Below are positions 1 to 64,000 of a DNA stretch of 64,000 nt, piece by piece. Positions within the stretch are counted from its first letter, which is position 1; every line of letters starts with the position of its first letter. The DNA lies in assembly GCF_900108105.1 (NCBI RefSeq), contig NZ_FNUR01000005.1:124001-188000 (forward strand), read 5' to 3'. Below the pieces are notes generated by a model that saw nothing but the letters and a program-made list of their open reading frames with translations, ran no database searches and was not told the origin of the DNA. This DNA comes from Butyrivibrio sp. Su6. GTDB taxonomy: Bacteria; Bacillota; Clostridia; Lachnospirales; Lachnospiraceae. The position numbers and the translations under genes are program-made.

Positions 1-607
1 TATATTCCTTTATTTTAGAAAAAAGTTTATCCTTAATGCCTGACACTTTCATAATATCTTCAATGCAGGCAAAATTCCCATTCTGCTCCCGGTAATCGAC
101 TATCTTACCGGCAACCTTCTCCCCAATTCCAGGAATAGTCTTAAGTTCCTCCTTTGTGGCTTTGTTAATATTTATAAGTCCGTTGCTGCTAAAACTATCA
201 GTGCTGTCAGTATTTTCTGCAACAAGGCCATTTTTAACTTCGTCTTTAGTTGGAATCATGAGTTTGGTGCCATCCTCGACTACGGCAGCAAGATTAACAT
301 AAGTATCATCTGCGCCATCGACGAAACCACCTGCCGCTTTTACTGCATCATCTGCTCTCGAAGCAGGAGGTAATTCATAAACACCAGGACAAACAACTGC
401 ACCACAAACATACACCACAATATTTTCCTGCTCTGTCAGAGCAACTGTAGCGCAATCCCCCGTGCTGCAATTCCCATCAGAAATATCTTCAGACCCCTCA
501 TCATTCATAGTATCACTAAGAACTATATCCGAATCATATCCGGCATTTGTACACCCAGCCAAAATAACAGCCACAGTGCAACAAAGTATAAATATAAACC
601 TACGCAT
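1..607 (-). CDS. comEA: ComEA-like DNA-uptake lipoprotein (3' end cut by window)
   Basis: Likely binds extracellular double-stranded DNA for transformation. The leftward frame opens at ATG 607 behind AGGAGG and has no stop before base 1, giving about 202 residues; only a few are probably missing. The N-terminus is a lipoprotein signal ending LAGC (Cys about 19), so the protein should be lipid-anchored outside the membrane rather than held by an uncleaved helix. An acidic linker follows, then an SLBB-type segment (VYVCGAVVCPGVYEL, about residues 60-75) and C-terminal helix-hairpin-helix repeats (LININKATKEELKTIPGIG). The domain order SLBB then HhH is that of ComEA. It lies downstream of the arginine operon with a 78-base gap and may have its own promoter. 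The family is clear from sequence; a role in competence is inferred. Confidence 0.85.
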   Translation of the reverse strand, partial: MRRFIFILCCTVAVILAGCTNAGYDSDIVLSDTMNDEGSEDISDGNCSTGDCATVALTEQENIVVYVCGAVVCPGVYELPPASRADDAVKAAGGFVDGADDTYVNLAAVVEDGTKLMIPTKDEVKNGLVAENTDSTDSFSSNGLININKATKEELKTIPGIGEKVAGKIVDYREQNGNFACIEDIMKVSGIKDKLFSKIKEY

Positions 608-685
608 GTTTTCCTCCTAAGAGGAACCCCGCCATGCTTTTTTATTCTAGTCGATTAAAAAAAATTACGCAAGCACAAACAAAAA

Positions 686-2176
686 TTAATCGCTCTCTTC
701 TGTAAGGCCGTCTGTAACATCAAGATCTGTAGGATCAGGAAGAGTTTCTTCCTCAAAAGCTGTACCTGTAACCTGAGTCATGATATTTTCAGATACACTT
801 TTCAGAGTAGAATTACAATCTTCTCCATTCCAGATCTTGGTAAATGCGATTTCAAGTTCCATCCAGAGGTTACTTGTCTCTATAGTCTTTGGCATAGGTA
901 CTGAATCTGCATAAACTTCAGTAAAGGTATCAAGGTTTTTATCCCCATAGTTTACGCCAAAGTGAGCCGCCGGCTTTCCTCCAAGCTTATAAATATCACC
1001 TGAATTATCATTTAAGAGATATCTTGCAAAAGAATTAGCTTCTGTAGGGTGCTCAGAGTATCCGTTAACAACAATGCAGTCTGTAACTGACATGGTTCTT
1101 GTCTTGTAATCTGAAGTTATATCAGGAATGTCAGCAACTTCAAAATCATATTCACATTCGCCTGAAGCCTTAGCTGCTTCAATCTTAGACAGGATATCTG
1201 TTGTAGCAACGGTAAATACAATTTTTCCATCAATAAAGTCCTGAACGATCTGGTCATAATCAATTTCTTTTGCATCAATGGCAAAGAACTGGTTAAGCTG
1301 CTGATATATCTTCATGCAGCTGATGGTATCTGAATTATAGATATCTATGAGACTTACATCGTCTCCGGCCTTACCGCCTACATTCATGTAATTTCCAACA
1401 AAGAAATAGTTGTAGAAAATATCTGTAACATCCCATTTAAATACCGCTTCAACCTGATCAGGAGCGTTATAGCTCTGAGCGAATTTCAAAATATCTGCAA
1501 TAGTATGAGGAATCTTTTCCTCAACTCTAGCCTGAACCTCTTTGTCTGAAATAGCAGAGTCCTCGCTGGCTTCAGCCTCAGCCACAGCATCTGCAGAGCT
1601 ATCCTCTTCTGCACTTTCTTCTGCTTCCTCGCCCTCTGCCATGTCAGCTTCAGCCTGGAGCTCTTCTCTTACCATATTCTCAAGATATGTCTTGTTATAG
1701 ACCAGTGAACTTGTCTCATAATAGAAAGGATAAGCTATAAGTCTTCCATTATAAGTAACGGAATTAACTGCAGATGTAGGGAAAGTCTCCTCATCAAGGA
1801 AGTCAACGCCGTTGTCAATCTCAAGAGCAAGTCCTGCCAAATAGGCCTTTTCAAGAGAATCGTTTGTTATTATATAAAGGTCAGGATAATTATCATCTTC
1901 AAGAGAAGCCTTGTTGATAGCTTCAAGATATTCAAGACCTGAAACAAGTACAGGCTCGATACGCACTCTGCTACGTGATTCAGAATAAGCAACCGCCTTA
2001 TTCTGAAGGTATGGAGTAAGCGCATCGTCCGTGTACCATATTCTTACAGTTGTCTTGTTCAGGTTAAAAAGAGAATAATCCTCAAACACGCTCTGTTTGG
2101 ACTGCGCGTAAAGAATCGTACCAGATAACATACAAAGTATTAAAACAATAGAAAAAACCTTAACTCTTAATCTCAT
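686..2176 (-). CDS. Extracellular solute-binding protein (sugar-binding type), coupled to argD
   Basis: A secreted bacterial extracellular solute-binding protein of the MalE-like class, expected to hand a ligand to an ABC importer. The start used here is the ATG at 2176, which overlaps the argD stop as ATGA behind GAGGAG; a longer frame begins five codons upstream. Residues 1-25 form a signal peptide (hydrophobic core VFSIVLILCMLSGTILYA) with no lipobox Cys, unlike most Gram-positive binding proteins. The binding-protein fold follows (IWYTDDALTPYL; PDLYIITNDSLEKAYLAGLA). Residues about 173-215 are a very acidic Glu/Ala/Ser/Asp-rich insertion within the first lobe, not normal for the family. 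No permease or ATPase gene is adjacent. The ligand is unknown; coupling to arginine genes could mean it is linked to arginine demand or simply placed there. Confidence 0.75.
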   Translation of the reverse strand: MRLRVKVFSIVLILCMLSGTILYAQSKQSVFEDYSLFNLNKTTVRIWYTDDALTPYLQNKAVAYSESRSRVRIEPVLVSGLEYLEAINKASLEDDNYPDLYIITNDSLEKAYLAGLALEIDNGVDFLDEETFPTSAVNSVTYNGRLIAYPFYYETSSLVYNKTYLENMVREELQAEADMAEGEEAEESAEEDSSADAVAEAEASEDSAISDKEVQARVEEKIPHTIADILKFAQSYNAPDQVEAVFKWDVTDIFYNYFFVGNYMNVGGKAGDDVSLIDIYNSDTISCMKIYQQLNQFFAIDAKEIDYDQIVQDFIDGKIVFTVATTDILSKIEAAKASGECEYDFEVADIPDITSDYKTRTMSVTDCIVVNGYSEHPTEANSFARYLLNDNSGDIYKLGGKPAAHFGVNYGDKNLDTFTEVYADSVPMPKTIETSNLWMELEIAFTKIWNGEDCNSTLKSVSENIMTQVTGTAFEEETLPDPTDLDVTDGLTEESD

Positions 2177-3372
2177 AGACTCCTCAGACATGAATCAAGT
2201 ATACCTATCATGTCATCCACATTTTCCTTGGTTATCACAAGAGGAGGCACAAAACGGATAATATTAGGTCCGGCGTTTATCAGGATAAGGCCATTTTCAA
2301 GTGCCTTATTGATCACATCTGCAACAGGTCTGTCAAAGACAAGTCCCTGCATAAGTCCCATTCCTCTTCTGCACGTAATGAAGTCATAGCGTCCAACAAG
2401 CTCATCCAAGCGCTCTTCAAGATATGGAGCCACCTCATTCACATTCTCTATTATATTGTCCTGCTTAAATAAATCAAGTACTTTGCCCACTGCCGCACAT
2501 GCAAAAGGATTGCCGCCGTATGTAGTGCCATGATCACCTGCAACGAGAGAATTAGCCCCAACTTTTTCAGTCAAAAGAAATGCTCCTACAGGTACTCCGC
2601 AGCCAAGAGCCTTGGCTGTTGTCATAATGTCAGGCTTTACTCCATATTTCTGCCAGGCAAACATATATCCGGTCCTGCCCATGCCGCACTGTATCTCATC
2701 AAGGATAAGAAGGATATCTCTTTCATCGCAGAGCTTTCTTACCTTTGTAAGGAACTCCTCTGTTGCCGGATATATTCCGCCTTCTCCCTGCACTGTCTCA
2801 AGAATTATCGCGCAGGTCTTATCATTCACCTGTGAAAGAACGCTTTCAAAGTCATTAAGATCAGCAAACTTTATATTTCCGATCATTGGCTCAAAGGCCT
2901 CTCTGTAGTGAGGATTTCCTGTTACTGAAAGCGCTCCGAAAGTTCTGCCATGGAAGGAATGGTTCATGGCAATTATCTCATGATCAGTTTTTCCATCCTT
3001 TAAAAATGCATACTTTCTGGCAGCCTTAAGTGCGCCTTCAACTGCTTCTGCACCGCTGTTTGTGAAAAAGACTCTGTCCATTTTAGAAGCTTCTTTTAAT
3101 TTCTTTGCCGCTTCTATAGCCGGCACATTATAGTAATAATTGGATGTATGGAGAACCTTATCAATCTGAGCTTTTAAGGTGTCATTGTATTCCTTGTTAT
3201 TGTAACCAAGGGCAAAAACAGCAATACCTGCCACAAAATCAAGGTACTTTTTTCCATCGATATCATATAGATAGACTCCATCGCCCTTTTCAAGGACAAT
3301 CTGATATCTGTTATAGGTATGAAGCAGTGCTTTCTCAGCCTCTTCGATATATGATTTCATCTTTTCGCTCAT
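2173..3372 (-). CDS. argD: Acetylornithine aminotransferase
   Basis: PLP-dependent class III aminotransferase that makes N-acetylornithine from N-acetylglutamate semialdehyde and glutamate in cytosolic arginine synthesis. The 399 residues match the family length. Visible features are the phosphate-binding NSGAEA (105-110), the LDEIQCGMGRTG cofactor region (about 224-235) and the Schiff-base lysine in TTAKALG (Lys254). GGGAGA precedes the ATG at 3372; a second ATG four codons in is also possible. It is the fifth gene of a leftward argC-GNAT-argJ-argB-argD run and its stop overlaps the next gene. Context makes acetylornithine the substrate, though these enzymes can also serve lysine synthesis. 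Confidence 0.95.
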   Translation of the reverse strand: MSEKMKSYIEEAEKALLHTYNRYQIVLEKGDGVYLYDIDGKKYLDFVAGIAVFALGYNNKEYNDTLKAQIDKVLHTSNYYYNVPAIEAAKKLKEASKMDRVFFTNSGAEAVEGALKAARKYAFLKDGKTDHEIIAMNHSFHGRTFGALSVTGNPHYREAFEPMIGNIKFADLNDFESVLSQVNDKTCAIILETVQGEGGIYPATEEFLTKVRKLCDERDILLILDEIQCGMGRTGYMFAWQKYGVKPDIMTTAKALGCGVPVGAFLLTEKVGANSLVAGDHGTTYGGNPFACAAVGKVLDLFKQDNIIENVNEVAPYLEERLDELVGRYDFITCRRGMGLMQGLVFDRPVADVINKALENGLILINAGPNIIRFVPPLVITKENVDDMIGILDSCLRSL

Positions 3373-3419
3373 AGCTTAAGTTCTCCCTTATTATTATGTT
3401 TTTTAACTGCTGCCTCTTC

Positions 3420-4292
3420 TTAGTCAGCTGTAAACATTGTTCCAACACCCTTGTTGGTAAATATTTCCAAAAGCAGGCAATGTGCTATTCTGCCGTCCAG
3501 GATATGAACGCTGTTAACGCCCTGTCTTATGGCATCTGTACAGTTATTGAGTTTTGGAAGCATCCCTCCGCCTATATTTCCACCGGCAATTAGGGCATCT
3601 GCCTCCGAACATGTAAGTCTTGACAGGAATGATGATGGATCGTTTATATCCTTATAAACGCCTTCAATATCAGTCAAAAATGCGAGTTTGTCCGCGCCAA
3701 CAGCCTTTGCGATGGCACATGCCGCATCATCTGCATTGATGTTGTAGGTATCAAAATTGTCATCAAATCCAATAGGTGCAATGACAGGAAGGTACTCATT
3801 ATCAATAAGATCAAACAAGACCTTCGGATCAACCTTATCAATCTCACCAACAAAGCCAATATCCTTGCCATCAGAATATTTCTTTTTTACATGCAAAAGA
3901 CCTGAATCTTTTCCGCTTATTCCTATGGCCTTAACACCAAGCTCCTGAACCATTGTCACCAGCTGCTTATTGACCCTGCCAAGGACCATCTCGGCTATCT
4001 CCATAGTCTCTGCATCAGTCACTCTAAGTCCGTTTACGAACTGGGCTTCTTTTCCCACTTTTGAAACCCAGGAACTGATGGCCTTTCCACCGCCATGTAC
4101 AATGATAGGTTTAAGTCCTACAAGCTTTAAAAGCGTAACATCTGTTATTACACTCTTTTGAAGTTCTTCGTTACTCATGGCACTCCCGCCATATTTTACA
4201 ACGATGATCTTCTTATTGAACTTCTGAATATATGGAAGGGCCTCAACCAGTACTTCTGCCTTCTTTAATACGCTTTCCATATCCTTATCCAT
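3420..4292 (-). CDS. argB: Acetylglutamate kinase
   Basis: Phosphorylates N-acetylglutamate with ATP, the second step of the acetylated arginine route. The 290 residues form one amino-acid kinase domain: KYGGSAM near residues 33-39 and VHGGGKAIS near 64-72 are the nucleotide and substrate glycine loops, and the segment around residue 180 ([20 protein letters not shown]) is characteristic. An N-terminal helix ahead of the core (residues 1-28) resembles that of arginine-inhibited hexameric kinases, so feedback control is plausible but not shown. AGGAGG lies before the ATG at 4292. It sits 12 bases after argJ and 47 before argD. Confidence 0.96.
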
Positions 4293-4304
4293 AGTAAATC
4301 CTCC

Positions 4305-5528
4305 TTATGACCTGTAGTCTGCATTGATCTTCACATAATCATATGTAAGATCGCATCCCCATGCTGTTGCAGACTCGTTACCTTCATGCATGTCCACAAG
4401 TACTGTTACGGCATCAGCCTTCATGATCTGAAGTGCCTTATCTTCATCAAAATCAAGTGGTGTTCCCATATGAAAAACTTCTATCTTTCCATTTGCACTC
4501 TCAAAAAACAGCTCCACATCGTTCTGATCAAAGATAGCGCCGGAATATCCCATGGCACAAAGAAATCTTCCGAAATTGGCGTCGCAGCCGTAGATAGCTG
4601 CTTTTGAAAGATTTGATCCAACAATTGCCCTTGAAAGAATTCTTGCGTCTTCTTTGCTTTTAGCATTTACAACTTTTGCTTCAAAAAGCTTTGTTGCTCC
4701 CTCGCCATCGGAAGCCATCTTCTTGGCAAGAAATGTGCAGACATAGGAAAGAGCTTCTTTAAACTTTTCATAGTTATCATTTTTCTCGCTAATACAGTCA
4801 TTTCCTGCAAGACCGTTTGCCATACACAAGAGAGTATCGTTGGTTGAGGTATCACCATCAACTGTTATCATATTAAAAGAGTCTGCCACTACATCTTTTA
4901 CCGCTTCCTGAAGCAGAGATTTCTCAATCTTAAGATCGGTAGATAAAAAAGCAAGCATGGTGCACATATTTGGATGGATCATTCCAGAGCCCTTACTCAT
5001 GCCTCCAAGAGTGATCTCTTTTCCATCAATATCAAAGGTTACGGCAATCTCTTTGTTAACCGTATCAGTTGTCATAATGGCCTTTGAAGCTGCAGTTCCT
5101 GCTTCAATACTATCATCAAGGCTCTCGCTCATCTTAGATACCCCAAGTGTCATCTTATCTACAGGAAGCTGCATTCCAATTACACCGGTAGATGCGACGC
5201 CAACTGATAAATATTCAACTCCTAGGCTCTTTTCAACTGCCTTTGCCACTGCCTCGCATGCGTCAAATCCCTCTTTCCCTGTACATGCATTGGCAATTCC
5301 TGAATTGATCACAACTGCCTGCATAGTACTACCGGATTCAACTATTTTTTTATCCCACTGGACACATGCAGCCTTTACCACATTGGAAGTAAAGGTCCCT
5401 GCGCACACACAGGGCTCTGTGGAATATATAAGTGCCATATCAGTCCTGTCTTTATACTTGATACCTGCTTCGCAGCTCGCTGCCTTAAATCCTTTTGCTG
5501 CTGTAATACCACCTGTTATCTCTTTCAT
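4305..5528 (-). CDS. argJ: Bifunctional glutamate N-acetyltransferase/amino-acid acetyltransferase
   Basis: Moves the acetyl group from acetylornithine back to glutamate, recycling it in the arginine pathway; many family members can also use acetyl-CoA. ArgJ self-cleaves between a small residue and Thr in the motif KGSGMIHPNM-x-TML. Here x is Cys189 instead of the more usual Ala and Thr190 would be the new N-terminal nucleophile of the beta chain. The length (407) is standard. GAGGGA precedes the ATG at 5528. The gene lies between the GNAT gene and argB with 10- and 12-base gaps, clearly in one operon. Whether it is mono- or bifunctional cannot be read from the sequence. Confidence 0.95.
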   Translation of the reverse strand: MKEITGGITAAKGFKAASCEAGIKYKDRTDMALIYSTEPCVCAGTFTSNVVKAACVQWDKKIVESGSTMQAVVINSGIANACTGKEGFDACEAVAKAVEKSLGVEYLSVGVASTGVIGMQLPVDKMTLGVSKMSESLDDSIEAGTAASKAIMTTDTVNKEIAVTFDIDGKEITLGGMSKGSGMIHPNMCTMLAFLSTDLKIEKSLLQEAVKDVVADSFNMITVDGDTSTNDTLLCMANGLAGNDCISEKNDNYEKFKEALSYVCTFLAKKMASDGEGATKLFEAKVVNAKSKEDARILSRAIVGSNLSKAAIYGCDANFGRFLCAMGYSGAIFDQNDVELFFESANGKIEVFHMGTPLDFDEDKALQIMKADAVTVLVDMHEGNESATAWGCDLTYDYVKINADYRS

Positions 5529-5538
5529 ATATCTTCCC

Positions 5539-5982
5539 TCATTTATTAAATATAGTCAGATTACCTTCGTTTAATGCAAAATCGTAATAATTAAGATCAG
5601 TTCTTAATGTCCATCCCATTTTCTGCCAAAACTTATTGCCGACTGTATTTGTAACAAAGGCATTCAGGCAGACCTTATTGATCTTTTCCTTTTTTAACTG
5701 TTCACAGCAAAACTCCACCATCTTTTTGCCGATTCCATGCATTCTGTACTTTTCACTTACACATACATGATAAAGACAGGCTCTTCTTCCATCATGGCCG
5801 CATAAAATAGCACCGACTATTTTTCCATCCTCCACGTCAACTGCACTCGTGGTGGGATTTCTTTTTAAAAACATCTCTACACCTTCTTTAGTATCGTCAA
5901 TTGAACGGATTCCAAAACCATGTATCGACATCCAGAGTGCGTATACTTCATCATAATCATCAATCGTCATTGTACGAACCAT
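5539..5982 (-). CDS. GNAT acetyltransferase within the arginine operon
   Basis: A 147-residue GCN5-related N-acetyltransferase. The acetyl-CoA loop motif appears as VSEKYRMHGIGKKMVEFCCEQL (about residues 75-96, R/Q-x-x-G-x-G/A type), followed by a typical LNAFVTNTVGNKFWQKMGW beta-6/beta-7 segment. It sits between argC and argJ with gaps of 27 and 10 bases, so it is co-transcribed with arginine genes. Short stand-alone GNAT proteins can act as N-acetylglutamate synthases, so one possibility is that it primes the ArgJ cycle. It could equally be an unrelated acetyltransferase. The family is secure; the substrate is not. Confidence 0.8.
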   Translation of the reverse strand: MVRTMTIDDYDEVYALWMSIHGFGIRSIDDTKEGVEMFLKRNPTTSAVDVEDGKIVGAILCGHDGRRACLYHVCVSEKYRMHGIGKKMVEFCCEQLKKEKINKVCLNAFVTNTVGNKFWQKMGWTLRTDLNYYDFALNEGNLTIFNK

Positions 5983-6009
5983 AGCTTCACCAGCTTTACT
6001 TTTTATTTA

Positions 6010-7062
6010 TTATGGAAAGCAGGGAACAATTTCAAGTCCCATACTCTCTTTAAGACCAAAGGCAATATTCATATTCTGAACTGCCTGTCCTGCAGCACCT
6101 TTTACAAGGTTGTCGATGGCTCCCATCATGATTATTCTGCCGGTGCGCTCATCGATCTTGAATCCAATATCCACGAAATTACTGCATTCAACCCATCTTG
6201 TTTCAGGATAAACGCCTTCCTCAAGAAGTCTTATAAAATACTCATCCTTGTAATACTTTTCGTAGGCAGCTCTTATATCCAAAGCACTTGGAAGCTTTCC
6301 ATCCTTCTTTATAAGAGATGCGTACTCTGTTGCAAGTATTCCTCTGTTCATAGGAACAAGGTGAGGTGTGAAGTTTAACACAAGCTCTTTTCCCGCAGCA
6401 TATCCAAGCTGCTCTTCTATCTCAGGAGTATGTCTGTGAGTAGCAACTCCATATGGCTTGCAGCTCTCATTGACTTCACAGTAAAGATTTGCTACTTTAG
6501 CACCTCTTCCCGCTCCCGAAACACCACTTAAGGCATCAATTATCAGAGAGTCAGGATCAATCAGTCCTTCTTTAATAAGAGGGTATGCTGTAAGGATCGA
6601 ACAGGTTGTATAGCATCCCGGATTTGCAATGATTCTTGCATTCTTTATCTTTTCCCGGTTTATTTCACACAGACCATATACAGCTTCATTTATATATTCA
6701 GGAGCCTTATGTTCTATCTTGTACCATTTCTCATATACAGATACATCTTTTAACCTGAAATCAGCTGAAAGATCTATTACCTTCACCTTATTTAATATTG
6801 TTTCATTGATCAGTGATGCACAAAGCCCCTGAGGAGTTGCTGTAAAAATAACATCTACCTCATCTGAAAGCTTATCCATGTTGTCATCCATGCATTTTGC
6901 ATCTACCAATTTAAAAAGGTTTCCATATATACTACTGTACTTCTCATCTATGTAGCTTCTGGACCCATACCAAACAACTTCTGCTTCAGGATGTCCCTGC
7001 AGTAGTCTTACAATTTCTGCGCCGGCGTATCCGGTTGCACCAATGATTCCTACTTTTATCAT
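6010..7062 (-). CDS. argC: N-acetyl-gamma-glutamyl-phosphate reductase
   Basis: NADPH-dependent reduction of N-acetylglutamyl phosphate to the semialdehyde, third step of arginine synthesis. The Rossmann loop GATGYAG is at residues 8-14 and the catalytic Cys is in NPGCYTT (Cys150). The His-containing substrate segment THRHTPEIEEQLG lies near residue 218. Length 350 is normal. A strong AGGAGG precedes the ATG at 7062. It is the first gene of the leftward operon and faces argG across a 197-base promoter region. Confidence 0.96.
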   Translation of the reverse strand: MIKVGIIGATGYAGAEIVRLLQGHPEAEVVWYGSRSYIDEKYSSIYGNLFKLVDAKCMDDNMDKLSDEVDVIFTATPQGLCASLINETILNKVKVIDLSADFRLKDVSVYEKWYKIEHKAPEYINEAVYGLCEINREKIKNARIIANPGCYTTCSILTAYPLIKEGLIDPDSLIIDALSGVSGAGRGAKVANLYCEVNESCKPYGVATHRHTPEIEEQLGYAAGKELVLNFTPHLVPMNRGILATEYASLIKKDGKLPSALDIRAAYEKYYKDEYFIRLLEEGVYPETRWVECSNFVDIGFKIDERTGRIIMMGAIDNLVKGAAGQAVQNMNIAFGLKESMGLEIVPCFP

Positions 7063-7092
7063 CTTTTTTGAAACCTCCTATAAACTTTTTTC

Positions 7093-7121
7093 AGTATACG
7101 ACCTATAAAAAAAATATGCAA
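7093..7121 (-). promoter_or_regulatory. argC promoter (sigma-A type)
   Basis: On the minus strand TTGCAT (7121-7116), a 17-base spacer and TATACT (7098-7093) form a good sigma-A promoter about 30 bases before the argC start. The -35 hexamer is identical to that of the divergent argG promoter. Confidence 0.65.
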
Positions 7122-7130
7122 CAGGAAATG

Positions 7131-7176
7131 TAAATATTTATGCATGTTTTTAATTATTTTTAAATATTTATACATT
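7131..7176. promoter_or_regulatory. Paired operator-like boxes between argC and argG
   Basis: Two near-identical AT-rich boxes in the same orientation, TAAATATTTATGCATG (7131-7146) and TAAATATTTATACATT (7161-7176), lie 30 bases apart between the two divergent -35 hexamers. They are partly palindromic (ATGTAAATATTTATGCAT at 7129-7146 approximates its own complement) and resemble ARG boxes bound by ArgR/AhrC hexamers. The repeat and its placement are seen directly; binding by ArgR is inferred. Confidence 0.5.
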
Positions 7177-7181
7177 TTTGG

Positions 7182-7210
7182 TTGCATTTTGTGCATAAAG
7201 GGTTTATATT
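7182..7210 (+). promoter_or_regulatory. argG promoter (sigma-A type)
   Basis: TTGCAT (7182-7187), a 17-base spacer and TATATT (7205-7210) precede argG by about 50 bases. The second operator-like box ends six bases upstream of the -35 element. Confidence 0.65.
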
Positions 7211-7259
7211 ATGATAAAACAAATTCGAGAAAACATTAAAGAAAGACGAGGAGAGAAAA

Positions 7260-8489
7260 ATGGCAAAAGAAAAGGTTATTCTTGCATATTCAGGTGGTTT
7301 GGATACTACTGCTATCATACCCTGGCTTAAGGAAAACTTCGATTATGATGTTGTGTGCGTCTGCATAGATTGCGGTCAGGAAGAAGAACTTGACGGACTG
7401 AATGAAAGAGCATTAAGTTGCGGTGCAAGCAAGCTCTACATATTAGATGTTGTTGATGAATTTTGTGATGAGTACATAGTTCCATGTGTAATGGCTCACG
7501 CAGTTTATGAGAACAAGTACCTTCTTGGCACATCAATGGCTCGTCCTCTCATTGCTAAAAAGCTCGTTGAAGTAGCAAGAAAGGAAGGCGCTGTAGCTAT
7601 CTGCCACGGAGCAACAGGTAAAGGAAATGATCAGATCCGTTTCGAACTTGGTATCAAGGCTCTTGCTCCTGATATAAAGATTATCGCAGCCTGGAGAAAT
7701 GATAAGTGGACAATGGATTCACGTGAATCTGAGATTGAATACTGCAAGGCTCATGGCATCAATCTTCCATTCTCTGCAGATTCAAGCTACAGCCGTGACA
7801 GAAACCTCTGGCACATTTCACACGAAGGTCTTGAACTCGAAGATCCTTCTTTAGAGCCAAACTACAAGCATCTCTTAGTACTCGGCAAAACTCCTGAAGA
7901 GGCTCCTGACACACCAACAACTGTAACAATGACATTTGAAGCAGGCGTTCCAAAGTCTGTTAACGGAAAAGAAATGAAGGTTTCAGACATCATCCGCACA
8001 CTCAACAAGCTTGGCGGAGAAAACGGTATCGGAATCGTTGATATTGTTGAGAACCGTGTAGTTGGAATGAAGTCCCGTGGCGTATATGAGACACCTGGCG
8101 GAACAATTCTTTACGAAGCACACCAGCAGCTTGAGGAGTTGATTTTAGACCGCGATACCTATACAATGAAGAAAGATATGGGCAACAAGTTTGCTGATAT
8201 AGTATATGAAGGGAAATGGTTTACTCCTCTTCGTGAAGCAGAACAGGCATTTATCGAGTCCACACAGAAATATGTGACAGGCGAAGTTACATTTAAGCTT
8301 TACAAGGGCAACATCATTAAAGCCGGCACAACTTCTCCATACTCTCTCTACAACGAGAGCATCGCATCATTCAAGACAGGTGACCTTTACGATCACCATG
8401 ATGCTGAAGGATTCATAAATCTGTTTGGCCTTTCTTCAAAGGTACGTGCTATGAAGATGCAGGAAGCCGAAAAGAACTGTTGTAAATGA
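7260..8489 (+). CDS. argG: Argininosuccinate synthase
   Basis: ATP-dependent condensation of citrulline and aspartate. The PP-loop AYSGGLDTT is at residues 9-17 and ICHGATGKGNDQIRFE (about 115-130) is the classic citrulline/aspartate-binding segment. Length 409 is normal. GAGGAG lies a few bases before the ATG. Unlike many genomes, argH does not follow; the stop instead overlaps a small membrane-protein gene by ATGA. Its promoter shares the putative ARG-box region with argC. Confidence 0.97.
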   Translation: MAKEKVILAYSGGLDTTAIIPWLKENFDYDVVCVCIDCGQEEELDGLNERALSCGASKLYILDVVDEFCDEYIVPCVMAHAVYENKYLLGTSMARPLIAKKLVEVARKEGAVAICHGATGKGNDQIRFELGIKALAPDIKIIAAWRNDKWTMDSRESEIEYCKAHGINLPFSADSSYSRDRNLWHISHEGLELEDPSLEPNYKHLLVLGKTPEEAPDTPTTVTMTFEAGVPKSVNGKEMKVSDIIRTLNKLGGENGIGIVDIVENRVVGMKSRGVYETPGGTILYEAHQQLEELILDRDTYTMKKDMGNKFADIVYEGKWFTPLREAEQAFIESTQKYVTGEVTFKLYKGNIIKAGTTSPYSLYNESIASFKTGDLYDHHDAEGFINLFGLSSKVRAMKMQEAEKNCCK

Positions 8490-8779
8490 ATTCACTCACT
8501 TGTTTAATAGGTTACTTCATTTTAGTGAATATTATTGGGTTTGCCTTAATGGGAATAGACAAGCGAAGGGCGCGTAAAAACGCCTTTCGCATTCCTGAGG
8601 CAACCCTTTTTTCAGTTGCAATAATAGGTGGAAGTTTGGGGTCCATCCTAGGTATGCAGCTATTCAGGCACAAGACAGCGCACTTGTCTTTTAAGATTGG
8701 GATGCCGGTTATTCTTTTGCTTCAGATATTGGTTGGTGTATTATTATTTATAGCTCCGATCAGTATTGATTTCATTTAA
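8486..8779 (+). CDS. DUF1294 small membrane protein
   Basis: A 97-residue integral membrane protein with three hydrophobic helices and the DUF1294 signature: GIDKRRARKNAFRIPEATL near residue 24, then GGSLGS and RHKTAH. The function of the family is unknown. Its ATG overlaps the argG stop (ATGA), so it is probably translationally coupled to argG. Confidence 0.8.
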   Translation: MNSLTCLIGYFILVNIIGFALMGIDKRRARKNAFRIPEATLFSVAIIGGSLGSILGMQLFRHKTAHLSFKIGMPVILLLQILVGVLLFIAPISIDFI

Positions 8780-8806
8780 TTGTTTTTTGGGGAATGGGGA
8801 GGAAAA

Positions 8807-9544
8807 ATGCATATAGCAGTATGTGACGACAACATTGCAGACAGAAAGCAGACTGAAAGACTTCTGGGAAGGCAATCAGACAGGTTTTTCAAGGATCTTG
8901 GGGAAAGGATCTATATCGACTCCTATGGCAACATTGACGCTTTTATGCAGCACCCGCAGATGTATCACGGTCTGTTTGTTGACATGGTAAATAGTGATGT
9001 AGATGGCTGTCAGGTGGCAAAAATGCTGCTTGCTGACGGCGTTACTAACCCAATCGTACTCTGCTCTTCTACTATTGACTATAGAAAAAGAATTGCAGAT
9101 GAGGGAATAAATGAACCAAATATCTTTTTTCTGGACAAACCAATAAAAGTAGCTGATCTCACAGCTACAATGGATGAAATAAGAAGATGGATGGGGGATC
9201 CCATTCAGACTTTGGAGCTTAGAGGACAACACGGGACAATCTATGCCAAGGGTGACGATATAATATGCGTCATAAAAAAGGGTGCAGAGCTTTGCGTCCA
9301 CCTTGCAGACGGACGAATTCAGGTCATTATGGATGATATTTATAACTTCTATGACCAGTGCGCAATTTTCCCGCAGATCTGCCCTGTTGCCGATACCACA
9401 CTGATCAACATAAATCATATAGCCAAAACTGCTTTTATGAGGGTTACTATGGACAACCAGAGCACCTATCCTGTCACCCTGACCTATAGAAACTCCATTA
9501 AACAGGCCCGAGAAATATGTGATCGCATAGCAAAAGAAAAGTAA
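8807..9544 (+). CDS. LytTR-family response regulator
   Basis: A transcription factor of the AgrA/LytR type. The start used is ATG 8807 behind GGGGAGG; the frame extends nine codons further upstream without a good site. The receiver domain covers about residues 1-120: acidic pocket CDDN, probable phospho-Asp in LFVDMVNS (about Asp57), and conserved Lys in FLDKPIK. The C-terminal LytTR DNA-binding domain spans about residues 138-240. No histidine kinase or peptide pheromone gene is next to it, so its partner must be elsewhere. Gene family confident, regulon unknown. Confidence 0.85.
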   Translation: MHIAVCDDNIADRKQTERLLGRQSDRFFKDLGERIYIDSYGNIDAFMQHPQMYHGLFVDMVNSDVDGCQVAKMLLADGVTNPIVLCSSTIDYRKRIADEGINEPNIFFLDKPIKVADLTATMDEIRRWMGDPIQTLELRGQHGTIYAKGDDIICVIKKGAELCVHLADGRIQVIMDDIYNFYDQCAIFPQICPVADTTLININHIAKTAFMRVTMDNQSTYPVTLTYRNSIKQAREICDRIAKEK

Positions 9545-9592
9545 CCTATAATCCGTTTGTTTACTGGCAGTTATGCACGTGGTATCATCATG

Positions 9593-9613
9593 ATGTAGTA
9601 ATCGATACTACAT
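9593..9613. promoter_or_regulatory. Perfect 8-bp inverted repeat upstream of degV
   Basis: ATGTAGTA (9593-9600), five-base centre ATCGA, TACTACAT (9606-9613). It sits 32 bases before the degV start and ahead of a TATTATG sequence, so it could be an operator. It is not followed by a T run, which argues against a terminator. Confidence 0.4.
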
Positions 9614-9644
9614 TTTGTATTATGTATATTTTTGGGGAGGATCT

Positions 9645-10481
9645 ATGAGTTATAAAATTGTAGTAGACAGTTGTTGCGACCTGCCGGTTGAATATAGGAA
9701 AAACCCTAAGTTTGAGGTGGTTCCTCTTATTCTTGAGATAGACGGTAACGTTATTGTTGATGATGACACCTTTGACCAGGCAGATTACCTTGCCAAGGTT
9801 GCAGCATCTGAAAACTGTGCAAAGACAGCCTGCCCGTCACCTGAGCTTTATATGAACGCATATGATTGCGATGCAGATGATGTTTACGTTGTAACCCTTT
9901 CATCCAAGCTCAGCGGAAGCTACAACAGTGCGCTTTTAGGCAAAGATCTTTTTCACGAAGAAAAAGGTGACAAGAATATCCACATCATAGATTCCCTTTC
10001 TGCCTGCTGTGGAGAGGCAAATATAGCACTTAAAGCCATGGAGCTTGCTGAATCAGGTCTTTCATTTAACGAAGTTGTTATTGAAGTTGAAAAATACAGA
10101 GATGAGATGGCTACATACTTTGTTTTGGACTCGCTTGATACTCTTAGGAAAAATGGCCGCTTGACCGGAATGAAAGCTCTTGTTGCGACAACACTAAACA
10201 TCAAACCCGTATGTATCGGCGCAAAGGGCGAGATAATGCAAAGGAGCCAGGGAATCGGCATCAGAAAGGCTCTTGTTAAAATGACAGAAATAGTTGCTTC
10301 AGAGATTGAAAATCCTGAAGAGAAGCGACTTATGATCACACACGTAAACTGCTACGAAAGAGCCTGCGTAGTCCGCGACCTTATCCTTAAAAAAGTTCCG
10401 TTTAAAGAGACTCTTATCGTTGACGCAGCAGGCGTTGCCACAGCATATGCAGGAGACGGCGGAATCGTAGTAACATGCTAA
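9645..10481 (+). CDS. DegV family protein (fatty-acid-binding FakB type)
   Basis: A 278-residue DegV-fold protein. Members bind a fatty acid and present it to the kinase FakA for phospholipid synthesis. The start is the ATG at 9645 behind GGGGAGG. Visible signature parts are the N-terminal VDSCCDLP, the TACPSPELY loop (about residue 63), SSKLSGSYNSA (about 86-96) and the C-terminal nucleotide-like DAAGVATAYAGDGGIVV. The second residue pair CC replaces the common S in VDSSxDL. No fakA gene lies in the window. A second paralogue is at 36952-37815. Confidence 0.85.
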   Translation: MSYKIVVDSCCDLPVEYRKNPKFEVVPLILEIDGNVIVDDDTFDQADYLAKVAASENCAKTACPSPELYMNAYDCDADDVYVVTLSSKLSGSYNSALLGKDLFHEEKGDKNIHIIDSLSACCGEANIALKAMELAESGLSFNEVVIEVEKYRDEMATYFVLDSLDTLRKNGRLTGMKALVATTLNIKPVCIGAKGEIMQRSQGIGIRKALVKMTEIVASEIENPEEKRLMITHVNCYERACVVRDLILKKVPFKETLIVDAAGVATAYAGDGGIVVTC

Positions 10482-10524
10482 ATCCAGCTATATAAACTGC
10501 ATATACCAAAGGAAACAGTAATAA

Positions 10525-11022
10525 ATGATAGCTATAAAGATACAACGTCAAAAAGATTTTATGGGCAAACTTCTTACAAGCGAAGTATTTGATGCTTTTC
10601 TTGTTAATGAAGCCACTATAGAAACCTTCAACACTTTCCATATCGATGGGAAAATCCATAAGGATTTCTATAGAGGAGATGCCCAGTCCGATGATATTCC
10701 TGTAAATGAATTTTCCTCCTGGAAGGAGCTTCGTCCCATTTGTCTTGATCTCATAAAAGGGAAAAGAACTCCTCTTGGATTTAAATTCATCTTCTATCTT
10801 GATAATTCTTCCAAAAAAGAACTGATAGTCACAACCGGCAGTGATATTCTTCCCGAGCAGGTAAGTCTTGGGCTTAATATCAAATACTCAAGTGGAGAAA
10901 TGGTTCTTACTACCGGAACTGCCTTCAATATTTTTACTCTTGATAAAGAAATAGAAAAAGCCTGGGATACCTATATCCCAAGCTTTCTTGACAAAAACAA
11001 TATTGAATACGAGCTCTTATAA
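10525..11022 (+). CDS. DUF5721 family protein
   Basis: A 165-residue cytosolic protein of unknown function; from recall it matches the Lachnospiraceae family DUF5721 (KDFMGKLLTSEVFDAFLVNEA, TFNTFHIDG). It has no signal peptide, membrane segment or catalytic motif. It starts 43 bases after degV and may share its transcript. Its stop is only one base away from the stop of the convergent HPt gene, with no terminator between them. Confidence 0.7.
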   Translation: MIAIKIQRQKDFMGKLLTSEVFDAFLVNEATIETFNTFHIDGKIHKDFYRGDAQSDDIPVNEFSSWKELRPICLDLIKGKRTPLGFKFIFYLDNSSKKELIVTTGSDILPEQVSLGLNIKYSSGEMVLTTGTAFNIFTLDKEIEKAWDTYIPSFLDKNNIEYELL

Positions 11023-11023
11023 T

Positions 11024-11383
11024 TTACGTATTGTATTTTGTAAGGATTGTAATAAGTTCATCATATTTGGGCTTAATCTGGTTGTACTTCTCCTCGTAGC
11101 CTTCCATGGAACCTGCTCTTAAGATTTCAGTAAGCTCGCAAACAGGTGTAAGAAAACCCTTAAGCCCCAAATTGGCTCCCACACCCTTAAGTGTGTGAAC
11201 AGCCTTAAAAGCCTCAGATACATTCTCTTCTGCAAGATATTTAGTCAGATCGCTCATGCTCTGGTCATTAAGGAACTTAAACATAAACTTGGCAATAAGG
11301 TCCTCATTGCCCATGAATCGGTCAAGTATTTCGTCCCAATCTACTCCCCATTCAATTAATTCTGCCTTGAAACCTGCGTCCAT
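11024..11383 (-). CDS. Stand-alone HPt phosphotransfer protein
   Basis: A 119-residue four-helix histidine phosphotransfer domain. The phosphorylated His is in AVHTLKGVGANLGL (about residue 62), the HPt motif. It would pass phosphate between response-regulator receivers in a multistep relay; no hybrid kinase is nearby. The start is ATG 11383 behind AAGGAGA; an upstream in-frame GTG lies inside the ribosome site and is rejected. It follows prfA by about 136 bases and has its own promoter. Confidence 0.85.
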   Translation of the reverse strand: MDAGFKAELIEWGVDWDEILDRFMGNEDLIAKFMFKFLNDQSMSDLTKYLAEENVSEAFKAVHTLKGVGANLGLKGFLTPVCELTEILRAGSMEGYEEKYNQIKPKYDELITILTKYNT

Positions 11384-11445
11384 AGTTCTCCTTTTCACCG
11401 AAAAGAATTAACGTATTTAAATACACAAATCAACTATTTAGAATA

Positions 11446-11474
11446 ATTGTACACCATTTAACACTGCCCTTCAA
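11446..11474 (-). promoter_or_regulatory. Promoter of the HPt gene
   Basis: Minus strand TTGAAG (11474-11469), 17-base spacer, TACAAT (11451-11446), about 60 bases upstream of the HPt ATG. Confidence 0.5.
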
Positions 11475-11519
11475 TCGGGGACTTATCTATTTTATTATTA
11501 TTTTAGACTGAGTTTAAAA

Positions 11520-12584
11520 TTACTCTGCAGCAAGCTTCTCAGCCTGGTCTGCGGCAATCAGTGAATCGATGATTTCATCAAGGTCTCCGTCCATAATCTG
11601 ATCAATTTTGTACAAAGTCAAATTAATGCGATGGTCTGTAACTCGTCCCTGATGGAAATTGTATGTTCTGATCTTATCAGAACGGTCTCCGCTTCCAACC
11701 TGAGATTTTCTAAGTGCCGCTTCACTGTTGTGCTTTTTTTGCTCTTCAAGCTCATAAAGCTTGGCTCTTAAGACCTTAAGGGCCTTAGCCTTATTCTGCT
11801 GCTGGCTCTTCTCATCCTGACAGGAAATAACTATACCTGTTGGAAGGTGGGTAAGTCTTACAGCAGAGTCAGTTGTATTAACGCACTGACCACCGTTACC
11901 TGATGCTCTGAACACATCAAATTTGCAATCATTCATGTCAATCTCAACTTCAACATCCTCAACTTCCGGCATAATTGCTACCGTGATAGCTGAAGTATGT
12001 ATTCTTCCACCTGATTCTGTGGCAGGAATTCTCTGAACTCTGTGAACTCCACCCTCAAATTTAAGTCTTGAGTATGCCCCGGCACCCTTTATCATAAAGC
12101 TGACATCCTTGATACCGCCTATGCCTGTGTCCTCGACACTCATAGTCTCAACACGCCAGTTCTGCCTCTCAGCATACCTTGTATAGAGTCTGTACATATC
12201 TGCAGCAAAAAGAGCTGCCTCCTCTCCGCCTACACCTGCACGTATCTCAACAATAACGTTCTTTTCATCATTAGGGTCCTTAGGCAAAAGAAGTATCTTG
12301 AGCTGGTTCTCAAGCTCCGGTATCCTGTACTTGGCTTCTGAAAGCTCTTCACGAAGCATTTCCTTCATATCAGGATCCGACTCCTCATCTAAAAGCTGCA
12401 AACTATCATCAATTGTCTGTTTACACTTTTTGTACTCCTGATAGCACTCAACCAAAGCCTCAAGGCTCTTTTGCTCCTTCATCAGGTTTCTGAATTTATT
12501 CTGATCAGATACAACATAAGGATCATTAAGTTCCATTGTTATATCTTCATATCGCCTTAATATATCTTCTATCTTATCAAACAT
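11520..12584 (-). CDS. prfA: Peptide chain release factor 1
   Basis: Recognises UAA/UAG stop codons and triggers peptide release on the ribosome. The GGQ catalytic motif is at residues 231-233 ([17 protein letters not shown]) and the tripeptide anticodon PAT lies near residue 187 (RIPATES). The 354-residue length is normal. It follows prmC, whose product methylates the glutamine of GGQ, so enzyme and substrate are made together. Confidence 0.97.
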
Positions 12585-12631
12585 AGCTTCCTCTATTCCT
12601 ATTTAGTCTCATGGTCAAAAGAACTGCTCAG

Positions 12632-13474
12632 CTAATAAAAGCATGCTCTTACCACTCTGTCATTACCTGAATAGTCCTTAATTACCTCTATGTCGTGATA
12701 TCTATTATCCTGCTCTAAAAGCTCTTTTACAGCCTGTCCCTGATCATATCCTATTTCCATGATAAGATATCCGTTAGAATAAAGATACTCCGGAACCTCA
12801 TTAACAATTCTCCTGTAAAAAGACAATCCGTCCTCATCTCCATCAAGGGCAAGCCTGGGCTCAAAATCCTTAACTTCAGGCGCAAGAGTCTCAATTACAC
12901 TGCTTGCTATATAGGGAGGATTGGACACTATAAGGTCATATTTACTTCCATCTTTTTTTGGAAAAAGATCTGCATGAACGAATTCTGCTCTTTCCTTAAG
13001 GCCTAAATTCTCACTATTTAAAGTAGCAACCTCTAAAGCCTTATCTGAAATATCTGTACAGACCGCTTTAGTATCATTTGTAAAGTTAAGAATACTTAAA
13101 GCTATACAGCCGGAGCCTGTGCACAGATCAAGAATCCTCATACCATCCTCGCAGAACCTCAAAGCTTCCTCCACAAGAGTTTCTGTATCCTGCTCAGGAA
13201 TAAGGACATTTTCATTGACCTTAAAATTCAGCCCCATAAAGTCCTGGTTACCAAGAATATAGGCTACCGGTTCACGATTTGCTCTTCTTGCTATAAGAGC
13301 CTTGTAACCTTTCTCCTCTTCCTCAGTAATTTCCTTATCAGGATGGGCGTACAAAGTGCTGTGATTAGTATTACATATATATTCCAAAAGGAGCCGTGCA
13401 TCCAGACCTGCGTCTGGAATTCCGACTCTGGAAAGTTCATTTATTCCGTTTTCATAAGCCTCTTTATAATTCAT
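12632..13474 (-). CDS. prmC: Release factor glutamine methyltransferase
   Basis: SAM-dependent N5-glutamine methyltransferase acting on the GGQ motif of release factors. The SAM loop LDLCTGSGCIALS lies at residues 115-127 and the catalytic NPPY at 185-188. The length, 280, is usual. Gene order DUF1385-prmC-prfA is a common arrangement in clostridia. Confidence 0.95.
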   Translation of the reverse strand: MNYKEAYENGINELSRVGIPDAGLDARLLLEYICNTNHSTLYAHPDKEITEEEEKGYKALIARRANREPVAYILGNQDFMGLNFKVNENVLIPEQDTETLVEEALRFCEDGMRILDLCTGSGCIALSILNFTNDTKAVCTDISDKALEVATLNSENLGLKERAEFVHADLFPKKDGSKYDLIVSNPPYIASSVIETLAPEVKDFEPRLALDGDEDGLSFYRRIVNEVPEYLYSNGYLIMEIGYDQGQAVKELLEQDNRYHDIEVIKDYSGNDRVVRACFY

Positions 13475-13496
13475 AAAGTATCACCAAATAAGAATA

Positions 13497-14504
13497 TCAG
13501 TTAGCGGACTCAAGCTCCTCAGTTTCCTCTTCATCATTGAGCCAGCTGTCATCTATCTCATAACCAAAAGAATCCTTAAGATAAGCCTTCCAATCAAATA
13601 CTGCCTCAACAGACTTTATCGCCACTTCGATCATGCTATCGTCAGGCTCCTTGGTTGTCAGTCTCTGAAGCCAAAGCCCCGGAGCAGAGATCATTCTTAC
13701 AAGGAAGAAATTATATCTTCCTGCCAGTCTTATAAGCTCATAGGATATTCCTGAAATAACAGGAATAAGAAGGATCCTTACCACGATTCGCCATAAATAT
13801 GAATCAACCCTGATAAAGAAAAACAGGATAATACTTACAAGCATTACAAATAGTATAAAGCTACTGCCGCATCTTCTGTGAAGTCTTGAGCTCTTTCTTA
13901 CATTTTTAACAGTAAGAGGTCTGCCCTTTTCAATGCAATTGATGCACTTATGCTCAGCGCCATGATACATGAATAAGCGCTTGATATCTTTCATCTGCGA
14001 GATCAAAAGAATATACAGGATAAAGATAAGGATCCTGAGTACACCCTCTATAATAGCGACGAGAGATGTATTTCTGATGTACTTACTGATAACTTCCGAA
14101 AGTGCATAGGGAAGGATCATGAAAAGACCTATGGCAAAAATGAAAGATATAGCCGTTGTAAGGATCATAAGAAATGTATCCTCATGACCTCCCGAAACCT
14201 GATCAATGCCCTCATCAAGCTTTGATGGTTTTTCTTTTTCCTCTTCATAAAATGTAGAAGAATAATTCAAAGATTTAAGGCCCAAAATAAGAGAGTCAAT
14301 AAAAACAAACACACCTCTGACAAATGGGATGTTTAAGAGCTTACTGCCATATGCAATGCCATGAAACTCATCCACCTCAACAGCTATATCACCATCGGGC
14401 TTTCTGACCGCAACAGCATACATATCTTTATTTCTCATCATTACACCTTCAAGAACAGCCTGTCCGCCTATACCTGAATAGTGTTTAACTTTTCTTTTCT
14501 TCAT
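13497..14504 (-). CDS. DUF1385 (YqhQ-like) membrane protein
   Basis: A multi-pass membrane protein of the DUF1385/YqhQ family, with the diagnostic GIGGQAVLEGVMMRN near residue 13 and YHGAEHKCINCIEKG near residue 185 (possible metal-binding His/Cys cluster). Four to five hydrophobic helices are visible. The function is unknown, although it is nearly always next to prmC and prfA in clostridia. I take ATG 14504 as start; the in-frame GTG two codons earlier overlaps the AGGTGA ribosome site. Confidence 0.88.
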   Translation of the reverse strand: MKKRKVKHYSGIGGQAVLEGVMMRNKDMYAVAVRKPDGDIAVEVDEFHGIAYGSKLLNIPFVRGVFVFIDSLILGLKSLNYSSTFYEEEKEKPSKLDEGIDQVSGGHEDTFLMILTTAISFIFAIGLFMILPYALSEVISKYIRNTSLVAIIEGVLRILIFILYILLISQMKDIKRLFMYHGAEHKCINCIEKGRPLTVKNVRKSSRLHRRCGSSFILFVMLVSIILFFFIRVDSYLWRIVVRILLIPVISGISYELIRLAGRYNFFLVRMISAPGLWLQRLTTKEPDDSMIEVAIKSVEAVFDWKAYLKDSFGYEIDDSWLNDEEETEELESAN

Positions 14505-14544
14505 ACTCACCTCGCGCTTAAGTGATAATGCTTATTACGGAAAA

Positions 14545-14575
14545 AAGAGGCTGAGGCCAAAAGCCTCAACCTCTT
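14545..14575 (-). terminator. Rho-independent terminator after rpmE
   Basis: A 13-bp stem (one G-U pair), 14545-14557 against 14563-14575, with a five-base loop. On the minus strand it is followed by a run of T. It would end the rpmE transcript before DUF1385. Confidence 0.85.
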
Positions 14576-14594
14576 AACTCTACACTTTTATGAA

Positions 14595-14801
14595 TTACTG
14601 ATTGTTCATGCCGTATTTCTTGTTGAACTTATCAATACGTCCACGAGCAGTTGTAGCCTTCTGCTGACCAGTATAGAATGGATGGCACTTTGAGCAGATT
14701 TCTACGTGAATCTCACTCTTTGTTGATCCAACTGTAAATGTGTTACCGCAGTTGCAAGTAACAGTTGCCTGATGGAATTCTGGCTGAATGTCCTGTCTCA
14801 T
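14595..14801 (-). CDS. rpmE: 50S ribosomal protein L31 (zinc-binding form)
   Basis: 68 residues with the zinc ligands Cys16, Cys18, Cys36 and Cys39 (CNCG...CSKCH), so this is the zinc-carrying L31 rather than the zinc-free paralogue made under starvation. GAGAGGTGA precedes the ATG. A strong terminator follows, so it is probably monocistronic. Confidence 0.96.
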
Positions 14802-14890
14802 CTCTTCTCACCTCTCTATATACAAAAAATCTTCATAATTAACTATAGTTACCGCTGCTTGCACAGCTATATCAATATAACATAATAAAG

Positions 14891-15505
14891 TTACTTTCGC
14901 AAGTATTTTTTTAATTTCTTTCTAATGCGCTGCATTGCGTTGTCTGTAGACTTAAGATCCCTGCCAAGCACAGCAGAAATCTGCCTTATACTCATTCCGG
15001 TTATGTACAGATCAAGTATCTGTCGCTCAAGATTACTTAACTCTTTATCGATAGCATCTTCAAGGGCTTTGATATTTTCCTGCTCTATTATGAGCTGCTC
15101 CGGAATTGAACTTGAATCAGACTCCAGAATACTTTCTATAGCCGTCGCACTATTTTCATCATCTTCCCTGGTGGTATAGATGGAAATATAGGAATTAAGC
15201 GGTGCATGCTTTTTTCTGGCAGAGGATGCGATTGCAGAGTACATCTGTCTCGAAATGCAAAGATCGGCAAAGGTCATAAAACTGGCATCTCTTCCAATAT
15301 CATAGTCCCTGATTGCCTTAAAAAGGCCTATCATGCCCTCCTGGATAAGATCATCCCTGTCAGCGCCGAGAATATACATGGACCCGGCTTTTTTCCTGAC
15401 AAGATTCTTATATTTGTTCATGACATAGTCTATGGCATCAGATTCGTTGTCATCATGAATTTTCAGTACTAACTGCTCATCAGTGTAGTCTTTATAATTC
15501 TTCAT
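14891..15505 (-). CDS. sigH: RNA polymerase sigma-H type factor
   Basis: A 204-residue sigma-70 family factor. Region 2 carries DDLIQEGMIGLFKAIRDYD (about residues 50-68) and SFMTFADLCISRQMYSAI; region 4 carries a helix-turn-helix MSIRQISAVLGRDLKSTDNAMQRIRKKLKK near the C-terminus. The sequence and the place after rlmB match SigH/Spo0H, which in other Firmicutes controls transition-phase, competence and early sporulation genes. The small RNase gene yacP (rae1), often between rlmB and sigH, is absent. No sporulation genes are seen, so the role here may be stationary phase or competence. Confidence 0.9.
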   Translation of the reverse strand: MKNYKDYTDEQLVLKIHDDNESDAIDYVMNKYKNLVRKKAGSMYILGADRDDLIQEGMIGLFKAIRDYDIGRDASFMTFADLCISRQMYSAIASSARKKHAPLNSYISIYTTREDDENSATAIESILESDSSSIPEQLIIEQENIKALEDAIDKELSNLERQILDLYITGMSIRQISAVLGRDLKSTDNAMQRIRKKLKKYLRK

Positions 15506-16255
15506 TTATTTAAGTCTCTGTCTCACTATCTCAAAAGCAAGTACTCCGGTTGCAACTGAAGCATTAAGAGAATCAATATCGCCCTTCATAGGAATTGAAG
15601 CGATCATATCGCATTTTTCCCTGACAAGCCTTGATACGCCGCTGCCCTCATTACCTATCACAAGTCCGATTGGTCCCTTAAGATTAAGGTCATACATGGT
15701 CGTACCGCCCATATCTGCACAAACGAACCAAAGCCCCTTGTCCTTAAGTTCTTCGATGGTCTGGGCTATATTTGTAACCTTTGCAACAGGTGTGTAATTG
15801 ATAGCACCCGCCGAAGCCTTTGCAACAGTTGCTGTAAGTGATGCTGCTCTGTGCTTTGGTATTATAACTCCATGCGCTCCGGAAAGGTTAGCTGTTCTTA
15901 TAATAGCGCCAAGATTGTGTGGATCCTCAATATTGTCCAAAATGATGATAAAAGGATCTTCACCCTTCTTTTTTGCTGCATCTAAAATGTCATCGACTTC
16001 AGCATACTCATAGGCTGCCGCATAAGCGATCACACCCTGATGTTTGCCTGTTTCTGACAACTGATCCAGTCTTTCTTTTTTGACAAAAGAAATAACTGTA
16101 TCCTTGTGTTTTTTTGCTTCGCGCAAAATGCTCTGAACCGGACCATCCTTGCATCCGTCAAGTACAAACAGTCTGTCTATTACTTTACCGGATCTAAAAG
16201 CCTCAAGAACGGCATTTCGGCCCTCAACGATTCTGCTTTCTAAATTTTCTTCCAT
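15506..16255 (-). CDS. rlmB: 23S rRNA (guanosine-2'-O-)-methyltransferase RlmB
   Basis: SPOUT-class TrmH family methyltransferase. The N-terminal substrate-binding domain starts EGRNAVLEAFRSG. The knotted catalytic domain carries LDNIEDPHNLGAIIRTANLSGAHGVI (about residues 103-128), GNEGSGVS (about 196-203) and the C-terminal LNASVATGVLAFE. Modification of G2251 of 23S rRNA is known for the family. GAGG precedes the ATG. Its stop abuts the sigH start directly, with no intergenic base. Confidence 0.94.
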   Translation of the reverse strand: MEENLESRIVEGRNAVLEAFRSGKVIDRLFVLDGCKDGPVQSILREAKKHKDTVISFVKKERLDQLSETGKHQGVIAYAAAYEYAEVDDILDAAKKKGEDPFIIILDNIEDPHNLGAIIRTANLSGAHGVIIPKHRAASLTATVAKASAGAINYTPVAKVTNIAQTIEELKDKGLWFVCADMGGTTMYDLNLKGPIGLVIGNEGSGVSRLVREKCDMIASIPMKGDIDSLNASVATGVLAFEIVRQRLK

Positions 16256-16266
16256 ATTTTTCCTCT

Positions 16267-16707
16267 TTATTTCAAGATATCAAGATCAGCTTTTTCAATC
16301 GCCAATCTAACTATTTCGCAGGCTCTGTCCATATCTCCTTTGAGATAAAGAAATCCCATTACTGCTTCAAAGCCCGTGGCATCAAGGTACTCTATAGTTG
16401 ACGCATTTTTAGCCTTGGTATGTGGTTTTGAGTTGCGTCCTCTTCTATAGATCTCTTTTTCCTCTTCTGTAAGGTCATCCATTATAGTCCTTATGATAAG
16501 TGACTGAGTTCCGGCCTTAACAATGGAGCTTGCTCTGGAATGAAGCTTATTTACAGCTGTATTGCCTTGATTGACAAGTATAGAGCGCACTATTACATCA
16601 AAAATAGCATCCCCTATATAGGCCAGTGTCAAAGGAGAAAAAGTTCTTATATCCTGCCCTTTTATTCCAAATTGTTCATTAAAATAATCATTTAACGAAG
16701 CTGCCAT
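16267..16707 (-). CDS. mrnC: Mini-ribonuclease III
   Basis: 146 residues comprising only an RNase III catalytic domain without the double-stranded RNA-binding domain. The motif LAYIGDAIFDVIVR (about residues 28-41) has the metal-binding Asp, and the partner acidic segment is EYLDATGFEAVMGFLYL. It processes 23S rRNA ends in Bacillus. It overlaps the end of cysS by 16 bases, a common cysS-mrnC-rlmB arrangement. Confidence 0.93.
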   Translation of the reverse strand: MAASLNDYFNEQFGIKGQDIRTFSPLTLAYIGDAIFDVIVRSILVNQGNTAVNKLHSRASSIVKAGTQSLIIRTIMDDLTEEEKEIYRRGRNSKPHTKAKNASTIEYLDATGFEAVMGFLYLKGDMDRACEIVRLAIEKADLDILK

Positions 16708-18119
16708 TTAACACCTTCCCTGGTATCCTTGATCTCAACACCCTTTTCAAGCAGTTCATTTCTGATAGCATCTGCAAGTTCAAAATTCTTTTCTTTTTTG
16801 GCCTGGCTGCGGCGCTCGATTGCATCAAGAACATATGCCTCAAGCTCAGGATCAACGCTTGCAGCTGATTCCTTCATGTTTTTAGCATGACCAATAAGAT
16901 CAAGAGAAAGAACTTTATCAAAGTTCTTCACGATTGCAAGCTTTGTAGCATCATTAGTGTCAGCTTTCAATGCATCATAAAGAACTGTTATAGCCATTGA
17001 AGTATTAAGGTCTCCACAGATAGCATCTGCAAAGTTGTCCTCAAACTTCTTAAGTACGCTTTCGTCAACTGCTCCCTCTTCCTTAAGCTCAGCAACTCTC
17101 TTAACCAGCTTGTCAAAAGCAACAGCTGTGCTGTCAAGTACCTCAAAAGAGAACTCTAAAGGCTTACGGTAATGTGACTGGAGGCAGAAGAATCTGTAAA
17201 CCAGAGGATCATATCCTTTTTCTTTTAATACAGAAACAGTAAGAACTGCGCCTTTTGACTTACTCATCTTACCTGCTCTGTCATTTAAGTGATTGCTATG
17301 GAACCAGTATTTGCACCACTCATGGCCAAGATAGCTCTCTGACTGGGCAATTTCGTTTGTATGGTGTGGGAAGATATTATCCACGCCGCCGCAGTGAATA
17401 TCAATATATTCTCCAAGGTGTTTCATTGAAATGCATGAGCACTCGATATGCCATCCCGGGTATCCAACTCCCCATGGGCTCTCCCATTTAAGAGCCTGGT
17501 CTTCAAACTTTGATTTTGTAAACCAGAGCACAAAGTCTGTCTTGTTCTTCTTGTTGACATCCTCTTCTACATCATCACGAACACCGACCTGAAGCTGCTC
17601 TTTCTCAATATCTGAAGAAAATACATAATAATCATCTAACTTGCTGGTATCAAAATATACGTTTCCACCTGCTACATATGCAAAGCCCTTTTCAAGTAGA
17701 ACTTCAACCATATGAATAAACTCAGGAATGCAGTTTGTTGCAGGTTCCACAACATCCGGACGCTTATTTCCAACAGCGTCAAAATCTTTAAAGAAAGCAT
17801 CTGTATAATATTTTGCAATTTCCATTACTGTCTTGTGCTCTCTTTTTGCTCCTGCAAGCATCTTGTCTTCACCTGTATCAGCATCTGAAGAAAGGTGTCC
17901 TACATCTGTGATATTCATGACTCTTTTTACATCATATCCCGCATATTCGAGGGCCTTTATGAGCACGTCCTGCATGATATATGTTCTGATATTACCGATA
18001 TGAGCGTAATGATATACAGTAGGTCCGCAGGTATACATTGATACCTTGCCTTCCTCTCTTGGTATAAAATCTTCAACTTTTCTTGATAAAGTATTATAAA
18101 AAGTAAATGAATGTGCCAT
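16692..18119 (-). CDS. cysS: Cysteinyl-tRNA synthetase
   Basis: Class I aminoacyl-tRNA synthetase, 475 residues. HIGN is at residues 40-43, KMSKS occurs as GKMSKSKG near residue 270, and the zinc site uses Cys31 and the CSCISMKHLG segment. GGAGAG precedes the ATG. It heads the cysS-mrnC-rlmB-sigH operon. I see no T-box leader in the short gap to ispF. Confidence 0.97.
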   Translation of the reverse strand: MAHSFTFYNTLSRKVEDFIPREEGKVSMYTCGPTVYHYAHIGNIRTYIMQDVLIKALEYAGYDVKRVMNITDVGHLSSDADTGEDKMLAGAKREHKTVMEIAKYYTDAFFKDFDAVGNKRPDVVEPATNCIPEFIHMVEVLLEKGFAYVAGGNVYFDTSKLDDYYVFSSDIEKEQLQVGVRDDVEEDVNKKNKTDFVLWFTKSKFEDQALKWESPWGVGYPGWHIECSCISMKHLGEYIDIHCGGVDNIFPHHTNEIAQSESYLGHEWCKYWFHSNHLNDRAGKMSKSKGAVLTVSVLKEKGYDPLVYRFFCLQSHYRKPLEFSFEVLDSTAVAFDKLVKRVAELKEEGAVDESVLKKFEDNFADAICGDLNTSMAITVLYDALKADTNDATKLAIVKNFDKVLSLDLIGHAKNMKESAASVDPELEAYVLDAIERRSQAKKEKNFELADAIRNELLEKGVEIKDTREGVKWQLR

Positions 18120-18140
18120 CTTTTCTCTCCAATTATTCTC

Positions 18141-18683
18141 TCAATTTTTGGGGCAGCCGGCGCAACCTGCGCACTTTGCCTCACTGTCATATACAGTAGC
18201 TCCTTTTTCAAAAAAGCTACTGATCATACAGACTGCCTGAGAGGATATTCCTTCACCGTTTCCGGTAAAGCCCAGCCCTTCCTCTGTTGTAGCTTTGACA
18301 TTGACCTGAGAGATATCAATTCCAAGTGCATCTGCTATATTTTCTCTCATAGTGTCTATATGTGGTCTCATTTTTGGAGCCTGAGCTATGATTGTAGCAT
18401 CAATATTCTCAATCATAAAGCACTTTTCTGAAAGCATCTCTCCAACTGTTTTTAAAAGAAATAATGAATCCGCTCCCTTATATTTGGGGTCTGTGTCAGG
18501 GAAATGCTTGCCAATATCTCCAAGAGCTGCCGCTCCAAGAAGTGCATCCATGATCGCATGTAAAAGTACATCAGCATCTGAATGACCAAGAAGCCCTTTA
18601 ACATAAGGAATCTTTACTCCACCGATGATCAAATCTCTATCTTCAACCAGGCGATGGACGTCATATCCCATTCCAACTCGCAT
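18141..18683 (-). CDS. ispF: 2-C-methyl-D-erythritol 2,4-cyclodiphosphate synthase with Cys-rich tail
   Basis: Cyclises the CDP-methylerythritol phosphate intermediate of the non-mevalonate isoprenoid route in the cytosol. Zinc ligands are in GYDVHRL (Asp8, His10) and the distal His near residue 42 ([12 protein letters not shown]). Typical IspF proteins are about 157-160 residues; this one has 180, ending in an extension with three closely spaced cysteines, [11 protein letters not shown]. The extension may bind metal or iron-sulfur but no function can be claimed. GAGGTAATAAAC precedes the ATG. It is upstream of cysS in the same direction. Confidence 0.94.
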
Positions 18684-18726
18684 GTTTATTACCTCGTTCT
18701 TTCTATCTATGAACTATATAATAATC

Positions 18727-19032
18727 TCAATGAAGAAATATTTCCACTATAAATGCAACAGCGCAGGCAGCACCTGCAACTGTGAGAAGGCTCTTTTTAT
18801 TAAGCGCCAGTACAAGTGCAACTGCAAAGCCTATTACCGACGATAACATATAGTCTGTGGCATGAAGTATTGCAGGAAAAGTCATAGCTGCCAGGGTGGC
18901 GTAGGGAACATAGTGCAAAAAAGACTTAACAAAATTGCTCTTTATTTCTTTCCTGATAAGAGTCAAAGGCAGCGCTCTGATAAGGTATGTCACAAGCGCC
19001 ATAACAATGATGTAGGAAAAAACATTATTCAT
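18727..19032 (-). CDS. azlD: Branched-chain amino acid exporter small subunit AzlD
   Basis: A 101-residue membrane protein with three to four helices and the AzlD motif VTYLIRALPL near residue 15. With AzlC it forms an exporter of branched-chain amino acids or analogues. It starts inside the end of azlC (8-base overlap) behind AGGAGG. Confidence 0.9.
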   Translation of the reverse strand: MNNVFSYIIVMALVTYLIRALPLTLIRKEIKSNFVKSFLHYVPYATLAAMTFPAILHATDYMLSSVIGFAVALVLALNKKSLLTVAGAACAVAFIVEIFLH

Positions 19033-19741
19033 GGCTTTCCTCCTTTACCGGCGCGATGATTGCTGCTAAAGCTGCAACAACAACAGTTACGATTATTATT
19101 CTAAAGCCCGATGAAATCTCTTTTAACAAAGGGGCATATGTAAATACTGTACTTAGTGTCATCGCTGATATTACAACATACATAACGGCCTTGCTAGTCC
19201 TGGTATCCGGAATAATGATTGCAACAAACATACCATATATGGCAAGCCCAAGACAGCTGATTATCCTGGCAGGCATTATTGCTCCTGCCGTAGCTCCAAG
19301 TCCTGTGCCCAGCACCCAGCCAAAAACAGAAGTGACAATAAGGCCATAGGAATACATAGGATAAAGCGTACCCTGTTTCAATATGCTGACACCAAATATC
19401 TCGTCCGTTACTCCATAGGATATTCCCAGTCTGTGGAGCGTGCCAAGATGCGTATCCAGTTTTTGGGAAAGAGCTGTAGACATAAGGCTGTAGCGCAGAT
19501 TGATAACGATCTGAAGCATGATTAGTTCGATGTAACTACCGTTTCTGGCGATAACATCAAGGGCTGAAAACTGCCCTGCACTTGTGACATTTAGAAGTGA
19601 CGTCATAACTGCCTCAAAAACAGACATTCCGATTTTGGAACTCTCTATTCCAAAAGCAAAAGAAACTGCCATATAGCCAAGGCAGATTGGAATGGCATCC
19701 CTGCATCCATCCCTGAAATCCTTAATTGTTCCAGCACTCAT
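19025..19741 (-). CDS. azlC: Branched-chain amino acid exporter large subunit AzlC
   Basis: A 238-residue AzlC family membrane protein. The N-terminal DAIPICLGYMAVSFAFGI and the TSAGQFSALDVIARNGSYIELI segment are characteristic. About eight helices are visible. It lies 16 bases after the AlaX gene and overlaps azlD, so the three form one transcription unit. No adjacent Lrp-type regulator is seen. Confidence 0.92.
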   Translation of the reverse strand: MSAGTIKDFRDGCRDAIPICLGYMAVSFAFGIESSKIGMSVFEAVMTSLLNVTSAGQFSALDVIARNGSYIELIMLQIVINLRYSLMSTALSQKLDTHLGTLHRLGISYGVTDEIFGVSILKQGTLYPMYSYGLIVTSVFGWVLGTGLGATAGAIMPARIISCLGLAIYGMFVAIIIPDTRTSKAVMYVVISAMTLSTVFTYAPLLKEISSGFRIIIVTVVVAALAAIIAPVKEESHE

Positions 19742-19757
19742 TTTTTCATAATCTCCA

Positions 19758-20942
19758 TTACAACTCCTCTATTTTTTCTAAAACATCTGATATTTCTATT
19801 CCTGATAAGCTTCCCTGGATCATCTGGGCATTTCCACCGCCCTTTGCTCCAAAGACCTCTCTTAGAACTTTGATAACTTCATTCAGATCTTTTTTCTTTT
19901 GGCCGGATGAAAAGACAAACTTATACCCCTTCTCATCAGATCCTGCAAACACTCCGCAGAATCCATCATGGCCCTGCGCAAGTAAGTTGACAATCCTTCT
20001 CATAGAATTTCCATCTGTTGATTCATCTTTTACCAGAATTACATTTTCTTTATCAGAAGGAATCTCTTTAAGCTCATATTCTATAAGCTTTTCTTTTACA
20101 GTTGAAAGCTCGGATTTAAGATCTGTATTTTCAGATGAAAGTTTTTTTACCGAAGGAATAATGTTATCAAAAGATGTCGTAAACTGCCTTGAAAGCTCAT
20201 CTACGATCTGCTGCTGGCAATTTATATACTCAAGCGCACGCCTTCCGCACAAAATATTGATTCTGACGCCGCCCTTGTAATTCTGAAGCCCCGTAACTTT
20301 TAGGATTCCAATCTCGCCGGTGTGCTCTACATGTGGAGCACAGCAAGCGCAGACATCATAACCTTGTACTGTAACAATACGGACATCACCAGACAGTTCT
20401 TTTTTACTTCTATAATTTAATGACTTAAGAGTCTGTTCATCCGGAAATTCACATATAACAGGGACATTCTCCCAAATTGCCCTGTTTACCTTTAATTCAA
20501 TATCCCTGATATTGTCAGGGGTAAGAAGGCCATTGTAATCCATGGTAACTTCAGTGTCGCTTAAGTGAAATCCCACATTATCATAGCCATATTCTGATGA
20601 CACGATTCCTGAAAAAATATGCTCTCCGGTATGCTGCTGCATGTTGGAAAATCTGTGTTTCCAATCAATAATGCCGTGAACCTCTTCACCTTCATTTAAA
20701 GGCTCATCAATCACATGCCTTATCACGCCATCCTTTATTGATACATGAGTGACATCATGGCTTTTAAAAGCATCTGTAATTGTACCTATATCAGAGCTCT
20801 GTCCGCCCTGCTCAGGGAAAAAAGCTGTTCTGTCAAGGATCAAATCATATTTCCCGTCTTTTCTCTTTTCGCAGGAGATGACCGCTGCATCAAACTCCTT
20901 TATATATGCACTTTCATAATAAATTTCCACTATTTTTTCCAT
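19758..20942 (-). CDS. Stand-alone alanyl-tRNA editing protein (AlaX type with DHHA1)
   Basis: Removes wrongly attached serine or glycine from tRNA-Ala in trans. It resembles the editing half of AlaRS: zinc ligands are HTGEH (His104, His108) and CCAPH (Cys200, His204), and the C-terminal part (about residues 285-394) is a DHHA1-like domain ending GGGNAQMIQGSL. There is no aminoacylation domain. A coiled segment (about 235-280) links them. It leads the azlC-azlD operon with a 16-base gap, which is unusual functionally but may only be shared transcription. The ribosome site before ATG 20942 is weak. Confidence 0.9.
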   Translation of the reverse strand: MEKIVEIYYESAYIKEFDAAVISCEKRKDGKYDLILDRTAFFPEQGGQSSDIGTITDAFKSHDVTHVSIKDGVIRHVIDEPLNEGEEVHGIIDWKHRFSNMQQHTGEHIFSGIVSSEYGYDNVGFHLSDTEVTMDYNGLLTPDNIRDIELKVNRAIWENVPVICEFPDEQTLKSLNYRSKKELSGDVRIVTVQGYDVCACCAPHVEHTGEIGILKVTGLQNYKGGVRINILCGRRALEYINCQQQIVDELSRQFTTSFDNIIPSVKKLSSENTDLKSELSTVKEKLIEYELKEIPSDKENVILVKDESTDGNSMRRIVNLLAQGHDGFCGVFAGSDEKGYKFVFSSGQKKKDLNEVIKVLREVFGAKGGGNAQMIQGSLSGIEISDVLEKIEEL

Positions 20943-21082
20943 AGCCCCAATTTTAGCACATTAAAGTGTAGAAATAAAGAGAAACGGTCACTGTGGTCAT
21001 GCCGGGATTAACTTGAACATATGGTTAAAGGCGTATACAATATTCATTGTTTTTCTAAAAATTGTTCTGAAAGGTGATAATA

Positions 21083-22339
21083 ATGTTGGGGTTAATATTC
21101 ACAGGAATTCTGATATACATAATTGTACTAATAGTCAAATATAACAAGCTTAAGGCCAACGCATTCAGCGAAGAAGAGGTCAGAAAGGCCGCACAGGAAC
21201 AGGCCAAAAAAATAAAATATAAAGAACCTGTGATTTCCTGCGACTACTGCGGCTGTTCAATCGATACAAAAAAGAATAAGGTCTGCCCTCACTGCGGCGC
21301 GCCCTATGATAAGGACGATGAATGGTCAGCAAGATTTAATGTAAGCGAACAGTTTATCTCAAAAAGTACTGAAAAAGTAATTTCCCAAAGAGAAAGAAAA
21401 GCTGAAATTGAAAGTAAAAAAGTACTTAAAAAGTTAAAGAAAACAATCTTTATTCTTGTTGGTACCCTTACAGGCATATTAGTACTTGGCCTTGCAATAA
21501 GTATAGCTGACAGCCATACCCGCTATCGCAAAAATGAAGAACTAAATGACAAACCCTATTATGAATTTGTTCCGGCTGACTATGCAGCCTGCGGCGACGG
21601 AATTATCTATGATGATGGAAAAGTAAAGGTAACAGTGAATGGCTTTTACTATACAGAGGATGGATCTGAAATTGTCAAAGTAGGACTTTTAGTAGAAAAC
21701 ACTTTGGATAAAGCTATAAAGCTCAGCCTTTCCTGTAATTCCATAAATGGCATTGCCACATCAAACGATTACATTTATATGTACGATTCTTTTAAGAAAA
21801 AAAGCACCACTCAGATATATGAGGATATGTACTATATTACAGACAGCCTCATAACAGAAATGGTATTTAATGATATCGCTGTAAGATCTGAGGACTATAA
21901 TTACAGAAAGATCATGTCACAACCGGTTACCATAAGCACCACAGCAGACACAAAAAGACTCAGCAATCCTACAGACGAAGAAATAAATGCTTCGACTCTC
22001 GTCTACTCAAATGAGCAGGCAGATATCTACGCCTATACCAAGAAAGATGACAAAGACGGCTTCTATCTGTACATCAAGAACAAAAGCGAAAGCGGATTAT
22101 ATCTGGAAAAAATAGATTTTAATATTGATGGAGAAATCACATCCTCTTACGGACTCTACAAAGACTACCTGCCATCCAATTACCTGTATGTATCACGCCT
22201 TATCCATTCAGACGATAGCACAATCGAAGATCTGACCGGCAAAAAAGTTTTCTTCACACTTTCAGTGTCTTGTAAAGAGAACCCTTCATACGATTTCTCG
22301 ACAGAGTACTTAGATATAAGCGATCTTTTTAAGCAGTAA
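21083..22339 (+). CDS. Zinc-ribbon membrane protein of unknown function
   Basis: About 418 residues. The start chosen is ATG 21083 behind GAAAGGTG. An N-terminal helix (residues about 2-22) is followed by a zinc ribbon CDYCGCS...CPHCGAPYD (about 53-77), a second helix near residues 125-147, then a large hydrophilic, beta-rich C-terminal domain with no motif I recognise. The topology puts the ribbon inside and the C-terminal domain outside if the first segment is a real membrane helix. The resemblance is to zinc-ribbon proteins with a DUF5067-like outer domain, but I cannot assign it. It is isolated and faces carD. Confidence 0.65.
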   Translation: MLGLIFTGILIYIIVLIVKYNKLKANAFSEEEVRKAAQEQAKKIKYKEPVISCDYCGCSIDTKKNKVCPHCGAPYDKDDEWSARFNVSEQFISKSTEKVISQRERKAEIESKKVLKKLKKTIFILVGTLTGILVLGLAISIADSHTRYRKNEELNDKPYYEFVPADYAACGDGIIYDDGKVKVTVNGFYYTEDGSEIVKVGLLVENTLDKAIKLSLSCNSINGIATSNDYIYMYDSFKKKSTTQIYEDMYYITDSLITEMVFNDIAVRSEDYNYRKIMSQPVTISTTADTKRLSNPTDEEINASTLVYSNEQADIYAYTKKDDKDGFYLYIKNKSESGLYLEKIDFNIDGEITSSYGLYKDYLPSNYLYVSRLIHSDDSTIEDLTGKKVFFTLSVSCKENPSYDFSTEYLDISDLFKQ

Positions 22340-22380
22340 AATCCCCCTAAGTGCAAAGCACTTTCCTATGATATGAAAAA

Positions 22381-22403
22381 AGAGACTGCTTTATGCAGTC
22401 TCT
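22381..22403 (-). terminator. Terminator overlapping the 3' end of carD
   Basis: AGAGACTGC (22381-22389) and GCAGTCTCT (22395-22403) form a 9-bp stem with a five-base loop. On the minus strand it is followed by six or more T. The carD stop codon (22391-22393) lies in the loop, so the last codons of carD encode one arm of its own terminator. Confidence 0.85.
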
Positions 22404-22909
22404 AGTGGTAAATGTGATAGTTCCTCGATCACGCGGCTTTTTACGACATCCTTTTCTGTCTCCAGTGCAAAAGCCATTTCTGTAAAAAGGAGTTTCTCAG
22501 CGATATTAAGGTACTTTTCATTAAGGGCAGCAAATTTCTTGCCCTCTGCCTCACGCATCGCCTTGATCTTGCGAAGTGTCTTTACAAGGCTCATCATCTC
22601 TTCCACAACGTTACGCTTGATGACACTGGTGATGGCCGGTTCAGCCTTTTTTCCCTCGAGTAGTTCAATCTCCGGTGTATCCTCGATATCATCTATAAGT
22701 CCCATAGCTTCGTCAGCGCTCATAACATCTCGAACCTTATCCTCAGCTCCGTCAACCGGAACATAAAGGACACTGCCCGCATCTACAGCAGAAATCATCA
22801 TGTAATACTCTTTTTCATTTCCCCTCTCAAGAAACGACGGTACGAGAATCTCTCGAACCTTACATAAACCATGACTACCGTAAATAACGCACTCTCCTAC
22901 ATTTAACAT
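22391..22909 (-). CDS. CarD family transcriptional regulator
   Basis: A 172-residue CarD/CdnL-type protein, which in other bacteria binds the RNA polymerase beta subunit and stabilises open promoters. The N-terminal RNA-polymerase-interacting Tudor-like domain (about residues 1-60) shows VGECVIYGSHGLCKVREI and YYMMISAVDAGSVLYVPVD. The rest is helical. GGAGG precedes the ATG. The upstream region carries a strong promoter, a palindrome over the -35, a hairpin and a consensus cre site, so this gene is probably tightly regulated, including by carbon catabolite control. Confidence 0.9.
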   Translation of the reverse strand: MLNVGECVIYGSHGLCKVREILVPSFLERGNEKEYYMMISAVDAGSVLYVPVDGAEDKVRDVMSADEAMGLIDDIEDTPEIELLEGKKAEPAITSVIKRNVVEEMMSLVKTLRKIKAMREAEGKKFAALNEKYLNIAEKLLFTEMAFALETEKDVVKSRVIEELSHLPLETA

Positions 22910-22950
22910 ATTGTTCCTCCTTCTGAAAAAAACAACCTGCTGTATCTGTC

Positions 22951-22964
22951 TGAAAGCGCTTTCA
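22951..22964. promoter_or_regulatory. Consensus catabolite-responsive element (cre) in the carD leader
   Basis: TGAAAGCGCTTTCA is a perfect 14-base palindrome that fits the CcpA cre consensus (TGWAANCGNTNWCA). It lies 42 bases before the carD ATG and about 50 bases after its -10 element, a position where CcpA usually blocks elongation. Confidence 0.75.
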
Positions 22965-22979
22965 TCTATGGACTTTTTT

Positions 22980-22998
22980 AAAGTGCCTTTGGCACTTT
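22980..22998. repeat. Hairpin in the carD leader
   Basis: AAAGTGCC (22980-22987), TTT, GGCACTTT (22991-22998): an 8-bp perfect stem located at about the start of the carD transcript. In the carD direction it is followed by A rather than T, so it is not a simple terminator; it may stabilise the 5' end or be an operator. Confidence 0.5.
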
Positions 22999-23012
22999 TC
23001 GAACGTGACTAA

Positions 23013-23042
23013 ATTATAACATATTATTACAAATTTTGTAAT
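23013..23042 (-). promoter_or_regulatory. carD promoter with an 8-1-8 palindrome over the -35
   Basis: Minus strand TTACAA (23041-23036), 17-base spacer, TATAAT (23018-23013). The -35 lies within the perfect palindrome ATTACAAA-T-TTTGTAAT (23026-23042), a likely repressor site; the 7-1-7 core resembles the geometry of Fur-family boxes, but the sequence is not a standard one. Confidence 0.65.
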
Positions 23043-23106
23043 AGTTAATCGTTTAAAAATTTTGATAATTTTGTGTCTTTTTTATGTGCAATTCTCAGTA
23101 TCTATG

Positions 23107-23649
23107 CTACATACGCTCAGATGCGCGTATCACATTCACGTATTCTTTTCTAGTTTCCTTAAGCATCGGAATGTACGTTTTATCGTTTATTGTATAGGGC
23201 ACAAATCCGCACTTTTCCTGAACTCTTTTTGACTGTTCATTTCCATCAAAATAGCAGCAAAAAATGCGTCTTAGTTTTATATCTTCAAAACCATGTCTTA
23301 TTATCTCTTTTGCCGCTTCCGGAGCTATTCCTCTTCCCCAGAAAGGGACACCGACCCAATATCCCAGCTCAGCATCGCCTTCCAAAAGAGGTCTCTCCTT
23401 ACTTCCCGTAAGCGTAAGACCTATGCTTCCAACAGGTTCATCGTTGCCACCTTTAAGGCAAATGGCATACACTTCTTTTTTATTAAAAATAGTCCTTATA
23501 ACCGCCCTGCTATAGCCCACACTCTCATGGGGAAGCCACCCGGCAGAAAGGCCTATTCTCTCGTCACTTGCAAGCCTAAAAAGGCTGGCAGCGTCACTAT
23601 CCTGCCAGCCTCTAAGTATCAGCCTGTTTGTCTCAAGTATTATTCCCAT
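23107..23649 (-). CDS. GNAT acetyltransferase (RimJ/RimL-like)
   Basis: A 180-residue acetyltransferase with the N-terminal LETNRLILRGWQDSDAASLFRL typical of the RimJ/RimL/Acetyltransf_3 group, the core GDAELGYWVGVPFWGRGIAPEAAKEI (about residues 91-116) with the acetyl-CoA loop, and the C-terminal KRVQEKCGF. The substrate is unknown. Its ATG sits one base after the stop of the upstream gene with little ribosome site, suggesting coupling to the 23651-24088 gene. Confidence 0.85.
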   Translation of the reverse strand: MGIILETNRLILRGWQDSDAASLFRLASDERIGLSAGWLPHESVGYSRAVIRTIFNKKEVYAICLKGGNDEPVGSIGLTLTGSKERPLLEGDAELGYWVGVPFWGRGIAPEAAKEIIRHGFEDIKLRRIFCCYFDGNEQSKRVQEKCGFVPYTINDKTYIPMLKETRKEYVNVIRASERM

Positions 23650-23650
23650 T

Positions 23651-24088
23651 TTAGTGACTCATGTAACTGAAACCAGTTTTTTCAGTGAACACATCAAACG
23701 CTTTCTTGAACAGGATAAAATAAGCTTCCTCCTTATACTGTGCATCATGAGAAAGGAAAAAGATAACTTTTCCGCTCTTTATATCCCACTCAATATCATG
23801 CTGAGGATCAAGCGCATCTATATCCTTAAAAGAAAGACCATACTTTTCTTTGCAGTAATCATCCTTATTTTCCATATCCATTGTAGCTTCGATAATATTG
23901 GATTTTATCTTAAGAAGGTTATCAAGCTGTTCCAGCATGATCTGATGAACAATATTCAGGGCTGAGATTTCATAGCCCACAAGACGCATGTCAGAAATGA
24001 TCCTGTGAAAATCAACATTAGTGTATTCAAAAGGATCTATCCTGTTCTCACCATAACAAAAAACTGCATCATATAACGCCTCGTTCAT
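23651..24088 (-). CDS. Hypothetical protein coupled to the EAL phosphodiesterase
   Basis: About 145 residues, mainly helical, acidic, with no signal peptide, membrane helix or motif I recognise. The start ATG 24088 has AAGGAGA seven bases before it; another ATG at 24094 overlaps the EAL stop as ATGA but is too close to that site. It is co-translated with the EAL gene upstream and followed one base later by a GNAT gene, so it may work with the phosphodiesterase, but nothing in the sequence shows how. Confidence 0.65.
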   Translation of the reverse strand: MNEALYDAVFCYGENRIDPFEYTNVDFHRIISDMRLVGYEISALNIVHQIMLEQLDNLLKIKSNIIEATMDMENKDDYCKEKYGLSFKDIDALDPQHDIEWDIKSGKVIFFLSHDAQYKEEAYFILFKKAFDVFTEKTGFSYMSH

Positions 24089-24090
24089 AA

Positions 24091-26010
24091 TCATTCTCCT
24101 TTCATGCTTGGCTCAAAAAGCCCTTTTTGTGTGTTCAAAAACTCTATGTATTCTTTTTCCGGAATAGGTCTTGAATAATAAAATCCCTGTAAATACTCGA
24201 CTCCGTTATCTATAAGGATTTTTGCCTGTTCCATTGTCTCAACACCTTCCGCCAGAATATGAAGTCCGTATTCCTTCAGGAAATTTATGGTATACTGAAG
24301 CATTTTCAGGTTTTCCGGCCTGTCCTTATCAAGACAGTTCCATATGAATTCCTTATCCATTTTGACCAGGATATAATCCATCTTGAGTATTTCAAGGAGA
24401 TTAGAGTACCCCGATCCAAAATCATCCATTGAGAAGGTGCTTCCCATTTCCTTGAGCCTTCTGACATTTTCTCTGAAAGCCTCATCGTTATTTATGTAGG
24501 CCGTCTCTGTTATCTCAAAATTGATAAACTTAGGTGGGATATGGTACTTTTCCATTTTCCGGCTAAGTCTTTCAAACGCCTGATGATCAACAACTTCATT
24601 GCCTGAAAGGTTGACCTCGATAGTCTTTACTCCAAAGCTTGAAATATTTTCTTTTGCGATGAAAGAGCACACTTTTTCAAACACCAGATCATCAATCTGC
24701 TGGATAAGGCCACATTTCTCAGCTATCGGAATGAAATCTTCAGGAGAAATATAATTCGCCGAATCAGGTCTTTTAAGTCTTACCAGCGCTTCTGCTGATG
24801 AAAAAGCTCCGTCTTTAACCGAAAGGATTGGCTGGTAATAAACTTCAAAAGCTTTATTCCTCACTGACTCTCTTACCACATCCTCGATAGTGTTTCTGTA
24901 CCTCATCTTGTCGATGACACTCTCATCAATTACCAAATTCGGCGCTGACTGTTTGTAAATATATTCACCGGACACATATGTCAGGATCTGAAGAGCCTCA
25001 TTGGCGTCTTTTGCACACTTAAGAGCATCTATTACAGCAAAGGTAAGTTTATAATTACCACCATCCACTTTGTAATTGTTTATGATGTTCATAAACTCTT
25101 CTATCTTTTCAGGAGAAGCAACCACAAAGCTCAATGTGTTCCAGTTTGAAAGATAACTGTCTATATCAAGCTTATCCTGAACAAGCTCAGCCACATTGGC
25201 CTGAAGTTTATAGAGCTCATCTCTGTTGGCTGCAGTCTGAACACTTGTCTTTCCGGTAAAAATGACAGAGACAATGAAAAACGGCTTCCCGAGTCCATAC
25301 TTCTCCAAAAGATACAGTGTAAAGGCATCCTTATTTTTCACATTAGGAAGTGCCCTCTCAAACAGTTCCTTAGGATTCTCAATGACTAAAAATACCACAA
25401 GAGCCATGACCATCATGGCTATGGAAGACACCTGAATTCCCTTTGTATAATACTGGTATGCCGCAAGGAAAAGCCATGCTAATGCTCCTGAAAAAAGAGC
25501 TATAAACTCTTCTCGCCTAAGACGTTTTCTATGAACCACAAGACCTAGCACCATGGCAAGTAGGTAAAAGAAGCCTATGAAATAACAAACTATTATCATA
25601 GTTCCATAGTTGTAATAAAAGCCTGTCTGAGTTCTTCCATACCTTGCTTTTCCGGTAAGTATCGAAATCAATCCGACCACAAGCGGGATAGAAGGTATTG
25701 CGCTCATCCTTGCAGATAAGCCTCTTCTGATAGTTACTTTCGAACAGACGTATAATGTCATCACATATGTACATATCAAAAGTGATCCTATATAAAAATT
25801 CTGAACACCGCGTCTTAAGACATTATAAGATCCTCCGAGATACACAAATACATAGCATTCTGTTATCTCAGAGAGAATATTTATAAAAGCCATCATGAGG
25901 AAGACCAAAAAAACACGCGATGAACTAAGCTGCGGTTTTGTCTTGCGCAGGTATATGATGATTAATATAGAAAGTACTATAATTGCAACAATAGGGGTAC
26001 GTATTTCCAT
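24091..26010 (-). CDS. Membrane EAL-domain c-di-GMP phosphodiesterase
   Basis: 639 residues. The first ~220 hold seven to eight membrane helices with a histidine-kinase-like 7TM sensor look. A middle region (about 225-365) lacks the GGDEF motif and may be a decayed or divergent cyclase domain. The C-terminal EAL domain (about 375-630) keeps the expected residues: AEALVRL, FEITETAYIN, DDFGSGYSN, KMDKEF, AEGVET and QGFYYSRP. It should therefore cleave c-di-GMP to pGpG at the membrane. The ATG at 26010 has no ribosome site; a sigma-A promoter ends seven bases before it, implying a leaderless message. Confidence 0.88.
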   Translation of the reverse strand: MEIRTPIVAIIVLSILIIIYLRKTKPQLSSSRVFLVFLMMAFINILSEITECYVFVYLGGSYNVLRRGVQNFYIGSLLICTYVMTLYVCSKVTIRRGLSARMSAIPSIPLVVGLISILTGKARYGRTQTGFYYNYGTMIIVCYFIGFFYLLAMVLGLVVHRKRLRREEFIALFSGALAWLFLAAYQYYTKGIQVSSIAMMVMALVVFLVIENPKELFERALPNVKNKDAFTLYLLEKYGLGKPFFIVSVIFTGKTSVQTAANRDELYKLQANVAELVQDKLDIDSYLSNWNTLSFVVASPEKIEEFMNIINNYKVDGGNYKLTFAVIDALKCAKDANEALQILTYVSGEYIYKQSAPNLVIDESVIDKMRYRNTIEDVVRESVRNKAFEVYYQPILSVKDGAFSSAEALVRLKRPDSANYISPEDFIPIAEKCGLIQQIDDLVFEKVCSFIAKENISSFGVKTIEVNLSGNEVVDHQAFERLSRKMEKYHIPPKFINFEITETAYINNDEAFRENVRRLKEMGSTFSMDDFGSGYSNLLEILKMDYILVKMDKEFIWNCLDKDRPENLKMLQYTINFLKEYGLHILAEGVETMEQAKILIDNGVEYLQGFYYSRPIPEKEYIEFLNTQKGLFEPSMKGE

Positions 26011-26016
26011 ATATTA

Positions 26017-26045
26017 ATTATAATATAGTTTCTTTACAACAACAA
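26017..26045 (-). promoter_or_regulatory. Promoter placing the +1 at the EAL gene ATG
   Basis: Minus strand TTGTTG (26045-26040), 17-base spacer, TATAAT (26022-26017). Transcription would begin about position 26010, the A of the ATG. The -35 lies in the last codons and stop region of the upstream gene. Confidence 0.55.
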
Positions 26046-28319
26046 CTTATTTGCTTTTACAACCTTGGTATAGAACAAGGCAAGTGGCAAAAATCCCTGT
26101 GCGAAAGCCTTAGGTGCTCCACTGCCAACAACTACAGTATCTTCAATAATTTTTTTCTGCCCCAGACTGTATCCGGCAGATGCCATATGTTTTTTGAATG
26201 TCTTTATTCCCTTATCCAGATATGAAGCATCTCCTGTAAGCTCATAGGCAATAGCCATTGCTTCAAGAAGCAGCGGATTATTTCCATTTCTGGCAAGGCT
26301 CGGAAGTTCTTTGTAATAGAAAAGTCCGTAAGGATTCATCTGATTCTCGACTATATCATCTATAGCGCCCATGATCATCTCTTTTAACTTATCCGAAGGG
26401 AAAACTCTGTAGTAGCGCATAAGCGAGCCGACAGCCACAGAGATCATAAAGCCCACTCTGATGGTTGTATTGTCAGTATATGGCGCAAGCCAGTGCCCGT
26501 ACTTTTTATTCCACTCTTCAAACTGAGAAACGATCCAATCACACTTTTCAAGCCACCTCTCATCATGAGTCTCAACATAAAGAGCAGACAGGCTTCTAAG
26601 GGCCCAACCGGTCTCCCTTGCACTGCTCTCTCCCGGAGTCTTGAACATGGGAGTATCAAGGAGTTTTTGAACGTTTTTGCCTATTCCAATTGCCGTTTCA
26701 AGGGCTCTTTCATCACCGGTGAAATGATAATAGTCCAACAGGCCTTCGACCCACTCATGGCTGCAGGCCAGAACGCCGGTGCATCCATTCCCATCTTTTG
26801 AACCTCCGGTATGGCCATTTATATGTTCCCACTGCCCGCCAATCTGGAGATCGTCTTTGCTGTAATGACAAACATCTACATCCATCCAGTGCATAGCTGC
26901 CACATTGGCGTAGTCCAGAAATCTCCTTATTCCACTCCTTGCGTACATCATATACATTGCATGAGGATAATCGTACTCGTTATTGGTCCAGACAAGCCTT
27001 CCGCCTCCGCGGCCCTGGCTGGTATATCCCGGATCTGGTCCATCCCCCCAGTTCAGCATTCCATAGCAGCGCACATGATTATCTGCCTTGTCGATAAGTG
27101 CCAGTTCATAGTCATCAACCTTTTTATCTTCAGGTAAAAAGATATCCGGCATGATCCCTGCTTTTTCAAAAACTTCAGGAGCAAGCTGAGGTGTATCAGG
27201 CATCTGATAAATAAGACTTCTGTTATTTATCTCATATACATCAAGATCAGCTTCGTGAAAATGAAGTAGAATTCTTTGCTCTCTTGCCATTCCTGAGCTA
27301 AATACCACAGGTTCACTCTGTGACTTTGCTTTTGTCTCTTCCTGATCAGGAATAAGAGAAATGCATATTCCGTCAGCTGACGCCTTTACTGCTTTTGGAA
27401 AGTTCTGCTGTGCCTGAAATACAGTTGCACACATTCCGATTCCTGAATCATAGCTTGTACAGTCAGCAAAAAAAGTACCATAGAACACTTCTGCAAAATG
27501 CTCATTAGCTTCCTTTTCAAGCATCTCAGCCATGATCTGCAAAGATACCTCTTCGCCCTCATTGCCAGTGGTAATGGCAGTCTTGTAATTGGATCTTGCA
27601 ACCATTGTTCTGATCTTGTCTTTTCTATCCTCGGAGCTGTTTTTTATTTCAAATGTAAGTGACTTTGGTTCAAAATCACCATCAGTGCAATTAAAAAGTC
27701 TTATAGCGCACTCAAGCCACGGCTTTCCGGCAGTCACATATATCCTGAAGGTGAATTTTATCCCCTCACCAGAAATGTGTTTTTCCTTTTCTATAAACCT
27801 GCCGCAAGCTTCGATTACAGCGTATATTTCGCCTTTTTCAACTACTTTGAGATCATCAAAAACTGTCTTGAACTTTTCATCCTCTGTGCATAAAACAGGG
27901 CCCACAAATCTCTCCCTGTCTATTTTTTTACCTTGATAAAAAAATTCTTCAAAAATATTATCTGTATTATTCTTTAACTTGAAGCTTAAAACTCCATTAG
28001 AAACAGATATCAGTTCCTCATCTTTACATATATCAATCTTCTCATCCAGATCAGCTTTTTTGCCTGAAAACTCAAGTTCAAAATCCTTATCTGCATTGCC
28101 CGGAAGATCAGCTAAAAACCTTGAAAAAACATATTTTACAGTCCCATCCTCCCAGGTAGAAGTTATCTTAAACTGGGAAGGTATCGCTTTGTCTTTATCC
28201 ATAACGCACAAAGACTCATACTTTTCCAAGGAAACTTCGCCCTTTGGAAATGGAATACCAAGCCCGCACAGTTCTTTTTTTCTATCATCCTTATAAAGCT
28301 TGTCAAAATGGATTTTCAT
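26034..28319 (-). CDS. YetA/PcRGLX-like polysaccharide-lyase family protein
   Basis: A 761-residue cytosolic protein with no signal peptide. The N-terminal half is beta-rich; the C-terminal half contains a histidine- and tryptophan-rich block (about residues 415-520: TNNEYDYPHAMYMMYARSG, DVDVCHYSKDD, HTGGSKDGNG, CSHEWVEGLLDYYH) and helical pairs such as TGDERALETA that suggest an alpha/alpha barrel. This pattern matches my recollection of B. subtilis YetA and fungal exo-rhamnogalacturonan lyases (PcRGLX). The likely role is breakdown of imported pectin-derived oligosaccharides. GGGAGG precedes the ATG at 28319. It follows the GH13 gene. The exact reaction is uncertain. Confidence 0.6.
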   Translation of the reverse strand: MKIHFDKLYKDDRKKELCGLGIPFPKGEVSLEKYESLCVMDKDKAIPSQFKITSTWEDGTVKYVFSRFLADLPGNADKDFELEFSGKKADLDEKIDICKDEELISVSNGVLSFKLKNNTDNIFEEFFYQGKKIDRERFVGPVLCTEDEKFKTVFDDLKVVEKGEIYAVIEACGRFIEKEKHISGEGIKFTFRIYVTAGKPWLECAIRLFNCTDGDFEPKSLTFEIKNSSEDRKDKIRTMVARSNYKTAITTGNEGEEVSLQIMAEMLEKEANEHFAEVFYGTFFADCTSYDSGIGMCATVFQAQQNFPKAVKASADGICISLIPDQEETKAKSQSEPVVFSSGMAREQRILLHFHEADLDVYEINNRSLIYQMPDTPQLAPEVFEKAGIMPDIFLPEDKKVDDYELALIDKADNHVRCYGMLNWGDGPDPGYTSQGRGGGRLVWTNNEYDYPHAMYMMYARSGIRRFLDYANVAAMHWMDVDVCHYSKDDLQIGGQWEHINGHTGGSKDGNGCTGVLACSHEWVEGLLDYYHFTGDERALETAIGIGKNVQKLLDTPMFKTPGESSARETGWALRSLSALYVETHDERWLEKCDWIVSQFEEWNKKYGHWLAPYTDNTTIRVGFMISVAVGSLMRYYRVFPSDKLKEMIMGAIDDIVENQMNPYGLFYYKELPSLARNGNNPLLLEAMAIAYELTGDASYLDKGIKTFKKHMASAGYSLGQKKIIEDTVVVGSGAPKAFAQGFLPLALFYTKVVKANKLLL

Positions 28320-28437
28320 GTTCTAAGCATCCTCCCTATACTCTTTCGTTGTACTACATAAATATTATCTTATAAGCACTCTGAAAAAGTATTTTTGCTT
28401 GTGGCATGGAGACTCAAAATATTATTCTTGTGTCTAT

Positions 28438-29742
28438 TTAAACCTGGATAAGATATCCGGTGTAAGGAGGTATATCAAGTCCTCCGCCAAAATCAATGTC
28501 TTTTCCCGTTATCATATCTTTCCCCCTGCCGGCTCTTGCATTGAAATCAGCATGGAAACTATTCTCGTCAGCATTTATCACAACTATCATCCTGTCTCCA
28601 TCTGCCTCTCTTTCAAATATGCATTGCCTGTTAGTCAAAAGAAGCGATGAAAAACCGCCGTAGCTAAGCGCCTTAGAGCCTTCTCTTGCCTTGCACAGCG
28701 CCGCGATCACATCAGTAAGCTCATTCCAGGCAGGGCTGTCAAAGCATGGCCGCAACGCAGGATCCCCCTGGGATTTATCAGCTTTTTCACCCCACTCACT
28801 GCCATAGTAGATCGTGGGAATACCAGGCATTCCGAACATCAACGTATAGATAAGTTTTAAATGCTCCGGCCTGGAAAGCGTGCTTGCTATCCTGCTCACA
28901 TCGTGATTGTCCACAAAAGAGAGAAGGTGCTTTCCCTTATAAAGCGTCCAATTCTCAGGTCCAAACTGCCTAAGAAGTGAATGGACTATTTCAAACATAT
29001 TCATGCTGTTAAAAGAAGAGAACATTCCTTTATAGCACTCATAATTAGTGGCACTGTGGCAAAGTTCATCAGACATGATGCGGTTATAGTCGCCGCCTAT
29101 CATCTCACCCATCAAAAAGAAATCTTCTTTCCATACTGTAGTCTCATGGCGAAGCCTTCTTAAAAAGTCAGTATCCACACAATAAGCCACATCAAGCCTA
29201 AGTCCGTCAATTCCAAATTCATCAATCCAGAATTTAATGCTCTCCAAAAGATAATCGGTAACGGCAGGATTTTTAAGATTAAGCTTTACCAGATCGTAGT
29301 TGCCTTCCCAGCCTTCATACCAAAATCCGTCGTTATAATTGCTATTTCCGTCAAAGCTTATGTTAAACCAGTCTTTATAGGGAGAATCCCACTTCTTTTC
29401 CTTAACATCTTCAAAGCCAAAGAAACCTCTGCCTGCATGGTTAAACACACCATCAAGCACAACTCGTATCTTTTCCTTATGCAGTGCTTTGCAAACCTTC
29501 TTAAAATCAGCATTTGTCCCCAGGCGCACATCGATCTTTTTATAATCCCTTGTATTGTAGCCGTGAGTATCCGACTCAAACACCGGGTTAAAAATAACTG
29601 CGCCCACGCCAAGCTTTTTCAAATGAGGAATCCAATCTATGACCTTTAATATTCTGTGCTCCAGCACACCGTCATTTTCAAAAGGTGCCCCGCAAAATCC
29701 AAGGGGATAGATCTGATAAAAAGATGTTTCATAAGCCCACAT
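28438..29742 (-). CDS. GH13 alpha-amylase family enzyme (intracellular)
   Basis: 434 residues from ATG 29742, which lies behind AGGAGG; a longer open frame is not needed. The TIM barrel motifs are complete: DGVFNH (97-102), GLRLDVAY with nucleophile Asp184, MGEM with acid/base Glu213, and FVDNHD with Asp278. There is no signal peptide and no N-terminal domain, so it probably acts on imported malto-oligosaccharides or cyclodextrins (neopullulanase or maltogenic type). Its ribosome site is encoded by the last codons of the PAP2 gene (Arg-Arg-stop), so the two are coupled. Confidence 0.9.
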   Translation of the reverse strand: MWAYETSFYQIYPLGFCGAPFENDGVLEHRILKVIDWIPHLKKLGVGAVIFNPVFESDTHGYNTRDYKKIDVRLGTNADFKKVCKALHKEKIRVVLDGVFNHAGRGFFGFEDVKEKKWDSPYKDWFNISFDGNSNYNDGFWYEGWEGNYDLVKLNLKNPAVTDYLLESIKFWIDEFGIDGLRLDVAYCVDTDFLRRLRHETTVWKEDFFLMGEMIGGDYNRIMSDELCHSATNYECYKGMFSSFNSMNMFEIVHSLLRQFGPENWTLYKGKHLLSFVDNHDVSRIASTLSRPEHLKLIYTLMFGMPGIPTIYYGSEWGEKADKSQGDPALRPCFDSPAWNELTDVIAALCKAREGSKALSYGGFSSLLLTNRQCIFEREADGDRMIVVINADENSFHADFNARAGRGKDMITGKDIDFGGGLDIPPYTGYLIQV

Positions 29743-29746
29743 GAGT

Positions 29747-30685
29747 TTACCTCCTAAACTTCTTTTCCAATCTGAAAACATAAGGGTATAAGCCAATAGC
29801 AGCAAAAGAAACCAAAAAATATCTGATGCTTCTTACAAGTCCTGCAAGAAAAACTCCGGAATCCAAAAATTCCTTGCTAAATGGAAGTTTCAAAAGAGTA
29901 TTCACTGCAAAATAGATCACAAAGCCGCCAATTATCCTTGTTACACAAAAAAGCGGATTTCTGGTATTTTCAAAATTCACAAATTTCTTTTCAAATTCGA
30001 TAGAAACAAAAAATCCGCCCATAAGACCTAAAGAAGTGAAATAATCGCTGGTCTTACAATAAAAAAGTCCAAGACATGAAATCAAAAAGATCACAATATA
30101 AACAATCCAGTGGTTCTTTTCATTTACCTTACTGAAGATAAATGGAATCAAAAGAACTATCAAAAGCCCTGAGAGCCATCCACAAATAACATCAGTTGGG
30201 TAATGTACACCAACTGCCACTCTTGAAAAGCCAACCAGTAGCGGAATAACAAAAGCAAGTACAGTAAAAGCCTTTTTCTTTTTGTACATAGCTATCGAGC
30301 TATACGCTGTAACTGAATTTGTAGAATGGCCACTGGGAAAAGAAAATCCTTGCGCTGCAATATCATAAAGATCAGCATCTTTTTCCACCGGTCTGAAACA
30401 CTTTATGGCACCATGGTCAAAATATGGTCTTCTCCTCCAAAAAATGTTCTTGATAAGAGGATTAAGAACAAGGCCAACCATAACATTTATTCCAATATAA
30501 ATTCCATATTTCTTGTCATAGCACCAGAATATAAATCCCAGTATACCTATAAGCAGCATTTCTTCGCCAAAAGCAGAAAAATGTGAAATTATTCCTGCTC
30601 CTTTTTCTCCCAGAACACTTTGGAGCCATTGCATAAATGCCACTTCAAAGTCAAAATAAAATGATCTCCCAACAACTAAATTCAT
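29747..30685 (-). CDS. PAP2-family membrane phosphatase
   Basis: 312 residues with about eight membrane helices. The three PAP2 phosphatase motifs are present: KNIFWRRRP (about residues 89-97), PSGHS (about 126-130) and SRVAVGVHYPTD (about 158-169). It should dephosphorylate a lipid pyrophosphate or phosphatidic acid at the outer membrane face; the extended C-terminal membrane half is like other long clostridial PAP2 proteins. GAGGAAAA precedes the ATG. Coupled to the downstream amylase. Confidence 0.88.
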   Translation of the reverse strand: MNLVVGRSFYFDFEVAFMQWLQSVLGEKGAGIISHFSAFGEEMLLIGILGFIFWCYDKKYGIYIGINVMVGLVLNPLIKNIFWRRRPYFDHGAIKCFRPVEKDADLYDIAAQGFSFPSGHSTNSVTAYSSIAMYKKKKAFTVLAFVIPLLVGFSRVAVGVHYPTDVICGWLSGLLIVLLIPFIFSKVNEKNHWIVYIVIFLISCLGLFYCKTSDYFTSLGLMGGFFVSIEFEKKFVNFENTRNPLFCVTRIIGGFVIYFAVNTLLKLPFSKEFLDSGVFLAGLVRSIRYFLVSFAAIGLYPYVFRLEKKFRR

Positions 30686-30780
30686 AAAAATTTTCCTCGC
30701 ACGTTCACAAATGATGTCTTGAGTGCAAACATAGCACTTTACTATATCTTAACACAATTCAAAATCGGTGTTTGGGTAAC

Positions 30781-30800
30781 TTATGCTTGAATAAGCATAA
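30781..30800. repeat. Inverted repeat upstream of tRNA-Met
   Basis: TTATGCTT (30781-30788), GAAT, AAGCATAA (30793-30800): an 8-bp perfect stem about 50 bases before the tRNA promoter. It has no T run. It may be an operator or a hairpin at the 5' side of the divergent PAP2 transcript. Confidence 0.4.
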
Positions 30801-30848
30801 ATCAGAAAATTTAAGAGATATTTTTCCAAGATTTTTTAAAAAATTGTG

Positions 30849-30878
30849 TTGACAACATCGGTTAGTCTGAGGTATATT
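30849..30878 (+). promoter_or_regulatory. tRNA-Met promoter
   Basis: Consensus TTGACA (30849-30854), 18-base spacer, TATATT (30873-30878), about 42 bases upstream of the tRNA. Confidence 0.7.
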
Positions 30879-30919
30879 ATACGAGTCGGCTGCGACAGAC
30901 AGAACGACAAAGCCCATAT

Positions 30920-30993
30920 GGCGAGATAGCTCAGTTGGCTAGAGCACGCGGTTCATACCCGCGGTGTCGAGGGTTCGAATCCCCCTCTCGCTA
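30920..30993 (+). tRNA. tRNA-Met (anticodon CAT)
   Basis: A cloverleaf can be folded by eye: acceptor GGCGAGA/TCTCGCT (first pair G-U), D-stem GCTC/GAGC, anticodon stem CGCGG/CCGCG with loop TTCATAC, variable GTGTC, T-stem GAGGG/CCCCC, T-loop TTCGAAT, discriminator A. The T-stem has one A-C mismatch (positions 50-64). CCA is not encoded. The acceptor start and the CAT anticodon fit elongator methionine tRNA, although tRNA-Ile with lysidine cannot be wholly excluded without a model search. Its 3' end is partly duplicated at 32455. Confidence 0.93.
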
Positions 30994-31027
30994 CTAAAAA
31001 AGGAAAGCAAATTTGCTTTCCTTTTTT
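30978..31027 (+). repeat. Proximal direct repeat: tRNA 3' end plus terminator (candidate att site)
   Basis: A 24-base block (30978-31001) covering the T-loop end, the 3' acceptor strand and the start of the A run is repeated exactly at 32455-32478. It runs on into a closely similar terminator hairpin. This is the proximal flank of the candidate island. Confidence 0.8.
31002..31027 (+). terminator. Terminator of tRNA-Met
   Basis: GGAAAGCAAA (31002-31011) pairs with TTTGCTTTCC and is followed by six T: a clear rho-independent terminator just after the tRNA. Confidence 0.85.
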
Positions 31028-31031
31028 GTTG

Positions 31032-31069
31032 CCCCGGAATGGACCTGGGGACGGAGTTTATGGTCCATT
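31032..31069 (+). repeat. Pseudoknot-capable hairpin element, copy A
   Basis: CCCC (31032-31035) can pair with GGGG (31047-31050), while AATGGACC (31038-31045) pairs perfectly with GGTCCATT (31062-31069). The two stems interleave, giving an H-type pseudoknot topology, with GGGACGGAGTT between. A second version with changed but still complementary stems is at 32509-32549. Confidence 0.65.
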
Positions 31070-31182
31070 TTTATGATTCTTAAAAGAGATTCCTTTCAAT
31101 CACTTCTTTCTACTTTCTTTGAAGCAAAAATTCCCTCTCCTTGATTGCTGAATTCAAAAAAGACATAAACCCGTAGAAATGC

Positions 31183-31188
31183 TATAAT
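31183..31188 (+). promoter_or_regulatory. Extended -10 promoter for the three-gene cassette
   Basis: TGC-TATAAT is an extended -10 element (TG at 31180-31181, TATAAT at 31183-31188), about 50 bases before the first cassette gene. AAGACA at 31160-31165 is a partial -35 with 17-base spacing. Confidence 0.55.
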
Positions 31189-31237
31189 AGGCTTGTAAAG
31201 ATTATGTTTCCTTGTTATTAGATAAGAGGATTTTAGG

Positions 31238-31540
31238 ATGGTTGTATTAGAAAAATATACAGTTGATGATATCAAAGAGCTAGTCAAACCTCTCCTTAAA
31301 AAGTATTCAGCCAAAGGAGCTATCCTATTTGGTTCTTATGCCAGAGGAGAAGCTACTGAAGAATCTGATATCGATATTGTGGTATTGGGAGGCAAAGACT
31401 TTGACCCTACGGATGTTTTTTGCATAGCTGATGAGCTATATGACTTGTCTGGTAAGGATGTGGATGTCTATGAAGAACGAGAAATTGATAAATCTTCTGA
31501 GTTTTATAAAAACATATTGAAGGATGGTATCAGAATTTGA
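31238..31540 (+). CDS. MNT-type minimal nucleotidyltransferase
   Basis: A 100-residue stand-alone nucleotidyltransferase of the pol-beta superfamily. The catalytic GS-X10-D-X-D motif is complete: Gly32-Ser33 and Asp44-Ile45-Asp46, after a hydrophobic strand GAILF. Such proteins are usually the antitoxin of MNT-HEPN pairs, where they adenylylate the HEPN ribonuclease. No HEPN gene is present; the next gene is a RelA/SpoT-domain protein read through a four-base TTGA overlap. The family is sure; an antitoxin role is inference. Confidence 0.88.
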   Translation: MVVLEKYTVDDIKELVKPLLKKYSAKGAILFGSYARGEATEESDIDIVVLGGKDFDPTDVFCIADELYDLSGKDVDVYEEREIDKSSEFYKNILKDGIRI

Positions 31541-32151
31541 ATCTGCTCGAAAAAGATGGTCTCTCAACTGAGATACTTAGCATACTTTCATATAAATCAG
31601 AGCTAGATATAAGCTTAAAAAAGAATCTGCATCACTTTGATAAATCATCACTGCTCAAGGATGTAGATAATGCCATAAGCTTTTATGACACTCAGGGAGA
31701 AATCCTTGATAGCATAGCTGTAGACTACAGGATAAAGTCAGAACAATCTGCTCATCACAAATATGAAAGATACTATCCAGATACTCTTGCAGAAAAGGTA
31801 TTCAATGATTTGCTGGGTTTTAGGTCTCTATGTGATTCATACTCAGATATATTGGCATTAAGTAACGAAAAGAACTTCCGAGTTGCAGATATGTCTATGG
31901 GTAAATCAAATGATGACGGATACAGAGGAGTTCACGTATACTTTCAGATAGACCACTACCATTATCCTATTGAAATTCAGTACAACACATATTATGATAG
32001 ACAATTAAATAACTGGTTACATTCATTCCTGTATAAGAAGGGATATGATAATTCAGTCGGTAAGATAATGCGAAAAGAGTATGAACTTGGAAATATAAAA
32101 TCCGATATAGATTTTGAGGAGGTGTTAAAAGATGTGCTATCTCGTAGCTAA
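31537..32151 (+). CDS. RelA/SpoT-domain nucleotidyltransferase (small alarmone synthetase-like)
   Basis: 204 residues containing only a synthetase domain, without HD hydrolase, TGS or ACT domains. Expected motifs: RIKSEQSAHHKYER (from Arg65), NDLLGFR with metal-binding Asp91, DDGYRGVH (GYR 128-130, His133), and PIEIQYNT with Glu146. It may transfer pyrophosphate to GTP/GDP, ATP or, as in toxic members, to the CCA end of tRNA. The frame has no early ATG; a TTG at 31537 overlapping the MNT stop is the best start, with AAGGA 12 bases upstream, so expression likely depends on coupling. Close linkage to an MNT gene and a tRNA suggests a toxin role, not housekeeping alarmone synthesis. Confidence 0.82.
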   Translation: MNLLEKDGLSTEILSILSYKSELDISLKKNLHHFDKSSLLKDVDNAISFYDTQGEILDSIAVDYRIKSEQSAHHKYERYYPDTLAEKVFNDLLGFRSLCDSYSDILALSNEKNFRVADMSMGKSNDDGYRGVHVYFQIDHYHYPIEIQYNTYYDRQLNNWLHSFLYKKGYDNSVGKIMRKEYELGNIKSDIDFEEVLKDVLSRS

Positions 32152-32356
32152 AGATATAAATAAAAGAGGTTGTGTAGCATTAAAGACTAAACACGGTCCC
32201 GAACTTGTTGCACTTAAAAAAGAACTCATTTCAAAAGTAGGACTTGATAGAATACAGCTTGTGACTATCAGCAGACCTTCTGCTTATGGTGAATATGAGC
32301 CATACAGCTTTGTAAAGACTGAATCAGAACTCAAAGAAGCTGTAATAAATATGTAA
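32132..32356 (+). CDS. Small DUF6718-like protein of the cassette
   Basis: A 74-residue soluble protein which by recall matches DUF6718 (N-terminal MCYLVAKD, central LKTKHG, and QLVTISRPSAYGEYEPY). Function unknown. It has the best ribosome site of the cassette, GAGGAGGTG seven bases before the ATG, and overlaps the RelA/SpoT gene by 20 bases, so it can be made both by coupling and on its own, as expected for an antitoxin or immunity-type product. That role is inferred. Confidence 0.75.
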   Translation: MCYLVAKDINKRGCVALKTKHGPELVALKKELISKVGLDRIQLVTISRPSAYGEYEPYSFVKTESELKEAVINM

Positions 32357-32360
32357 TTGT

Positions 32361-32393
32361 TTGGTTACTTTTTATTTTTTCATTGGTTACTTT
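32361..32393. repeat. 11-base direct repeat near the distal junction
   Basis: TTGGTTACTTT occurs at 32361-32371 and 32383-32393, 22 bases apart (two helical turns), just after the last cassette gene. Such spacing suits paired protein binding on one DNA face, for example recombinase arm sites; function is not shown. Confidence 0.5.
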
Positions 32394-32403
32394 GATGATT
32401 GGC

Positions 32404-32440
32404 AGTCCTGGAATCCTCCTTTCTTGTGGTTTCTAGGACT
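32404..32440. repeat. Hairpin before the partial tRNA copy
   Basis: AGTCCTGGAA (32404-32413) pairs with TTCTAGGACT (32431-32440) over 10 bp with one G-T pair and a 17-base loop. No T tract follows, so it is not an ordinary terminator. Confidence 0.45.
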
Positions 32441-32454
32441 TCGTTAAAGGGTGA

Positions 32455-32504
32455 AATCCCCCTCTCGCTACTAAAAAAAGGAAAGCATTCATGCTTTCCT
32501 TTTT
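32455..32504 (+). repeat. Distal direct repeat: tRNA-Met 3' fragment plus terminator (candidate att site)
   Basis: The block 32455-32478 is identical to 30978-31001 of the tRNA-Met locus; upstream similarity fades after a few more bases (AAGGGTGAAAT versus GAGGGTTCGAAT). It is followed by GGAAAGCATTCATGCTTTCC and a T run, a near copy of the tRNA terminator. No rest of a tRNA lies upstream. This is the signature of an element inserted in a tRNA 3' end, or a decayed second tRNA. Confidence 0.82.
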
Positions 32505-32508
32505 TGTT

Positions 32509-32549
32509 GTCCCCAGGAATGGCCCTAAGGGACGGGGTTGTAGGGCCAT
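32509..32549 (+). repeat. Pseudoknot-capable hairpin element, copy B
   Basis: GTCCC (32509-32513) pairs with GGGAC (32529-32533), and ATGGCCCTA (32519-32527) pairs perfectly with TAGGGCCAT (32541-32549). The loop core GGGACGGGGTT matches copy A. The stems differ from copy A but remain fully paired, which supports a conserved RNA or DNA structure. Confidence 0.65.
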
Positions 32550-32555
32550 CCAATC

Positions 32556-33944
32556 TCACATTGCAAAGGCAACTGTTCCTAAGAATTCTGTACTTACCTG
32601 AACTTTGCCGTTTGTTACTACTGCATCATAGGAATGAACCTCACCTGTGACAGTTCTAACATATACTGTTACAGTCTTTCCTTCATAAGATTTATCGAGA
32701 GTAAATGTGTATTTTGCAGGTGTTTCAAGTTTAGTAAGGCTTACTCCTGCTGCATATGCTCTGATAAAGAGAGCTCCTTCAATTGGAGTCTTTCCGGACT
32801 CTGTTATTACTGTATTAAGAGCCTGTGCGTTTTTATCAAGTCCGTTGCTTTCATTTCCGTTTCTATCAAGAGCAGGAACTATTGTTGCTGTTATCTTTGA
32901 TGAATTGCCCGCAGAAGCACTTGCAGAACTAAGGTCAACAACAACGTTCACTGACTTTCCATTTGAATCTTTTACTGCTACAGTAGCCGCACCTGAACCA
33001 TTTGATACAGCTGCAAAATAACCATTTGATATATCAGATGTGTATACATTAGCGTAGTCTGACGTGGTTGTTATATTTGATCTTGATGAATTATTGTCAT
33101 CTGAAGATGCACTGCTTCCACTATCTGTACTAGAAGCGCCTGAATCTGATGAAGACTCTGATGAAGGCTTTGTACCGGCTGTAATAGTGACGTTTCCTTT
33201 GTATGCATAGTCTTCAGATGAAGTTATGATTCTTCCGATTTCGCCTGCATGAATATCCGTTCCATAATAACCTTGATTAAGAATTGACCCATCAGAAGGA
33301 GAAGATATATAGCTATCATTAAGAGTAATCGTGCCACCTACTGCAGCAATAGGAAACCGTCCAGAATTTTCAGCAGAAACATTTGAATTGTTGATAACAA
33401 CATTATGGTTTCCGTATTCGCCCTGCGCATGAGAAGACATCTGGTCTTGTCTTCCAGCTTCGATGCTGCCTGTACTTGTTACATTTGAATCAGTGATAAT
33501 AACATCTCCATCTGTTCCTTTACCGTCTTTACCACCATTTATGCCATCAGCAGATACAGTTGATTCTGTTATCCTCAAATCTCCATCAGCAGAAATAGAA
33601 CCGTCTGAAGTAATGTTCGCATTATTTATTGTCAGATCGGCATTAGTTGACGAATCAGATGTACTTACCTCAATATTTCCTGAAACTGTAACAGGGTCAT
33701 TATTTGTTGTAATAGTAATATCATTATCAGCCACGACATCACCATCAACATCGTCTGTCAAAGTAAGTATGCTATCGCCAGAATTCCAGGTAAACCCTTC
33801 GCCGCTTTCAGTCTCATCATTAAATGCATTGGATTCTTCACCAACATATCCTGATGTTCCAGCATAAGCAATTATCGGAGAACCGATGAGACTTGCTGCA
33901 ACAAGCCCACTCAAAATTTTGGCAGCTACTAAATGTCCTTTCAT
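32556..33944 (-). CDS. Secreted beta-helix-like surface protein under c-di-GMP control
   Basis: 462 residues from ATG 33944 (GGAGGTGG ribosome site). A signal peptide (about 1-28, ending AYA) is followed by short repeating Asn/Asp/Thr-rich strands (about 45-255: SNVTSTGSIEA, SNVSAENSG and alike) typical of a right-handed beta helix or polymorphic carbohydrate-binding surface repeat. A Ser/Asp-rich linker (about 260-290) joins a C-terminal domain (about 310-462). There is no LPXTG anchor. Its long leader holds a c-di-GMP-I riboswitch and a terminator, so it is likely an adhesin or matrix protein switched between motile and sessile states. The function is inferred. Confidence 0.75.
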   Translation of the reverse strand: MKGHLVAAKILSGLVAASLIGSPIIAYAGTSGYVGEESNAFNDETESGEGFTWNSGDSILTLTDDVDGDVVADNDITITTNNDPVTVSGNIEVSTSDSSTNADLTINNANITSDGSISADGDLRITESTVSADGINGGKDGKGTDGDVIITDSNVTSTGSIEAGRQDQMSSHAQGEYGNHNVVINNSNVSAENSGRFPIAAVGGTITLNDSYISSPSDGSILNQGYYGTDIHAGEIGRIITSSEDYAYKGNVTITAGTKPSSESSSDSGASSTDSGSSASSDDNNSSRSNITTTSDYANVYTSDISNGYFAAVSNGSGAATVAVKDSNGKSVNVVVDLSSASASAGNSSKITATIVPALDRNGNESNGLDKNAQALNTVITESGKTPIEGALFIRAYAAGVSLTKLETPAKYTFTLDKSYEGKTVTVYVRTVTGEVHSYDAVVTNGKVQVSTEFLGTVAFAM

Positions 33945-33980
33945 TAAAATCCACCTCCATGAAATAAAAATGAATATAAA

Positions 33981-34009
33981 AAACTGCTTACCATAAAGAC
34001 AAGCAGTTT
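33981..34009 (-). terminator. Terminator in the riboswitch expression platform
   Basis: AAACTGCTT (33981-33989) and AAGCAGTTT (34001-34009) form a 9-bp stem; in the leftward transcript six T follow at once. It lies between the riboswitch aptamer and the ribosome site of the secreted-protein gene. Confidence 0.85.
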
Positions 34010-34022
34010 CCCGACTAAAAAA

Positions 34023-34092
34023 ATGCAACTGGCTGTCTCATAAAGACCCTATAGCTTTGCGTCACCGGATTGCTCCGGCTTTGCTGATATAT
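34023..34092 (-). ncRNA. c-di-GMP-I (GEMM-I) riboswitch aptamer
   Basis: Read leftward it carries the class I hallmarks: AGCAAAG, then a GNRA-capped helix CCGGA-GCAA-TCCGG (34078-34065), the conserved TGACGCAAAGCTA, the AGGG receptor segment, and CAGCCAGTTGC closing the third helix. This matches the GEMM-I consensus from memory. Together with the terminator it would control transcription of the secreted protein according to c-di-GMP level. Whether ligand turns the gene on or off needs a fold or a reporter. Confidence 0.92.
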
Positions 34093-34208
34093 AAACTTCA
34101 TAACGTAAAAAGATATCTATATAACTGATACTCATTAATAACAGATTATTTCCCTGTTGTAAAGAAATTATATATAAAAAATGAATAAAACAACTTTCGA
34201 TTTTTGGT

Positions 34209-34688
34209 TTATCCAACCTTCTTAAGCACCATTTCATTTGACCAGGAATAGTTCTCTGCGCCTGATCTTCTTCCAAGGTAACGCTTTGTGGTAAAGAGTA
34301 CGAACTGAACAATTCCGCAGATTACAAGCTCTATCACAGAAAAGATAAGTCCAAAACCATTTTCTCCAATGCAAAGCTCACGAATGATTCCGATCAGTAC
34401 TATTGCCATAGATAATGATGATAGTGAAAAAAGAATATTTACTTTAGCCTTACTTACTGCAAATAATGTTGACATAAGGCAGAGTGTTACGAGAAGGCTT
34501 CCGTTTAAAACAAGTGCGCTTCCGTGAATAAGAGCATCTACCATTATATTTGTCAAAAATATCTCTCTGCTATAACTCCAAAGGCCTGCGCCAAGCATTG
34601 CTGCACCAAATATAGTCTCAGCAAATCCAAGCATCATAAAAGCCAAAGTAATATCATTTATCTCTTTAATACGAACAATCTTTTTCAT
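34209..34688 (-). CDS. Four-helix membrane protein, unknown function
   Basis: 159 residues from ATG 34688 behind GGGAGG (a 22-codon upstream extension is rejected). Four hydrophobic segments lie at about residues 12-35, 45-66, 76-100 and 110-130, followed by a short polar tail. I recognise no family. It is read toward the riboswitch-controlled gene, 117 bases before the aptamer. Confidence 0.65.
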   Translation of the reverse strand: MKKIVRIKEINDITLAFMMLGFAETIFGAAMLGAGLWSYSREIFLTNIMVDALIHGSALVLNGSLLVTLCLMSTLFAVSKAKVNILFSLSSLSMAIVLIGIIRELCIGENGFGLIFSVIELVICGIVQFVLFTTKRYLGRRSGAENYSWSNEMVLKKVG

Positions 34689-34856
34689 ACAAACCTCCCG
34701 TTCTCTTAAGTTTAGTCTTCTATAATTTATACGAACCAAACTTAAGAAAAGCAAAAAATCTATATTTAGTATAGACGGGATTTCGCACGAAAACGATTAA
34801 GAAACTATAAAATAAAGTAAATATTTAATTACATTTATAAAGTAAAAATACTATAT

Positions 34857-36935
34857 CTAGTGATTCCGTAAACTTTTTAGTTCAAAACCAAGCATTGTAA
34901 TATCATCAAATTGTTCGGCTTTTCCTCTAAAGTTTGCAATATCCTGGGAAATTGCAGGCAAAACTTCTGTAAACGGTTTGTCTTTTACAGAATTGATAGT
35001 AGTAAGAAGTCTGTCAGTGCCATACTGGACAATATTTTCATTGATTGCCTCCGGAATACCATCTGTATAAACAAATATTTTATCCCCAGGCACCAGTGTT
35101 ATCTCATATTCCCTTGCCTGCAGGTTCTCCATTGCTGCAAGAGCCAGGCTGTGTTTATCCTTAAACAGCTCATAATCACCGCCGACATGTTTGATAAGAG
35201 GGTACTCATGGCCGGCGTTAGCACACTTCATAACGCCTGTTGCCACATCCAGGATTCCGATCCACACAGTTACGAACATCTCTGCATCATTTCCATCGCA
35301 AAGAGTATTGTTGGTCTTGAAGATTATCTCTGCAGGACTTTTTCCAAGCTCCGCAAAGCTTCTGATAGCAGTCTTACTTCTCATCATGAACAAAGCTGCT
35401 GGAATTCCTTTTCCCGAAACATCAGCAATTACAAAAGCAAGTTTCCCGGGGCCGGCAAAAAAGAAATCATAGAAGTCTCCGCCGACCTCTTTTGCCGCCT
35501 TCATAGAAGCAAATATCTCGATATTATCCTTCAAAGTAGCAAACTGGAAGTTCCTTGGCAAAGACGATTCCTGTATCGTCCTTGCAAAGATAAGCTCCTG
35601 TTCTATCCTCTTTTCCGCAGCAGCTATGTATCCTTTTAGTGTCTCAACTGTCTGATTTATATCATCTGAAAGTGAAGCAAACTCTGATGAGTTTCTTACC
35701 CGAACAACTTCATCAAGATCGCCATTTGTTATCTTATCAAGTGAAGCATTGATAAGATCAATATTACTGATAACGATCTGCTTTACCAAAAATGCAATGA
35801 GCACGTAGATAACAGTAAATAAAAGGATATCTGCCAGCGCTGATTCGTATGCCTGGGCATTTCTATACCAATAAAGCTCACTGTAAGGTATATATGTCAA
35901 AAGAATCATATCAACGCCAATACCATCGACTTTATTAAGTGACACCTCTTCAAAGAACTGTCCCTCAAAGAGTTCCGCATCCTTTTTTTCCAAAAGTGCA
36001 TTAAGAGTGCTTTCACTAAGCTTATCTTCTTTGTGCCTTCCGGCAATGATATCTCCGTCGGAATCTATGATCTCAAAGAATTCATTTCCTTCTGCGGTAA
36101 GTCTTTTTGACACTTCAAAATAGCGGTTCTTTACGCTCTGAGAAGTCTCTATTATGCTGTTTCTGCCATTTTGAGAGGCAGACTGAGTCTGGATAATGTA
36201 AGAAAAGGCAAAATTGCCGGCAATAACAATTGTGGTTATCAAAAAGAGCCAGCGCTGAAATCTCTGGGAAACAGATACTTTCTCTCCCGTCATATCCTTT
36301 AAAGGATTCTTCCATTCGCCGGATAGAATCTGAAGAATAATAGACATAAAAGAAAGGGCTATTCCTGAAAATACAATCATAGGAACAGAGCAGATGCTTA
36401 CTACATGGAAAGCCATTCGCATATCATCTCTGTGGGTTATGAAAACCACGTACATATGGAAAACTTCCATAACAGCGCCCATGAACAGAGCATATACAGG
36501 AGAAGGCTTTTTTCCTTCAAATACTTTTGAATGCATAAGCCAGGCAACAAAACCGGCAAGACAGGTAGATACGCTACAAGCAATTCGCGTATATGACCCT
36601 ACACCAAAATATGTTCCCGCAATATATCTTTCTATTCCGCCGATAAGACCTGCAATGATACCTGAAGCAGGATTAAAAAAAAGTCCCGCCGCAAGTGGAG
36701 CGACATCTCTGAGGTTAAGAAGCATGTCTCCATAATCCACCGCACAATGGGTAGATAACACAGAACACATACCATAGATAAGTCCAAGAGACAGCTTTAT
36801 GACAAAAGTCTGCCTCCTGTCCTTTAGAAGTTTCCACAGGAACACCGTCAACACTATATAAAGTGCTGATATCCCTGACATTTTCATCAACATAAGAATC
36901 ATATAAGCAAATCCCCTCATAGATAATACATACAT
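34857..36935 (-). CDS. Membrane sensor with SpoIIE-type PP2C phosphatase domain
   Basis: About 692 residues. The N-terminal six-helix part (about 1-205) looks like the 5TM-5TMR LytS-type sensor (NLRDVAPLAAGLFFNPASGIIAGLIGGIERY). A further helix pair brackets an extracellular sensor (about 230-370), then a HAMP-like segment (about 385-435), a coiled coil and a SpoIIE phosphatase (about 460-690) with metal aspartates in GGDFYD, DVSGKG, YTDG and DDITM. It likely dephosphorylates an anti-anti-sigma or similar protein. No target pair is adjacent. The start is uncertain: ATG 36935, TTG 36944 or ATG 36920, none with a good ribosome site. It follows degV by seven bases or more, probably in one unit. 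Confidence 0.85.
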   Translation of the reverse strand: MYVLSMRGFAYMILMLMKMSGISALYIVLTVFLWKLLKDRRQTFVIKLSLGLIYGMCSVLSTHCAVDYGDMLLNLRDVAPLAAGLFFNPASGIIAGLIGGIERYIAGTYFGVGSYTRIACSVSTCLAGFVAWLMHSKVFEGKKPSPVYALFMGAVMEVFHMYVVFITHRDDMRMAFHVVSICSVPMIVFSGIALSFMSIILQILSGEWKNPLKDMTGEKVSVSQRFQRWLFLITTIVIAGNFAFSYIIQTQSASQNGRNSIIETSQSVKNRYFEVSKRLTAEGNEFFEIIDSDGDIIAGRHKEDKLSESTLNALLEKKDAELFEGQFFEEVSLNKVDGIGVDMILLTYIPYSELYWYRNAQAYESALADILLFTVIYVLIAFLVKQIVISNIDLINASLDKITNGDLDEVVRVRNSSEFASLSDDINQTVETLKGYIAAAEKRIEQELIFARTIQESSLPRNFQFATLKDNIEIFASMKAAKEVGGDFYDFFFAGPGKLAFVIADVSGKGIPAALFMMRSKTAIRSFAELGKSPAEIIFKTNNTLCDGNDAEMFVTVWIGILDVATGVMKCANAGHEYPLIKHVGGDYELFKDKHSLALAAMENLQAREYEITLVPGDKIFVYTDGIPEAINENIVQYGTDRLLTTINSVKDKPFTEVLPAISQDIANFRGKAEQFDDITMLGFELKSLRNH

Positions 36936-36951
36936 GATCAACAAGGATTAT

Positions 36952-37815
36952 TTATCTTTCTTTCCCCCAGAAAAACAATCCAAGCATTCCCGGTCCCACA
37001 TGGGCTCCCGAGAAAGGCTCATGCTGGCAGATTGTGATCTCTGCCTTTGGATTTATCTCTTTTACAAGCTCAGAAAGCTTAACAGCATCATCGTAGCAAT
37101 CGCCGTGAGAAATGCACACGATGTTGTCTTCAGTTTCCATCCTCTTTTCAGAGTACTTAGCAGCTATGGCACTTATAGCATTTTTCCTGCCTCTTACTTT
37201 GCTGCAGGAAATAATGTGACCTGTGCTGTCGCCAAAAAGAATCGGTTTAATATTAAGGATTGTTCCGATACTTGCAGTTACTCCGCTTACTCGTCCTGTA
37301 TTCTTAAGGAAATTAAGATCATCAACTGTAAAGTACTGACATGCATGAGGCACTGCATCATCTAAGATCTGTGCTGCCTCTTTGCAGCTTTTGCCCTCTT
37401 TTGAAAGCTTAGCGGCCTTAATCGCTAAAATACCGCTTCCAAATCCACAGCCCTTAGAATCAACTATATGGATAAATCTGTCAGGAAATTCTTCCATAAG
37501 TTCATCAGCGGCATTGATAGCAGCATTGTAAGTTCCGCTAATACCAGCTGCCATAGCTATATATACAATATCCTGCCCATTCTCCAGTACAGGTCTGAAA
37601 TGTTCCATAAAAAGATGTGTATTTAAAAGCGAGGTTTTAACTTTATCGCCATTCTTAAGTCCCTCATAAAAAGAATGAGCATCAAATTCCTCAACATCTC
37701 CCTCGTACACAACTTCAGTTCCGTTTAACATATAACTACACGGCAATATAGTTATCCCCTCAGACATTTTCCCCGGAAGGTTTGCCGACCCATCCGTAAA
37801 TACAACAAAAGACAT
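36952..37815 (-). CDS. DegV family protein (fatty-acid-binding), second copy
   Basis: 287 residues with DegV features: FTDGSANLP at the N-terminus, KTSLLNTHLF (about 57), AAGISGTYNAA (about 87-97) and the C-terminal SGAHVGPGMLGLFFWG. Presumed to carry a fatty acid for a FakA-like kinase. An extended -10 (TGG-TATAAT, 37856-37851) lies upstream and GAGGAG precedes the ATG. It is the likely first gene of a two-gene unit with the SpoIIE-type phosphatase. Confidence 0.88.
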   Translation of the reverse strand: MSFVVFTDGSANLPGKMSEGITILPCSYMLNGTEVVYEGDVEEFDAHSFYEGLKNGDKVKTSLLNTHLFMEHFRPVLENGQDIVYIAMAAGISGTYNAAINAADELMEEFPDRFIHIVDSKGCGFGSGILAIKAAKLSKEGKSCKEAAQILDDAVPHACQYFTVDDLNFLKNTGRVSGVTASIGTILNIKPILFGDSTGHIISCSKVRGRKNAISAIAAKYSEKRMETEDNIVCISHGDCYDDAVKLSELVKEINPKAEITICQHEPFSGAHVGPGMLGLFFWGKER

Positions 37816-37894
37816 ACTAGCTCCTCGTAAAAAAATTTATTGTAAACTTTATTATACCATGAAAAAGGCATAATTGCGCGTTTTTATCCCGTTT

Positions 37895-40393
37895 CTATTT
37901 CTTTACCTCAAAAGAAATAGCATCATTGGGATCAAGGGGCTTACTGAAATAATACCCTTGTATAGTATCAGCTCCATACTTGCGAAGCTTCTCATACTGC
38001 CACTCATACTCCACTCCCTCTATAGTTATAGTCTTGCCCATATCGTGAACAAGCTTTATAACATCCTCAATAAAGCTATCCTTGCCATCAATCAAATAAG
38101 CGTCTACCAATGATTTATCAAGCTTTATGTCATCTACAGGGACATAGATAAGATAAGCAAGTGATGAATAGCCGGTTCCGAAATCATCGAGAAGAGTTTT
38201 AATTCCTAATCTCTTCAGACCTTCGAACAGGTCGTCAGTCTGTATTGAGTTTTCCAAAAGAAGGCTCTCGGTAATCTCAATTTGAAGGTACTTTGGATCT
38301 ATATCATAGATATCCAAAAGCTCTTTTAAGAAAGAAACATATCCAACATCATGTATCTGCTTACTCGAGAAGTTGATTGATATAGGATATAGTTTTCTCC
38401 CCTGTGCCATCCATTCAGACAACTGTTTAACAACCATTAACGTCACATGTCTGCCAAGTCTCGTGATCCACCCGCTCTTTTCGACAACAGGGATAAAAAG
38501 ATTTGGTTCATAGGAGCCATCTTTCATTCTGATGAGCGCTTCAAATCCCACAAGTTCCCTTGTATCAGCCGAAACCTTTGGCTGATATTTCATATAAAAG
38601 CCGTCTTTTTCAAAGGCTTTTATAAACTGCGTCTTTATCTTCTCCTCGTTATTTACCTTATCTTTCATCACGTCGGCATAGACAAATATCATGCCTCTTC
38701 CGCGTTCTTTTGCTTCATACATTGCAATCTCAGCATTTATAATATGCTGCTCGGGATATGAAAGGCCATCCGAATTGGAAATACCCATGCTGGCAGAAAG
38801 AGCAATATTTATCCCGTTTGAGGTAAAAGACTGTGAAAAGAGCTTTTTCAGATCACATATCTTCTTAGAATTCTCATCAAGCCTTTCTGAAGGACAATAG
38901 ATCAAAAATTCATCACCGCCATACCTTCCCAGAGTCATTCCGTTGGAGTGACAAAAACTCTGCAGATGATCAGCTATAGTTTTAAGAATTTTGTCTCCTG
39001 CTTCATGTCCATAGTTTTCATTAACATCTTTAAAGCCATCTATATCAAGCATTATTATCGAATAGACCTGATTCATTGTCACATTGTCATTGAGGTACTC
39101 AACCATAGCTCGCCTGTTAAATACATCAAGGAAATCGTCGTGCCTAGCCTGATATTGCAATTTGTAATGAGAATTTTCTATTTCCTCTTTTGAATCTCTA
39201 AGCGCCTCATTTACTTTTTTCTCATTTTTAAGAGCCGCATACATTGCAGCAATAAATAGTACCATTGATGAGATCATCAGCAATGCTACCGGAAGTATTT
39301 CACTATAGTTATCAAAAAAAGTCGTAGGTCTGTCTATATATATAGTGTCTTTTGGCAGATTATCTATATGGATTCCATACTCCATAACAAGAGGATAATT
39401 GTATTCAGTCCTGCTTGGAGTATCCAGGATCAAACTATACTCCGAAATCTCTACATCATCATTCAAAACATCGCACATTATCTGCGCAGCATTTTTTGTC
39501 TGAACCCTAAAATCCATAAAGGTTCCACCCAAAACTCCCGCATCTCTGCCTCCGGAATAATTTCTGAATATAGGAACAGTCACATTGTTGACAACAGTTC
39601 TTGTTCTGTTGAGCATAGAATAATTGTTTCCGTACTTGTCATTATAACAAGTCATATAAAACAATATTGAGTTTTTAGGCAGATTCTGGAGACTTCGTAT
39701 GAGCTCCTCCTGGGAAAGGGTGGAACTGTCTATATCTATAAATGTATAATCAGGATACTTTTCAGCTAATGAATAAAATATATTCATATCTGCTATTCCC
39801 GCTGCAGATTCATCATGAAGAGCGACGAGATTTTTTCTGTCAGGCAGGCTTTCCATTGCAGTTTCCATAGTTTCCTGCAAATAGTCTTTTTCATAAAATC
39901 CAGCTGCCATAGGATTGCGGCTTGCCTCCTCGGCAAACTGCAGATCATTTATTCCATAAAACACCAGAGGCAGTCCGTTAAAGAGTTCCGTTTGATACTT
40001 CAGTGCAAACTTAAGGGCATCATCATCACCTAAAAGAACACCCTCATATGTTTTATCTCTGAGGAACCTATCCTTGAAGTAATCATGAAAAGTCTCAATA
40101 TCTTGCACGGTACCAAATTTCTTTGTATTCATATAAACCGTGTCAAATTCTATTCCATTGGGATATAATCCCTCTTTAAGGCCTATTTCCTGATCTGCAA
40201 ATGTAAAATACGTAGGTTCGTAAGAACTAAGAACTAACACCTTATGCTTTACTTCTGAAGGAATCTGCGGCATACGCCTGAATGCTTTTTGCTGCATATG
40301 TTGTCCGAGCATGCCAAAAGCTGCAATAAGGCAAACCACTCCCATTGCAGCTAATATATACCTTAAATAAAAAAGATAGTTCTTTCTCTTCAT
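37895..40393 (-). CDS. GGDEF-EAL protein with extracellular binding-protein-like sensor
   Basis: 832 residues. One helix (about 9-29), an extracellular domain (about 45-355) resembling ABC-type substrate-binding sensors (VLVLSSYEPTYFTFADQEIGLKEGL), a second helix (about 366-387), then GGDEF (about 415-570, intact GRYGGDEF) and EAL (about 585-830: FEALIRM, EITESLLLEN, DDFGTGYSS, KLDKSLV, EGVE, QGYYFSKP). Both catalytic sites look usable, so it could make and degrade c-di-GMP depending on the sensed ligand. A candidate promoter (TTCAAT-17-TATAAT) lies upstream. It is the second c-di-GMP enzyme near the riboswitch. Confidence 0.9.
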   Translation of the reverse strand: MKRKNYLFYLRYILAAMGVVCLIAAFGMLGQHMQQKAFRRMPQIPSEVKHKVLVLSSYEPTYFTFADQEIGLKEGLYPNGIEFDTVYMNTKKFGTVQDIETFHDYFKDRFLRDKTYEGVLLGDDDALKFALKYQTELFNGLPLVFYGINDLQFAEEASRNPMAAGFYEKDYLQETMETAMESLPDRKNLVALHDESAAGIADMNIFYSLAEKYPDYTFIDIDSSTLSQEELIRSLQNLPKNSILFYMTCYNDKYGNNYSMLNRTRTVVNNVTVPIFRNYSGGRDAGVLGGTFMDFRVQTKNAAQIMCDVLNDDVEISEYSLILDTPSRTEYNYPLVMEYGIHIDNLPKDTIYIDRPTTFFDNYSEILPVALLMISSMVLFIAAMYAALKNEKKVNEALRDSKEEIENSHYKLQYQARHDDFLDVFNRRAMVEYLNDNVTMNQVYSIIMLDIDGFKDVNENYGHEAGDKILKTIADHLQSFCHSNGMTLGRYGGDEFLIYCPSERLDENSKKICDLKKLFSQSFTSNGINIALSASMGISNSDGLSYPEQHIINAEIAMYEAKERGRGMIFVYADVMKDKVNNEEKIKTQFIKAFEKDGFYMKYQPKVSADTRELVGFEALIRMKDGSYEPNLFIPVVEKSGWITRLGRHVTLMVVKQLSEWMAQGRKLYPISINFSSKQIHDVGYVSFLKELLDIYDIDPKYLQIEITESLLLENSIQTDDLFEGLKRLGIKTLLDDFGTGYSSLAYLIYVPVDDIKLDKSLVDAYLIDGKDSFIEDVIKLVHDMGKTITIEGVEYEWQYEKLRKYGADTIQGYYFSKPLDPNDAISFEVKK

Positions 40394-40502
40394 GCGGTTT
40401 TACCTAAAAATACTATCGAAAAAGTGACTATCTTAATTATATTTCTATTCATTATCAAATTGAATTAAAATTGTATAAAATCTTGAATACATAATTATTG
40501 GA

Positions 40503-41843
40503 TCACGCAACAACCTTGTGGATCCAGTTTCCACGCCTGAATCTTATGGTAAAAATAACACCTCTTATAGCCCAGTCAGCAAACATTCCGATCCACACGC
40601 CAATAGCACCAACTCCCACAACTCTGATAAGGAATGTAGCAAGTGTTACTCTGCAAAGCCACATAGTAAGTGTTGCAACTATCATGGAAAACTTAACATC
40701 CCCCGCAGCTCTTAAAGCATATGGGATAACGAAGGATGGTGACCACAAAATAGGCTTGGCGATCGTAATCCATCCAAGCATGTATATACATAGGCTCGCG
40801 CTTTCAGGAGTCATTCCTGCAAGGTAAGTTACAGGTCTTGCGATTGCATAAGCAAAAAGACAGCTGCTCAAAATAGCTATGTAGCCCCAAAGAATCATCT
40901 TCTTGGTATAGTATATAGCCTCATCCTTCCTGCCTGCACCAAGACACTGACCAACTATTGTCATAAGTCCTATTCCTACACCTATTCCGGCAACGCCATT
41001 TACATTTTCAAAAATATTAGTCATGGACTGAGCTGCAATAGCTGTTGTTCCCAAAATAGATACAGAAGACTGAATTGCCAGCTTACCGAACTGAAACATA
41101 GAATTCTCTATGCCGTTAGGAATACCCATGGCAAGGACTCTGTGAATCTTGTCTTTGTCAGGCCTGATCGAAAGATAATCCCTTATGCTGATCTCAAGCT
41201 CTTTATTCCTTAGATATATCAAAAGAACTACCGCCGAAAAGATTCTGGACAACATAGTCGCAAGAGCTGCGCCATATACGCCAAGTCCAAAACCCCAGAT
41301 CAAAAGGGCATTACCTGTTACATTAAGAATGTTGGATACTATAGCTACATTCATTGGAAGTCTTGTATTGGCCTGTGCCCTGAAGATTGCACTACATGCA
41401 GCTGCCAAAGCAACGCCTGGATAGGATAAAATTGTAAGGAAGAAATAAATACCTGCAGCTTCCATTACGTCAGCTTCAACAGTTCCAAATATGAGCTTTA
41501 ACAATGGCATTCTGAAGATAAGACCAAGGATCATCAAAAGAACTGAAATAAAAGTAGATACTAAGATAACCTGTCTGGCAGCTTCTGAAGCTCTTTTTAT
41601 ATCCTTCTGTCCAATATATGTTGAGCAGATAATGACGCCGCCTGTAGCCATGGCATTAAAAGCCTGCACCACAAGGTTATTGATGGAATCCACAAGTGAA
41701 ACGCCGGAAAGAGCCGCTGCTCCCACGTTGCTGACCATCATGGAATCAGCCATTCCCATTAGGGAGTTTAAGAATTGTTCAGCTATAATAGGAATCAGCA
41801 ACAGAAGAAGCTTTCTGTTGCTGAACATATGGTTATTATTCAT
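40503..41843 (-). CDS. MATE family efflux transporter
   Basis: 446 residues with about twelve membrane helices in two homologous halves (for example MGMADSMMVSNVGAAALSGVSLVDSI in the first). Cation-coupled export of drugs or metabolites is known for the family; substrate not predictable. GAGGAATAGT precedes the ATG. It follows argS by 15 bases, so the two share a transcript. Confidence 0.9.
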   Translation of the reverse strand: MNNNHMFSNRKLLLLLIPIIAEQFLNSLMGMADSMMVSNVGAAALSGVSLVDSINNLVVQAFNAMATGGVIICSTYIGQKDIKRASEAARQVILVSTFISVLLMILGLIFRMPLLKLIFGTVEADVMEAAGIYFFLTILSYPGVALAAACSAIFRAQANTRLPMNVAIVSNILNVTGNALLIWGFGLGVYGAALATMLSRIFSAVVLLIYLRNKELEISIRDYLSIRPDKDKIHRVLAMGIPNGIENSMFQFGKLAIQSSVSILGTTAIAAQSMTNIFENVNGVAGIGVGIGLMTIVGQCLGAGRKDEAIYYTKKMILWGYIAILSSCLFAYAIARPVTYLAGMTPESASLCIYMLGWITIAKPILWSPSFVIPYALRAAGDVKFSMIVATLTMWLCRVTLATFLIRVVGVGAIGVWIGMFADWAIRGVIFTIRFRRGNWIHKVVA

Positions 41844-41858
41844 ACTATTCCTCTATTA

Positions 41859-43628
41859 TTACATGCGCTCAGGTGCGTCAAATCCTAAAAGATCGATACC
41901 TGTCTCAAGGACTTTGAGAGTGATGACAAGGAGTGCGATGTAGCTTTCCTTCTTGTTCTCATCTGTTTCAGCAAGGATCTTGGTTCCATGGTAGAAACTG
42001 TTAAATGCATTTGAAAGGTCATAAATATATGCACAGATTCTGTTTGGAGCAAGGTCTCTTGCAGCGCTCTCTGCTGCATCAGCAAATCTTGTAAGCTGAA
42101 GCATAAGGTTCTTCATATCATCGCTGTCAGGCTTATCAAGCTTAGCTTCCTTAGCGCTCTTTCCTTCTGCCTCGTACTTTTTAAGAATAGACTTGATACG
42201 AACGATAGTGTAAAGGATATAAGGGCCTGTATCTCCCTCAAATGAAGTAAACTTCTCAACATCGAAGATATAATCCTTGGATGGCTGGTTAGAAAGATCG
42301 CCATACTTGATTGCTGAAAGGGCAACCTTGTGAGCTGTATCACGAGCTTCCTCATCAGAAATATCAAGGTTTCCTTCCTTGATCCTTGTGTACATCTTCT
42401 CATCAATCTCAGCTATGAGATTTTCAAGACGCATAACTCCGCCATCTCTTGTCTTAAATGGCTTGCCATCGCTTCCATTCATTGTACCAAAACCTACAAA
42501 ATGAAGCTCTGTCTCAGGCATAACGAGTTTTGTCTTTCTTGCACAGCGGAATACCTGCTCAAAATAAAGCTCCTGTCTCTTATCAACTACATAGATAAGT
42601 CCCTGTGGATGGAACTCTTCCATACGCTGCTTGATAGTAGCAAGGTCTGTTGTATTGTAAAGAGAAGCTCCGTCAGACTTAAGGATCATGCATGGAGGAA
42701 CCTCTTTTGTATCAGTCTCCTTAGCAACATCAACAACAAGTGCTCCCTGGCTGAGGTATGCATACTCGTGCTGCTTCATGTAGTCAACCATTCCCGGAAT
42801 AACGTCATGAACGTCAGACTCACCTCTCCAGAGATCAAAGTTTACATTAAGTTTTTTATAGTTCTGTTTAAGATCAGCAACAGATACGTTCAAAATGTGG
42901 TGCCAAAGAGCTCTGTATGGCTTGTAGCCATCCTGTAAAAGCTTTGTAGCCTCCATGGCTGCGGCCTTAAATGCCTCATCCTCTTTTGACTTCTTGCTGG
43001 CTGCAGGATATATCTCTTCAAGTTCACTGACAGTGAAAGGAGCTTCCTTAGGATATGCACCTTCATAATCAGGATCAAAATAGCAAAGATCAGGTTTTCT
43101 CTCCTTGAGACCTGTGATAACAAGTCCCATCTGAAGTCCCCAGTCACCAAGGTGAATATCGCCTATTACCTTGTAACCGTTGTATTTCAAGATTCTCTTT
43201 ATACTCTCACCAATAACTGCTGAGCGAAGGTGTCCTACATGAAGAGGCTTTGCAACGTTTGGTCCGCCGTAATCAAGCATAAATGTAGGCTCGTGTCCCG
43301 GAAGAGTTACTCCCATGTGCTTCTCATGGAGCATTCTTACAATGTAGCCTCTTACAAAATCTCCGCTTACAGTGATGTTAAGAAAGCCCGGTTTAACAGA
43401 CTCTACTTTTTCAAACATTTCATTTCCCTGGAGCTTTTCGGCTACAGCATCAGAGATCATAAAAGGAGCCTTGCCATACTTTTTGGCACCGGCCATTGCA
43501 CCATTACACTGGTATTCGCACAGATCAGGTCTGTTGGATATAGTTACCTTTCCAAGTTCCCTGTCATATCCTGCTGCTTCAAAAGCATCAGAAACTTCTT
43601 TTGATATGAGTTCAAGTACTTTTTCCAA
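41859..43628 (-). CDS. argS: Arginyl-tRNA synthetase (TTG start)
   Basis: 589 residues, class I synthetase. The N-terminal additional domain (SNRPDLCEYQCNGAMAGAKKYGKAP) is followed by the HIGH-type motif PLHVGHLRSAVIGE (about residues 114-127) and the C-terminal tRNA-binding domain ending PERM. The only sensible start is TTG 43628 with AAGGG six bases upstream; the next ATG would remove a conserved domain. No T-box leader is visible. Confidence 0.95.
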   Translation of the reverse strand: MEKVLELISKEVSDAFEAAGYDRELGKVTISNRPDLCEYQCNGAMAGAKKYGKAPFMISDAVAEKLQGNEMFEKVESVKPGFLNITVSGDFVRGYIVRMLHEKHMGVTLPGHEPTFMLDYGGPNVAKPLHVGHLRSAVIGESIKRILKYNGYKVIGDIHLGDWGLQMGLVITGLKERKPDLCYFDPDYEGAYPKEAPFTVSELEEIYPAASKKSKEDEAFKAAAMEATKLLQDGYKPYRALWHHILNVSVADLKQNYKKLNVNFDLWRGESDVHDVIPGMVDYMKQHEYAYLSQGALVVDVAKETDTKEVPPCMILKSDGASLYNTTDLATIKQRMEEFHPQGLIYVVDKRQELYFEQVFRCARKTKLVMPETELHFVGFGTMNGSDGKPFKTRDGGVMRLENLIAEIDEKMYTRIKEGNLDISDEEARDTAHKVALSAIKYGDLSNQPSKDYIFDVEKFTSFEGDTGPYILYTIVRIKSILKKYEAEGKSAKEAKLDKPDSDDMKNLMLQLTRFADAAESAARDLAPNRICAYIYDLSNAFNSFYHGTKILAETDENKKESYIALLVITLKVLETGIDLLGFDAPERM

Positions 43629-43717
43629 AACTTACCCTTCTTTCTATAATAAAAAAATAATCATAATTTAAAATCAGACTAATGAATTTTAACAGAATAA
43701 AGCTGTTCTATCAATGG

Positions 43718-44269
43718 TTAAAAAAGCCAAAAAAATCCCGATGTTTCCAAAACAATAAGGAGTACAAAGAGTCCCTTCAAAACAAAGTCAATGATGTATA
43801 ACCACATGACGATCTTACCAAATATGCTTTTTTTGTTTTTGACTCTTGCAACTATCATCAAGATGAATCCAATAACTCCTACAAACCATAGAAGCAATGG
43901 AACCATGATAATATTCAGGACACCAAAAAAGCCCAGACTCGTCAGCAAGCCAAAGCCGCCAAACCTGGAGATCATAAATCCCAAAAGAGACAAAAAGCAC
44001 AGTATTTTATAGCCTGACTCCATAGGTACTTCATGATTATCAGCAGAGTTCTTTGCAGCAGGATAATCATAGTACTTTCCATAAGTCTGCTGCCATTTCT
44101 GCATTTGCCTGTTTTGGTACAATCGCTCCTGATCAGCAATCTGCTTTTCAGTCAAAGGATCAAGAACAATACTGCTCTCATCATATTGTTTTTGAATAGG
44201 TTCTCCAGTTATCGGATCGTGAAGCACCAGTGAATCCGGTAAATCATTTTCATTTATACCTGTATCCAT
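43718..44269 (-). CDS. Membrane protein of unknown function after queH
   Basis: 183 residues from ATG 44269, which shares one base with the queH stop (TAATG) and has GGGGAG upstream. The first ~90 residues are polar, with two short copies of a pattern (LHDPITGEPI and LDPLTEKQI), followed by three to four hydrophobic helices in the C-terminal half. I do not recognise the family. It is translationally coupled to queH. Confidence 0.65.
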   Translation of the reverse strand: MDTGINENDLPDSLVLHDPITGEPIQKQYDESSIVLDPLTEKQIADQERLYQNRQMQKWQQTYGKYYDYPAAKNSADNHEVPMESGYKILCFLSLLGFMISRFGGFGLLTSLGFFGVLNIIMVPLLLWFVGVIGFILMIVARVKNKKSIFGKIVMWLYIIDFVLKGLFVLLIVLETSGFFWLF

Positions 44270-44958
44270 TACTCCCCATCTCTTTCCCGTTTTTCCTGCT
44301 CCCTTTGAGCCTTTGAATAACTGCATCCGCAAAAATCCTGCCTGTACAGATCAAATTTATGTGACAGCTCAATTGAACGCTTATATCCGTTTTTCTTTTT
44401 AAAATCCGATGGTAAAAATCTGCTTCCGGCCTTTTGTGCAGCTTTTTCTCCCACTTCATTCAAAACTTCCGCATTTTTCAAAGGACTGATCGTAAGTGTA
44501 GTAGTAAAATAATCAAAGCCTTTTTCTTTTGCCACCCTGGCCGTTTCATCAAGTCGCAGTTCAAAGCACTTTCTGCACCTTTCACCGCCCTCCTTTAAAT
44601 GCTCCATACCTTTTGTAACTTCATAAAACTCTTTTGGGTCGTAAAAGCCTTCCAGAATCTCAATCTTTCGGGCTTTCTCATCAGAATTCATCCCATCAAA
44701 GTCTTTTTCCTCAACCTGTCTGTTGTATTCAGCTATAAGTCTCTTTTCCTCAATAACACGCTTTGAGTACTCATTCTCAGAAGTAATATTGGGATTGTAG
44801 AAAAAAACAGTTATGTCAAAATACTCCCTCAAATACTCAAGGCAATATGAAGAACACGGAGCACAGCAGGCGTGTAATAAGAGCTTGGGATATTCACCGT
44901 TTTTCTGAAAATACTCTATTTTTCCCTCAAGCTCTTTTGAATAATTTCTTTTGTTCAT
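44269..44958 (-). CDS. queH: Epoxyqueuosine reductase QueH
   Basis: Reduces epoxyqueuosine to queuosine in tRNA, the last step of queuosine synthesis, replacing QueG. The 229-residue protein has the DUF208/QueH cysteines: LHACCAPCSSY (about residues 28-38), ERCRKCFELR (about 131-140) and the distal QDFCGCSYS (about 208-216), which hold an iron-sulfur cluster and a redox pair. It follows aroE-aroK by three bases. Confidence 0.92.
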   Translation of the reverse strand: MNKRNYSKELEGKIEYFQKNGEYPKLLLHACCAPCSSYCLEYLREYFDITVFFYNPNITSENEYSKRVIEEKRLIAEYNRQVEEKDFDGMNSDEKARKIEILEGFYDPKEFYEVTKGMEHLKEGGERCRKCFELRLDETARVAKEKGFDYFTTTLTISPLKNAEVLNEVGEKAAQKAGSRFLPSDFKKKNGYKRSIELSHKFDLYRQDFCGCSYSKAQREQEKRERDGE

Positions 44959-44961
44959 TCT

Positions 44962-46371
44962 TTATAAACCCAGTTTATCTATTATCTCTTTTGTAATCTC
45001 TAAAGGAGTCTTACCATCTGTATCAATTATCACATCAGCCACATCTTCATAGAATGATGCGCGTTTTTCTAAAAGTTCCTCGATCTTTGCCAGCGGATCC
45101 TCGGTTTTTAAAAGAGGTCTTTTATCATCATCTTTTACTCTCTCAAAAATTGTTTCAGGCTTTGCCCTTAAGTATACAACCTTTCCAATTTTTCTTAAAA
45201 GCTCTCTGTTTTCCTCTTTTACAGGCATTCCGCCTCCCAGGGAGATAACAAATTCTCTCCAGTGATCGGAATCTATAGCCTCCAAAAGATCTGTCTCCAT
45301 TTCTCTAAATGAAGCCTCGCCTTCTGTCTCAAAGATCTCGTTTATAGTTCTGCCTTCAGTGTCTTCAATGACTTCATCTGTATCAATAAGCTCAAGCATC
45401 AGCTTTTCAGATAGAAGTTCAGAAACAGTGCTCTTACCGCTTCCCATAAAGCCTTCAAGCACAATATTGGAAGCTCCCACAACTTCAAGCATCATAGATT
45501 TGTAGATCTCATCCGCCTGCTCTTTTGATATCTTAATTCCTTTATCCTCATTCCAGAGTTCATAAGCATCAATTCCCTGATAAAGAAGCATTTTAAGACC
45601 TGAAAATGTCTTGGCTCCCGCCTCTTTTGCAAGCTTCAAGAACTTTGTCTGAAGGGGTCTGTACACAAGATCCATTGCTGAAGATACCTTCTTATAAAAC
45701 TCTTCATCCTCTATTACAGCACTGTTAACATCAGGGAAAAGACCTACTGAAGTACACTGGATAGCAATAAAGCTATCTTCTGTTTCCAAAACCTTACGAT
45801 AGTCTCCAAGAAGCATAGGTACTACCTTTTCATCACTATCAGTAAGTTCAAGCGCAAGGTTTACTTCGTCTGCCACATCGACAGCCTTTTCAAAGGTCCT
45901 GTTTAGTATATATACCTTTTTTGCCCCTTTATTGGCACACAAAAAGGCTGTAGGCCTTGCAACACCGCCGGCGCCAAGAATAACCACTGTCTGATCCTTT
46001 AGTTCTATTCCTTCATCCTGCATGGCATGATAAAGACCAGTCATGTCTGTATTATATCCCTTGAAACCGCCATTTGCCGTCCTTACCAGAGTGTTAACAG
46101 CTCCTATAGCCTTGGCAAGCGGATCAACATCCTCAAGAAATGGAATAACATCCGTTTTATAAGGTATAGTGACATTCATTCCCTGAATATCAAGAGCCAC
46201 TGCTCCTTTTATGGCATTCTTAAGTTCTTTTTCTTTTACCTCAAAGGGAACATATACCATATTTATCCCTGTCATAGAAGCAAGTGAATTATGTATAAGC
46301 GGTGACATGGTATGTTTTACAGGATTACCAATGAGTCCGCATGTTCTTGTATATCCATCTGTGTAGTTCAT
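44962..46371 (-). CDS. aroE-aroK: Fused shikimate dehydrogenase and shikimate kinase
   Basis: 469 residues from ATG 46371 (GGGGTGAG ribosome site). Residues about 1-285 are shikimate dehydrogenase: GLIGNPVKHTMSPLIHNSL, NVTIPYKTDV and NADPH loop GAGGVARPTAF. Residues about 300-469 are shikimate kinase: Walker A GFMGSGKST, the DTDEVIE Asp and SLGGGMP. The fusion carries out two successive steps of chorismate synthesis. Both active sites look intact. Such fusions occur in some clostridia. Confidence 0.95.
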   Translation of the reverse strand: MNYTDGYTRTCGLIGNPVKHTMSPLIHNSLASMTGINMVYVPFEVKEKELKNAIKGAVALDIQGMNVTIPYKTDVIPFLEDVDPLAKAIGAVNTLVRTANGGFKGYNTDMTGLYHAMQDEGIELKDQTVVILGAGGVARPTAFLCANKGAKKVYILNRTFEKAVDVADEVNLALELTDSDEKVVPMLLGDYRKVLETEDSFIAIQCTSVGLFPDVNSAVIEDEEFYKKVSSAMDLVYRPLQTKFLKLAKEAGAKTFSGLKMLLYQGIDAYELWNEDKGIKISKEQADEIYKSMMLEVVGASNIVLEGFMGSGKSTVSELLSEKLMLELIDTDEVIEDTEGRTINEIFETEGEASFREMETDLLEAIDSDHWREFVISLGGGMPVKEENRELLRKIGKVVYLRAKPETIFERVKDDDKRPLLKTEDPLAKIEELLEKRASFYEDVADVIIDTDGKTPLEITKEIIDKLGL

Positions 46372-46456
46372 AATTCTCACCCCGCGCGCTTATCTTATTC
46401 AGTAAATTTTACCTTTTATTCACCTGTAACGCAAGGGAGTCAGAGTAACGAAAAAA

Positions 46457-46476
46457 AGCTACCGCAAGCGGTAGCT
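46457..46476 (-). terminator. Terminator after the 46494-46910 gene
   Basis: AGCTACCGC-AA-GCGGTAGCT, a 9-bp GC-containing stem (46457-46465 and 46468-46476). Leftward it runs straight into seven T. Confidence 0.88.
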
Positions 46477-46493
46477 TCAACATTCCAACTATA

Positions 46494-46910
46494 TCAGTTA
46501 AGTTTAATAACAAGTCCATCCTCTGTCCCTGAAATAACATTGGCTGCCTTGCCAGTCATATCCTTGTTTCCTACAAAATACTGATACTCATGAAGGATAT
46601 GATCTTTTTTCATTCCTGAAATTGCCTGTTTCATATCATTTGATGCGATTCCGTCTCTGCCAAAGAGATCAACTGAAATGCCATCATACACTCCTAAAGA
46701 AATTGCAACATTTTCAATGGATGCATTATCTCTTTTAGGTACCTCAACAGTAAGATCCATCTTTTTCTCTTGCTGTTTAGGTTCGCCGAGATCTACGCTG
46801 GTATCCTGTGCTTCTTTTACCGGAGCAATCTGCGCGCTCCTGTCGCTGGCCGGCGGGATATTATATGCATTATATCCTGAAAGGCCATTTCCTAATCTAT
46901 TTAATGCCAT
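46494..46910 (-). CDS. Conserved hypothetical protein
   Basis: 138 residues, no signal peptide or membrane helix. The first ~60 residues are Pro/Gln/Asp-rich and probably disordered; the C-terminal half is more ordered (MKQAISGMKKDHILHEYQYFVGN, VISGTEDGLVIKL). I do not know a function. It has its own TATAAT (46999-46994 on the minus strand), AGGAGG site and a strong terminator, so it is a single-gene unit. Confidence 0.75.
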   Translation of the reverse strand: MALNRLGNGLSGYNAYNIPPASDRSAQIAPVKEAQDTSVDLGEPKQQEKKMDLTVEVPKRDNASIENVAISLGVYDGISVDLFGRDGIASNDMKQAISGMKKDHILHEYQYFVGNKDMTGKAANVISGTEDGLVIKLN

Positions 46911-47084
46911 AACGTCCTGCCTCCTTTCCTGTAATTATTCCCACAATTACTTCCAAAAAGAATATCGGATACTTTTTTGAATCTCTTAATACCATTATAT
47001 GGGAATAAAGTACCATTTTAGGCGGTCAGAACGTTATTTAAGATTAATTTAATTCTTTTTATATTTTATAAATAAATTGCCGTT

Positions 47085-47840
47085 TTACTGGCGGATTCCT
47101 GCAGCTTTAAGAAGCTGAACAGTGTATTCATCCTGCGGATTCTTATAAACATCGCGGGTCTTTCCATATTCCACGACTCTTCCGGATTTCATGATCATCA
47201 CATGATCACTTATCTGATACACGACTCTAAGATCGTGGGAAATGAATATAATGGAAATTCCGAGTCTCTTATGAAGGTTCTGCAAAAGTTCCATTATCTG
47301 CGCCTGGATCGTAACGTCAAGAGCTGATACAGGCTCATCAGCGATCAATAACCTCGGCGATCTCATAAGTGCTATCCCGATACATATTCTCTGCCTTTGT
47401 CCCCCTGACAATTGAGAAGGGTACCTGTCAAGCATCTCCAGAGGAAGCTCTATCTCCCCCATGATTTCTTCGACTTTCTTTTTGCGCTCCTCACTCGTCC
47501 ACTTACGCTTTTTATCAACCTTTAGCGGTTCTTCCAAAAGCCATCCTATCTTTTTGGCCGGATTAAGTGAACTGTACGGATCCTGAAACACCATCTGAGG
47601 TCCGTCATATTTCTGCCATAAAGTGCCGGTGTAATCCTTATTGATACCCACTATTGCCCTGGCAAGAGTTGATTTTCCACAACCACTCTCACCTGCTATA
47701 GCAAGGACCTCACCCTCTTCCATCTCAAAACTGACATCATAGAGAGTATGGATCTTCCTCTGCCCTGAAAAAGGCTTTCTTTTTCTGTTTTTATAATATA
47801 CGTTAAGGTTCTCTACCTTAAGTACCTTTGATTCTTCCAT
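47085..47840 (-). CDS. oppF: Oligopeptide ABC transporter ATPase OppF
   Basis: 251 residues from ATG 47840; the ten-residue upstream extension overlaps oppD and lacks a ribosome site. Walker A GESGCGKST, signature LSGGQRQR, Walker B LLIADEP and switch His in IFISHDL are intact. One of two ATPases powering a peptide or nickel-type importer. Last gene of the leftward opp operon. Confidence 0.92.
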   Translation of the reverse strand: MEESKVLKVENLNVYYKNRKRKPFSGQRKIHTLYDVSFEMEEGEVLAIAGESGCGKSTLARAIVGINKDYTGTLWQKYDGPQMVFQDPYSSLNPAKKIGWLLEEPLKVDKKRKWTSEERKKKVEEIMGEIELPLEMLDRYPSQLSGGQRQRICIGIALMRSPRLLIADEPVSALDVTIQAQIMELLQNLHKRLGISIIFISHDLRVVYQISDHVMIMKSGRVVEYGKTRDVYKNPQDEYTVQLLKAAGIRQ

Positions 47841-47853
47841 ATTCGCAGACCTT

Positions 47854-48654
47854 TCAATCTCCAAGATCAATTTTGGGTATGGCAGCTATGAGCTTTTTTG
47901 TATAGGGATCCCTCGGATTTCTAAATACATTTTCTGTATTTCCTGTTTCCACGATCACGCCCTTCTGCATAACAATAACTCGCTGACAAAGCTGTCTGAC
48001 AAGACTAAGATCATGGGAAATAAAAATAATTGAAGTTCCCATTTCTCTGTTAAGCTTTTTAAGAAGTTCTACAATCTGAGCCTGTACAGTGACATCCAGC
48101 GCTGTGGTCGGCTCATCAGCTATCAGGATCTGTGGATTACCTATCATTGCGGATGCAATCATAACCCTCTGTCTCATTCCACCTGAAAGCTCATGAGGAT
48201 ACATGTTGTAAACCTCGCTTGCATTCTCAAGGCCAACTGATTCAAGCATCGCAATAGCTCTCTTTTTCCTGTCAGCCTTACTGATCTCCGGATGATGGAT
48301 AAAAAGAGGTTCCTCCACCTGCCAACCGATTCTTTTGACCGGATTAAGAGAAGTCATCGGCTCCTGGAAAATGATCGATATCTCATCGCCCTGATAGGTC
48401 CTTAGCTTATTTCTGTTACAGGTAAGAAGATTGTCGCCGTTAAACATTATCTTTCCTGTTTTTTCCATGGAATGTCTGTTCAAAAGACCTGCAATTGCCA
48501 GGGCACTCATACTCTTTCCTGAACCAGACTCACCCACAATGCCCACAATTTCCCCTTTGCCAAGCATCAGATCAAAGTCCTCTACTACAGTCTCAGGAAG
48601 CTCATGATCATGAAATTCTATATGAAGATCTGTTACATCCAGTATTATTTCCAT
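47854..48654 (-). CDS. oppD: Oligopeptide ABC transporter ATPase OppD
   Basis: 266 residues from ATG 48654 (GGGAGAAGG site). Walker A GESGSGKSM, signature LSGGMRQR, Walker B ILIADEP, His switch in ISHDLSLV, and the C-terminal segment RDPYTKKLIAAIPKI typical of the Opp/Dpp subfamily. It overlaps oppC by ten bases. Confidence 0.92.
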   Translation of the reverse strand: MEIILDVTDLHIEFHDHELPETVVEDFDLMLGKGEIVGIVGESGSGKSMSALAIAGLLNRHSMEKTGKIMFNGDNLLTCNRNKLRTYQGDEISIIFQEPMTSLNPVKRIGWQVEEPLFIHHPEISKADRKKRAIAMLESVGLENASEVYNMYPHELSGGMRQRVMIASAMIGNPQILIADEPTTALDVTVQAQIVELLKKLNREMGTSIIFISHDLSLVRQLCQRVIVMQKGVIVETGNTENVFRNPRDPYTKKLIAAIPKIDLGD

Positions 48655-49457
48655 CTTCTGATACCTTCTCCCAAAAAGGAAAATCCTAAAACCATAAGTA
48701 CAATTACAATTCCCGGGCACAGGCATATGCTGGGCACTGTAAACATGTACTGCTGCGCATCTGAAAGCATTTTTCCAAGACTTGCAAAAGGAGGCTGTGA
48801 ACCTACTCCAAGGTAGCTAAGACCGGCCTCGGCAAGAACTGCATTGTTAAATCCAATAAGGATTGAAGAAGCTAAAACATTTTTAATATTAGGAAGTATG
48901 TGAACAAATATCATTCTGATATCAGACACTCCCTGAAGCTTGGCACTCTCTATGTAGTCCATGCTCTTTACTCTTAAAACCTCGCCTCTTACTATCCTTG
49001 CAAAGCTAGGTACAAAGGCAATTCCAAGGGATAAAAGAAGCTGTGACCATCCGGTTCCAAATACACTGACAATAACAAGTGCAAGGAGAATACTTGGGAA
49101 GGCAAAAAGAGCATCTATAACTCTCATGATAACTTCATCAAAGGCTCCTCCGTAGTAACCTGTAAGTGCGCCTATTATGGTTCCCACACCTGCACCTATC
49201 AAAACGGTTCCAATAGCTATAAGGAGCGTGATCCTGCTTCCATACATAACTCTGCTGAACACATCACGTCCCATGTTATCAGTTCCCATAAGGTGCTTAA
49301 AAGAAATGCCCTGAAGCTTTTCTGTTGCACTCATCTTGGTAGGTTCATAGGGCATCCAGAATATTCCCACTACTACAAGGAGTACTATCAGCCCTGTTAT
49401 TATTAATCCCGCAATCATGTAGGGATTTTTTTTCAGCTTTTTTAAGAAATCCTTCAT
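48645..49457 (-). CDS. oppC: Oligopeptide ABC transporter permease OppC
   Basis: 270 residues from ATG 49457, sharing one base with the oppB stop (TGATG). N-terminal helix, the MGTDNMGRDVFSRVMYGSR motif near residue 60 and the EAA cytoplasmic loop (EVLRVKSMDYIESAKLQGVSD) that contacts the ATPases. Five to six helices. Confidence 0.93.
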   Translation of the reverse strand: MKDFLKKLKKNPYMIAGLIITGLIVLLVVVGIFWMPYEPTKMSATEKLQGISFKHLMGTDNMGRDVFSRVMYGSRITLLIAIGTVLIGAGVGTIIGALTGYYGGAFDEVIMRVIDALFAFPSILLALVIVSVFGTGWSQLLLSLGIAFVPSFARIVRGEVLRVKSMDYIESAKLQGVSDIRMIFVHILPNIKNVLASSILIGFNNAVLAEAGLSYLGVGSQPPFASLGKMLSDAQQYMFTVPSICLCPGIVIVLMVLGFSFLGEGIRRWK

Positions 49458-50401
49458 CACTCTGCTATCTCAATTCTTGGATCGATTATTCTGTAAATTA
49501 TATCTACGAAAAGATTTATCACGATAACTATGGCTGAAATTCCCATAATGATCGCCTGTACAACGGGATAATCCCTGTTGCTGATACTCGCCAGCAAAAT
49601 CCTGCTGATTCCGGGAATACTAAATACCTGTTCAATAACGATACTGCCTGCCACCATGTCTGCAAGAAGCATTCCAAGGAATGTGATAACCGGTATCATG
49701 GCATTTTTAAGTACATGCCTGTAAAGCACACCACTTGTATTATTTCCTCTGCTATAGGCCGTTCTCGTGTAATCTTTTTCAGCCTCATCAAGAAGACTGG
49801 ACCTCAGCATCTTAACTGTCATTGCAATCTTAGGAAGTGCGATGGCAACTGAAGGGAAAATCAGATACCTGATAAATTTAGACATATCTTCTGTATAAGA
49901 TACGAATCCTCCCGGAGTAAACAGCTTAAAGATCATTCCAAATATGAAAGTAATCAGGATTCCGGAAAAGAAAGGCGGAATCGCCATAATTATCTGATTA
50001 GTTATGGTGATCGTCTTGTCCAGAAGACCGTTTTCATGTTTAGCCGTAGTGATTCCAAGAGGAATTGAAACCAAAATCGTAAGCAGAAATGACATAATAG
50101 CCATTGTCAGAGTAATCGGGATCTTATCAATGATCATGCCCGAAACCGGAACATTGTAGTTATAGGAAGTTCCCATATCTCCATGAAGAAAAGCAACAAA
50201 CCATCTGGCATATCTTACCAGAAGCGGGTCATTTAATCCCATCTGTTGTCTGGTCTGTTCAATCAGCTCCTGTGAAGCTTCTGTTCCAAGTTTTCTAAGG
50301 GCCGGATCACCCGGAATAACGTTAAAAGCGAGGAATACGCAAAACGAAACCACCACCAAAGTCACAATCATTGAAAAAAACTTTTTGATGATATATTTCA
50401 T
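49457..50401 (-). CDS. oppB: Oligopeptide ABC transporter permease OppB
   Basis: 314 residues, six helices, with the N-terminal OppB extension including FNVIPGDPALRKLG and the coupling loop SLLDEAEKDYTRTAYSRG. Coupled to oppC through TGATG. Forms the membrane channel with OppC. Confidence 0.93.
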   Translation of the reverse strand: MKYIIKKFFSMIVTLVVVSFCVFLAFNVIPGDPALRKLGTEASQELIEQTRQQMGLNDPLLVRYARWFVAFLHGDMGTSYNYNVPVSGMIIDKIPITLTMAIMSFLLTILVSIPLGITTAKHENGLLDKTITITNQIIMAIPPFFSGILITFIFGMIFKLFTPGGFVSYTEDMSKFIRYLIFPSVAIALPKIAMTVKMLRSSLLDEAEKDYTRTAYSRGNNTSGVLYRHVLKNAMIPVITFLGMLLADMVAGSIVIEQVFSIPGISRILLASISNRDYPVVQAIIMGISAIVIVINLFVDIIYRIIDPRIEIAE

Positions 50402-50431
50402 ATCGCATTCCTCGCTATATCTTACTTATCT

Positions 50432-52021
50432 TTACTGTGCAGGTCTGATCTTTGCTATATCCTGTACATAAAGAGGATAGAATTCATATCCTGTAAATTT
50501 CTTATTAAGAGCAACAAACTCAGGAAGGTCCTGAATATATACATTGGCTGCCTCTTCTGAAAGAATCTTAAGACACTCTTTATAGTACTTGGTCTTTTCA
50601 GCATCATCAGAAGTTGCTACTGCATTTGCATAAGCTGCATCATATGCATCACTCTTAAAGTTGAACATGTTCTTGCTTGAATCTGAGCAATATCTTGCAA
50701 GAAGAGCTGAAGCAGAAAGAGTAGACGCATCAAAACCTACAACTGTTGCCTCATAGTTCTTGTCAGAATAAACATCACTGAGCCATGTATTCCATTCAAC
50801 TTCCTGAATATTGGCTGTAACACCAATAGCCTTAAGTTCCTCTGCAATAACCTGTGCAGTATCAACGTGCTGCGCATAGTTTGATGGAACTGTAATTGTA
50901 AATGTAAATCCATCAGGGTAACCAGCCTCAGCCAAAAGAGCTTTCGCTTTCTCTACATCCTGATTATAAGTGTCGTTAAGAGCCGGATCATAGTACTTTG
51001 TAAATGAAGGATACATAGCACTACCGATCTCTGTTCCGGCGCCATCAGAAACGAAATCCATAATCTCCTGAGGGCTTATTGCATAGCACAGAGCCTGTCT
51101 CACCCTAACATCATCAAATGGCTTTACAGCGTTGTTAAGGTACATAGCCTGAACCAGGTTCATTGTGCCTTCGTAAATATCAAACTTATCTGAAAGCTGA
51201 GCTACCTGAGCACTTGTAAGACGGGCAACCATATCAAGTGAGCCGCCTTCAAGGTCAAGTACGATGGCATCTGAATTAGCCTCAACCTTAAATACTACAT
51301 CCTTAATGTATGCCTTATCACCCCAATAGTCATCAAATCTAGTAACGATAAAGTTCTCCTGTGGTGAGCTTGAAACATACTTGTAAGGGCCTGTACCAAT
51401 TGGATTAGTAGCAGGATCTGTATTGCTCTCTGGGATAATAGCCACTGTAAGAAGTGGTAAAAACTCAGAGTTTGGAGTTGTAAGAACAATCTCCACATGA
51501 CTGTCGTCAATAATATTTACACTTTCAATATTGGAAAATGAAGAAACAAGTGGCTCGCTTCCATCAGCGCCCCTGTTGCGGTCGATAGAATACTTGATAT
51601 CCTCCACTGTAACCAGACTTCCATCATGGAACTTGATTCCATCGCGAAGTGTAAATGTGTAAACCTTGTTGTCATCAGAAATGTTAACTTCACTTGCTAC
51701 AGCTGGGATAAGATTACCGCTAGCGTCAGGCTTTACAAGGCCTTCAAAGACGTTAAATAATACCTCTTTGATTCCAGCCCCCGTTGCGTAATGAGGGTCT
51801 AGATCGCTTATATCCTGAGGTATACCTACGATAAGCTTAGAAAGATCATCTGCAACCGCTTCAGACGCTGTATCAGCTGTGCCAGTCACTGTTTCAGTGC
51901 TCGCCCCTGCGCTCTGGTCCAAAGAAGCAGATTCCCCTGCCTTGTCACTTGAGCATCCACTCAATGCAACAGTCAGTGTTGTTAACACGATCATCAGAAG
52001 TGATGATACTCCCTTTCTCAT
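50432..52021 (-). CDS. oppA: Oligopeptide ABC transporter substrate-binding lipoprotein
   Basis: 529 residues from ATG 52021 behind AGAGGAG; an ATG six codons earlier with AGGAGG at a longer distance is an alternative. Lipoprotein signal ending LSGC (Cys about 23), then a Ser/Thr/Ala linker and a family 5 binding domain (LRDGIKFHDGSLVTVEDIKYSIDR, NPIGTGPYKY, NNAVKPFDDVRVRQALCYAI). Binds peptides or another amine-containing ligand outside the cell. First gene of the operon. Confidence 0.92.
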   Translation of the reverse strand: MRKGVSSLLMIVLTTLTVALSGCSSDKAGESASLDQSAGASTETVTGTADTASEAVADDLSKLIVGIPQDISDLDPHYATGAGIKEVLFNVFEGLVKPDASGNLIPAVASEVNISDDNKVYTFTLRDGIKFHDGSLVTVEDIKYSIDRNRGADGSEPLVSSFSNIESVNIIDDSHVEIVLTTPNSEFLPLLTVAIIPESNTDPATNPIGTGPYKYVSSSPQENFIVTRFDDYWGDKAYIKDVVFKVEANSDAIVLDLEGGSLDMVARLTSAQVAQLSDKFDIYEGTMNLVQAMYLNNAVKPFDDVRVRQALCYAISPQEIMDFVSDGAGTEIGSAMYPSFTKYYDPALNDTYNQDVEKAKALLAEAGYPDGFTFTITVPSNYAQHVDTAQVIAEELKAIGVTANIQEVEWNTWLSDVYSDKNYEATVVGFDASTLSASALLARYCSDSSKNMFNFKSDAYDAAYANAVATSDDAEKTKYYKECLKILSEEAANVYIQDLPEFVALNKKFTGYEFYPLYVQDIAKIRPAQ

Positions 52022-52124
52022 AACATCTCCTCTAATCATGCTAAAATCTTCCTCCTATGAAATTGTTTTTTTCGCTACGTATGCGCATGATATAAAGCAA
52101 CGCAGCAATACGTATGTAAATATA

Positions 52125-52152
52125 TAGCCTTGACAATAAGTTGTCAAGGCTA
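52125..52152 (-). terminator. Hairpin terminator between nrdR and oppA
   Basis: TAGCCTTGACAA (52125-52136) and TTGTCAAGGCTA (52141-52152) form a perfect 12-bp stem with a four-base loop, 13 bases after nrdR. The trailing sequence is AT-rich rather than a clean T run, so termination may be partial. Confidence 0.7.
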
Positions 52153-52165
52153 ATACTTGTACTTT

Positions 52166-52678
52166 TTATTCTTTCTTTAAAAGAGGTGTGTTCTTGTCTG
52201 TGCTGTCTGTAATAGTCCCCTCAGCTTCCTTCTTAAGGACTGACTTCAGCTCATCCATAAATGTGTTCACATCCTTAAACTCTCTATAAACAGATGCAAA
52301 TCTGACATAAGCTACAGGATCAAGATTCTTCATCTTGTCCATAACAATCTCACCTATAGATCTGCTGGGGATTTCCTTCTGCTCCATATTAAAGATTTCT
52401 GTCTCTACTGCATCAACCATTTTAGTGATCTGCTCAGCACTTACAGGTCTCTTATGACACGCTCTGAACACTCCTGCCTCAATCTTGGCTCTGTCATATG
52501 GTTCTCTCACATCGCCCTTCTTGATAACAATAAGAGGTATTGTCTCAACTTTTTCATATGTAGTAAAACGCTTGCTACAGGAATCACAGACCCTTCTTCT
52601 CCTAATTGACGTATTATCGTCAGCCGGTCTTGAATCAATTACTCTGGTATCATCTTTCCCACAGAATGGGCACTTCAT
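52166..52678 (-). CDS. nrdR: Transcriptional repressor NrdR
   Basis: 170 residues from ATG 52678 (GGAGG site); an upstream 31-codon extension is rejected. The N-terminal zinc ribbon CPFCG...CDSCSKRFTTYE is followed by an ATP-cone (VIKKGDVREPYDRAKIEAGVFRACHKRPV). NrdR senses ATP/dATP and represses ribonucleotide reductase genes, none of which are in the window. The last ~20 residues are a polar extension beyond the usual end. It lies downstream of ftsZ. Confidence 0.95.
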   Translation of the reverse strand: MKCPFCGKDDTRVIDSRPADDNTSIRRRRVCDSCSKRFTTYEKVETIPLIVIKKGDVREPYDRAKIEAGVFRACHKRPVSAEQITKMVDAVETEIFNMEQKEIPSRSIGEIVMDKMKNLDPVAYVRFASVYREFKDVNTFMDELKSVLKKEAEGTITDSTDKNTPLLKKE

Positions 52679-52776
52679 AACTTTTCCTCCATTTCCCGAT
52701 TTGACATGTCCACTACATATTGGTGAAAAAATCAAACAACCACACAAACTATTGTAGCATTGTTCTGGCAAAAATA

Positions 52777-52808
52777 AAAGCCTTTTGCATAATTTGCAAA
52801 AGGCTTTT
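52777..52808. terminator. Terminator after ftsZ
   Basis: AAAAGCCTTTTGCA (52777-52790) and TGCAAAAGGCTTTT (52795-52808) form a 14-bp stem flanked by A and T runs on both sides. It ends the leftward dcw transcript before nrdR. Confidence 0.85.
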
Positions 52809-52828
52809 TAATACTATTTCGTTAACTT

Positions 52829-54061
52829 TTATTTTCTCTGTAAGAAATCAGGAATTTTAAGTGACTTTGGCTCTACTGTACTCTTGATATCTGTAGGTCT
52901 GTTGATACCAAGATTTGGCTTAGGAGCTGCAGCACTGTTCTCACGAGAAATACCAATTGTCTCAACTGAAGGCTGGATAGGAGTTACTACTGAAGATGGT
53001 GTAACAGTTGTAGCATGTGCTACGTTAACTGTAGGCTGTGGAATTGAAACTGGTGTTACAGGTGTTGCCTGCTGAACCGGTCTTGCTGCAGCTGGCTTAG
53101 CTGCCATAAGCTTATCATCAATTCCTGTAGCGATAACTGTAACTGTGCAAGTATCAGTCTTATTCTCATCATACATTGCACCAAAGATAACGTTTACATC
53201 ATCGCCGGCAAGTCCACGAACATAGTCAGAAGCTTCCTGAGCATCTGTAAGACTGATATCACCAGAGATATTGATGATAACATCTGTAGCTCCGTTAACC
53301 TTAGTCTCAAGAAGTGGACTCTCAACTGCCATCTTAACAGCATCAGCTGCCTTATCATCACCCTTACCGGTACCAATACCGATATGAGCAATTCCTTTAT
53401 CCTTCATAACAGTCTGTACATCTGCAAAATCGAGGTTGATAACTGCAGGTACATTAATAAGATCAGTAACACCCTGAACTGCCTGCTGAAGTACTTCATC
53501 AGCTTTCTTAAGGGCATCAGGCATAGTTGTACGTCTGTCAACAATCTGAAGAAGTTTATCGTTAGGGATAACAATAAGTGTATCTACATTAGTCCTGATA
53601 TTAGATATTCCAAGCATAGCGTTCTGCATACGAACACGAGCTTCGAAACTGAAAGGTTTTGTAACCACACCAACAGTAAGAATCCCCATCTCTTTGGCAA
53701 GTTTTGCAACAACTGGAGCAGCACCTGTTCCTGTTCCGCCACCCATACCACAAGTAACGAATACCATATCAGCGCCCTTAAGTGCAGCAGAAATCTCTTC
53801 TGCGCTCTCCTCAGCAGCCTTCTGGCCAATCTCAGGCTTTGCACCGGCACCAAGACCCTTTGTAAGCTTCTCACCGATCTGTAAAAGCTTAGGGGCTTTG
53901 CATAACTGAAGTGCCTGCTTATCTGTATTTATACCGATGAACTCAACACCGGTAATATTTTCGTCTACCATTCTATTTACAGCATTATTTCCTGCACCGC
54001 CGACCCCAACGACAATTATCTTGCAGGCATTTTCTGCTTCGTTTGACTTTATCTCCAGCAA
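52829..54061 (-). CDS. ftsZ: Cell division protein FtsZ (TTG start)
   Basis: The tubulin-like GTPase that builds the Z ring. GTP loop [13 protein letters not shown] (about residues 19-31), tubulin signature [12 protein letters not shown] (about 105-116), T7 loop [11 protein letters not shown] (about 207-217) and the C-terminal peptide KIPDFLQRK are present. The frame is open to ATG 54085, but AAGGAGG lies just before TTG 54061, which gives the usual N-terminus [12 protein letters not shown] take the TTG. The linker (about 320-375) is Pro/Thr/Val-rich. No ftsA or sepF neighbours. Confidence 0.95.
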
Positions 54062-54169
54062 AACAACTCCTCCTTCATAATCCATAGACTCCTAATAGCT
54101 ATGATACGATTTTTTTGTTCAATTATCAACCTGTTTTTTTCCTTTAAATTTTTGTTTTTGTACAACAAT

Positions 54170-54988
54170 TTACTGCTTTTTTTCCTGAAAAGTCACGTTT
54201 TTTGTGTCTTCATCATAATCTTTCATTTCAAGCAAACCTGTTTTACCTTCAAGTTTAGGTAAAATGTACTGAAGTTGTATTATTTTTTCATCTATATAGT
54301 CTTTTGTGCCTATACTTACTTCAATTCCCTCGAAATACAGGTAAAGATTATACTCACTGTCAAAAAAGATCTTGTTTGCCTTTAAGTTGTACTTGGACAA
54401 AAGCTGTGTGATATCAAGGATTTCCTCAAAAACCTCCTCGTTATCTATTGGCAGTTTTTCGTAAAGTACAACATATGAAAAGCTAAGTCCTAAAACCTCA
54501 GGAACGTCATCACTGGCTTCCAGAGAGCTTTCAACCACTATTCCATCTCTGTCAAAATAAATATAGTGCCCAAGATACGAAATATATCCGGCAACCGCTT
54601 TTTCGTAAACATTTATTCTTACAGTGTCAGGGGATACTATCTCAACACTCATTTTTTCTACAAAAGGAACACCTTCTATAGATTTATTCCTGTATTTAAG
54701 TGAAAGATACAGTGAATTGTGACAGAACTTATCTGTCATTACCATATCTATGACTTCTTCGTTCGTGTAATGTGTATTACCTGTCACATAAACGTTTGTA
54801 ATGGTGTAATTATCCCTTATGTAAGTAAATGCCAGAAGTCCCACAATAAAAAGAGCTATGACTATGCCGATGATAATATAAAGACTCCTGTTATATCTTA
54901 AGGAGTCTGTGATCTTTTCAAAAAAACTTCTGATATCTATATTATTCTTTTTTCTTGGTCTGGTTTTTCTACGCTTTTTCTTTGCCAT
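54170..54988 (-). CDS. ftsQ: Cell division protein FtsQ/DivIB
   Basis: 272 residues: a Lys/Arg-rich cytoplasmic head (MAKKKRRKTRPRKK), one membrane helix (about 36-57), then a POTRA domain (ITNVYVTGNTHYTNEEVIDMV) and beta domain (VEKMSVEIVSPDTVRINVYEKAVAGYI). Part of the divisome complex with FtsL and DivIC. Five bases separate it from ftsW. Confidence 0.92.
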   Translation of the reverse strand: MAKKKRRKTRPRKKNNIDIRSFFEKITDSLRYNRSLYIIIGIVIALFIVGLLAFTYIRDNYTITNVYVTGNTHYTNEEVIDMVMTDKFCHNSLYLSLKYRNKSIEGVPFVEKMSVEIVSPDTVRINVYEKAVAGYISYLGHYIYFDRDGIVVESSLEASDDVPEVLGLSFSYVVLYEKLPIDNEEVFEEILDITQLLSKYNLKANKIFFDSEYNLYLYFEGIEVSIGTKDYIDEKIIQLQYILPKLEGKTGLLEMKDYDEDTKNVTFQEKKQ

Positions 54989-54993
54989 CTATA

Positions 54994-56139
54994 TCATCTT
55001 CCTATATTTCTGGCCACATTAAGCGCCACACCAATTTCTGCAAGCTGAACAATAACTGCGGAACCACCGTAACTTATAAAGGGTAGTGTGATTCCGGTGT
55101 TAGGGATAGTATTGGTTACAACCGCGATATTAAGAATAACCTGAATAGCAATATGACCCATTACACCGATAACCAAAAGTGCTCCAAACATATCCGGAGC
55201 ATTATTGGCTATTACCATCAATCTCCAGATAAGAAGAAGGAACATGAGCATTACTGCGATAGCTCCAAAAAGTCCCAGCTCTTCGCAGATAATTGAAAAG
55301 ATCATATCGTTCTGAGCTTCTGGAATGAAGCCCATTTTTTGCATACTCTCGCCAAGGCCTTTACCAAAAATTCCGCCTGAGCCAATAGCATAAAGAGCCT
55401 GAATAGTCTGGAATCCCTTACCACTTGCATAAGCAGCAGGATCAAGCCATACAAGTATTCTTTTAAATCTGTAGTTCATTCCACTTGAATCTGCCGAATT
55501 AGCAACAATAAGAACTATTACAGTGGCCAAAGCCAAAACAGAAAGAGCTGCGATAACATATCTCTTATATCCGGGCGTAGACACAAAAAGCATTACTACA
55601 GCTATGCCCATGATAATGATCGCAGAGCTAAGGTTCTTTGTAATTCCATAGACTAAAAGTGAAAGAAATGCCGGGAACGCAAGCATTGTTCCAAAGCCTT
55701 TCGGATCAAGTAATTTCTTTTTAAGTGAAATAACAAGTGTCGCAGAAAAAACAATTACGGCAAATTTGGCAACCTCGGCAGGCTGTATTGATATGCTTCC
55801 AACATACAACCATCTCTTAGCGCCGTTGATGGTTTTTCCAAGAGGAATCAGAAGAAGGAGCATTCCAGCTGCAATCACATAAATTGGAAAAGCAAATTTC
55901 TTAAGGATCCTATATGGAAAATAGGACATAAAAAGCATAGCTCCAAGTCCAATGATTGTTGGTCCGAGCTGATGCTTAAAGTAATAGGCTGAATCTCCAT
56001 AGTCCAGATTAGCTTCATAAGAACTTGTTGAATAAAGCATAACAAGTCCAAATGCCAGCAAAAACAGAACTATGAAAACCAGACTATAGTCTATATATGA
56101 TTCAACTTTTGGCTTTCTTAGTGTCCTGACTCTCTCCAC
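54994..56139 (-). CDS. ftsW: Lipid II flippase/glycosyltransferase FtsW
   Basis: 381 residues with ten membrane helices, SEDS family. Key parts are GAKRWLYVGSISIQPAEVAKFA (about residues 105-126), the central loop GKGLGESMQKMGFIPEAQNDMIFSIICEELG and the C-terminal LPFISYGGSAVIVQLAEIGVALN. It polymerises septal glycan with the adjacent PBP. It may equally be called SpoVE-like, but its place in the dcw cluster favours FtsW. Confidence 0.92.
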   Translation of the reverse strand: MERVRTLRKPKVESYIDYSLVFIVLFLLAFGLVMLYSTSSYEANLDYGDSAYYFKHQLGPTIIGLGAMLFMSYFPYRILKKFAFPIYVIAAGMLLLLIPLGKTINGAKRWLYVGSISIQPAEVAKFAVIVFSATLVISLKKKLLDPKGFGTMLAFPAFLSLLVYGITKNLSSAIIIMGIAVVMLFVSTPGYKRYVIAALSVLALATVIVLIVANSADSSGMNYRFKRILVWLDPAAYASGKGFQTIQALYAIGSGGIFGKGLGESMQKMGFIPEAQNDMIFSIICEELGLFGAIAVMLMFLLLIWRLMVIANNAPDMFGALLVIGVMGHIAIQVILNIAVVTNTIPNTGITLPFISYGGSAVIVQLAEIGVALNVARNIGR

Positions 56140-56175
56140 TTTAATCCCTCATAACAAATACCGTAAAAGAACACA

Positions 56176-57546
56176 TTACAGCGCATTTACGTATTCCTTG
56201 AATTTCTTTCCCCTGGTCTCATAATTTGGGAACATATCCCAGCTTGCACATGCAGGTGATAAAAGAACTGCATCACCCTCATCAGCGCTTTCTGTACAGA
56301 ACTTAAGTGCCTCTTCAAAGCTGTCTTTAAAACAATAATTAGTAAATCCATGCTTCTTAGCGCACTCTGCAATCTTTTCTTTTGTCTGGCCAATAAGTAC
56401 CAGAAGTTTTACCTTATCTCCAAAGTTTTCAATCCACTCATCATATTCACTACCTTTATCATAGCCCCCGCCGATAAGGATTGTTGGCTTGCTCATGGCT
56501 CTTATACCCTGGATAGCCGCATCCGGATTGGTTCCCTTGGAATCATTGTAATAGTCAACGCCATTCTTGGTAGCAACAAACTCAATTCTATGCTCTACTG
56601 CTTTGAAATTACGAACAACATTAAGAATTGTAGCAAGCGGAACACCCATAGAAAGAGCTATTGCTATGGCTGCCATAACATTTTCAACGTTGCAAAGGCC
56701 AACCAGATTCATGTCATGAATGTTCATGATCCTGGTTGCATTACCTGCTGTACTCATAAAGATCTCATCGCCATCAAGGAAGAATCCGTCAGAGAGCTTT
56801 TCTTTTGTTGAGAAAAAGATCACCTTAGATGGGCATCTGTTCCCAAAATCTCTTGTATATTCATTGTCATAATTAAGAACGCAGGTATCATCCTTTGTCT
56901 GTCTGTTTGTGACATTTTCCTTCATGGAAGCATAGCATTCCATTGTATGATGTCTGTTGAGATGATCCGGCGTAATATTAAGGATTGCTGATACGTTTGC
57001 ATGGAAATTATCAACAGCCTCAAGCTGGAAAGAACTGATCTCACCTGTAGTAACAGAGTCTTCAGTCATCTTAAGTGCGCTTTCAGCGTAGGATACGCCT
57101 ATATTTCCAACTACGTATGTATCTGCAAAATGAGCCTTCATAATATCGCCCACAAGAGTTGTAGTGGTAGTCTTACCATTTGTTCCTGTTATTGCAACCA
57201 GCTTACCTTTGGAAAAATTGTAAGCCAGCTCAATCTCACTCCAGATAGGTATATTTTTCTCTTTAATTCTCATAACTGTAGGTGCATCAAGAGGTACTGC
57301 AGGACTTGGAACAGTCAGAGAAAGTTCATCTAATACATCATCTTCGATATTTCCAATAATGATCTGTGTATTATCCCTATCTTCTTCGTGGAGTTTTTTC
57401 CTGATATCCTCTTCGGTCACCTTTGTATTCTCTTCCAATACGATTGGCACTGCACCAACCTGATGAAGAAGTCTTACTGATCCGACTCCAGAGAGACCTG
57501 AACCAATTACTAGTACTTTTTTTCCAATAATATCTGCTGCTTTCAT
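56176..57546 (-). CDS. murD: UDP-N-acetylmuramoylalanine--D-glutamate ligase
   Basis: 456 residues, cytosolic. N-terminal nucleotide-binding GSGLSGVGSVRLL, ATP loop GTNGKTTTT (about residues 120-128), the DSKGTNPDAA motif of the central domain, and LLSPACASWDMF near the C-terminus. Adds D-glutamate to the peptidoglycan precursor. Between mraY and ftsW. Confidence 0.96.
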   Translation of the reverse strand: MKAADIIGKKVLVIGSGLSGVGSVRLLHQVGAVPIVLEENTKVTEEDIRKKLHEEDRDNTQIIIGNIEDDVLDELSLTVPSPAVPLDAPTVMRIKEKNIPIWSEIELAYNFSKGKLVAITGTNGKTTTTTLVGDIMKAHFADTYVVGNIGVSYAESALKMTEDSVTTGEISSFQLEAVDNFHANVSAILNITPDHLNRHHTMECYASMKENVTNRQTKDDTCVLNYDNEYTRDFGNRCPSKVIFFSTKEKLSDGFFLDGDEIFMSTAGNATRIMNIHDMNLVGLCNVENVMAAIAIALSMGVPLATILNVVRNFKAVEHRIEFVATKNGVDYYNDSKGTNPDAAIQGIRAMSKPTILIGGGYDKGSEYDEWIENFGDKVKLLVLIGQTKEKIAECAKKHGFTNYCFKDSFEEALKFCTESADEGDAVLLSPACASWDMFPNYETRGKKFKEYVNAL

Positions 57547-57571
57547 TTTACATTCCTTCGTATATCATTAA

Positions 57572-58540
57572 TTATCTCAAACCGGCATAAGCAATAAGGC
57601 ACATGAGTATTGTTACTGTAGTAAACACATTCACGACCTTAGTCTCAGACCAGCCACCTTTTTCGAAATGATGATGAATAGGGGCCATTCTGAAGATTCT
57701 TTTACCGTGTGTTATCTTAAAATATGAAACCTGCATAATGACTGAAACAACTTCCAAAGCGTAAATAAAGCCAACTATCACAATGAATATAGGCATTTGC
57801 ATAACGTACGCTATTCCGGTAACAAATCCGCCTATAGCAAGGGATCCTGTGTCTCCCATCATTACTTTTCCGGGATATACGTTATATACAAGATAGCCCA
57901 AAAGAGCTCCCATCATAGCTGAAGACATAACCTCAGCTCCTGTTGCTCCTGTCACCATTCCAGCTATCGCAAAAAATCCTGCCACAACTGCTGTTACTGA
58001 CGCACAAAGACCGTCAACTCCGTCTGTGAAATTTGTTCCGTTGGCTGTTCCAAGTGCGATAAAGAACAGTATTGGAATATTCCAGAATCCAAAATCAAGC
58101 ATTATATCTGTGAATGGAACCTTCATAGCAAGTGAAAGATCAGTAAATTTCTCAACATAAAGAGCAAAAACAACTACAATAATAAGCTGACCAACGATCT
58201 TTTGCCATGCGCGAAGCCCCAGATTATGCTTTTTTACTACTTTGATATAATCATCAATAAAACCAATGAGTCCAAAACCAAAGGTGAGAATAAGCACCGG
58301 AATAACTTCCTTATGAGCTGCTCCGTACAATATTCCTATAATAAAGAAAGGAATAAGGAATATTAAGCCGCCCATTGTTGGCGTCCCGGTCTTTTTCTGA
58401 TGGGACTCAAGTCCCTCTTCACGCTCTGTCTGACCTGCCTTAAGCTTTTTTAACATGCCTATTACTGAAGGTCCGATCACAACTGCTACAATGAATGATA
58501 CAAGAACAGGTATCAGTGTTCTGGTTAAATAGTTTTCCAT
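57572..58540 (-). CDS. mraY: Phospho-N-acetylmuramoyl-pentapeptide transferase
   Basis: 322 residues with ten helices. The motifs GTPTMGGL (about 52-59), DDYIKV (about 90-95), NGTNFTDGVDGL (about 163-174), MGDTGSLA and HHHFEKGG are all present. Makes lipid I at the inner membrane face. Confidence 0.96.
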   Translation of the reverse strand: MENYLTRTLIPVLVSFIVAVVIGPSVIGMLKKLKAGQTEREEGLESHQKKTGTPTMGGLIFLIPFFIIGILYGAAHKEVIPVLILTFGFGLIGFIDDYIKVVKKHNLGLRAWQKIVGQLIIVVVFALYVEKFTDLSLAMKVPFTDIMLDFGFWNIPILFFIALGTANGTNFTDGVDGLCASVTAVVAGFFAIAGMVTGATGAEVMSSAMMGALLGYLVYNVYPGKVMMGDTGSLAIGGFVTGIAYVMQMPIFIVIVGFIYALEVVSVIMQVSYFKITHGKRIFRMAPIHHHFEKGGWSETKVVNVFTTVTILMCLIAYAGLR

Positions 58541-58557
58541 AATTACATCCTCAAATT

Positions 58558-60798
58558 TTAATTACTACTGCTTGCTGAAGCGGCCTCTTCCGGTACTCCC
58601 TCAAAATCAGGAAGTTCATCTCCTCCAACTACGCTTCCGCTGTCCGGATCTATAAGATTTCCGTTACTTGGGTCTACATAATAGCCCGTAGTAGGATCTT
58701 TGTCAAATGACTCCCAGATTGAATTTCTTTCTTTTTCCTCTGGGGCTTCAGTGGTCTCCTCCTCAGTTTCACCTGCCTCTTCTGTAACTTCCTCCGGATT
58801 TTCCTCCTGCTCTTCTTCCGCTACGGCTGTTGTAACAAGCTGCTCACGAAGAGTCTCGAGTTCCGCCTTTTCTTTTTCAGAAAGCTCCTCTGTCATAGGA
58901 TAGTTGAGATAAGGAAGAGCCTCTGTAAGAATAGCTCTTACTATTCTGGTTGCAAACTTGGCATCATCCTGATAAAGCACGTTGGGTCTATCAACAACAA
59001 CGTAGATTGCTATGTCTGGGTCAGATGCCGGTGCATATCCCATGAATGAAACAACATACTGATGGTTTCCACGGGGCAGAGTCTGAGCTGTTCCGGTCTT
59101 GCCGCCGATCATGTATCCTGCAGGCCTTGCAGTTTTACCTGTACCTTCCGAACCTGCAACTACCTGATTACAGTACTCTATTATCTTATCAGATGTGCTC
59201 TGTGATATTGTCTGTCTTAAAATTCTCGGTTCAATATTCTTAATTGTTGCTCCGCTGCTGCTCACAACTTTTTTTACAACATGAGGTTCGTAATAGTAGC
59301 CACCGTTGATCAGCGAGCTAAAGGCTGTTATCATCTCGATCATATCTACGTTAAAGCCCTGTCCAAAAGAGTTAGTGGCAAGGTCAGTAGATGTCATATT
59401 GGAAGCACTGTAGGTAAGGCCCTCAGTTCTGGCTTCTCCGGCAAGATCGATATTGGTCTTAAGTCCGAATCCGAAATCTTTTTGAAACTTGGTAAAAGTA
59501 TTAACCCCGATAGCCTGCGCTACATACATCATAGCTACGTTACAGGAGATCTCAATTCCTCTTGATACTGAAACAGCTCCGTCACCGTAGGTGTTATGGC
59601 ACTTGATCTCCCAACCGCCGACTTCGAGCTTACCAAGGCAGTTATAGACTTCGTCACCTGTTATAGAGCCGCTCTCAAGTCCAGTAGCTACAGTAAAAGG
59701 CTTGGCAACAGATCCGGGCTCGTATGTATCTGCAATGCAGAAATTTTTCCACAATGCATTGTAGTTCTGATAGAGCTGCTCATCAGTAAAGTTTTGAAGC
59801 ATTTCCTCAGTGATGTACACACCGGAATCATAGACTGATTCACCTTTTACTTTGTTTCCTTTTTCATCAACCGCAGGCATTCCGATAAGGGCCGCCGTAT
59901 CTCTTGGGTTGTTCAGGTCAAAGTTTGGATAACTTGCCATAGCAAGGATCTCACCAGTATGGATATCCATAATGATACAGCCTACATTATTGGCTCCGTT
60001 GCCTTCTCTGGCATTGTTTTTATACTGCTCATTGAACTCGTATAAATGTTTTTCAACTATTGTCTGAAGATTACCATCAATAGTTGTGACGATGCTATCA
60101 CCGTCTGTAGCTGAAATAGTTGTTCTCTCAAGATTGGAATCATCGTCAAGATATCCGTATTCTCTTCCGGGAGTTCCACTAAGAGTGCTGTTGTAATACT
60201 CTTCAAGTCCATACATACCAGTGTTGTCACTTGAAGTAAAGCCTATTATGTCACTGGCAAGAGAACCGTTTGGATATTTACGAATGTAGCTCTCCTCGAA
60301 CCAAATGCCCTGAATATTTTCATCATAGGTTTCAGAGCCGGGAGTAATAAGTCCCTGAAACTCACTGATTTCTGAGTAAGTAAGTTTTTTGGCCAAAATA
60401 TAATACTGAGATGATGGATGCTCTGAAAGGTAATTTCTTATATCACCCCCATCAAGCCCAAAGCATCTTACAAGCGCTTTTATCGTAGGATCAAGATATT
60501 TGGAATCCCTTAAAAGAATCTTTGCATCAAGGATGACATTGTATACTTTCTCGCTGTAGGCAAGAATAGTATTGTTGGCATCCAGGATCTCGCCTCTTCT
60601 AAAGGGAATAGTTGTCGAATCATATTGCTGCTGAGAAAGAACCTGTTTCTGATACTCCTCACCGTTGTTCTTAGTTATAAGGATAAGTCTGACCCCTAAC
60701 CCAACGAAAGCCAGTAGTACCAATACAAATAGCACCACCAGCTTTTTTCTCATTCCTATAGTAAACTTCTGCTTATTTTTTTCTTTACGCCTTTTCAT
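58558..60798 (-). CDS. ftsI: Septal penicillin-binding protein (FtsI/PBP2b class)
   Basis: 746 residues. One membrane helix (about 18-40), dimerisation domain, then a transpeptidase with active Ser363 in SVAK (363-366), SCN (418-420) and KTG near residue 570. In place of PASTA repeats the C-terminus (from about residue 630) is a very acidic Glu/Thr-rich tail with a YYVDPSNGNLIDPDSG segment. It cross-links septal wall with FtsW. It lies between ftsL and mraY; murE and murF, often here, are absent. Confidence 0.94.
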   Translation of the reverse strand: MKRRKEKNKQKFTIGMRKKLVVLFVLVLLAFVGLGVRLILITKNNGEEYQKQVLSQQQYDSTTIPFRRGEILDANNTILAYSEKVYNVILDAKILLRDSKYLDPTIKALVRCFGLDGGDIRNYLSEHPSSQYYILAKKLTYSEISEFQGLITPGSETYDENIQGIWFEESYIRKYPNGSLASDIIGFTSSDNTGMYGLEEYYNSTLSGTPGREYGYLDDDSNLERTTISATDGDSIVTTIDGNLQTIVEKHLYEFNEQYKNNAREGNGANNVGCIIMDIHTGEILAMASYPNFDLNNPRDTAALIGMPAVDEKGNKVKGESVYDSGVYITEEMLQNFTDEQLYQNYNALWKNFCIADTYEPGSVAKPFTVATGLESGSITGDEVYNCLGKLEVGGWEIKCHNTYGDGAVSVSRGIEISCNVAMMYVAQAIGVNTFTKFQKDFGFGLKTNIDLAGEARTEGLTYSASNMTSTDLATNSFGQGFNVDMIEMITAFSSLINGGYYYEPHVVKKVVSSSGATIKNIEPRILRQTISQSTSDKIIEYCNQVVAGSEGTGKTARPAGYMIGGKTGTAQTLPRGNHQYVVSFMGYAPASDPDIAIYVVVDRPNVLYQDDAKFATRIVRAILTEALPYLNYPMTEELSEKEKAELETLREQLVTTAVAEEEQEENPEEVTEEAGETEEETTEAPEEKERNSIWESFDKDPTTGYYVDPSNGNLIDPDSGSVVGGDELPDFEGVPEEAASASSSN

Positions 60799-60875
60799 CT
60801 AAACATAAAATCCTTCCAATTACACCCTTTCAATTATAGTCATATTTTGTACCAGGGGCAAATTTTTTTAAGAAG

Positions 60876-61313
60876 TTATTCATGCGGGATAGGCGCAATC
60901 TGGCGTACATAGTCGTTTCCGCCGCCATCAGAATATGTTATGATCTGTCCCTCACTGGCATACGTCATTCCGTATTCCTGAATTGCTATTCTTTTTACCT
61001 CATCAAGGTCAACATTGCCGTTAGCTCTGTTGTAAGCCTCATCGTTATCCTGTTTTAATGCATTAAGTTGGCTCTCAAGCTGAGCTACATGTTTAACGCT
61101 GTTCTTGATCTGTGACTGCAAATTGATGTACCATGCAAGCGTTCCCACCATAAGCACCATTGCCATTGATAAAAACACAAGATATCCAAGGCTCATGTGG
61201 TGGCGCCTTCTATTTTTCTTTTGAGGCTCCTGCACATGGAAGCGGTCTTTTTTCTCATTTGGTTGTTCATTGATCTTTCTTACGGTATTTCCGCGAATGT
61301 ATTCATTTGCCAT
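60876..61313 (-). CDS. ftsL: FtsL/DivIC-type septum protein
   Basis: 145 residues from ATG 61313 (GGGAGG site); the upstream 37-codon extension overlaps rsmH and is rejected. A basic head is followed by one membrane helix (about 43-63), a coiled coil (about 64-95) and a short extracellular part (LDEVKRIAIQEYGMTYA) typical of FtsL. Sequence conservation is low in this family; position between rsmH and the PBP supports the call. Confidence 0.85.
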   Translation of the reverse strand: MANEYIRGNTVRKINEQPNEKKDRFHVQEPQKKNRRRHHMSLGYLVFLSMAMVLMVGTLAWYINLQSQIKNSVKHVAQLESQLNALKQDNDEAYNRANGNVDLDEVKRIAIQEYGMTYASEGQIITYSDGGGNDYVRQIAPIPHE

Positions 61314-61353
61314 GTTAGCCTCCCTTCTTACTGCTATTGCAGTTAAGTTAATT

Positions 61354-62292
61354 TCATTTAATCTTTTCAAAAACTCTAAGCTTTGCACTCTGAGAACGTT
61401 TATTCTCAGCAAGCTCTTTTTCACTTGGTAAAATAGGCTTTCTTGTTATTACCTTGCCTTTTGATGTCTTACCACATACGCAGACCGGAAAATTAGGTGG
61501 GCATGTGCAAGGATTCTCGTTTCTCCTGAAGTTATTCTTGGTTATTCTGTCTTCCAATGAATGGAAAGTAATAACGCAGAGCCTTCCTCCGGGATTAAGG
61601 AAATCAATAAATCCATCCAAAGAGTTCTGCAAAACATCCAACTCTCTGTTAAGGGCTATTCTGATAGCCTGATATGTTCTCTTGGAAGGATGCCCTCCCT
61701 TTTCTCTCATCTTGGCTGGTATAGCCGCCTTAATGATGTCATTGAGCTGTCCCGTTGTTTCTATTGGAGATTTAGCTCTTTCTATACAGATATGCTTTGC
61801 AATATTCTTGGCAAATTTATCTTCTCCAAAATCTCTTATGATATGGAAAAGTTCCATCTCAGAATAGTCATTGATAATATCTCTGGCTGTCAGTGTCTGT
61901 CTCTGGTCCATTCTCATATCGAGAGGAACATCTTCTTTATAGGTAAAACCTCTTTCAGCGTTATCAAGCTGGTATGATGACACTCCAAGATCAAGCAGTA
62001 TACCGTCAACTCCGGTAACTCCAAGAGCTTTCAGCCTCTCCACAGCATTTTCATAGTTATCTCTGATGATAGTGACTCTGGATTCATAAGGTTCAAGTCT
62101 CTTTGTCGCTGCACGGATAGCGTCTTCATCCTGATCTGTGCCGTACAGATGTCCTCCATCCGTAAGTCTCTCAGCTATATGTGAAGAATGTCCTGCGCCA
62201 CCAAGAGTTCCATCAAGATAAATTCCATCAGGCTTAATATTCAAATTGTCCAGGCACTCATCAAGGAGTACTGAATAATGTTTGAATTCCAT
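61354..62292 (-). CDS. rsmH: 16S rRNA (cytosine-1402-N4)-methyltransferase
   Basis: 312 residues, SAM-dependent. Motifs [22 protein letters not shown] (about residues 25-36), [13 protein letters not shown] (about 97-109), and [11 protein letters not shown] (about 235-245), with a Cys-rich [15 protein letters not shown] segment near 260-275. Also called MraW. Between mraZ and ftsL. Confidence 0.96.
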
Positions 62293-62350
62293 ACTTTTTC
62301 CTTACTGTTTTTAAACCATACACCAGACTCGAAAAGCTTCTAGGTTCAGC

Positions 62351-62791
62351 TTAAATGCTTAAACCGTACTCACTCATCTTAGCTGCAATTCCATTGATGT
62401 CATCGAAGGTGCTTGCCTTCTCCCACTCTGCCTTACTCCAGATTTCAGCTCGATTACCTACACCTGCTATAACAGCTTCTTTTTCTATTCCTGCATGTTG
62501 CAAGAGATTTGCTGGCAAAAGAATTCTTCCCTGCTTGTCGACTTCCGCATCAATTGCTCCTGCGATGAAGAAACGGCCAAGCATTCTGGCTTCAGGTTTA
62601 TCCATGGGCAGGGACTGTAGTTTTTCTTCAAACTGATTCCATCCCTCTTCTGCGAACACAAAAAGGCATCCGTCAAAGCCCTTGGTAACCACAAATTGAT
62701 CACCCAAAAGCTCGCGGAATTTAGCAGGTATTATGAGTCTTCCCTTAGCATCTATGGAATGACTATATTCGCCTTTAAATGCTGCTCCCAC
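62351..62791 (-). CDS. mraZ: Transcriptional regulator MraZ (GTG start inside an MraZ box)
   Basis: 146 residues with two SpoVT/AbrB-like halves: GEYSHSIDAKGRLIIPAKFRE and DAEVDKQGRILLPANL. MraZ rings bind GTGG repeats before their own operon. The start is GTG 62791: a stop codon lies immediately upstream in frame and no ATG fits the family. This GTG is itself the first triplet of a GTGGG box, and there is no ordinary ribosome site. Confidence 0.93.
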   Translation of the reverse strand: MGAAFKGEYSHSIDAKGRLIIPAKFRELLGDQFVVTKGFDGCLFVFAEEGWNQFEEKLQSLPMDKPEARMLGRFFIAGAIDAEVDKQGRILLPANLLQHAGIEKEAVIAGVGNRAEIWSKAEWEKASTFDDINGIAAKMSEYGLSI

Positions 62792-62844
62792 TTAATTTAC
62801 CACTTTTCTACCACTTTTAACCACTTTTTGCCACTTTTTACCAC
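62787..62844 (-). promoter_or_regulatory. MraZ operator: six GTGG boxes
   Basis: Leftward GTGG boxes occur at 62844, 62834, 62824, 62814, 62803 and 62791 (5' ends), the first four exactly 10 bases apart, then 11 and 12. This fits the known MraZ repeat binding geometry. The boxes fill the leader between the promoter and the mraZ start codon. Confidence 0.88.
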
Positions 62845-62852
62845 CTAAACAC

Positions 62853-62881
62853 ATTATAGAACACTTTTTTCTTACTGTCTA
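62853..62881 (-). promoter_or_regulatory. mraZ/dcw promoter
   Basis: Minus strand TAGACA (62881-62876), 17-base spacer, TATAAT (62858-62853). The +1 falls near 62846, directly at the first MraZ box. Confidence 0.75.
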
Positions 62882-62900
62882 TTAAAAATCCATGAAAAAA

Positions 62901-62935
62901 AATGCCCTCCTGAATCAAAAATTCAAGAAGACATT
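62901..62935 (-). terminator. Terminator after lgt
   Basis: Fifteen paired bases (62901-62915 with 62921-62935, several G-U pairs) with a five-base loop and a long T run in the leftward direction. It separates lgt from the dcw promoter. Confidence 0.8.
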
Positions 62936-62961
62936 TTTCATTGAAAAAAATATTCTGTTTA

Positions 62962-63828
62962 TTACTTTTCGCGCATTTTAAGACGTTTAATGATCATAGC
63001 CGTCACTGAAAACACAACAAGACATGCGGCAAGCATCTGTGACACCGGAAGTCCTGTGGTATGCATTATGAGTTGGTCAGTTCTAAGTCTTTCTATCCAG
63101 AATCTTCCAAGGCCATAGCCACCAAGATATAAAAGAACTATCTCACCATCGAACTTCTTATGTTTGATATACAAAAGCACTATTATAAGAAGGCACAGGT
63201 TCCACATACTTTCATAAAGAAATGTCGGACTCACCTGAATATAGTTTGTTCCTTCCACCATGTGAGCCTTCATAAGCTCAGTTATCTCTCCGCTTCTTAC
63301 CGCTTCCACAGGAAGTCTCATAGCAAAAAGATTATCTGTATATTCACCAAAAGCTTCTCTGTTGGTAAAGTTGCCCCATCTTCCCATTATCTGACCAAGC
63401 AAAAGCCCCGGCATAATAGTGTCTGTAAGCAAAAAGAAATTAACTTTTTTAATCCTGCAGTATATAAATGCTGTAAGAAAACCTGCAATCACGCCGCCAT
63501 ATATTGCAAGGCCGCCATTTCTGATGTTAAACACACTGATAGGATTATCTTTATAGTAATCCCAGGCAAAAAACACATAATATATTCTGGCTCCAATAAT
63601 CGAAAAAACAATTATAAAAGTTGCCACATCCCAGTATGTATCAGGGTTCTGACCAGTTGCCCCGGCAACTTTTGAAATAAGAATAAGGGCCAGAAAAAAG
63701 CCAAGTCCAATGATCACTCCATATAAAGCAATACTAAAACCAAAAACAGTAAAACTCTTTGGGACATTCTCCAAATAGATATTTAAGTGTGGAAACGCAA
63801 TATCCATCTTCCCCATTATATCCGGCAT
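62962..63828 (-). CDS. lgt: Prolipoprotein diacylglyceryl transferase
   Basis: 288 residues from ATG 63828 (GGAGG site); four earlier codons are rejected. Seven helices, with YGVIIGLGF, GGLAIYGGVIAGF, and the Lgt signature GQIMGRWGNFTNREAFGE (about residues 144-161). Transfers diacylglycerol to lipobox cysteines, so it matures the OppA and ComEA lipoproteins of this window. It lies 15 bases after ychF. Confidence 0.95.
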   Translation of the reverse strand: MPDIMGKMDIAFPHLNIYLENVPKSFTVFGFSIALYGVIIGLGFFLALILISKVAGATGQNPDTYWDVATFIIVFSIIGARIYYVFFAWDYYKDNPISVFNIRNGGLAIYGGVIAGFLTAFIYCRIKKVNFFLLTDTIMPGLLLGQIMGRWGNFTNREAFGEYTDNLFAMRLPVEAVRSGEITELMKAHMVEGTNYIQVSPTFLYESMWNLCLLIIVLLYIKHKKFDGEIVLLYLGGYGLGRFWIERLRTDQLIMHTTGLPVSQMLAACLVVFSVTAMIIKRLKMREK

Positions 63829-63843
63829 AACATCCTCCACATT

Positions 63844-64000
63844 TTATACGTTAAATCTAAAGAGAATTACATCTCCATCCTGAACCACGTACTCTTTTCC
63901 TTCCATGCGGACAAGACCTTTTTCTCTTGCCGCTGCAAGTGAACCCTCTCTCAGAAGATCCTCGTAATTGATAACCTCAGCCTTGATAAATCCTCTCTCA
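63844..64000 (-). CDS. ychF: Ribosome-binding ATPase YchF, C-terminal fragment
   Basis: Only the last ~51 residues are in the window; the gene continues beyond base 64000. [15 protein letters not shown] and [19 protein letters not shown] form the conserved C-terminal TGS region of YchF, an Obg-like ATPase that binds ribosomes. It is upstream of lgt in the same direction. Confidence 0.93.

Follow-up and report, generated by a model that had tools for sequence, protein, structure and literature searches.

Does a secreted protein of Butyrivibrio answer to the second messenger c-di-GMP and, if so, is its production started or stopped when the messenger accumulates? Members of this genus are common plant-fibre degraders of the rumen, and our literature search for c-di-GMP riboswitches in Butyrivibrio found no paper. 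The question is raised by a leader within the window, i.e. the whole 64-kb stretch of DNA analysed here, for which a sequence-only reading had proposed a class I c-di-GMP (GEMM-I) riboswitch with a transcription terminator ahead of a gene for a secreted beta-helix protein. Here, we find that the class, the terminator platform and the nature of the product all stand, and that the architecture of the leader points to an OFF switch.

Architecture of the leader

The Rfam covariance model RF01051, named as the check in the sequence-only reading, matches the leader over its full length (model 1-87) with 53.0 bits (E 1.6e-7 in the window), well over the gathering score of 35, and the only other RNA family matched in the 64-kb window is tRNA. 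Alignment and sequence agree on the features of the class, namely a GNRA-capped helix, the GACGCAAAGC junction and a CAGCC...GC 3' strand. The GNRA (GCAA) loop on a CCGGA/TCCGG helix and the two motifs TGACGCAAAGCTA and CAGCCAGTTGC, on which the first proposal had been built, are present as described, and we can place them on the minus strand, which had been left unspecified. In the covariance-model alignment the ligand-selecting position (G20 of Vc2) is a G, where the cGAMP variant carries an A.

Table 1. Features of the leader, the gene and the encoded protein (window positions unless given as residues).
Feature	Position	Strand	Basis or remark
Candidate promoter	34135..34163	-	TTTACA 34163-34158, 17-nt spacer, TATTAA 34140-34135; sequence reading
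c-di-GMP-I (GEMM-I) aptamer	34021..34095	-	Rfam RF01051, 53 bits, cut-off 35
Antiterminator 5' strand GAGACAGCCAGUU, in aptamer 3' half	34027..34039	-	Predicted; pairs with 34008-33996 at 12/13 positions; prefix folds
Switching strand AACUGCUUGUCUU (5' arm of the terminator or 3' strand of the antiterminator)	33996..34008	-	Predicted from folds
Intrinsic terminator hairpin and T tail	33978..34012	-	Terminator scan, arm complementarity, leader fold
Ribosome-binding site GGAGGTGG	33951..33958	-	Sequence reading; kept in orthologues
Gene, secreted 462-aa protein	32556..33944	-	ATG at 33944, end at 32556
Signal peptide	residues 1-28		One hydrophobic N-terminal stretch ending A-Y-A
Beta-helix domain	residues ~31-215		Predicted model
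Ser/Asp-rich linker	residues ~263-305
C-terminal beta-rich domain	residues ~306-462

The candidate promoter was not among the listed results of a consensus promoter scanner; the stretch is conserved in the orthologous leader L011 (local score 61-62, where shuffles reach at most 34-40). A TTG start at 34028, which would lengthen the reading frame, was rejected since it lies inside the riboswitch, whereas the ATG at 33944 has a ribosome site.

A 9-bp terminator stem followed by a T run had also been claimed, and indeed the arms AAACTGCTT and AAGCAGTTT are 9 nt long, 100% complementary and 11 nt apart. The terminator scan extends the hairpin to a 15-pair stem with T tail (shuffles give 0.3), and the order of terminator, ribosome site and ATG is as proposed. 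The terminator starts about 12 nt past the last base of the aptamer core and has no base in common with it. Being entirely downstream of the aptamer, it can form at the same time, and in the leader's fold of minimum energy the aptamer helices and the terminator stand side by side (z -2.9), so that ligand binding should leave the terminator undisturbed.

A second pairing is predicted to compete with both elements. The strand AACUGCUUGUCUU, which comprises the terminator 5' arm and the first bases of its loop, can pair with GAGACAGCCAGUU at 12 of 13 positions, with a single C-C mismatch. In prefix folds, whose energies omit ligand and tertiary contacts, this antiterminator is preferred over the aptamer alone at 103 nt (-24.8 versus -20.3 kcal/mol, a gap of 4.5) and at 107 nt (-26.5 versus -20.3 kcal/mol, a gap of 6.2), while upon completion of the hairpin by its 3' arm the combination of terminator and aptamer is preferred over the antiterminator (-32.5 versus -26.5 kcal/mol, a gap of 6). 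Both pairings are kept in all four intact leaders, those of the window and of three orthologues, which are few and not independent. In L010, a double change turns an A-U pair of the terminator into G-C and leaves a G-U in the antiterminator that can still pair; there, the prefix fold of lowest energy does not coincide exactly with that of the antiterminator.

The statistical support for the antiterminator is modest. Local ungapped complementarity scores 23, where shuffles average 15-16, and in each leader 1-4% of the shuffles score as high. A duplex-energy test of the whole aptamer against the downstream RNA was not significant (33-83% of dinucleotide shuffles as low), because the GC-rich aptamer strands pair widely. 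For most other Butyrivibrio switches the local complementarity test likewise failed to reach significance, and we therefore make no claim of a genus-wide antiterminator; for the window leader, we infer one.

Direction of control

How would these elements act together? Transcription would start a few tens of bases 5' of the aptamer. When c-di-GMP is low, the terminator 5' arm would capture the 3' half of the aptamer, the terminator would come too late to form and the gene would be transcribed. At high c-di-GMP, the ligand would keep the aptamer closed and leave the terminator 5' arm free for its own 3' arm, such that transcription would end ahead of the ribosome site. The protein would be made in the low-c-di-GMP state, and its production would halt as c-di-GMP rises.

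The class of the aptamer does not by itself give the direction. Of the seven class I loci of C. difficile that have a responding gene, six are lowered by c-di-GMP (PMC6200980), yet Bc2 of B. thuringiensis is a class I ON switch before an adhesin (PMC4933901), so that direction cannot be transferred by class alone and has to be argued platform by platform. The platform with a measured OFF response is Cd1 of C. difficile, with a terminator T+H and an antiterminator T+A+H (PMC9262584). Its hallmarks are found in the window leader: a terminator compatible with the aptamer, and a predicted antiterminator built from the 3' strand of the aptamer and the 5' arm of the terminator. On this architecture, we consider it likely that the window element is a class I c-di-GMP riboswitch acting as a transcriptional OFF switch. 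The direction is a well-supported reading of the predicted pairings rather than a demonstration, and the switch would very probably stop production of the secreted beta-helix protein at high c-di-GMP.

The main competitor is an ON switch, in which the bound ligand would block the terminator and switch on the gene, in the manner of Bc2 and its collagen adhesin. Such a control of a surface adhesin has a precedent in Bc2 itself (PMC4933901), and a surface-binding protein would suit the sessile state at high c-di-GMP. However, a bound aptamer is no competitor of a terminator that lies beyond its core and shares no base with it, and in the ON switch pilM a strand of the aptamer belongs to the terminator (PMC9262584); we regard an ON switch as unlikely here.

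The secreted protein and its orthologues

What is it that the switch would control? The claims of a signal peptide and of a missing wall anchor both hold: the N-terminal hydrophobic stretch ending A-Y-A is followed by no later membrane stretch, and a search of the 462-aa protein for the LPxTG-type anchor of a sortase-anchored adhesin found none. The description as Asn/Thr-rich fits roughly, Ser, Gly and Asp being high as well (Ser 13.7, Gly 12.4, Thr 11.2, Asp 10.3 and Asn 9.4% in residues 30-262). That the product is a secreted beta-helix protein is supported by the predicted model. AlphaFold2, run with the seven orthologues, predicts, with high confidence, a parallel beta-helix over residues 31-140, and the best solved match of the N-terminal domain is Cthe_2159 of Clostridium thermocellum (4phb, Z 12.7, 162 residues, rmsd 3.4; a second match to Cthe_2159, again for the domain alone, has Z 12.5 over 161 residues). 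Next come 4kh3, a structure of a self-associating protein (Z 10.5), and, at Z 7-8, polysaccharide lyases and tailspikes; for the full-length model Foldseek listed matches at E above 0.001 only.

The likeness to Cthe_2159, a member of PF14262, is one of fold in the model and not of sequence. The PF14262 profile matched none of the seven orthologues, whether the domain was searched at E up to 10 or the whole protein at E up to 1. A genuine PF14262 protein is encoded elsewhere in the genome, whose PF14262 matches do not include the window gene, and a profile comparison between the two proteins was weak. In short, the parallel beta-helix is there, and the sequence does not place the protein in the family. 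Searches of the protein in Pfam and NCBIfam found no domain, and a sequence search of the PDB found nothing meaningful. A likeness of the C-terminal part to ZU5/UPA and GAIN (Z ~6-7.6) was set aside, since that part of the model is of low to middling confidence; the region from about residue 394 is 28-40% identical to other small secreted Butyrivibrio proteins. The Cthe_2159 family binds cellulose and polygalacturonic acid (PMC6712302). With slightly less than even confidence, we suggest from the fold that the protein may work like a secreted polysaccharide-binding beta-helix, directed at a plant or microbial polysaccharide.

Whole-protein orthologues are found in seven genomes, all Butyrivibrio and including that of the window, and the orthologue of strain AE2015, to which the genome is close, is 96% identical. 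In four of the seven (window, L009, L010, L012) the switch is complete and lies equally far from the gene. L014 has a relic before an intact orthologue (L014:4913-4987, 32.5 bits, below the cut-off of 35). Its capped helix, GACGCAAAGC and 3' strand all carry changes and no terminator is present, the aptamer running directly into the ribosome site; since L014 is a metagenome assembly, as are L011 and L012, this relic rests on one assembly. In the leaders of L011 and L013 no aptamer was detected. L011 keeps the promoter region of the window (L011:4930-5000, local score 62, against at most 34 in shuffles); the ribosome site comes immediately after it, with neither riboswitch nor terminator in between, which means that the switch was lost at least once while the gene was kept.

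Could the window leader itself be decayed, or terminate constitutively without a response, as some C. difficile class I copies seem to do? The clear relic in L014 and the C. difficile class I switches that drive no detectable gene (PMC6200980) show that such leaders occur, but the window aptamer is on a par in score with the genome's other copies (48-67 bits), all of its conserved blocks are present, and terminator and antiterminator are retained in four genomes, which makes this highly unlikely.

The gene is scattered on the ArgS tree, where at least five gains or losses are needed. The window, L009, L011 and L014 share a neighbourhood of argS, a MATE transporter, a tRNA and an amylase, so that, most probably, this locus once had the switch, which was later lost or decayed. 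Directly after argS we also observed Clostridiales-1 RNA, in two tandem copies in L014 (1675-2016) and one in L011 (2294-2461). In L010 and L012 the gene lies elsewhere, and the homology with the window spans from the aptamer (34092) to the gene end, which argues that switch and gene stayed together as a unit. The last ~450 bp of the gene are 99-100% identical DNA between L012 and L014, against 79-87% for the rest, which points to a recent exchange between species by recombination or gene conversion.

We give an even chance to a scenario in which c-di-GMP ancestrally shut off the secreted beta-helix protein and the switch was then dismantled in several Butyrivibrio lineages, making the protein constitutive, with one clean removal that kept the promoter (L011) and one decayed aptamer that has no terminator (L014). 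If true, these genomes would form a natural series for asking why cells drop second-messenger control of one surface protein and keep their other c-di-GMP switches, for which the orthologues without a switch are ready-made comparisons.

c-di-GMP switches in the genome and in other bacteria

The genome has five c-di-GMP-I aptamers including the window copy. The strongest (67.5 bits; L006:1297-7977) lies before a coiled-coil protein, a signal peptidase and a 1712-aa SpaA/LPETG surface protein, in a cluster that adjoins a flagellar hook-type gene. The others precede a VanW-domain protein, a Cache-type chemoreceptor (L007:1813-3749) and a secreted nuclease with an Ada-type metal site. At the chemoreceptor, the aptamer strand AAAAUGUC is complementary to GACAUUUU of the terminator. 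ON types may occur among the switches other than that of the window, for which the automatic terminator scan reached back no more than 12 nt from the end of the aptamer. A search of the genome for c-di-GMP-II aptamers gave no match, with the control unmatched as well. At least one c-di-GMP-I aptamer is found in 64 of 79 genomes of the genus. The five switches, all before secreted, surface or chemotaxis genes, make up a small and testable c-di-GMP regulon. Beyond the sequence-only reading, the analysis has thus added the probable OFF direction, the predicted antiterminator, four other switches, the orthologues and the series of switch losses.

The genome also has 43 GGDEF and 20 EAL matches. 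That the aptamer senses another cyclic dinucleotide (3'3'-cGAMP, GEMM-Ib variant) instead of c-di-GMP is most improbable: cGAMP riboswitches are close variants that were initially annotated as c-di-GMP type (PMC9262584), but the window aptamer has the G of the c-di-GMP type at the selectivity position, in a genome rich in GGDEF and EAL domains. Within the window, an EAL protein (24091-26010) and a GGDEF-EAL protein (37895-40393) flank the gene, each within 9 kb. Also nearby are a 5TMR-HAMP-SpoIIE phosphatase (34857-36944) and, at 31238-32151, a small nucleotidyltransferase-fold protein followed, with an overlap of a few bases, by a weakly RelA/SpoT-like protein.

Are such switches known elsewhere? 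Class I OFF switches before surface proteins are already known from C. difficile. Cdi-1-2, upstream of CD630_27970, is a class I switch that lowers a putative calcium-binding adhesin as c-di-GMP rises (PMC6200980); its likeness to the window locus is one of switch and gene type, and the C. difficile gene spans ~6 kb. In its predicted mechanics, the window leader resembles Cd1 (Cdi-1-3, the OFF switch of C. difficile flgB), which has the same aptamer class, a terminator 3' of the aptamer and an antiterminator made of the same two strands (PMC9262584). Unlike the window switch, Cd1 controls flagella, and its stretch from aptamer to switching strand is longer (binding-capable from 87 to 147 nt, against ~25-30 nt in the window). 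With Bc2 of B. thuringiensis cap, the window shares a class I aptamer and a terminator before a surface-protein gene, whereas Bc2 is an ON switch and its product is a cell-wall-anchored, collagen-binding adhesin (PMC4933901).
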